From a virus: a stretch of DNA of 20,328 bases. Shown piece by piece: positions 1 through 20,328 of the stretch (its first letter is position 1; every line of letters starts with the position of its first letter). A model generated the notes under the pieces. It had not been told where the DNA came from. It saw only the letters and a program-made list of their open reading frames with translations, and made no database searches. The stretch spans positions 1-20,328 of IMG/VR virus record IMGVR_UViG_3300010151_000270, one strand, 5' to 3'. A program made the translations under genes and the position numbers.

Positions 1-252
1 GCACCCCTTGCGTTTTAGTTCTCGGTGCATTTGATCTACTATCGAAGTCGCTTCCAGTGATATGTAATTCGTCCACGGATTCTTCTCGCTCAACAACTCG
101 CACCGTATAGCTGAGAGCCGTGCTTTTAGCTCTTTACACTCCTTTCTCCTTCTGCGCTTCAGGGCGGACGTAGCATCCATCGCCACCTTCATATACTCCC
201 TGCCAGCGTTAGTCAGCACCGCACAACATAACAGGTTGAGCGGATCGCCCAT
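1..252 (-). CDS. Hypothetical protein, partial at left window edge
   Basis: An open frame runs from an ATG at 252 off the left edge of the window, giving at least 84 residues. The protein begins MGDPLNLLCCAVLTNAGREY and has a very basic stretch (KRRRRKECKELKARL) near residues 34-48, probably a charged helix. It lies 40 bases downstream of the putative helicase-loader gene on the same strand, so it is probably the next gene of the leftward operon. The ribosome-binding site is weak (AGGGA about 11 bases upstream). I do not recognise a family and the C-terminus is outside the window. Another ATG just upstream (in a different frame) stops quickly, which favours this start. Confidence 0.55.
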   Translation of the reverse strand, partial: MGDPLNLLCCAVLTNAGREYMKVAMDATSALKRRRRKECKELKARLSAIRCELLSEKNPWTNYISLEATSIVDQMHRELKRKGC

Positions 253-292
253 GTGTGCATTGTCCCTAATCCCAGCATGGTTAAGGCTGGTG

Positions 293-913
293 CTATAGGA
301 CTTTCTCTTCGCCACTTACCATTGCCTCCTTTCTCGTTTCGTATAGCTTGGTAGCTACCGTTATAGCCTCGGCTACTGGATCCTCATACGCCAAAACCAT
401 TGCCTTTTCAATCGTCATCAAATCAATCGTATCCAATACAATCTTGATATGTTCGGGCTTCTTGTAACCAATCCGCAGATGTGATAGTATTGCCCGCCTT
501 ACGGCGAAGCTCATCGCCTTCTCTTCTTCCATAACTTTAGGCCAGTTACGTATCAGTTGCTCGCTGTTGGCTGCTTCGCCGTGAGCCTTGCGCTCTGCCT
601 GCTGTGCCGCTTGACGCTGCTTGCGCTCATGCTCTTGGCGGGGGGTCATCTGCCGTGCCATTTGTAACAACTGCCCCGGCTTGGGCCGCCACTCGCTGTT
701 ACTGAGTAGCCAGTTGTCGATGGCGTTCATCCAAGCGTCATCCGAAAGCCAGCCCAAGATGCGATACCACTGCCGCAACTGCGACGCATCGGGCTTCCAG
801 TTATACTCGCTCATAATAACTTTAATGCCCGCCTTGAAAGCGTCTTGACTTAGTAAAGAGCTTTTACCGGAAGTCGAGGTCATCAATGAAGGCACCTGCA
901 TCGCTTGCGTCAT
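293..913 (-). CDS. Putative replication protein, possibly a helicase loader
   Basis: This 206-residue protein has an aromatic, helical N-terminal part (about residues 25-85, with QLRQWYRILGWLSDDAWMNA and then EWRPKPGQLLQMA). That pattern recalls the N-terminal domain of phage helicase loaders such as G39P-like or DnaT-like proteins, where a W/L-rich helix pair is followed by a proline turn. A charged linker rich in Q, R and E (about 86-120) separates it from a second helical region. The ATG at 913 is supported by AAAGGAGA about 7 bases upstream. The start lies 50 bases inside the end of the preceding methyltransferase-fusion gene, so translation is probably coupled. The neighbouring SSB-like, RusA-like and replication-protein-like genes support a role in DNA replication. 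The family assignment is inference from pattern and context; a generic phage protein of unknown function is the alternative. Confidence 0.5.
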   Translation of the reverse strand: MTQAMQVPSLMTSTSGKSSLLSQDAFKAGIKVIMSEYNWKPDASQLRQWYRILGWLSDDAWMNAIDNWLLSNSEWRPKPGQLLQMARQMTPRQEHERKQRQAAQQAERKAHGEAANSEQLIRNWPKVMEEEKAMSFAVRRAILSHLRIGYKKPEHIKIVLDTIDLMTIEKAMVLAYEDPVAEAITVATKLYETRKEAMVSGEEKVL

Positions 914-2261
914 CGGTTATCTCTCCTTTCATTTGACCCTGCATGATCTCGTAACATTTCTTTTCGGGATACGCTTTTGACGGTTGTCGAAATTTAGTTG
1001 GGGATTGCATGAATCGCGGCACCCACGACTTGAGAGCAAAATCACTGATCTCCCTAATCTCACCCCACTCCAATTTGTCGATGCGGTGGAGGTCATCAAA
1101 CACTTTACACCACGCCATTTTGTATTTCGCCTTATAATCCAATTCGGGATGTTTTTTCCACTGGATGTGGAGCATATCAGCTTCGATAGAAGGCGAATAC
1201 GACTTGCGGTATTGCGCCATGTAGTGCTTGTGGCAGTAGCCGCCTCGGTCTGCCGCATCATCGCAATCCCGCTTCTTGCAATGAGTAACCGATCCGTTTT
1301 GAGTAACAGCAGCGGGTTCACTACGACTAGTTGTAGGTTCTAAGTTAGTTGTACTAGTATCTTGGTCTAGGGTACCTTGGTCTAGGGTACCTTGGTCTAC
1401 GGTACTGGTACTAGAGTCCTCCTCCTGTAACCTTGCCTCGACAATCGGTAACAATACTATCTCCTTGTTACTGACTTTATTACCATCCTCGTCTTCATTA
1501 GTAACAATTCTGGTGTCGATGTTGACCTCTATGATTATTTTCATATGATTGCTTTCCTCTCGCTCCTTTATGAGTTGTGCTATGGTAGCTGTAATGTGTG
1601 GGATGCAGCTATTGCCTAATCCTCTAAGTCGGTCCACCCTATTGGAAACCCCATCAGATATTCGGATAGGTGGGGGTTCAGCTTCCCACCCGCCAAGTAA
1701 GCCATGTCGTATAGTGTTTGCCCCAATACGATCTTCGACCCCTCCTTGCGGGTTGCTGTTATATTCCGGCCCTGCGATACGGTTGGGGTAGGATATGATC
1801 CACGTACGTGAGCGTGTGTGCGGGGCACCAACGTCTGCACCCGATATAATATTCCATTCTGAACTATACCCGATCTCGGCCAAAGACCCGCATAATCGGT
1901 CGAGTCCTCCATTGACGAGTCGGGATACGTTTTCCACGACAACGTATCGTGGTCGAAGCTCGCTAACGACTCGTAACATTTCCCACCATAAACCGGAGTT
2001 TTTTCCATCTAACCCTTGTCCTTTCGCATTTGCCATTGACAAATCTTGACATGGGAACCCGCCAACTATAACATCAACAGGCTGCAATGTAGTGCTATCC
2101 ACTTCGCGGATGTCATTGTAACGGGGAACATCGGGCCAATGCTTTGCCAGCACCGCTCGGCAATACGGGTCAAGTTCGACTTGCCATGCGATGTCAAATC
2201 CCGCAACGGTAAAGCCCAAATCAAAGCCACCAATCCCCGAAAACAATGACCCTACTCGCAT
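864..2261 (-). CDS. C5-cytosine DNA methyltransferase fused in frame to a replication-protein-like C-terminal domain
   Basis: Residues 1-239 are a compact cytosine-5 DNA methyltransferase. Visible motifs are the AdoMet loop (LFSGIGGFD, 6-14), the catalytic PCQ (Cys71), ENV (110-112), the R-x-R motif (HTRSR, 148-152) and the C-terminal GLGN motif (214-217). Only about 60 residues separate R-x-R from GLGN, so a normal target-recognition domain is nearly absent. The frame then continues without a stop into a 226-residue second part beginning MKIIIEV. This has a T/S/D/Q-rich repetitive linker, a zinc finger of form C-x4-C-x9-C-x2-H (HCKKRDC...GGYCHKH), and a C-terminal helical region (WCKVFDDLHRID...FMQSPTKFRQP) that resembles the end of phage replication initiators and replisome organisers. 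The start at 2261 overlaps the end of the RusA gene by 10 bases. The C-terminal part may also be made alone from an internal ATG at 1544. The methylation target is unknown. Confidence 0.85.
   Translation of the reverse strand: MRVGSLFSGIGGFDLGFTVAGFDIAWQVELDPYCRAVLAKHWPDVPRYNDIREVDSTTLQPVDVIVGGFPCQDLSMANAKGQGLDGKNSGLWWEMLRVVSELRPRYVVVENVSRLVNGGLDRLCGSLAEIGYSSEWNIISGADVGAPHTRSRTWIISYPNRIAGPEYNSNPQGGVEDRIGANTIRHGLLGGWEAEPPPIRISDGVSNRVDRLRGLGNSCIPHITATIAQLIKEREESNHMKIIIEVNIDTRIVTNEDEDGNKVSNKEIVLLPIVEARLQEEDSSTSTVDQGTLDQGTLDQDTSTTNLEPTTSRSEPAAVTQNGSVTHCKKRDCDDAADRGGYCHKHYMAQYRKSYSPSIEADMLHIQWKKHPELDYKAKYKMAWCKVFDDLHRIDKLEWGEIREISDFALKSWVPRFMQSPTKFRQPSKAYPEKKCYEIMQGQMKGEITDDASDAGAFIDDLDFR
1361..1405. 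repeat. 15-bp tandem repeat, three units, in the fusion linker
   Basis: Three adjacent 15-bp units read cttggtctagggtac, the third with one change (cttggtctacggtac). On the coding (minus) strand they encode the repeats VDQGT-LDQGT-LDQDT of the linker between the methyltransferase and the zinc-finger domain. The unit length is a multiple of three, so copy number can change without breaking the frame. The flanks are rich in CTAG and GTAC words. Confidence 0.9.
1542..1570 (-). promoter_or_regulatory. Candidate internal ribosome-binding site and start (ATG at 1544)
   Basis: An in-frame ATG at 1544 is preceded on the minus strand by GAGGAA about 9 bases upstream (and AAGGAG further up). It sits exactly where the methyltransferase domain ends. 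Initiation here would give a 226-residue free form of the zinc-finger and replication-protein-like domain. This is a prediction from spacing only. Confidence 0.4.
1616..2008 (-). CDS. Overlapping-frame protein of a phage methyltransferase-associated family, nested inside the methyltransferase gene
   Basis: This 130-residue reading frame lies wholly inside the methyltransferase gene, on the same strand but shifted by one base. Its product is not random: it contains ESLASFDHDTLSWKTY, then GLWPRSGIVQNGILY, TLVPRTHAHVRGSYPTPT and ends NPHLSEYLMGFPIGWTDLED. From memory, these are hallmarks of a phage protein family usually annotated as a DNA cytosine methyltransferase or its C-terminal part (PRSGM..NG..Y, LWPTPT, LMGFPIGWTDLE). 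The final GWTDLED-stop is read from the same bases that encode RVDRLRGLGN in the methyltransferase frame, and both are conserved-looking motifs. A start at 2008 is preceded by AAAGGACAAGGG, a fair ribosome-binding site. I infer that both frames are translated. A role as separate target-recognition or accessory subunit is possible but unproven. The alternative is a relic of an ancient frameshift. Confidence 0.6.
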   Translation of the reverse strand: MEKTPVYGGKCYESLASFDHDTLSWKTYPDSSMEDSTDYAGLWPRSGIVQNGILYRVQTLVPRTHAHVRGSYPTPTVSQGRNITATRKEGSKIVLGQTLYDMAYLAGGKLNPHLSEYLMGFPIGWTDLED

Positions 2262-2629
2262 GTGATTAGTGTTACATCAACGCCGGGATTATCCCGATCC
2301 AATCTAAAATTATCTTCAAATCCAACGATAAATTTAGCGTTGTCATCGGGTATAATCTCGGCCTTAACTAATCCATCCAAAATATACTTGACCATAAATC
2401 CGCGTAATCCATCGGGATCTCGGCGCATATTCGGCATGCGCCAATCAAAGGCCACCCTAATAGGTGTCTCCATCGGCACAAGCCGCTGCGCCTTGGCTTC
2501 GGCCCACACGCGCTCGGTCCATCTACGCTTTTCGTTGGCGTATCCAGACCAATGCCCCTTCATCTTCTTAATCGAAGCATTCATCGCGGGCCAATCCCCG
2601 TCAATCGTCAGTTTTTGATTTTTTGACAT
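2252..2629 (-). CDS. RusA-family Holliday junction resolvase
   Basis: This 125-residue protein matches the RusA-type endodeoxyribonuclease pattern, which cleaves Holliday junctions and branched DNA in phage recombination, replication and packaging preparation. The key region is RRDPDGLRGFMVKYILDGLV followed by IIPDDNAKF. Asp71, Asp73 and Asp95/96 correspond in spacing to the acidic metal-binding residues of RusA (D-x-D and a later Asp), and the protein ends with the typical D..NPGVDVTL beta strand. Length is normal for the family (about 120). The start at 2629 lies inside the end of the HTH gene (29-base overlap), and its stop overlaps the methyltransferase start, so the three genes are probably translationally coupled. 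Divergence from the usual DxDN (here DPDG) is a small oddity. Confidence 0.85.
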   Translation of the reverse strand: MSKNQKLTIDGDWPAMNASIKKMKGHWSGYANEKRRWTERVWAEAKAQRLVPMETPIRVAFDWRMPNMRRDPDGLRGFMVKYILDGLVKAEIIPDDNAKFIVGFEDNFRLDRDNPGVDVTLITCE

Positions 2630-2795
2630 CTGTTACACCGAATATCATCTCTTCAACATCCGCCTTGTTTACGCGGATAAGCCGCTTCCCCAATCTGCGA
2701 TAAGGTATGAGATTGCGAACTACTACCCAATCGCGCATTGTGAAGTAGCTGACCCCCGCCGCTTTCGCGGCTTGGGCCAGCGTCATCCACTCCAC
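2601..2795 (-). CDS. Small helix-turn-helix protein, excisionase or MerR-like
   Basis: A 64-residue DNA-binding protein with the winged-helix pattern of the excisionase/MerR-like family: MTLAQAAKAAGVSYFTMRDWV (helix-turn-helix, residues 4-24) followed by LIPYRRLGKRLIRVNKADVEEM (wing and recognition segment, 29-50). Such proteins act as excisionases or small transcription regulators in phages. The GTG at 2795 follows directly on the stop of the SSB-like gene and has AGAGGA 7 bases upstream, so I prefer it over the ATG at 2786. No integrase is in the window, so a role in excision cannot be supported and a regulatory role is equally possible. The C-terminal VKKSKTDD is encoded by the overlap with the RusA gene. 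Confidence 0.75.
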   Translation of the reverse strand: MEWMTLAQAAKAAGVSYFTMRDWVVVRNLIPYRRLGKRLIRVNKADVEEMIFGVTDVKKSKTDD

Positions 2796-3485
2796 TTAGA
2801 AGTCCTCTAATGCCAATTCGATGGCCGCATCGCGCTCGCTCAACTCTTCTTCTACGACCTTCGGCTTCTCGGCTCTAATCCCCAATCGCGTGGCTTGGTT
2901 AAACATCGACTGCCCCAAGCTGATGGCAGTCTGGGTATCGACATCCCAACCCGCTTCCCCGAACTTCCGCATAATGCCAGAGGCTCGGTGCATACATTGC
3001 TCGGCTAAATCACCGAGATCTTGCAACTCATAGGCACCCGATGTTACAGGTGTTACAGTTGCAGCAGGGGCTGCGGCGGTAGTTTTTCCAGCAGGCGGTG
3101 CCTGTATCTGAATAGCTGGTCCGGTCCCGTCAATCTCGTTGGGACAAGTCTCGCCTGTTGCCACTGGAGCAACCGTGTTAAAGCTCCGCGCAGCGGCATT
3201 GTATTCTTCCAACCTCGGCGGCTGGCCATCGCCCGCTGTAACAACGGACGAAGAGAAATCCTCGGCACCCGTCCGCGTAATCGCCATAACGCCACCCGAT
3301 CCCGGCCAGCACTCCAGCATACTCCAGATCAAATGCGCGGTGCCCTGTAGCTTGTCGCCCCCCGCAAAACTCCCTTTGATTGAGTAATACCAAGTGCCGT
3401 GGGCCTGCTGGCTTGGGCCTCGGCTAATGCTGTTATAGGCCCCTACCGTAAAGTTTACGGTTTCACCGATTTTAATTTGTGGCAT
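2796..3485 (-). CDS. Putative single-stranded DNA-binding protein
   Basis: A 229-residue protein. The N-terminal half (about 1-100) alternates beta-strand-like segments (KIGETVNFTVGAYNS, GTWYYSIKGSF, GGVMAITRTG), consistent with an OB-like or other beta fold. A long A/P/T/V-rich linker (about 105-150) follows, then a helical segment and an acidic C-terminal tail ending ELALEDF. A flexible linker followed by an acidic tail ending in phenylalanine is a hallmark of single-strand-binding proteins, which use that tail to recruit partners. The context (RusA, HTH, replication-like genes) agrees. The start overlaps the zinc-ribbon gene by 14 bases. I see no decisive motif, so the function is inferred from architecture and neighbours only. 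Confidence 0.45.
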   Translation of the reverse strand: MPQIKIGETVNFTVGAYNSISRGPSQQAHGTWYYSIKGSFAGGDKLQGTAHLIWSMLECWPGSGGVMAITRTGAEDFSSSVVTAGDGQPPRLEEYNAAARSFNTVAPVATGETCPNEIDGTGPAIQIQAPPAGKTTAAAPAATVTPVTSGAYELQDLGDLAEQCMHRASGIMRKFGEAGWDVDTQTAISLGQSMFNQATRLGIRAEKPKVVEEELSERDAAIELALEDF

Positions 3486-3657
3486 GAGTAATCTCCCTTT
3501 GCTTAGTTTTGTGGAGGCGGCGAATCCGCTCCATTACTACGTTATTATTGCAGTTGTCGCAACAACGACCCGCAGCAAGCGGCTCGGCGTTGTGGCCCTT
3601 GTCCCACCCGCTCAACGGCTCTACCGTTATCTGACTATCACATATGCAGCAATCCAC
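3472..3657 (-). CDS. Small phage zinc-ribbon protein
   Basis: A 61-residue protein with two CxxC knuckles: CCICDSQI (residues 3-8) and GRCCDNCNNNVV (about 30-41). The spacer reads SGWDKGHNAEPLAAGRCC. This arrangement (C-x2-C, then G-x-NA-P, then GRCC-x2-CN..VV..R) is a common small phage protein of unknown function that presumably binds zinc. AAGGAG lies about 10 bases upstream of the ATG. It sits between a small membrane protein and the SSB-like gene in the leftward operon. A role in nucleic-acid binding or as an adaptor is possible, but I cannot assign one. Confidence 0.75.
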   Translation of the reverse strand: MDCCICDSQITVEPLSGWDKGHNAEPLAAGRCCDNCNNNVVMERIRRLHKTKQREITHATN

Positions 3658-3658
3658 C

Positions 3659-3805
3659 TTATAAGCTCCTTAGTATATGTGCCCCGATATACAGGACGGT
3701 GCAACCCAAAAACGCCCACACCAGTTTATCCGTCCGCGATATTAGCGGGCGGGTGCATCGGTAGGGCTTGCGCGAATCTAATTTAGTTCGTAACTTCTTA
3801 GTCAT
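3659..3805 (-). CDS. Small single-span membrane protein
   Basis: A 48-residue protein starting at the ATG at 3805, with AAGGAG about 10 bases upstream, a strong site. The first 27 residues are basic (MTKKLRTKLDSRKPYR, then TRPLISRTDK). A single hydrophobic span follows (LVWAFLGCTVLYIGAHIL, about 28-45), and the protein ends RSL. This fits a small inner-membrane protein with a cytoplasmic basic N-terminus. The stop lies just upstream of the zinc-ribbon start. Candidate roles are host takeover, superinfection exclusion or lysis help, but nothing in the sequence distinguishes these. Confidence 0.65.
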   Translation of the reverse strand: MTKKLRTKLDSRKPYRCTRPLISRTDKLVWAFLGCTVLYIGAHILRSL

Positions 3806-3861
3806 AATCCGTTATCTCCTTATGGGTTTTGGTTGTGTGTGTGCATTGCCTGCCCCTCGTT

Positions 3862-3905
3862 GGCCTATCCAGCGGGGGGCGTTTATTTTAATATAGGGAT
3901 AGGCC
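3862..3905. promoter_or_regulatory. Inverted repeat GGCCTATCC...GGATAGGCC, candidate operator
   Basis: Perfect 9-bp arms at 3862-3870 and 3897-3905 flank an AT-rich centre (26 bp). It lies in the gap between the Cro-like gene and the small membrane protein, upstream of the latter. On the minus strand one arm abuts a TATATT/TATTAA stretch that could serve as a -10 element. The same core occurs again at 4955-4967 and 5372-5384. I infer an operator for a phage regulator, perhaps the adjacent Cro-like protein. Confidence 0.5.
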
Positions 3906-3933
3906 CTAATCTACGCAACTAAAAACAATCAAA

Positions 3934-4119
3934 CTAATCTAATTTAATCTCCGATTGCCGTTTGGCCTTTACTAATCCAAGCAATCCAAGCGGCACCGGA
4001 CGATTGACCCCCCGCTCCCATCGGGATATTGTTATAGAACTAACTCCTATTTGTTGGGCAAACTCTGCCTGCGTCAATCTTAATTTATCCCGCAATTCTC
4101 TAATCTCATCGGCTTTCAT
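3934..4119 (-). CDS. Cro/CI-like HTH transcription regulator
   Basis: A 61-residue protein that is essentially one Cro/C1-type helix-turn-helix domain: LRDKLRLTQAEFAQQIGVSSITISRWERGVNRP (residues 9-41). The TQAEFAQ first helix, the GVS turn and the ITISRWERG recognition helix are textbook features. It should bind DNA as a dimer and regulate phage transcription. AAGAGG lies about 7 bases before the ATG at 4119. Upstream are a hairpin and a TGTTACA word, and downstream is the 9-bp inverted repeat. Autoregulation or control of the leftward operon is likely from position. The C-terminus is short, so there is no peptidase or separate dimerisation domain. Confidence 0.85.
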   Translation of the reverse strand: MKADEIRELRDKLRLTQAEFAQQIGVSSITISRWERGVNRPVPLGLLGLVKAKRQSEIKLD

Positions 4120-4144
4120 ATTTCAACCTCTTATTGGGTGTAAC

Positions 4145-4180
4145 AGCCCCTGCCCAAGTTGTAACGCTCGGGCAGGGGCT
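4145..4180. terminator. Hairpin with 11-bp arms between operon genes, followed by TGTTACA
   Basis: Perfect arms AGCCCCTGCCC (4145-4155) and GGGCAGGGGCT (4170-4180) with a 14-base loop. On the minus strand, in the direction of the genes, it is followed directly by GTTACA rather than a T-run. It may therefore be an attenuator, processing site or weak terminator between the 4185-4595 gene and the Cro-like gene. On the plus strand it is followed by TTTGATTATTT. Confidence 0.6.
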
Positions 4181-4184
4181 TTGA

Positions 4185-4595
4185 TTATTTGTCGAGTCCT
4201 AACTCTGCGAGAATTTCGTCCATTGTATGATGGGTTGCGGGCGAACTATCGTCCTCTCTCGCTTTGCGCTCAAGGTGATCTCTAATCACTGTCAATCCAG
4301 TTCTGACAATCTCGCCCGCGTTCTCTTCGCCGTGCTCTTTAACCAACTGCTGAAATGTTGCTTCGGCGTTTTTAACCGCCATCATCATAGTATATAAGTG
4401 CGGGTTTAAGTCGAAATAGCCCGCCAGCATTACGCCCAAGCTAAAGAAATCGCCCTTTGTATAAATGCAGCCCGCTGTATCGGCTGGCCCTTCGCAGCTT
4501 GTAATCGCCAGATATTCGTCTGCCGCCTTTAAATCCTCGGCAATCTCATTGGGGTCTTGCTCGCCGTCTGATTGGTCGTTTATCTCCCAAGGCAT
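4185..4595 (-). CDS. Hypothetical protein, acidic and helical
   Basis: A 136-residue acidic protein. I take the ATG at 4595, which has TTGGAG about 9 bases upstream and follows the preceding stop by one base. A longer frame back to 4655 would run into the previous gene without a good site. The N-terminus (MPWEINDQSDGEQDPNE) is charged. The middle (YTKGDFFSLGVMLAGYFDLNPHLYTMMMAVKNAEATFQQLV) is predicted helical. The C-terminus ends with a short helix (MDEILAELGLDK). No catalytic motif or known domain is recognised. A hairpin follows it before the Cro-like gene. It may be an early host-interaction or replication-associated protein; this is only position-based. Confidence 0.65.
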   Translation of the reverse strand: MPWEINDQSDGEQDPNEIAEDLKAADEYLAITSCEGPADTAGCIYTKGDFFSLGVMLAGYFDLNPHLYTMMMAVKNAEATFQQLVKEHGEENAGEIVRTGLTVIRDHLERKAREDDSSPATHHTMDEILAELGLDK

Positions 4596-4596
4596 T

Positions 4597-4785
4597 TTAT
4601 TGTCTCCAAGTTTTTTCGCCATCGTAATCTGGCGTAAAGTAAAAATCATTGTCACACTCTTCGCACCCCTCGCACTCTTCGGGGCAATCGCAATCTGATA
4701 TTCTTTTGTAACAAGTGTCGCAAGTTACAACCACTTCATACCCAAGCGGCCCGTCGCTTTTCCATATGCTGTAGGACGTTGTCAT
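4597..4785 (-). CDS. Small cysteine-rich acidic protein
   Basis: A 62-residue protein from the ATG at 4785 (GGAGGGG about 8 bases upstream). A TTG two codons earlier is less likely. It carries seven cysteines in CDTCYKRISDCDCPEECEGC plus EEC (about residues 24-46), set in a strongly acidic sequence, then DNDFYFTPDYDG. The spacing CxxC...CxC...C..C suggests one or two metal sites, or a disulfide-rich fold. Its start overlaps the stop of the upstream small gene (ATGA), so translation is coupled. Function unknown. Confidence 0.65.
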   Translation of the reverse strand: MTTSYSIWKSDGPLGYEVVVTCDTCYKRISDCDCPEECEGCEECDNDFYFTPDYDGEKTWRQ

Positions 4786-4916
4786 ATACAATCCCCTCCC
4801 GGCGTCACATAGTCAGCTGCCCCATCATGGAAGCAACCCTCGCAAAGCCCCCCGATCCCGTCAACGTCAATCAACTCCTCGCTAATCTCGCCGCAAGCAA
4901 TGCAATCCTTATCCAC
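4782..4916 (-). CDS. Very small zinc-finger-like protein (GTG start)
   Basis: A 44-residue protein starting at a GTG at 4916, with AAGGAG about 8 bases upstream. It reads VDKDCIACGEISEELIDVDG and then GGLCEGCFHDGAADYV. The two CxxC knuckles (C5-x2-C8 and C25-x2-C28) with a 16-residue spacer form a minimal zinc ribbon. The stop overlaps the next start in ATGA. A strong hairpin and a TGTTACA word lie just upstream. The clear ribosome-binding site, coupling and CxxC pattern make it a convincing gene despite its size. Function unknown. Confidence 0.6.
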   Translation of the reverse strand: MDKDCIACGEISEELIDVDGIGGLCEGCFHDGAADYVTPGGDCI

Positions 4917-4943
4917 GACAGTCTCCTTATATAATGTAACAGG

Positions 4944-4980
4944 CCAGCACCGCCGGGGGCCTATCCCCTGGCAGTGCTGG
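4944..4980. terminator. Strong hairpin after the first leftward gene, followed by TGTTACA
   Basis: On the minus strand the arms CCAGCACTGCCAGGGG and CCCCCGGCGGTGCTGG can form about 15 pairs with one mismatch and a loop ATAGG. It lies just after the stop of the 4988-5350 gene. The next two bases and TGTTACA (4935-4941) precede the ribosome-binding site of the next gene. No T-run follows, so partial termination or RNA processing is more likely than full termination. The apex contains GGGATAGGCCCCC, a word repeated at 5372-5384. Confidence 0.65.
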
Positions 4981-4987
4981 CCTTGGA

Positions 4988-5350
4988 TTAGAATTCGTGT
5001 ACCAGCAAGCCCCCGTCAAATTCAATGACGGTAGTTTGGTCCCTCAAGTCGTCTATGCAACATGTTAGGCAAGCCTCTTCTGTTGCAACGGCCACAAGGT
5101 CAAAGCGCGTGTTGTAAAAATGCTCCGAATAATCCTCGCAAAGTTCTGCAAGGTTTTTATACTCTGCGAACGCGCAACACAACCCCACAACGTCAAGCTC
5201 TATATCCTCGCCCATGTAGTTGCTTGCCTCGTCCAGATACTCGTAAAGCGCATGGAGGGCCGGGCGGCTGAAGTGGCTTCTGCGTTGGGGCCATTGCTCG
5301 AACTCGGCGGCGAACTCATCAACGCCGTTAATCTTTACGACAATCGCCAT
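4988..5350 (-). CDS. Conserved phage hypothetical protein
   Basis: A 120-residue acidic protein, first gene of the leftward operon, with AAGGAG about 9 bases before the ATG. The segment FSRPALHALYEYLDEASNYMGEDIELDVVGLCCAFAEY (about 27-65) resembles a family of small proteins found in phages and plasmids, which I know only as function-unknown (pattern FS...L.ALY.YLe...G..ieLDvi.lCc...E). A second half carries further cysteines (CLTCCIDD). As the promoter-proximal early gene it may be involved in host takeover, but the sequence gives no direct indication. Promoter and a possible operator lie directly upstream. Confidence 0.75.
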   Translation of the reverse strand: MAIVVKINGVDEFAAEFEQWPQRRSHFSRPALHALYEYLDEASNYMGEDIELDVVGLCCAFAEYKNLAELCEDYSEHFYNTRFDLVAVATEEACLTCCIDDLRDQTTVIEFDGGLLVHEF

Positions 5351-5371
5351 AATCTTAATCTCCTTTTATTC

Positions 5372-5384
5372 GGGGGCCTATCCC
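5372..5384. repeat. Second exact copy of GGGGGCCTATCCC (also at 4955-4967)
   Basis: The 13-mer gggggcctatccc occurs here and at 4955-4967. Related 9-mers form the inverted repeat at 3862-3905. Here it lies between the leftward -10 element (5397-5402) and the first ribosome-binding site, at roughly +6 to +18, a usual position for a repressor operator. The function is inferred from position and recurrence. Confidence 0.5.
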
Positions 5385-5396
5385 GCCGATATTCTT

Positions 5397-5425
5397 AATC
5401 TACGGCAATCCAGTTGATTAGTCAA
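5397..5425 (-). promoter_or_regulatory. Sigma70-type promoter of the leftward operon
   Basis: On the minus strand TTGACT (5425-5420) and TAGATT (5402-5397) are separated by 17 bases. The expected start near 5390 leaves a leader of about 40 bases before the ATG at 5350. It is the best promoter match upstream of the leftward genes. Confidence 0.65.
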
Positions 5426-5492
5426 GTGCTAAATGAAAAATAAAAAAAATAAATCCAATCCAATCCACCGAACCGATGCCCCGCCAAGCACG

Positions 5493-5571
5493 AATAAATA
5501 TATTTATGATAGAAATAATAAATATATTTATGATAGGTCGACCCAAGCAAGAATAAACATATTTAGAATGG
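5493..5571. repeat. AT-rich direct repeats with palindromic core
   Basis: The 20-mer aataaatatatttatgatag occurs at 5493-5512 and 5517-5536 (24-bp period). A degenerate copy lies at 5552-5571 (aataaacatatttagaatgg), preceded by the same CCAAGCA flank as the first. Each has a palindromic core (AAATATATTT in the exact copies). They could be iterons, an unwinding element or operators. Confidence 0.85.
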
Positions 5572-5580
5572 GCCAAAGCC

Positions 5581-5721
5581 CTAACTTGTTACACCTTGCC
5601 CATACTTGTTGCAACTTGATAGCGTGCAAATATTGCAGGGGGGTAGATGGTAATTGTGGATAACTTTTGTGATTTTTTTAACCCTTGCCGAAAAAAAAAT
5701 AACGGGGGCTAACTTGTTACA
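5581..5721. repeat. Spaced 13-bp direct repeat CTAACTTGTTACA
   Basis: Exact copies at 5581-5593 and 5709-5721 flank the DnaA box, 128 bp apart. Each ends in the TGTTACA word that recurs across the window. The conservation extends six bases upstream of the core here. Confidence 0.85.
5655..5663 (-). promoter_or_regulatory. DnaA box (TTATCCACA)
   Basis: A perfect match to the bacterial DnaA box on the minus strand, in the AT-rich divergent region. One site alone is weak evidence; its position beside AT repeats makes it more meaningful. Confidence 0.5.
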
Positions 5722-5789
5722 AGTAAAGAGCTTGCGACAAAAGCAAGCGGGGCCAAGCGGGGTAGTCATAAAAAAAAATTACCTTGTGC

Positions 5790-5819
5790 TTGACTATACA
5801 CTTGCCTACCCCACATATT
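5790..5819 (+). promoter_or_regulatory. Candidate promoter for the rightward ATPase operon
   Basis: TTGACT at 5790-5795 and CATATT at 5814-5819 are 18 bases apart, about 55 bases before the ATG at 5874. The -10 match is moderate. AAGGAG precedes the ATG by about 8 bases. Confidence 0.4.
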
Positions 5820-5873
5820 TAACGCACGCCATAGATAGGCTATGGTGCAACACACTATATAAGGAGTAGCGAG

Positions 5874-7097
5874 ATGAGCAAGCCCGCATGTATTTTTCAG
5901 AATTGCCACAGCGAGAGCATAAGCAAGGGGCTATGCAGTAAGCATAAACAAGCCCGCTGGAACGCAGAGCAAAAAGGGAAGGCATGGCCCCTAAACGCCG
6001 ATGGCACCTATAACCCTTCCCTTTGTCCCTCCCTTGCAATAGAAGCGCAAGCCCCCGCCCCCGCCCCCGCTCCCGCTCCCGCTCCCGCCCCCGTTGCCCC
6101 CGCCCCCGTTGCCCCCGTTGACAACAGCGCGGCGAAAAGTAAAGCGGAGATGCTGGAAGAGCTTTTGTCTGGTGGAAAAGATGAGCGAGTCGATGAGCTT
6201 ATTACTCGTATTTCTACGCTGGAAAATTCTATTAGTGCCCACTATAGAATTGATATAGACCACGGCAAGGGCAAGGTGGTTAAAGTTGAGGGGTTGAATC
6301 ACCGTGTAACACCGTATGTTATCGACCTTGTAGCTGCCGATAAAATGCCATACTTGGTAGGTCCCGCTGGCAGTGGGAAAACTACGTTAGCGGAAAAAGT
6401 AGCTGCTGCATTAGATCTCGATTTTTACTCTACAGGTGCAGTGGTTCAGAAGTATGAATTGACCGGATTTGTAGATGCCACTGGCACCTATCAAGAAAGC
6501 TCTTTTTATAAAGCATATAAATACGGCGGGCTATTCTTATTCGATGAGCTTGACGCCAGTTCGCCCGCTGCTATTGTAGCATTTAACGCTGCTCTCGAAA
6601 ATGGCCACTGGGCTTGCCCATCTGGTGAGATGGTAATACGCCACAAGGATTTTCGCGTTATCGCCAGTGCAAATACCTATGGTAAGGGAGCTACTTTGTC
6701 TTATGTAGGTCGTAACCCCCTTGATGGAAGCACGATTGATAGGTTCGCCTTTGTAATTATGAATTACGATTTCGCTCTTACTGCTGCTATCAAGGGTGTT
6801 GCATACGATGGCAAACAAGCCCCCCTACGCTACACTGTTAAAGAAAACAGCGAGCACGATATAAGTAGCTATTTTCGAGACGTTACATTGTATGCGGATG
6901 CAGTGGACGCTATGGGCATAAAGCACATCATAAGCCCCCGCGCTGCTATCAATGGTGTTGATATGTTACGCCGCAACGTCAAGCGTTCAGTGGTTGAGGA
7001 AAGCTTTATCTGGAAAGGTCTGGACGCGGATAGCGTAAAGAAAATTAGACAGCATGCAGCCGATGCACTGGCGAAGTTAGATAGGGAGGAAAATTAA
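5874..7097 (+). CDS. AAA+ ATPase (MoxR/dynein-like AAA_5 type) with N-terminal zinc finger
   Basis: A 407-residue protein. Residues 6-24 form a C-x4-C-x9-C-x2-H zinc finger (C6, C11, C21, H24) of the same spacing as in the methyltransferase-fusion protein. A proline-alanine stalk (about 60-82) and a helical, coiled-coil-like stretch (about 90-122) follow. The ATPase core has Walker A GPAGSGKTT (163-171), Walker B GGLFLFDELD (about 217-226) and a sensor-like IASANT (about 262-267), then STIDRFAF with an arginine-finger-like residue. This is the layout of MoxR-type AAA ATPases, which remodel proteins together with a partner. The start has AAGGAG upstream. The gene is one base from its neighbour, which probably encodes that partner. 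Target unknown. Confidence 0.85.
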   Translation: MSKPACIFQNCHSESISKGLCSKHKQARWNAEQKGKAWPLNADGTYNPSLCPSLAIEAQAPAPAPAPAPAPAPVAPAPVAPVDNSAAKSKAEMLEELLSGGKDERVDELITRISTLENSISAHYRIDIDHGKGKVVKVEGLNHRVTPYVIDLVAADKMPYLVGPAGSGKTTLAEKVAAALDLDFYSTGAVVQKYELTGFVDATGTYQESSFYKAYKYGGLFLFDELDASSPAAIVAFNAALENGHWACPSGEMVIRHKDFRVIASANTYGKGATLSYVGRNPLDGSTIDRFAFVIMNYDFALTAAIKGVAYDGKQAPLRYTVKENSEHDISSYFRDVTLYADAVDAMGIKHIISPRAAINGVDMLRRNVKRSVVEESFIWKGLDADSVKKIRQHAADALAKLDREEN

Positions 7098-7098
7098 G

Positions 7099-7986
7099 AT
7101 GGTACGACTGGAAAAGAAAAATGCAACAGAGACCATGAAAGGACTTGGGCAAAGGGGCAAGGATACGGGCAAGGGAGAGAATATTTACACAACAAAAGCT
7201 ACTGTTGGAGAGATGATAGAATTTATTAAGCAAGCCCCCCGCATAGATGGAGCGGGCAAATCATCTACCGAAGATGAGTCTACTAAGGACTGGGACGATA
7301 ACGCTGGTTACAAGGGATCAATAGAGCTTGCCGAAAAAGGATGGCCCACTGGCGTTAAGCAGATGAAAAAATTCGAAGTAGAGGCGGGGGAAAACTTCGA
7401 TACCTTGCCCGCTTTTTCTTACGATATTGCGGGAGCTTTCCCCTCCGTTCCCGCTTACTGCGCTGGTGATCCAGAGCATATGGCATTGCCTGTTGATTTG
7501 CCCAACAAGCCCATTTGTAGGATGGTAGTAGAAATCGGTAAGGTATGGCATTTAAAGGCCGCTACTTCTATGCGGTATGGTGTGGCCATCTTGGGGGCCG
7601 TCAATAGCTTGATAACGGCGGGTGTTACAGTAGTGCTTGACGCGAACTGGTCTGGGGCTTTCGATTTCGACCGGAAAGACTACACACAGTGGCTTATACC
7701 GCTGGGCGGAGGCGGGCAAGTTATGGACCTTGATAGGCTCGCTTATTGCCTTGCACATCCAGCACTGTTGCGGCGCATCGGCTTTGCTTATTTGGAGCGC
7801 GTCAAAGAGCTTGCCCCAACTACTAAAAATGGCTACTTGCTAAACTATGGCGGGGGGCTTTTTGATACATCTGAATACGATGTGCATTTCCCCCGTATTG
7901 CCAATGATAAGGATTGCAAGGATGCAGCAGTAGCCCGCCAGTTAGTCGAGGGTATCCTAAGCAAAGCGGGCTATGGCAATGAATAA
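7099..7986 (+). CDS. Partner protein of the AAA ATPase, unknown function (phage DUF7192-like)
   Basis: A 295-residue protein with GGAGG about 9 bases before its ATG, directly after the ATPase. The segment GYKGSIELAEKGWPTGVKQM (about 74-93) and the later MRYGVAILGAVNSLITAGVTVVLDANW (about 159-185) recall phage proteins of the group I remember as DUF7192. MoxR ATPases are often paired with von Willebrand A-domain proteins. The beta-alpha alternation in the middle could be a degenerate version of such a domain, but I see no clear MIDAS (D-x-S-x-S) motif. The basic first 30 residues are probably flexible. It may form a two-component remodelling system with the ATPase. The family name is from memory and needs a search. 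Confidence 0.65.
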   Translation: MVRLEKKNATETMKGLGQRGKDTGKGENIYTTKATVGEMIEFIKQAPRIDGAGKSSTEDESTKDWDDNAGYKGSIELAEKGWPTGVKQMKKFEVEAGENFDTLPAFSYDIAGAFPSVPAYCAGDPEHMALPVDLPNKPICRMVVEIGKVWHLKAATSMRYGVAILGAVNSLITAGVTVVLDANWSGAFDFDRKDYTQWLIPLGGGGQVMDLDRLAYCLAHPALLRRIGFAYLERVKELAPTTKNGYLLNYGGGLFDTSEYDVHFPRIANDKDCKDAAVARQLVEGILSKAGYGNE

Positions 7987-8113
7987 GGGACAGCGATTGT
8001 CAAAGCGTAAACAACTACGCAAAGCCCGCAAGGCGGAGCGGAGATTGCAGCGCGAATTAGAGCGGTTGAACATCAATAAAGATCGACCTTATTGGTATCA
8101 ACCAGAAGAGTAG
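7973..8113 (+). CDS. Small, very basic protein
   Basis: A 46-residue frame that overlaps the end of the preceding gene. It begins MAMNKGQRLSKRKQLRKARK and continues with an arginine/leucine-rich helix, ending RPYWYQPEE. Either the ATG at 7973 or the one at 7979 could be used; no strong ribosome-binding site is visible, so coupling to the upstream gene is likely. The sequence suggests a nucleic-acid-binding helix. A strong terminator follows 10 bases after the stop, which supports this being the last gene of the transcript. Confidence 0.5.
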   Translation: MAMNKGQRLSKRKQLRKARKAERRLQRELERLNINKDRPYWYQPEE

Positions 8114-8122
8114 ACTAAGCCC

Positions 8123-8160
8123 CAAAGCCCCCGTCAAAGTATCGGCGGGGGCTTTGTTTT
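8123..8160 (+). terminator. Rho-independent terminator of the rightward early operon
   Basis: Perfect 11-bp arms CAAAGCCCCCG (8123-8133) and CGGGGGCTTTG (8146-8156), a 12-base loop, and a TTTT tract. TGTTACA follows at 8164-8170. Confidence 0.85.
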
Positions 8161-8362
8161 GCTTGTTACAATAGCCCGCCGTGGGGTAACAATTACCACC
8201 AGGTATCCACATTTTGAAATTTTCAGCCCGATTTTCTGCGAAGTTTGCAAGCCCCAAACAAGCCAAAAAAAAGTAACGGTTACCCTTCGAAGTCCACCAG
8301 CCCCCTTGTAAACTTGTAACAATTACCCGCCTTCCAGATACAAGCCAGCCGCAAGACAAGCC

Positions 8363-8402
8363 CCTAGTACTAGCTTAGTCTTAGTACTAGACTAGTACTA
8401 GG
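8363..8402. repeat. Cluster of three TAGTACTAG palindromes
   Basis: CCTAGTACTAG (8363-8373) and its reverse complement CTAGTACTAGG (8392-8402) form an inverted pair, with another TAGTACTAG at 8382-8390 between them. Each core is itself palindromic. The cluster could bind a dimeric protein or extrude a hairpin. Confidence 0.85.
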
Positions 8403-8416
8403 ACTAAGGCAAGCCA

Positions 8417-8463
8417 CAAGGTCCAAGGTCCAAGGTCCAAGGTCCAAGGCAAGGTCCAAGGTC
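8417..8463. repeat. 7-bp tandem repeat CAAGGTC
   Basis: Four exact adjacent copies (8417-8444), then a 5-base interruption and two more (8450-8463). Three 6-bp CTAAGC units follow at 8485-8502. Confidence 0.9.
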
Positions 8464-8988
8464 TAAGGGAGCCAAGGGCAAGGTCTAAGCCTAAGCCTAA
8501 GCTAGTGTAACAAAGCAAATGAGAGGGGATAACGTCAATAGGGACCAAATCTCCCAATGGTATCTTTGTTACATACCTACAAAGCCCGTCAAGCCCGCTC
8601 ATTTGCCCCACAAGAGCCAAAGCCCGCCCTGCCCTTGCCCTTGCCTATGGGCGGGGGCACTTGGCCGTTACAAGGCCATTGCAGCGGCTTAGACGGGGTT
8701 TAGGCTTATCGGGGGGCTTATACTCACCATAATAGGCATTATCGTTAGTATCGGGCTTATCGGGCTTGGATTGCCCTAAGTGCTTGTTGTTACAAGATGT
8801 TACATCTATTATAAACTTCTTTATAATTATTCGAGGTGACCCCCCTCGGGGGCGGCTCATCATCGAACGAACCCGTATATACTCCCACCCAAATGCCTTG
8901 CCGCTGGACCCCCCTTGTTACTCAGGGTTCATCGACCCGCCTTGGGGGGGGGCTTTGTATCTTCGGCTGCGCCCCTAAATTTTTTGCT

Positions 8989-9017
8989 TTGACAGAAGGG
9001 GGCTGTTACAATATTAT
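8989..9017 (+). promoter_or_regulatory. Strong late promoter with TGTTACA in the spacer
   Basis: TTGACA (8989-8994, perfect) and TATTAT (9012-9017) are 17 bases apart. TGTTACA occupies 9004-9010 of the spacer, one base before the -10. The endolysin ATG at 9026 is only 8 bases after the -10, so the mRNA would have almost no leader. A second promoter of the same design lies at 11288-11316. Confidence 0.75.
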
Positions 9018-9025
9018 TTTATCCT

Positions 9026-9439
9026 ATGGTTACTTCGTTTACAGAAGACATGTTCAATAGCGATCAACGCTGGCCTTCGTTTGCATTTCGGGAGTTGAAG
9101 TGTTCCCATACTGGAGCTTGCGTCATGGACGAGGCTTTCTTGGACCGCTTGCAGGCTCTTCGCAACAAGGTGGGGCCGTTGGTTATTAGTTCGGGGTATC
9201 GTTCGGTAGCGCATCCAGTAGAGGCTGTCAAAGGTAAGCCCGGCACCCATACGATGGGTCGAGCGGTGGATGTCAGTTGTCGGGGCGAGAAGGCGGTTGA
9301 GGTATTGAAGTATGCTTTGCAGTTAGGATTTACGGGTATTGGTGTAAAGCAACATGGCAAGGAAGGTCGGTTCTTGCATCTGGATGACCTTACCAGTGAT
9401 TCGTATCATGGGCCTCGGCCTACGGTCTGGAGTTATTAA
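9026..9439 (+). CDS. M15-family D,D-peptidase, probable endolysin
   Basis: A 137-residue peptidase of the M15 (VanY/DacA-like) group that would cleave peptidoglycan cross-bridges during lysis. The zinc-site pattern is visible: GTHTMGRAVDVS gives H75-x6-D82, and RFLHLDD gives H118 with D120. The N-terminal CSHTGACVMDEAFLDRLQALR followed by LVISSGYRS is characteristic of the family. Length fits a single catalytic domain with no cell-wall-binding domain and no signal peptide, so a holin or SAR helper would be needed; none is obvious here. The ATG at 9026 has no Shine-Dalgarno site and lies 8 bases after a -10 element, suggesting leaderless translation. The ATG at 9050 is the alternative. It is the first gene of the late module. 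Confidence 0.85.
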   Translation: MVTSFTEDMFNSDQRWPSFAFRELKCSHTGACVMDEAFLDRLQALRNKVGPLVISSGYRSVAHPVEAVKGKPGTHTMGRAVDVSCRGEKAVEVLKYALQLGFTGIGVKQHGKEGRFLHLDDLTSDSYHGPRPTVWSY

Positions 9440-9440
9440 C

Positions 9441-9911
9441 GTGCAGATAAAGGATAAGCACCGCGAAGCGATTCAGATGATGATACTGGATCGGTATAGC
9501 CGCCGCCGCCAGACGGGTCAGATTGCTGCACAGGTTGGCGTAACGCGTTCGGCTATTACTCAGTGGAAGAATGACGAGGACTTCAAGGCCGAGTACCAGA
9601 AACAGTTGCGTATATACCAACAGGACTTCTCTGATATTCGCCTTGCGGATCGCAGGGAGCGGGTGCAGGTCTTGTCGGATATGTTTGAGCATATACCTTC
9701 GCAGCGGGTCAGCCTGCGGATGAAGGTTTTGGAGCAGATACGCGTTGAGGTAGGGGATGACCGTATACAAGTCGAGCATACTGTAGAGGTAAAAGGGCCG
9801 AACATGCCACCTCGCGCCGAGACCTATGAGGAGTGGATCAAGCAGAACCAGCAGATGCTGGAGTCGGGCGTAGGGGAATCGGTTGAAGCGGATTTTGAAA
9901 TAGAGGAGTAA
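9441..9911 (+). CDS. Probable terminase small subunit
   Basis: I use the GTG at 9441 (GGAG 7 bases upstream), giving 156 residues; a frame starting earlier would lie inside the endolysin gene. The N-terminal part has a helix-turn-helix, TGQIAAQVGVTRSAITQWKNDEDF (about 25-48), as in terminase small subunits that recognise packaging sites. A long basic and acidic helical middle follows (RLADRRERVQVLSDMFEH...), a likely oligomerisation region, and then an acidic tail ending EADFEIEE. It is directly upstream of the large subunit, 3 bases apart, which is the usual order. The identification rests on HTH plus position, since small subunits diverge strongly. Confidence 0.75.
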   Translation: MQIKDKHREAIQMMILDRYSRRRQTGQIAAQVGVTRSAITQWKNDEDFKAEYQKQLRIYQQDFSDIRLADRRERVQVLSDMFEHIPSQRVSLRMKVLEQIRVEVGDDRIQVEHTVEVKGPNMPPRAETYEEWIKQNQQMLESGVGESVEADFEIEE

Positions 9912-9914
9912 CCA

Positions 9915-11291
9915 ATGCCTTGGCAGCCACAGCCCGGACCGCAAGAGAAGGCTATACGCGCTTCTTTTGTAGATGAAATCTTCTTTGGTGGAGCGCGTGG
10001 GGGTGGTAAGACAGATTATCTTCTCGGAGATTTCGCTGCTGACGTAGAGCAGTATGGCGAGCATTGGCGTGGGGTGTTGTTTCGCCGCACCTACCCCGAA
10101 CTGGACGAGATCGTAGACCGCAGCCGTGCGATCTACTTTGATCTGTTTCCGGGGGCCGAGTACAAGGTAGGATCCCATACGTGGCACTTCCCCGGTGGCT
10201 CTACGCTCAAGTTGCGCCATATTGAAACAGAACTGGATGCCGATCATTACCAAGGCCACCAATATACGTGGATTGGGTGGGACGAAGTGGGTTCATGGCC
10301 TAACCTCAAGGCCTACCATCGGCTCAAGGCTTGCCTGCGCTCGGCCCATGCCGTGCCCGTCAAGCGCATTCGCGTTACAGGAAACCCCGGCGGACCCGGC
10401 CATAACGAGGTAAAGCGTTACTTTGTCGATGCAACAGAAGAGGGTCATCTAACTACAGGGCAAGACAAGATGACGCGGATGTATATCCGCAGTCTTGTTA
10501 CAGATAACAAGGTATTGTTACAAAGTGACCCCGGTTACATTGATCGCTTGAAGGCGGTAGGTGACGAGCAGTTAGTCAAAGCGTGGCTGGCGGGGGATTG
10601 GGACGCTATGGTAGGGGCGTTCTTTAGTAACTGGTTCGGGGATAAGGTCGTTGTTCCCTCTTTTAACATCCCCAGCCATTGGCCTTTGTTTGGCGCACTT
10701 GATTATGGGGAAAGCTCGCCAAGTTCCTTCGGTTTGTATACCGTAGATCACGATGATAACGTCTATAGGATCACTGAATACTACCAAGGCAACGCTTCGG
10801 CTTCGCAACATGCCGATAACATTAATGCTATCATTGAAGGTTGTCCTTTTACGGGGGGCCGCCATCCGCAAGCTATATATGCTGATCCGAGCATTTTTGT
10901 AAAGCGCAGGCTTACCGAGGCTATGAATCGCTCGCCTGCCGATGTTTTTGGCGAGCATGGCTTGTGGTTGACAAGGGCAAACAACGATAGGATCAACGGC
11001 TGGCGCGTCTGTAACGATGCGCTTATAAATGACCGCTTTCATTGCTTTGCGGGCTGGAATGATGCACTTTGCAGGACGGTGCCGACGTTGCCGAGGTCAT
11101 CGCGCAACCCCGAAGACCTCGACACCCATGCCGAGGACCATGCCGCCGACGAGTGGCGGTATGCTATGATGCACTGTTACAAACCTCATGCTGCACCCGT
11201 AGAGCAAAACTACGAAGGCACCGCACAGCAAGCCCTCGACTCGTTATCGGCAGGGGGAAAAAGGAAAGGACGTTACAATACGGGGCTTTGA
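9915..11291 (+). CDS. Terminase large subunit (packaging ATPase/nuclease)
   Basis: A 458-residue protein that translocates DNA into the procapsid and cuts it. The ATPase domain has Walker A GGARGGGKT (25-33), an adenine/arginine motif LFRRTYPEL (55-63), Walker B WIGWDEV (119-125) and a coupling motif VTGNPGGPGHN (about 155-165). The nuclease domain (from about 260) has the acidic residues of an RNase H-like fold: ALDYGES (Asp263), IYADPSIF (Asp324), and a later AEDHAADEW. Length is normal. Two TGTTACA words lie 20 bp apart inside it (10496 and 10516). A promoter overlaps its last codons. Confidence 0.93.
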   Translation: MPWQPQPGPQEKAIRASFVDEIFFGGARGGGKTDYLLGDFAADVEQYGEHWRGVLFRRTYPELDEIVDRSRAIYFDLFPGAEYKVGSHTWHFPGGSTLKLRHIETELDADHYQGHQYTWIGWDEVGSWPNLKAYHRLKACLRSAHAVPVKRIRVTGNPGGPGHNEVKRYFVDATEEGHLTTGQDKMTRMYIRSLVTDNKVLLQSDPGYIDRLKAVGDEQLVKAWLAGDWDAMVGAFFSNWFGDKVVVPSFNIPSHWPLFGALDYGESSPSSFGLYTVDHDDNVYRITEYYQGNASASQHADNINAIIEGCPFTGGRHPQAIYADPSIFVKRRLTEAMNRSPADVFGEHGLWLTRANNDRINGWRVCNDALINDRFHCFAGWNDALCRTVPTLPRSSRNPEDLDTHAEDHAADEWRYAMMHCYKPHAAPVEQNYEGTAQQALDSLSAGGKRKGRYNTGL

Positions 11292-11316
11292 CTTTTGTTA
11301 CAGGTGTTACTATTTT
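11288..11316 (+). promoter_or_regulatory. Second late promoter with TGTTAC words in the spacer
   Basis: TTGACT (11288-11293) and TATTTT (11311-11316) are 17 bases apart. The spacer holds TGTTACA (11296-11302) and TGTTAC (11305-11310), which abuts the -10. The next ATG (11324) is 7 bases downstream and has no Shine-Dalgarno site, the same design as at 8989. Confidence 0.55.
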
Positions 11317-11323
11317 ACAAATT

Positions 11324-11503
11324 ATGGCAACAAAAAAAACGACCTACGGGGCTTTGTTTCCTGTAGGCATACGATGGATGGATACTATGAAAGGCTTTAA
11401 TGGAACGCCCAAGCCAACGAAGACCAAGCCTGCGGGCGGCAAGCGCGTTAAGCCCATGCCTGCTGGTGGTGACACCATGAAAAAGGGCAAAGGGTCCAAG
11501 TAA
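11324..11503 (+). CDS. Small basic protein between terminase and portal
   Basis: A 59-residue basic protein from the ATG at 11324, rich in K, G and P. It contains MKGFNGTPKPTKTKPAGG (from residue 22) and PMPAGGDTMKKGKGSK at the end. The segment KGFNGTPKP recurs near the C-terminus of the next small protein, which strongly suggests it is real. There is no ribosome-binding site; the start is 7 bases after a putative -10. A 38-residue form from the internal methionine (residue 22) is possible. It is probably a virion-associated or DNA-binding peptide, by analogy with small phage proteins in this position. Confidence 0.55.
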   Translation: MATKKTTYGALFPVGIRWMDTMKGFNGTPKPTKTKPAGGKRVKPMPAGGDTMKKGKGSK

Positions 11504-11504
11504 T

Positions 11505-11675
11505 ATGCCCAAGGTCGGCGGTAAACATTATAGCTATGATGCCAAGGGCATGGCGCAAGCCACGGCGGCTTCGCAGCGCAGTGGAAAGCCCATGACCAAT
11601 GCACGTAAGAAAAGCAGTGCAAGTGCTAAAGGGTTTAACGGCACTCCAAAGCCGCAGACGCGCAGGGGCCGATGA
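11505..11675 (+). CDS. Small basic phage protein of the MPKVGGK type
   Basis: A 56-residue basic protein beginning MPKVGGKHYSYDAKGMAQAT. This N-terminus resembles a short protein widespread in podovirus-like genomes next to the portal gene (pattern MPKVG.K.F.Y...G...A). It ends with AKGFNGTPKPQTRRGR, sharing KGFNGTPKP with its upstream neighbour. AAAGGG lies upstream. Its stop overlaps the portal start as ATGA. The function is unknown; a capsid-internal or DNA-binding peptide would fit. Confidence 0.65.
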   Translation: MPKVGGKHYSYDAKGMAQATAASQRSGKPMTNARKKSSASAKGFNGTPKPQTRRGR

Positions 11676-13717
11676 AACAAGCTGATATAGATTTCTGGCG
11701 TGGTTCGATTGAAAACACCAAGGTGTGGATGCGAGCGCGTCACAAAGTTTGGCGTAGGCTGCTTAAGGCTTACGAGTTGGACTTTGAGGTCGATGGTCTG
11801 CCCGAAGACAAGACGGTAAGAGTTAGTCGCTTTTACCCGTTGTCGCGGCAGATCATTGCCAGTATCAGCTATAACTACCCCCATGTGTTTTTTCATGTAG
11901 AAGAGCCGGGCAAGGAGTTTGCCTCGGAGATATTAGAGCGAGTAGCTAACGCAGCCTTGGAGCAGATGGACACCAAGGCTGAAGTGCAACAGGTTATCTT
12001 TGATGCGTTGTTTTGTGATGTAGGGTGGCTCAAGTTCGGTTACAACCCACCGGGTGATGTCGACATGATTGCCCCCTATACTATCAATGATGCGCTTTCC
12101 AATGATTTCCCGTATGTCCACAGGGTAAACCCGTTCAATATCTTTATTGACCCCCTTACGCCCCCTCATAAGTTGTCTCATGCTCGTTACATCATCGAAA
12201 AAATGGTGGTGCCGCTGGAGTATGTGCGGCAAGATGAGCGTTTTAGCAACAGGCGGCAGATACAGCCTATTGACGAAGAAGATACGACTGATACGCTGTT
12301 AGCAGATGTCGAAGGCGGCGCAGCAAGCGAAGAAGCCGATGCGGTCAAAGATGCTAAGACCCAAGGCAAGATGACGGTGCTGTATGAGGTCCATGACCGT
12401 ATGCACCGCAAGCGTATTACTTTTGCCGAGTCGGTGCGCGAGCCTATTGAAGAGATTGACCACCCGATGCTGGCGATGCGTCCTGTAACAATGCCCGATC
12501 CGTTTACGGGCGAGCCTTTGTTGACGGGGGAGTTTGAACCAGAGGGGGGCTACCTTACAAATGGCGGCTTTCCTTATTACGCATTGCAGTTCGACCAGAC
12601 GCAAGACTCTTTTTATGGCCAGCCGCCAATGGCTTATGCTGAAGACACGCAGAAGCTGATCGTAGAGTCCATATCGCGCCGGGCCGATCTGCTTAAGCGT
12701 TTTTCTCGCACGGTATTAGGGGCAAGGCGAGAGCGCGATGCCAACGCCGACATTGGAGAGACCTTAGAACAAGGCCGCGATGGCGATATTATTTGGGTAG
12801 AAGACCCCAGTTCTTCATTTCGTCCAATGGATTTTGGCAATCCCCCTCCCGATCAGTTGGGGATAGAGCGGGATGCGCGGGAATATGAGGAGCAGTCGCT
12901 GAACGTAAGCCAGATGGCAATGGGAGGGGGGCCAAAGCTGACCGCTACGCAAGCGAGCTTACAGGCGAGCTTTGGTCAGTTGAACCGAGAATGGATGCAG
13001 TTGCGGGTAGCGGATTGTTACAAAACGACCGTCCATAACACGCTGCGGATGATGGCAGATGCCCGCTACACGCCCGAAGAGTTCTTGGTCAACGTAGCGC
13101 AAGACGAGATGGAACCTGTTTATGAGGCTGTAACAGCCGACATGTTACGAGTTCGGTTTAAGATCGACATCGTAGCAGGGTCTACTTCGCCCATTACTGA
13201 GCAGTTAGAGCGAGAAGATGCACTGGCGTTGTTTAACTACACGATACAACTGCCAGAAATCAACCGCACCGAAGCTATAAAGGGGCTATTGAAAGCATTT
13301 AAAGTCAGTGACCCGGAAAAATACCTCGGCAAGCAGGCCGATGCAGACGCTATGAAGTTGGCAAGCATGGAAAACGTGGCTTATCTGATGAAGGGGGCTA
13401 ACCCCAACGTAACGCCAGAAGAAAACCATCAGATCCACATGGGTATTCATGGCCAGATACAAACGCTGCCAGAGTTTCAGCAGTTGCTACCTCAACAGCA
13501 GCAGCAAGTCATGGCCATTGCCCAGCAGCATCTTCAGCAGCACATGCAAGCCCTGCAACAAAAGGCGCAAGGTGGTGGAGGTGCGGCGGCTGCGCCTGAC
13601 CCCGAAAGCAGAGAGGTTCGGGAGCGAGGTGGCCAAGAGGGTAACATTGTTTCTATGGTAAGATCGCAAGCACAAGAGATGTCACAGCAGGTTCAACGTG
13701 CGCCGGGGCAAAACTAA
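11672..13717 (+). CDS. Portal protein
   Basis: A 681-residue protein in the portal position, after TerL and before the scaffold. The N-terminal helical region (DFWRGSIENTKVWMRARHKVWRRLLKAYE) and the segment YPLSRQIIASISYNYPHVFF are typical of portal proteins. The middle has FGYNPPGD and VHRVNPFNIFIDPLTPPH, the P-x-N/D-x-F-x-DP pattern seen in many portals. The C-terminal third holds a long glutamine-rich helix (LPQQQQQVMAIAQQHLQQHMQALQQKAQ, about 607-634), like the barrel or tunnel helices of P22-like portals. It forms the dodecameric ring through which DNA enters and leaves. Its stop overlaps the next start (TAATG). Confidence 0.85.
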   Translation: MKQADIDFWRGSIENTKVWMRARHKVWRRLLKAYELDFEVDGLPEDKTVRVSRFYPLSRQIIASISYNYPHVFFHVEEPGKEFASEILERVANAALEQMDTKAEVQQVIFDALFCDVGWLKFGYNPPGDVDMIAPYTINDALSNDFPYVHRVNPFNIFIDPLTPPHKLSHARYIIEKMVVPLEYVRQDERFSNRRQIQPIDEEDTTDTLLADVEGGAASEEADAVKDAKTQGKMTVLYEVHDRMHRKRITFAESVREPIEEIDHPMLAMRPVTMPDPFTGEPLLTGEFEPEGGYLTNGGFPYYALQFDQTQDSFYGQPPMAYAEDTQKLIVESISRRADLLKRFSRTVLGARRERDANADIGETLEQGRDGDIIWVEDPSSSFRPMDFGNPPPDQLGIERDAREYEEQSLNVSQMAMGGGPKLTATQASLQASFGQLNREWMQLRVADCYKTTVHNTLRMMADARYTPEEFLVNVAQDEMEPVYEAVTADMLRVRFKIDIVAGSTSPITEQLEREDALALFNYTIQLPEINRTEAIKGLLKAFKVSDPEKYLGKQADADAMKLASMENVAYLMKGANPNVTPEENHQIHMGIHGQIQTLPEFQQLLPQQQQQVMAIAQQHLQQHMQALQQKAQGGGGAAAAPDPESREVRERGGQEGNIVSMVRSQAQEMSQQVQRAPGQN

Positions 13718-14115
13718 TGGTATTCCATGATTTTAGATGCGAAAAATGTAACAACTTGCAAGAAGATGTAACATTTACTACCATAAAAGACATAAAACGT
13801 GAAATTGACTGTAAAAGTTGCGATGGAACGGCGAAAATGACGTTTCGTTCGGGAAACAGCATACATCAGACTAGTTCCAGCATGTACGGCAATTATCATG
13901 CGGGCTTTGGGTGTGTGGTAGAGAGTTATTCCCATAAGCAGCAACTGCTAAAAAAATACAACGTAGTAGAGTCTTCGGATGCCGTAGGCGGCTCGCGCTG
14001 CCACCGGAAATCCGAAAACGACTTGAAAAAAACCAAAGTTGATGGCCCGCAATGGTCTTTTGGGGGAACACCCGCAGAGGCTATGCAGGCTGCTCAACAG
14101 CAAATGGAGGAATAA
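13717..14115 (+). CDS. Zinc-ribbon protein in the head module
   Basis: A 132-residue protein beginning with a FmdB-like zinc ribbon: FRCEKCNNLQEDVTF and then IDCKSCDGTAKMTF, i.e. CxxC (9-12) and CxxC (32-35) within the first 40 residues. The remainder is glycine, serine and lysine rich, with WSFGGTPAEAMQAAQQQMEE at the end. Such small zinc-ribbon proteins are common between portal and scaffold genes. Two TGTAACA words lie exactly 20 bp apart (13747 and 13767) in its first 60 bases. The precise role is unknown. Confidence 0.75.
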   Translation: MVFHDFRCEKCNNLQEDVTFTTIKDIKREIDCKSCDGTAKMTFRSGNSIHQTSSSMYGNYHAGFGCVVESYSHKQQLLKKYNVVESSDAVGGSRCHRKSENDLKKTKVDGPQWSFGGTPAEAMQAAQQQMEE

Positions 14116-14121
14116 AAAACC

Positions 14122-15078
14122 ATGTCCGAAGCAATACTGGATTTGGACTCCATATCAGCAGATGAGACAACTTCGACGGACTCTTTGGACGGCTCTGCGG
14201 ATATTTCGACTACCGTAGAGCTTTTTCCCGAAGACACTCCGACTGAAACCTCTTCTGGTGACAGTGGACACTCTGAGTCAGAAAGTGCCGAGACATTTGA
14301 CCCGAATGCAGTAGATTGGGCCAGAGTAGACCCGAATACTGTACCGGAGCAGTACAAGCCCGTCCAAGAAGCAGTAAAGCAGCAGCAAGCCGATTATACG
14401 CGCAAGATGCAAGACTTGGCCGACCAGCGCAGGCAGCAAGAAGCGCAGCAAGCTGAGTTGACCAACATGCAGCGAGAATGGGCAGATCGGGTGCAGGCCG
14501 TTGCGCCCGCACCGCAGCAACTTGATCCGGTGCAACAGTTACGGATGCAGTCCACGGACGAAGAAAATAAAGCAATGGACTTTATGGACTTTTATGTGGA
14601 GCAGCGGACGCAACAGAAGTTCAGCGAGCTTGAAGGTCGCTATAACTCGCTTTTGCAGCGGATGGAACAAAGCGAAGCAGTTATTGGGCCTGCAACTCAA
14701 CGAATGCAGCAGCGGGAACGGGCTGAAGCCGTGGAGCGCACATCATCTGCCGTAAATGAGGCCGTAGAAGCCTATGGTGAGGATGTTCGTAACCCAAAGT
14801 GGACACCTGAGATGTTGCGACTAATGGAGAATGATCGGAATAACAACCCCCATCTTAATCCATTGACCGACAAGCCCTATACTGTAAAAGAAGCGTATGA
14901 AAAGGCTGCGGGCGTAACCGCAGGCAACGCAGCACAGCTTCGGGCCAGCGACAAGCAAACTCGGAGATCGTCAAAGAATGCGTTGCGAACTAATGCTTCT
15001 GTCAGTGCTTCAGAGGACGGATCGGCATTAACCGACAACGAAGTCTTGTCCCAACTACAGGGGCTGGGCTTTGAATAA
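14122..15078 (+). CDS. Scaffolding protein
   Basis: A 318-residue highly charged protein directly before the major capsid gene. The first 65 residues are acidic and S/T/D rich. Long glutamine- and glutamate-rich helices follow (VQEAVKQQQADYTRKMQDLADQ and ERAEAVERTSSAVNEAVEAY), and the end is basic (KQTRRSSKNALRT). Acidic start, coiled-coil middle, and basic capsid-binding end are the usual layout of internal scaffolding proteins. GGAGG lies about 10 bases before the ATG. Function is inferred from composition and position. Confidence 0.8.
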   Translation: MSEAILDLDSISADETTSTDSLDGSADISTTVELFPEDTPTETSSGDSGHSESESAETFDPNAVDWARVDPNTVPEQYKPVQEAVKQQQADYTRKMQDLADQRRQQEAQQAELTNMQREWADRVQAVAPAPQQLDPVQQLRMQSTDEENKAMDFMDFYVEQRTQQKFSELEGRYNSLLQRMEQSEAVIGPATQRMQQRERAEAVERTSSAVNEAVEAYGEDVRNPKWTPEMLRLMENDRNNNPHLNPLTDKPYTVKEAYEKAAGVTAGNAAQLRASDKQTRRSSKNALRTNASVSASEDGSALTDNEVLSQLQGLGFE

Positions 15079-15107
15079 GAGTAACAACTGTTACAGGAGA
15101 ATTTATC

Positions 15108-16097
15108 GTGGCTAGTACTTCAACAACTGAGACATGGGACGCGGCATGGACCCTCACCATGAGGGCAAAGCGCAAGCGTCTTACTGACAACTTCTTCGAC
15201 TCATATCCTACCTTGGAGGCTTTTCGCTCCAGCGGTGCGCTTGAGATGGAGAATGGCGGCAAAGAGATCCAGGAAGACATCCTCTATGCTGGCAACTCGG
15301 CTGAGTATTTCAGCGGGTATGATGTATTGAACACCGATGCCGTAGACGGTATCACGGCGGCTTTTTACCCGTTCCGTTACGCCAGTTGCCCCATTACCAT
15401 CAACCATGTTGAGGAAATGGAAAACCGCAAGACGGATGCAGCTATGAAGTTGCTGGAAGCGAAGACGCAGCAGTCGATGCTGACTTTGCGCGACCAGATC
15501 AACACTTCGTTGTATTCGGCGCAGACGGGCAAGGCTCCGTTGGGACTACAGGACATCATTGCTGATGCGCCCGGCACCACCCCAACCACCTTGGGCGGCA
15601 TCACCGTCAGTGGCAATAGCTGGTGGAAGAATAAGACCAACAACGCCAGCGGCGACACCTCGTTTGTAACCATCAGTAACACGAACTTTTACGAGGGCAT
15701 GTTACGGATGAGCACGACTTGGAACGACATCAGTGAGGGCAATGAGCAGCCTACCCACATCTTTACCACGAATGACCTCTATGGCGATTTCGAGGAGATT
15801 TTTGAGGGAACGGGCTACCAGCGTCTGACGGGCAAGGACGCGCCCGGCGTTGATGGTCGCTTGCCGTCTTTCCGGGGTATTCCGGTCCAGTATGACCGCG
15901 ATTGCGGTTCGGGCCGTATGTATTTTCTCAACACGAACTATCTGAAGCTGAAGATGCAGAATGGGATGAACTTTGCGAAGACCCCGTTCCGCGAACCGGC
16001 CAACCAGATGGCGAAGGTTGCTTTTATCATTGTTGGTCTTCAGTTGACTACCAACAATCGTCGCAGGCAGGGCGTTATTTACAACCTGACTGCGTAA
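15108..16097 (+). CDS. Major capsid protein (HK97-type fold likely)
   Basis: A 329-residue protein after the scaffold. The GTG at 15108 has AGGAGA 7 bases upstream. Features expected of a capsid protein are visible: a charged N-terminal arm (ALEMENGGKEIQEDILYAGN), a central domain with SGYDVLNTDAVDGITAAFYPFRYASC, the pair IFTTNDLYGDFEEIF and GVDGRLPSFRGIPVQYDRDC, and the C-terminal strand MYFLNTNYLKLKMQNGMNF. The order loop, spine helix, P-domain and C-terminal strand is consistent with an HK97 fold. Upstream, an inverted GTAAC/GTTAC pair (15081-15094) overlaps the ribosome-binding-site region. Confidence 0.88.
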   Translation: MASTSTTETWDAAWTLTMRAKRKRLTDNFFDSYPTLEAFRSSGALEMENGGKEIQEDILYAGNSAEYFSGYDVLNTDAVDGITAAFYPFRYASCPITINHVEEMENRKTDAAMKLLEAKTQQSMLTLRDQINTSLYSAQTGKAPLGLQDIIADAPGTTPTTLGGITVSGNSWWKNKTNNASGDTSFVTISNTNFYEGMLRMSTTWNDISEGNEQPTHIFTTNDLYGDFEEIFEGTGYQRLTGKDAPGVDGRLPSFRGIPVQYDRDCGSGRMYFLNTNYLKLKMQNGMNFAKTPFREPANQMAKVAFIIVGLQLTTNNRRRQGVIYNLTA

Positions 16098-16161
16098 TAA
16101 TCATCCGAGTCCCAAGCCAATGGGGCTTTAAGTCCGAGAAAAGGACGAGGGAGAACGAATA

Positions 16162-16944
16162 ATGTCACGTAATGACAATGCCAATTTTGGCGTAGGCGGT
16201 ATCGGCGGCGCGGGAAATGTCGGTATCTATACCGAGTCATCTACCCAGAAGTATAATTTAGGCCACCGGTTGGAACTGTATGATGGGCGCGTCTTTCGTT
16301 ACTGCAACTTTGATGCTGCGGTGACGGTAGGAAAGATGGTTGGTGCCGATCAGTCAACGGGTGCCGCTGATGAGATTTCGGACGGCACCATCGCCACCGC
16401 TACGGCTGGCTCCACTGTTGTCACGCTAACGGCTTCCGGTTCTGCCGGTCCTCCGGCTGACTTTCAGGGCGTGGAGGCCAACGACTATGCAGGCTCTTAC
16501 CTGCATATCACCGATGGCGACGGCGAAGGCTTCACCTACCGGATCAAGAGCAACGGCGCGGCCAGCAGCGATGCGGTCGCATTTACGCTCTACGACCCGA
16601 TTGTAACAGCACTCACCAGTGGTGCTACTGATTGGGCGATCAGCGCAAGCCGGTATAACAACTGCCATGTTACGGATGCGACTCAGGGTACCATCGTTGA
16701 TCCGTTTCCAACGGGTGTGACGTTGCGGGGCATCACCTCCGGCTATTTTGCTTGGGTGCAGACCAGAGGGCAGGCAACCTGCTTGGCCGATGGCACGATC
16801 ACCGAAGGCAACCAACTCACGCTATCGGACGGCACCAATGGTGCGGTGCAGCTTAAAGATGCGGAGACGGAGATTGCAATAGGTCACTCCCTGACAACGG
16901 TTGCAACCGGCGAGTATGCGCCGATAATGTTGAACTTGGAGTAG
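16162..16944 (+). CDS. Capsid decoration or head-associated structural protein
   Basis: A 260-residue glycine-, threonine- and alanine-rich protein after the capsid gene (GGGAGA about 8 bases before the ATG). It reads GVGGIGGAGNVGIYTESST, later GKMVGADQSTGAADEISDG and ends SLTTVATGEYAPIMLNLE. These beta-rich, low-lysine sequences are typical of decoration proteins that stabilise the mature shell. The segment KMVGADQSTGA with a late GEYAPIMLN end matches other capsid-adjacent genes I know only as minor capsid or decoration proteins. A tetraloop terminator follows it, which marks the end of a head sub-operon. Confidence 0.6.
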   Translation: MSRNDNANFGVGGIGGAGNVGIYTESSTQKYNLGHRLELYDGRVFRYCNFDAAVTVGKMVGADQSTGAADEISDGTIATATAGSTVVTLTASGSAGPPADFQGVEANDYAGSYLHITDGDGEGFTYRIKSNGAASSDAVAFTLYDPIVTALTSGATDWAISASRYNNCHVTDATQGTIVDPFPTGVTLRGITSGYFAWVQTRGQATCLADGTITEGNQLTLSDGTNGAVQLKDAETEIAIGHSLTTVATGEYAPIMLNLE

Positions 16945-16955
16945 CACACCATTGA

Positions 16956-16983
16956 CTGAGGCGGGGCTTCGGCCTCGCCTCAG
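16956..16983 (+). terminator. UUCG-tetraloop hairpin terminator
   Basis: Arms CTGAGGCGGGGC (16956-16967) and GCCTCGCCTCAG (16972-16983), one non-Watson-Crick pair, closing a TTCG tetraloop. TTACCTT follows. It lies 12 bases after the stop of the capsid-associated gene. The short T-run suggests partial termination. Confidence 0.7.
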
Positions 16984-17009
16984 TTACCTTAAACAAGAAA
17001 GAAACTACC

Positions 17010-17423
17010 GTGAATAAAACTCCCAAGCAGCCGCAGGGTGTTACAGCAATCGACCCACAAGAAGCACAAAAAGTAACAGCGGCAACTGCTCCCCCTACTG
17101 TAAGTGTTACAGCCGATCAGATTGCGGAAGTAATTGCTAATGCAAGCGATGACGTAAAAGAAAAGATTCGCGTGCGATTGGACCTCAATAAGACCCATGC
17201 CCGCGCCAAGAAAAGACCGATGAACAACCAACAGGTTCGCAATACGGTCAAGGCGTTTGGCGAAGTGTCCCATGTTGATGGATTTGTTCCCGATCCTCCG
17301 AGTCGTATTACCGAGCGGGGTCAAGAGGCTGTTGACATCTGGAGAAATAGGTGGATTGAAGGAAACGGTAACAATTTAAGCGAATATGATCTCGACCAAA
17401 TAGCTTCGGAAGCAACGATGTAA
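17010..17423 (+). CDS. Hypothetical head-module protein
   Basis: A 137-residue protein from a GTG at 17010. The ribosome-binding site is weak (AAGAAAG). Its N-terminal 45 residues repeat the dipeptide V-T three times (GVTAIDP, KVTAATA, SVTADQ). Each comes from a TGTTACA or related GTNACAG word in the same frame. The rest is mixed, with KKRPMNNQQVRNTVKAFGEV and a C-terminal NNLSEYDLDQIASEATM. I do not recognise it; a small head-completion or tail-associated protein would fit the position. Its stop codon lies inside a TGTAACA word. Confidence 0.6.
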   Translation: MNKTPKQPQGVTAIDPQEAQKVTAATAPPTVSVTADQIAEVIANASDDVKEKIRVRLDLNKTHARAKKRPMNNQQVRNTVKAFGEVSHVDGFVPDPPSRITERGQEAVDIWRNRWIEGNGNNLSEYDLDQIASEATM

Positions 17424-17424
17424 C

Positions 17425-17643
17425 ATGGCAGACCCCGTTCATGGCGATCTAACCGTAAATGGGAACGTCTTTGCTGCTGGGTATAGGGGTGACGGGACGC
17501 AGTTTAACGCGCTCGGCGCACCCCAACTCACTGGCACTCAGCGAGATGCGTTGGCCAATGTTGCAAATGGCATAATAATATACAATTCTACGACCAATAA
17601 GCTGCAAGTTCGGGCTAATGGAAGCTGGGTAGACCTACATTGA
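17425..17643 (+). CDS. Small fibre-tip-like structural protein
   Basis: A 72-residue protein. The C-terminal segment LTGTQRDALANVANGIIIYNSTTNKLQVRANGSWVDL resembles a common C-terminal module of phage tail-fibre and virion proteins (pattern NG.i.YN.TTNK.q...NG.WvDL). The N-terminal HGDLTVNGNVFAAGYRGDGT is also fibre-like. It is separate here, not part of a large fibre. Its start lies two bases after the previous stop and its stop overlaps the TTG start of the next gene. It may be a small virion surface component; alternatively a free fibre-tip domain. Confidence 0.6.
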   Translation: MADPVHGDLTVNGNVFAAGYRGDGTQFNALGAPQLTGTQRDALANVANGIIIYNSTTNKLQVRANGSWVDLH

Positions 17644-18344
17644 CTAATATTGAAGTAATACAGCTTGCGCTTCGCCGGGTTGGCCTATCTACTACTTCGA
17701 CAACCTTCAAAGATGGTGCAAGGTCGTATTTAAACCTCGCAACTAAGGATCTTGCCTCAAGGGCAAAGTGGTTTTGGCTGTTTAAAGAGAGTAGCTTTAC
17801 TTGCGTTAGTAGCCAGCGCAGTTACAGCCTCGCTGCGGATGTAGCCGAGCCTCTTTCCTTTAGAAACAGCACCGAAGATCATGTGCTGGTTATCTGGAGC
17901 AGCCAAGACTTAGATGCTAATGACCCGGATCATTCCGAGACAGGCGATCCTCGTTACGTTAGCATTGACGGGATCAACTCATCTACGGGCTACATTAGCG
18001 TTGCCTTATACCCCAAGCCCGACAACAGCACAGATGTAATTAAATACCGCTACTATGGCTTCGTTCCAGACTTTTCCTCTGATGACGATAGCAACTCGCT
18101 CGACCCATACGTCCACCCCCTGTTACAGCCAGCACTTGTTTTTGGAATAAGTGCGCTATATAAGCAAGAAAAAGGGGATGACCAAGGGTCTATGGTAGAC
18201 AAGGCGGAGATGGAGCGGATCATCCAGCGGGGGTTGTTACAAAACACTACAGTTCAAGGCAATCGGTCTTATCGGATGCGCCGCCGCGACAGCATGAATG
18301 GTGGTGCTTTTGACTTCAAGCCATTAGAAGGCAGCCTTTCCTAA
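17640..18344 (+). CDS. Head-to-tail adaptor protein (P22 gp4-like or T7 gp11-like)
   Basis: A 234-residue protein that starts at TTG (17640), overlapping the preceding stop TGA by four bases (TTGA). The N-terminal IEVIQLALRRVGL, then ARSYLNLATKDLASRAKWFWLFKE, is a common adaptor pattern. The helical core and SYSLAADVAEP strand, plus DPYVHPLLQPALVFGISALYKQEKGD near the end, match tail-adaptor or nozzle-type proteins that sit under the portal. The basic C-terminal stretch SYRMRRRDS may contact the portal or DNA. Its stop overlaps the next start (TAATG). The exact gp number cannot be fixed without a search. Confidence 0.65.
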   Translation: MTNIEVIQLALRRVGLSTTSTTFKDGARSYLNLATKDLASRAKWFWLFKESSFTCVSSQRSYSLAADVAEPLSFRNSTEDHVLVIWSSQDLDANDPDHSETGDPRYVSIDGINSSTGYISVALYPKPDNSTDVIKYRYYGFVPDFSSDDDSNSLDPYVHPLLQPALVFGISALYKQEKGDDQGSMVDKAEMERIIQRGLLQNTTVQGNRSYRMRRRDSMNGGAFDFKPLEGSLS

Positions 18345-19849
18345 TGCCTATTAACGCAAGCTCGGTTCAATACGGACCTTGGTCGAAAGGGGTTAGATAC
18401 GACCTCCCTACTGAGGACATGGGAATCGACGCATTGTATTCAATGAGCAACTGCCGAGTTGGGCAGGCGGGGCAAGTAGAGAAGCGAAAAGGGTTTTCTA
18501 AGTTTAATGGCTCGGCTCTCAATAGCGGTGCTACTGTAACAGCCGTTGGCCAAGTGACATTGGCGGGCGTAGAAAAGACTTTTGCAATATCGGGTAACAA
18601 GTTTTTTGACATCACAGGCGGCACCGGGACGGATCGAACGGGCAGTGCAACTATTACTGCCGGAAATGACAATGTGTGGGAATGGGTGCTGGCTGGATCA
18701 TCGTTGGTGCTGACCAATGGCGTAGACACCGATGCAATAGCATGGACAGGCGGCACGAACAATATAGCAGCCTTAGATGATGATGGTAGATTTACGAAGG
18801 GCGCACACATCGCCTATTGGGACAATAGATTGTGGATAGGCAATGTAGATGGCGCAAAATACCAGCTTTGGAGAAGTAATACGGGCGATATTACCACATG
18901 GGGTTCGACCGATTACTACAACTTTGACTATGACATTACAGGCATTGCCCCTATCGGCAACTCTTTGGCCGTTCATACTGACGAAGGCGTTCACACCCTA
19001 ACTCCAACGGGCAACGCTACTGTTCCGTATCAAGTTTCTCGCCGTGCGCCAGTTGGCACGGTTTCCGGTCGGGGCATTGTTACAATTCCTTCGGGGTTAC
19101 AGATTTTTCCTCGGCTTGATGGGTTTTACGCATGGAATGGCGGCGATGAGGTCACCAAGATAAGCCAAGCATTGGATGGCAGTCGCTTTTGGGACAAGCT
19201 CAACACAGCCAAACTGAGCCTTTGCCACGGAATATACTACCCCAACATGAATGAGGTGTGGTGGTTTATCCCCTATGGGGCCTCGCAGGCTACTAACAAC
19301 TACGCGGTCGTTTATAACACGTTACTAAACTGCTGGTCTGGCCCTTATACCAGCATGGCGCGGGATGCTTCTGGCTTAGTGGATGACTTGCCCCATGCGG
19401 GCGGCTTTGATGGGTTCGTCTACACCCATGACACGACAAACGCAGATGACACCTCGGCCATATCAGCTACATTTGAAACAGGATCGCCTGCGCCGATGGG
19501 GGCCGATGTTAGGCTGCGCTGGCTGTATGCCCGCCACTTTTTCGATACGCAAGATAGTGGATATGACGTTCAAGTGTTACAGCAGTCTCCCAAGATAACA
19601 GGCACAACAGAAGCCATCTTGATGGGCGAATTGAGCGCAGGTCTTGGCTCGTTTGTGCTGGGAACGTCAAAGTTGGGTGGAAACACCGATGCTTTATACG
19701 CAGATACTGACTTGATAGGCTACGACAACATGAGTCAGCTTAAATATACCAACAATGCTTTAGACGAACCATTTACCTTTAGGCGCGTAATGTTACAATA
19801 CAAGCCTATTGGCCGAATGCGCCGCCGAAAAGTTATAGGGGTGGAGTAA
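18344..19849 (+). CDS. Beta-propeller-like tail hub or packaged-DNA stabilisation protein (P22 gp10-like)
   Basis: A 501-residue protein, beta-rich, with the repeated aromatic strand pattern of phage nozzle or stabilisation proteins: KGVRYDLPTEDMGIDALYSMSNCRVGQAG near the start, then ALDDDGRFTKGAHIAYWDNRLWIGN, IAPIGNSLAVHTDEGVHTL, IFPRLDGFYAWNGGDEV and GIYYPNMNEVWWFIPYGAS. A propeller with several blades is plausible. In P22-like phages a gp10-type protein lies under the gp4 adaptor, and here the two genes overlap by one base, which agrees. The C-terminal basic MRRRKVIGVE is typical. The specific function is inferred from the order and repeat pattern. Confidence 0.6.
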   Translation: MPINASSVQYGPWSKGVRYDLPTEDMGIDALYSMSNCRVGQAGQVEKRKGFSKFNGSALNSGATVTAVGQVTLAGVEKTFAISGNKFFDITGGTGTDRTGSATITAGNDNVWEWVLAGSSLVLTNGVDTDAIAWTGGTNNIAALDDDGRFTKGAHIAYWDNRLWIGNVDGAKYQLWRSNTGDITTWGSTDYYNFDYDITGIAPIGNSLAVHTDEGVHTLTPTGNATVPYQVSRRAPVGTVSGRGIVTIPSGLQIFPRLDGFYAWNGGDEVTKISQALDGSRFWDKLNTAKLSLCHGIYYPNMNEVWWFIPYGASQATNNYAVVYNTLLNCWSGPYTSMARDASGLVDDLPHAGGFDGFVYTHDTTNADDTSAISATFETGSPAPMGADVRLRWLYARHFFDTQDSGYDVQVLQQSPKITGTTEAILMGELSAGLGSFVLGTSKLGGNTDALYADTDLIGYDNMSQLKYTNNALDEPFTFRRVMLQYKPIGRMRRRKVIGVE

Positions 19850-19855
19850 TAGGTC

Positions 19856-20328
19856 ATGGCAAACGGATCATTTGATTACAAAAAAGACCCTCGCTTTAGA
19901 AAAATACAAGAAGGGGCAAAATACGGTCAATACGATGCAGATGCACTTTCAAAGGCATTGTCGGGCATCGGGCCAAGCGTGCCGGGGGGCTACGATATTC
20001 ACCATGCTGGGGCACTTATTGCCGATAGTGGCTTTAACCCCAATGCGTCTTTTGCCGACTACACTAAGGGCCTTGCTGGGGCTATGGGGGATGATCCGAA
20101 TGCAAGGAACCCCGGCTTCGGTGGTATGTCTTTTAATGAGTTTCAGAGCCTGTTTCCAACGCAAGCGGTGGACTTTACCCGCAGCGATGCTTTTAAGAAT
20201 ATTAGTGTTCCGAAGACAACGACAACATCAACTGCGGCAAACCCGGCTGCCGTTGCGGCCCCCGATGCTCAACCCCAGCCTCAACCTCAACCCCAGCCTC
20301 AACCTCAACCCCAGCCTCAACCTCAACC
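19856..20328 (+). CDS. Virion protein with PQ repeats, partial at right edge
   Basis: An open frame from an ATG at 19856 (GGAG upstream) to the window end, at least 157 residues. It begins MANGSFDYKKDPRFRKIQEG and has a glycine-rich, moderately polar middle (GFGGMSFNEFQSLFPTQAV). A T/A-rich linker and a PQPQPQ tract coded by an 18-bp tandem repeat follow at the edge. This resembles internal virion or ejection proteins, or fibre-adapter proteins with flexible hinges. I cannot tell which, since the C-terminus is missing. Confidence 0.6.
   Translation, partial: MANGSFDYKKDPRFRKIQEGAKYGQYDADALSKALSGIGPSVPGGYDIHHAGALIADSGFNPNASFADYTKGLAGAMGDDPNARNPGFGGMSFNEFQSLFPTQAVDFTRSDAFKNISVPKTTTTSTAANPAAVAAPDAQPQPQPQPQPQPQPQPQPQ
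20270..20328. repeat. 18-bp tandem repeat encoding PQPQPQ, cut by the window end
   Basis: Units of caaccccagcctcaacct begin at 20270, 20288 and 20306, and a fourth starts at 20324. In frame they encode a proline-glutamine tract of at least 19 residues. Confidence 0.9.

Follow-up and report, generated by a model that had tools for sequence, protein, structure and literature searches.

A phage C5-cytosine DNA methyltransferase probably encoded as two chains in overlapping reading frames

Single-chain C5-cytosine DNA methyltransferases, such as M.HhaI and M.HaeIII, carry their target-recognition domain (TRD) and motifs IX and X in one frame. Two described enzymes of this class are naturally divided into two subunits: M.EcoHK31I, the alpha/beta methyltransferase of E. 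coli, with target YGGCCR; and M.AquI, with target CYCGRG. The small gene of M.EcoHK31I reportedly is nested within the large one, in a different frame. The larger M.EcoHK31I polypeptide carries motifs I-VIII and X and the smaller only motif IX, and its recognition domain has been placed on the larger of the two (PMC3404938). In M.AquI, motifs IX and X both lie on the small subunit (PMC3404938).

The stretch of DNA analysed here (the window; 20,328 nucleotides) is a 20-kb phage record with genes for terminase, major capsid protein, RusA, and endolysin. Inspection of its open reading frames and translations supports the preliminary description, which placed two overlapping coding frames on one strand: both lie on the minus strand, and the second (beta) is shifted by one base relative to the first (alpha; Table 1). 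As in M.EcoHK31I, the large chain of the window locus carries motifs I-VIII and X and the small chain motif IX (for the window, from a weak, position-specific match), and the small-chain gene lies, out of frame, inside the large-chain gene. There are two differences. The window locus is phage-borne, and no restriction enzyme was recognised among the window genes examined. Moreover, the recognition domain of M.EcoHK31I has been assigned to the large chain, whereas the variable region of the window alpha chain, between motifs VIII and X, comprises only about 48 residues and is predicted to be disordered. Likened by layout rather than by sequence comparison, the window locus is classed as a phage member of the M.EcoHK31I kind; given the present anatomy, a recognition domain on the large chain is doubtful for this methyltransferase family. 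With M.AquI the locus shares the natural split into two subunits, but it keeps motif X on alpha and motif IX alone on beta, and so departs from the M.AquI layout.

The evidence points to one model: the two frames very probably encode a single C5-cytosine DNA methyltransferase, made as two polypeptides and active as an alpha-beta heterodimer with the anatomy of M.EcoHK31I.

Table 1. Positions of the alpha and beta chains, their elements, and related features (window numbering, except for the four semi-split loci, which are numbered within their own records)
Feature	Position	Strand	Basis or remark
Open reading frame containing alpha	complement(864..2261)	minus	agrees with the preliminary description
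Alpha, C5-cytosine methyltransferase chain, 238 aa	1548..2261	minus	PF00145; alignment of 38 homologues; AlphaFold2/Foldseek
Alpha linker, aa 162-209, motif VIII to motif X, without folded TRD	1635..1778	minus	pLDDT
Alpha motif X, RVDRLRGLGN	1611..1640	minus	sequence; AlphaFold helices aa 209-215 and 221-237
Beta, 130-aa second chain inside alpha, +1 frame relative to alpha	1616..2008	minus	PHROG 1008; 40 homologues; selection in beta frame
Beta putative motif IX, LNPHLSEYLMGFPIGW (family form LNPxxxEyLMGFPIGW)	1634..1681	minus	local profile-profile match
Candidate ribosome-binding site for beta, AAAGGA	2019..2024	minus	10 nt before beta ATG
Downstream gene (MKIIIEV...)	864..1544	minus	same frame as alpha, no stop between; own Shine-Dalgarno sequence (AAAGGAG) and ATG
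Semi-split form, locus L254	1200-2585
Semi-split form, locus L286	1215-2078
Semi-split form, locus L287	1209-2072
Semi-split form, locus L198	1700-2900

Anatomy of the alpha and beta chains

Alpha contains motifs I (FSGIGG), IV (PCQ, residues 70-72), VI (ENV, residues 110-112), VIII (RSR, residues 150-152), and X (RLRGLGN). In the homologue alignment the corresponding C5 columns, namely I, IV (PCQ), VI (ENV), VIII (RxR), and X (GN), are invariant. Alpha matches PHROG 363 ("DNA methyltransferase") at 8e-69 and PF00145 at 1.5e-41. The latter match, however, pairs alpha residues 1-160 with profile positions 1-163 of 324 only, the portion that holds motifs I-VIII, and motif IX was not found on alpha, where the PF00145 match stops. 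Likewise, solved C5 methyltransferases align with alpha only through about motif VIII. In the AlphaFold2 model, pLDDT exceeds 90 across most of residues 1-160; the motif X helices also are of high confidence; and residues 162-209 (residue 194 excepted) fall below 50 and are predicted to be disordered. The predicted fold is that of the M.HhaI large domain (best Foldseek match M.HhaI, 9.7e-17), and so resembles the large domain of the single-chain enzymes. The segment predicted to be disordered in alpha is where those enzymes have their recognition domain and motif IX, so we infer that beta brings both.

Beta matches PHROG 1008 (again "DNA methyltransferase") at 2.5e-16, as do all 40 of its aligned homologues. 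PHROGs 363 and 1008 are separate families, whose shared DNA is unmentioned. Family and model searches of Pfam, NCBIfam, and PADLOC returned no beta model. The chain includes the sequences WPRSGIVQNG and YPTPT together with the putative motif IX, LNPHLSEYLMGFPIGW / LNPHLSEYLMGFPIGWTDLED. Its end shares DNA with alpha motif X: the bases for GWTDLED-stop of beta (1639..1616) are, as first noticed, common to those for RVDRLRGLGN of alpha (1640..1611). When beta was compared with 15 single-chain C5 methyltransferases from bacterial genomes, the best local profile-profile match was to their motif IX; the match is weak (E 0.037), and aligns R.LT.RE.ARLQGFPD.f (RkLTPREwARLQGFPDifk) with gkLNP..vEwLMGFPIGWt of beta. 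By this weak but position-specific match, at the site that alpha lacks, LMGFPIGW of beta is identified as C5 motif IX. Global profile alignment of beta to the single-chain enzymes failed, and comparison was meaningful only as the local motif IX match. A PDB sequence search with the beta profile yielded repeat or unrelated matches only. The AlphaFold model of beta alone is poor (pLDDT 56), as might be expected of a subunit; this nevertheless weakens the case for a recognition domain on beta, as does the published placement of the M.EcoHK31I recognition domain on the large chain.

Because the motif IX match of beta falls on the motif that alpha lacks, the two frames appear to encode parts of a single enzyme that complement each other: motifs I-VIII and X lie on alpha, IX on beta. 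The preliminary description had spoken of two recognisable protein families. Both frames indeed match PHROGs, but they are better regarded as two pieces of one enzyme, and beta is without a Pfam family. RVDRLRGLGN, which had been assigned broadly to the C-terminal half of the methyltransferase, does belong to alpha; more precisely, RLRGLGN is motif X, and LMGFPIGW corresponds to motif IX. A separate beta subunit fits both the missing motif IX and the apparently disordered linker of alpha.

In the proposed mechanism, alpha would contribute motifs I-VIII, as the large domain for SAM binding and catalysis, together with the helix of motif X at its C terminus. Beta would be translated from an ATG of its own, near codon 85 of the alpha gene, and would supply motif IX and, most likely, to judge from the alpha model, the DNA-recognition (small) domain as well. 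Both chains would be made from one mRNA and would assemble as an active heterodimer, whose site-specific methylation of phage DNA would probably counter restriction by the host. (Anti-restriction is the usual role of phage methyltransferases.)

Related loci with other layouts bear upon this mechanism. Fused homologues, sought because the second family might occur joined to the first elsewhere, do exist. Bacterial locus L198 encodes a single chain in the order I-VIII, WPTPT/LNP.LMGFPIGW, X; in the Gordonia phages Rabbitrun, Trax, and Gudmit, too, one chain runs I-VIII-IX-X, with motif IX read in the alpha frame. All four still retain, nested in the +1 frame, an ORF for the beta amino-terminal module. 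Loci L254, L286, and L287, together with L198, combine motifs IX and X in the alpha frame with a nested +1 beta amino-terminal module, a semi-split form intermediate between the fused and split layouts. Between Rabbitrun and Trax, four-fold degenerate sites differ at 7/66 positions inside the nested ORF, versus 9/44 before and 11/36 after it. Because the Gordonia phages and L198 keep the module with motif IX in the alpha frame, these few sequences hint that the module does more than carry motif IX.

Rabbitrun, Trax, Gudmit, and L198 lend some weight to a different idea, that beta is an overprinted protein of separate function (for example, a regulator, an inhibitor, or an anti-restriction factor) and is not a catalytic subunit. 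This is improbable, since alpha would otherwise have neither motif IX nor a folded recognition region, and since M.EcoHK31I requires both proteins, according to the title of Lee et al. 1995 as cited in PMC3404938.

Beta initiation and selection in two frames

In the window, a beta-frame TAG immediately precedes the beta ATG, and the AAAGGA sequence lies 10 nt upstream; hence, beta probably has its own start. The AAAGGA sits within codons for the conserved AGKGxGL stretch of alpha. Of the 70 loci where an ATG occupies this position, 41 have a core Shine-Dalgarno sequence, versus 31.4 +- 3.4 expected from synonymous shuffles, a modest enrichment. These features also argue against +1 ribosomal frameshifting from alpha, which would produce a single alpha-beta fusion (I-VIII plus IX) in place of two subunits. 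Such frameshifting would account for the constant +1 phase, and the fusion would have the near-canonical order I-VIII, TRD, IX. Yet the TAG directly before the ATG, the Shine-Dalgarno sequence, and conservation, in the beta frame, of the beta amino-terminal part that would be missing from the fusion together render it highly improbable.

Where the window encodes beta, the +1 frame contains no stops, against 5.6 expected on average, and none of 300 synonymous shuffles of the alpha codons left it open; the open frame is therefore not due to chance. Substitution patterns were evaluated with disjoint homologue pairs, which are not phylogenetically independent in the strict sense, but the effect sizes are large enough that the conclusion should stand. 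Outside the overlap, divergence at alpha codon positions 1/2/3 is 0.16/0.11/0.46, like that of an ordinary gene. Inside, the values are 0.22/0.11/0.32 for the part encoding motifs V-VIII and 0.28/0.09/0.12 for that encoding motifs IX/X. Alpha diverges at 53% of its four-fold degenerate sites outside the overlap and at 29% of those within it (Wilcoxon 4e-11 over 62 pairs, of which 56 show this direction); when the window is compared with L002, the counts are 20/29 outside and 9/50 inside (p 9e-6).

Purifying selection in the second frame, proposed at the outset as a check, is evident from beta identity relative to that imposed by alpha: 0.63 versus 0.49 in the V-VIII part of the overlap (about 20 s.d. 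over the alpha-constrained null), 0.38 versus 0.27 in a second part, and 0.82 versus 0.49 at motif IX. The non-overlapping control exhibits no excess (0.493 versus 0.492). Conversely, alpha identity is greater than beta alone would impose. In single-chain methyltransferases, the corresponding +1 frame contains 2-15 stops (15 genes), and there is no four-fold dip at the corresponding codons (4 pairs). Since codon-position and four-fold shifts accompany mutual excess identity, and single-chain enzymes show neither effect, dual coding of alpha and beta is as firmly shown as sequence data allow.

There is next to no likelihood that the +1 frame is open and conserved only because the alpha protein and codon bias force it, with beta untranslated: similarity in overlapping frames can be imposed, and the Shine-Dalgarno enrichment is modest, but at the sequence level this explanation is already refuted by the excess beta identity and its flat control, by the suppression at four-fold sites in the overlap, and by the absence of these effects in single-chain enzymes.

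Distribution and annotation of the nested pair

The first scan of viral sequences was seeded with MGFPIGWT of beta, so that the invariance of this motif in the beta alignment is partly ascertained. The alpha and beta genes overlap in 80/80 of the viral contigs found through beta, always with beta in the +1 frame. Across 81 beta-selected loci there are zero stops in the beta frame, versus about 300 expected, a count that also is partly ascertained. A second viral set was therefore chosen by alpha patterns only (motif I and LAxxGY) to remove the beta-seed bias. Nested beta, in identical +1 phase, is present in 80/80 of these loci, and is uninterrupted in 78/80. Interruption of the second frame beside an intact methyltransferase, which the preliminary description had named as evidence against dual coding, thus is rare (loci L117 and L146).

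The plain nested form also accounts for 64/80 bacterial loci; 13 more show the nesting with either an extended variable stretch or a cut alpha, and three have other frame arrangements. Judged from record titles, many of which denote metagenome bins, these loci span at least ten phyla: Pseudomonadota, Chloroflexota, Myxococcota, Planctomycetota, Bacillota, Desulfobacterota, Synergistota, Bacteroidota, Actinomycetota, Calditrichota, and others. Dual coding here is not the uncommon event first supposed: the alpha/beta pair occurs widely, and M.EcoHK31I, which has this arrangement, was described decades ago. A literature search, of incomplete coverage, found no published report of this overlap in phages. 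New here are the breadth of the distribution, the lack of any record annotating both genes of an intact pair, the lack of a Pfam or NCBIfam beta model, and the Gordonia phage variants.

It is quite possible, if somewhat short of probable, that, in phages and in at least ten bacterial phyla, a whole branch of C5 methyltransferases has obligatory dual coding of a +1 protein over motifs V-VIII, a protein with a role beyond supplying motif IX. If so, few long same-strand gene overlaps in prokaryotes and phages would be as widespread, and the annotation of one gene per locus would have half concealed this one. For research on overlapping genes, the family offers a large natural collection of pairs whose products likely share a function, and it allows comparison among split, fused, and semi-split forms.

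Annotated phage and plasmid records illustrate the problem. Both frames are carried in 22/22 such records, and both genes of an intact pair are annotated in 0/22: only alpha is annotated in 18, only beta in three (SOVA965, Rctr197k, and Mwe-JY08), and in Llama the two annotated genes are halves of a frameshifted alpha. One gene of each intact pair thus is missing from annotation in the 22 records checked. As a consequence, phage methylome studies that rely on single-gene annotation, cloning and expression of a lone methyltransferase gene, and screens for defence or counter-defence would work with only half of the enzyme, which they may score as inactive.

Some copies are probably broken. In Mycobacterium phage Llama (L247, 1501-2260), an indel in mid-gene throws alpha and beta alike out of frame, and the locus is annotated as two "DNA methyltransferase" genes. 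The same two-piece pattern is seen in the mycophages Jinglebell, Seabastian, OfUltron, Ochi17, and AlpineSix. To judge from the shifted frames, the methyltransferase probably is broken in Llama and in these phages. The E. coli PCP07014 chromosome contains a prophage relative (L298, 3001-3762) that RefSeq flags as a pseudogene with an internal stop. (DNA-level relatives of the Salmonella phage S9-5 copy occur in only 4/5426 E. coli genomes.)

Surroundings of the window locus

The gene downstream of alpha encodes a zinc-ribbon-like sequence, HCKKRDCDDAADRGGYCHKHY, and has no family match. Its stop-less junction with alpha (about 1544) is found also in L001 and in the 69%-identical L002; because it recurs, the junction may yield both a fusion and a free protein. 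Between the halves of the downstream ORF (window about 1360-1410, minus strand) lies a short repeat, DQGTL (GGTACCTTGGTCTAG units), of which the near relative L001 has fewer copies.

Elsewhere in the window, a gene for a CobS-like AAA ATPase (PHROG 249) is followed by a PHROG 1909 gene of unknown function (5874-7986). The record ends within a PQPQPQ-encoding repeat (20240-20328), and this repeat may have stopped the assembly.
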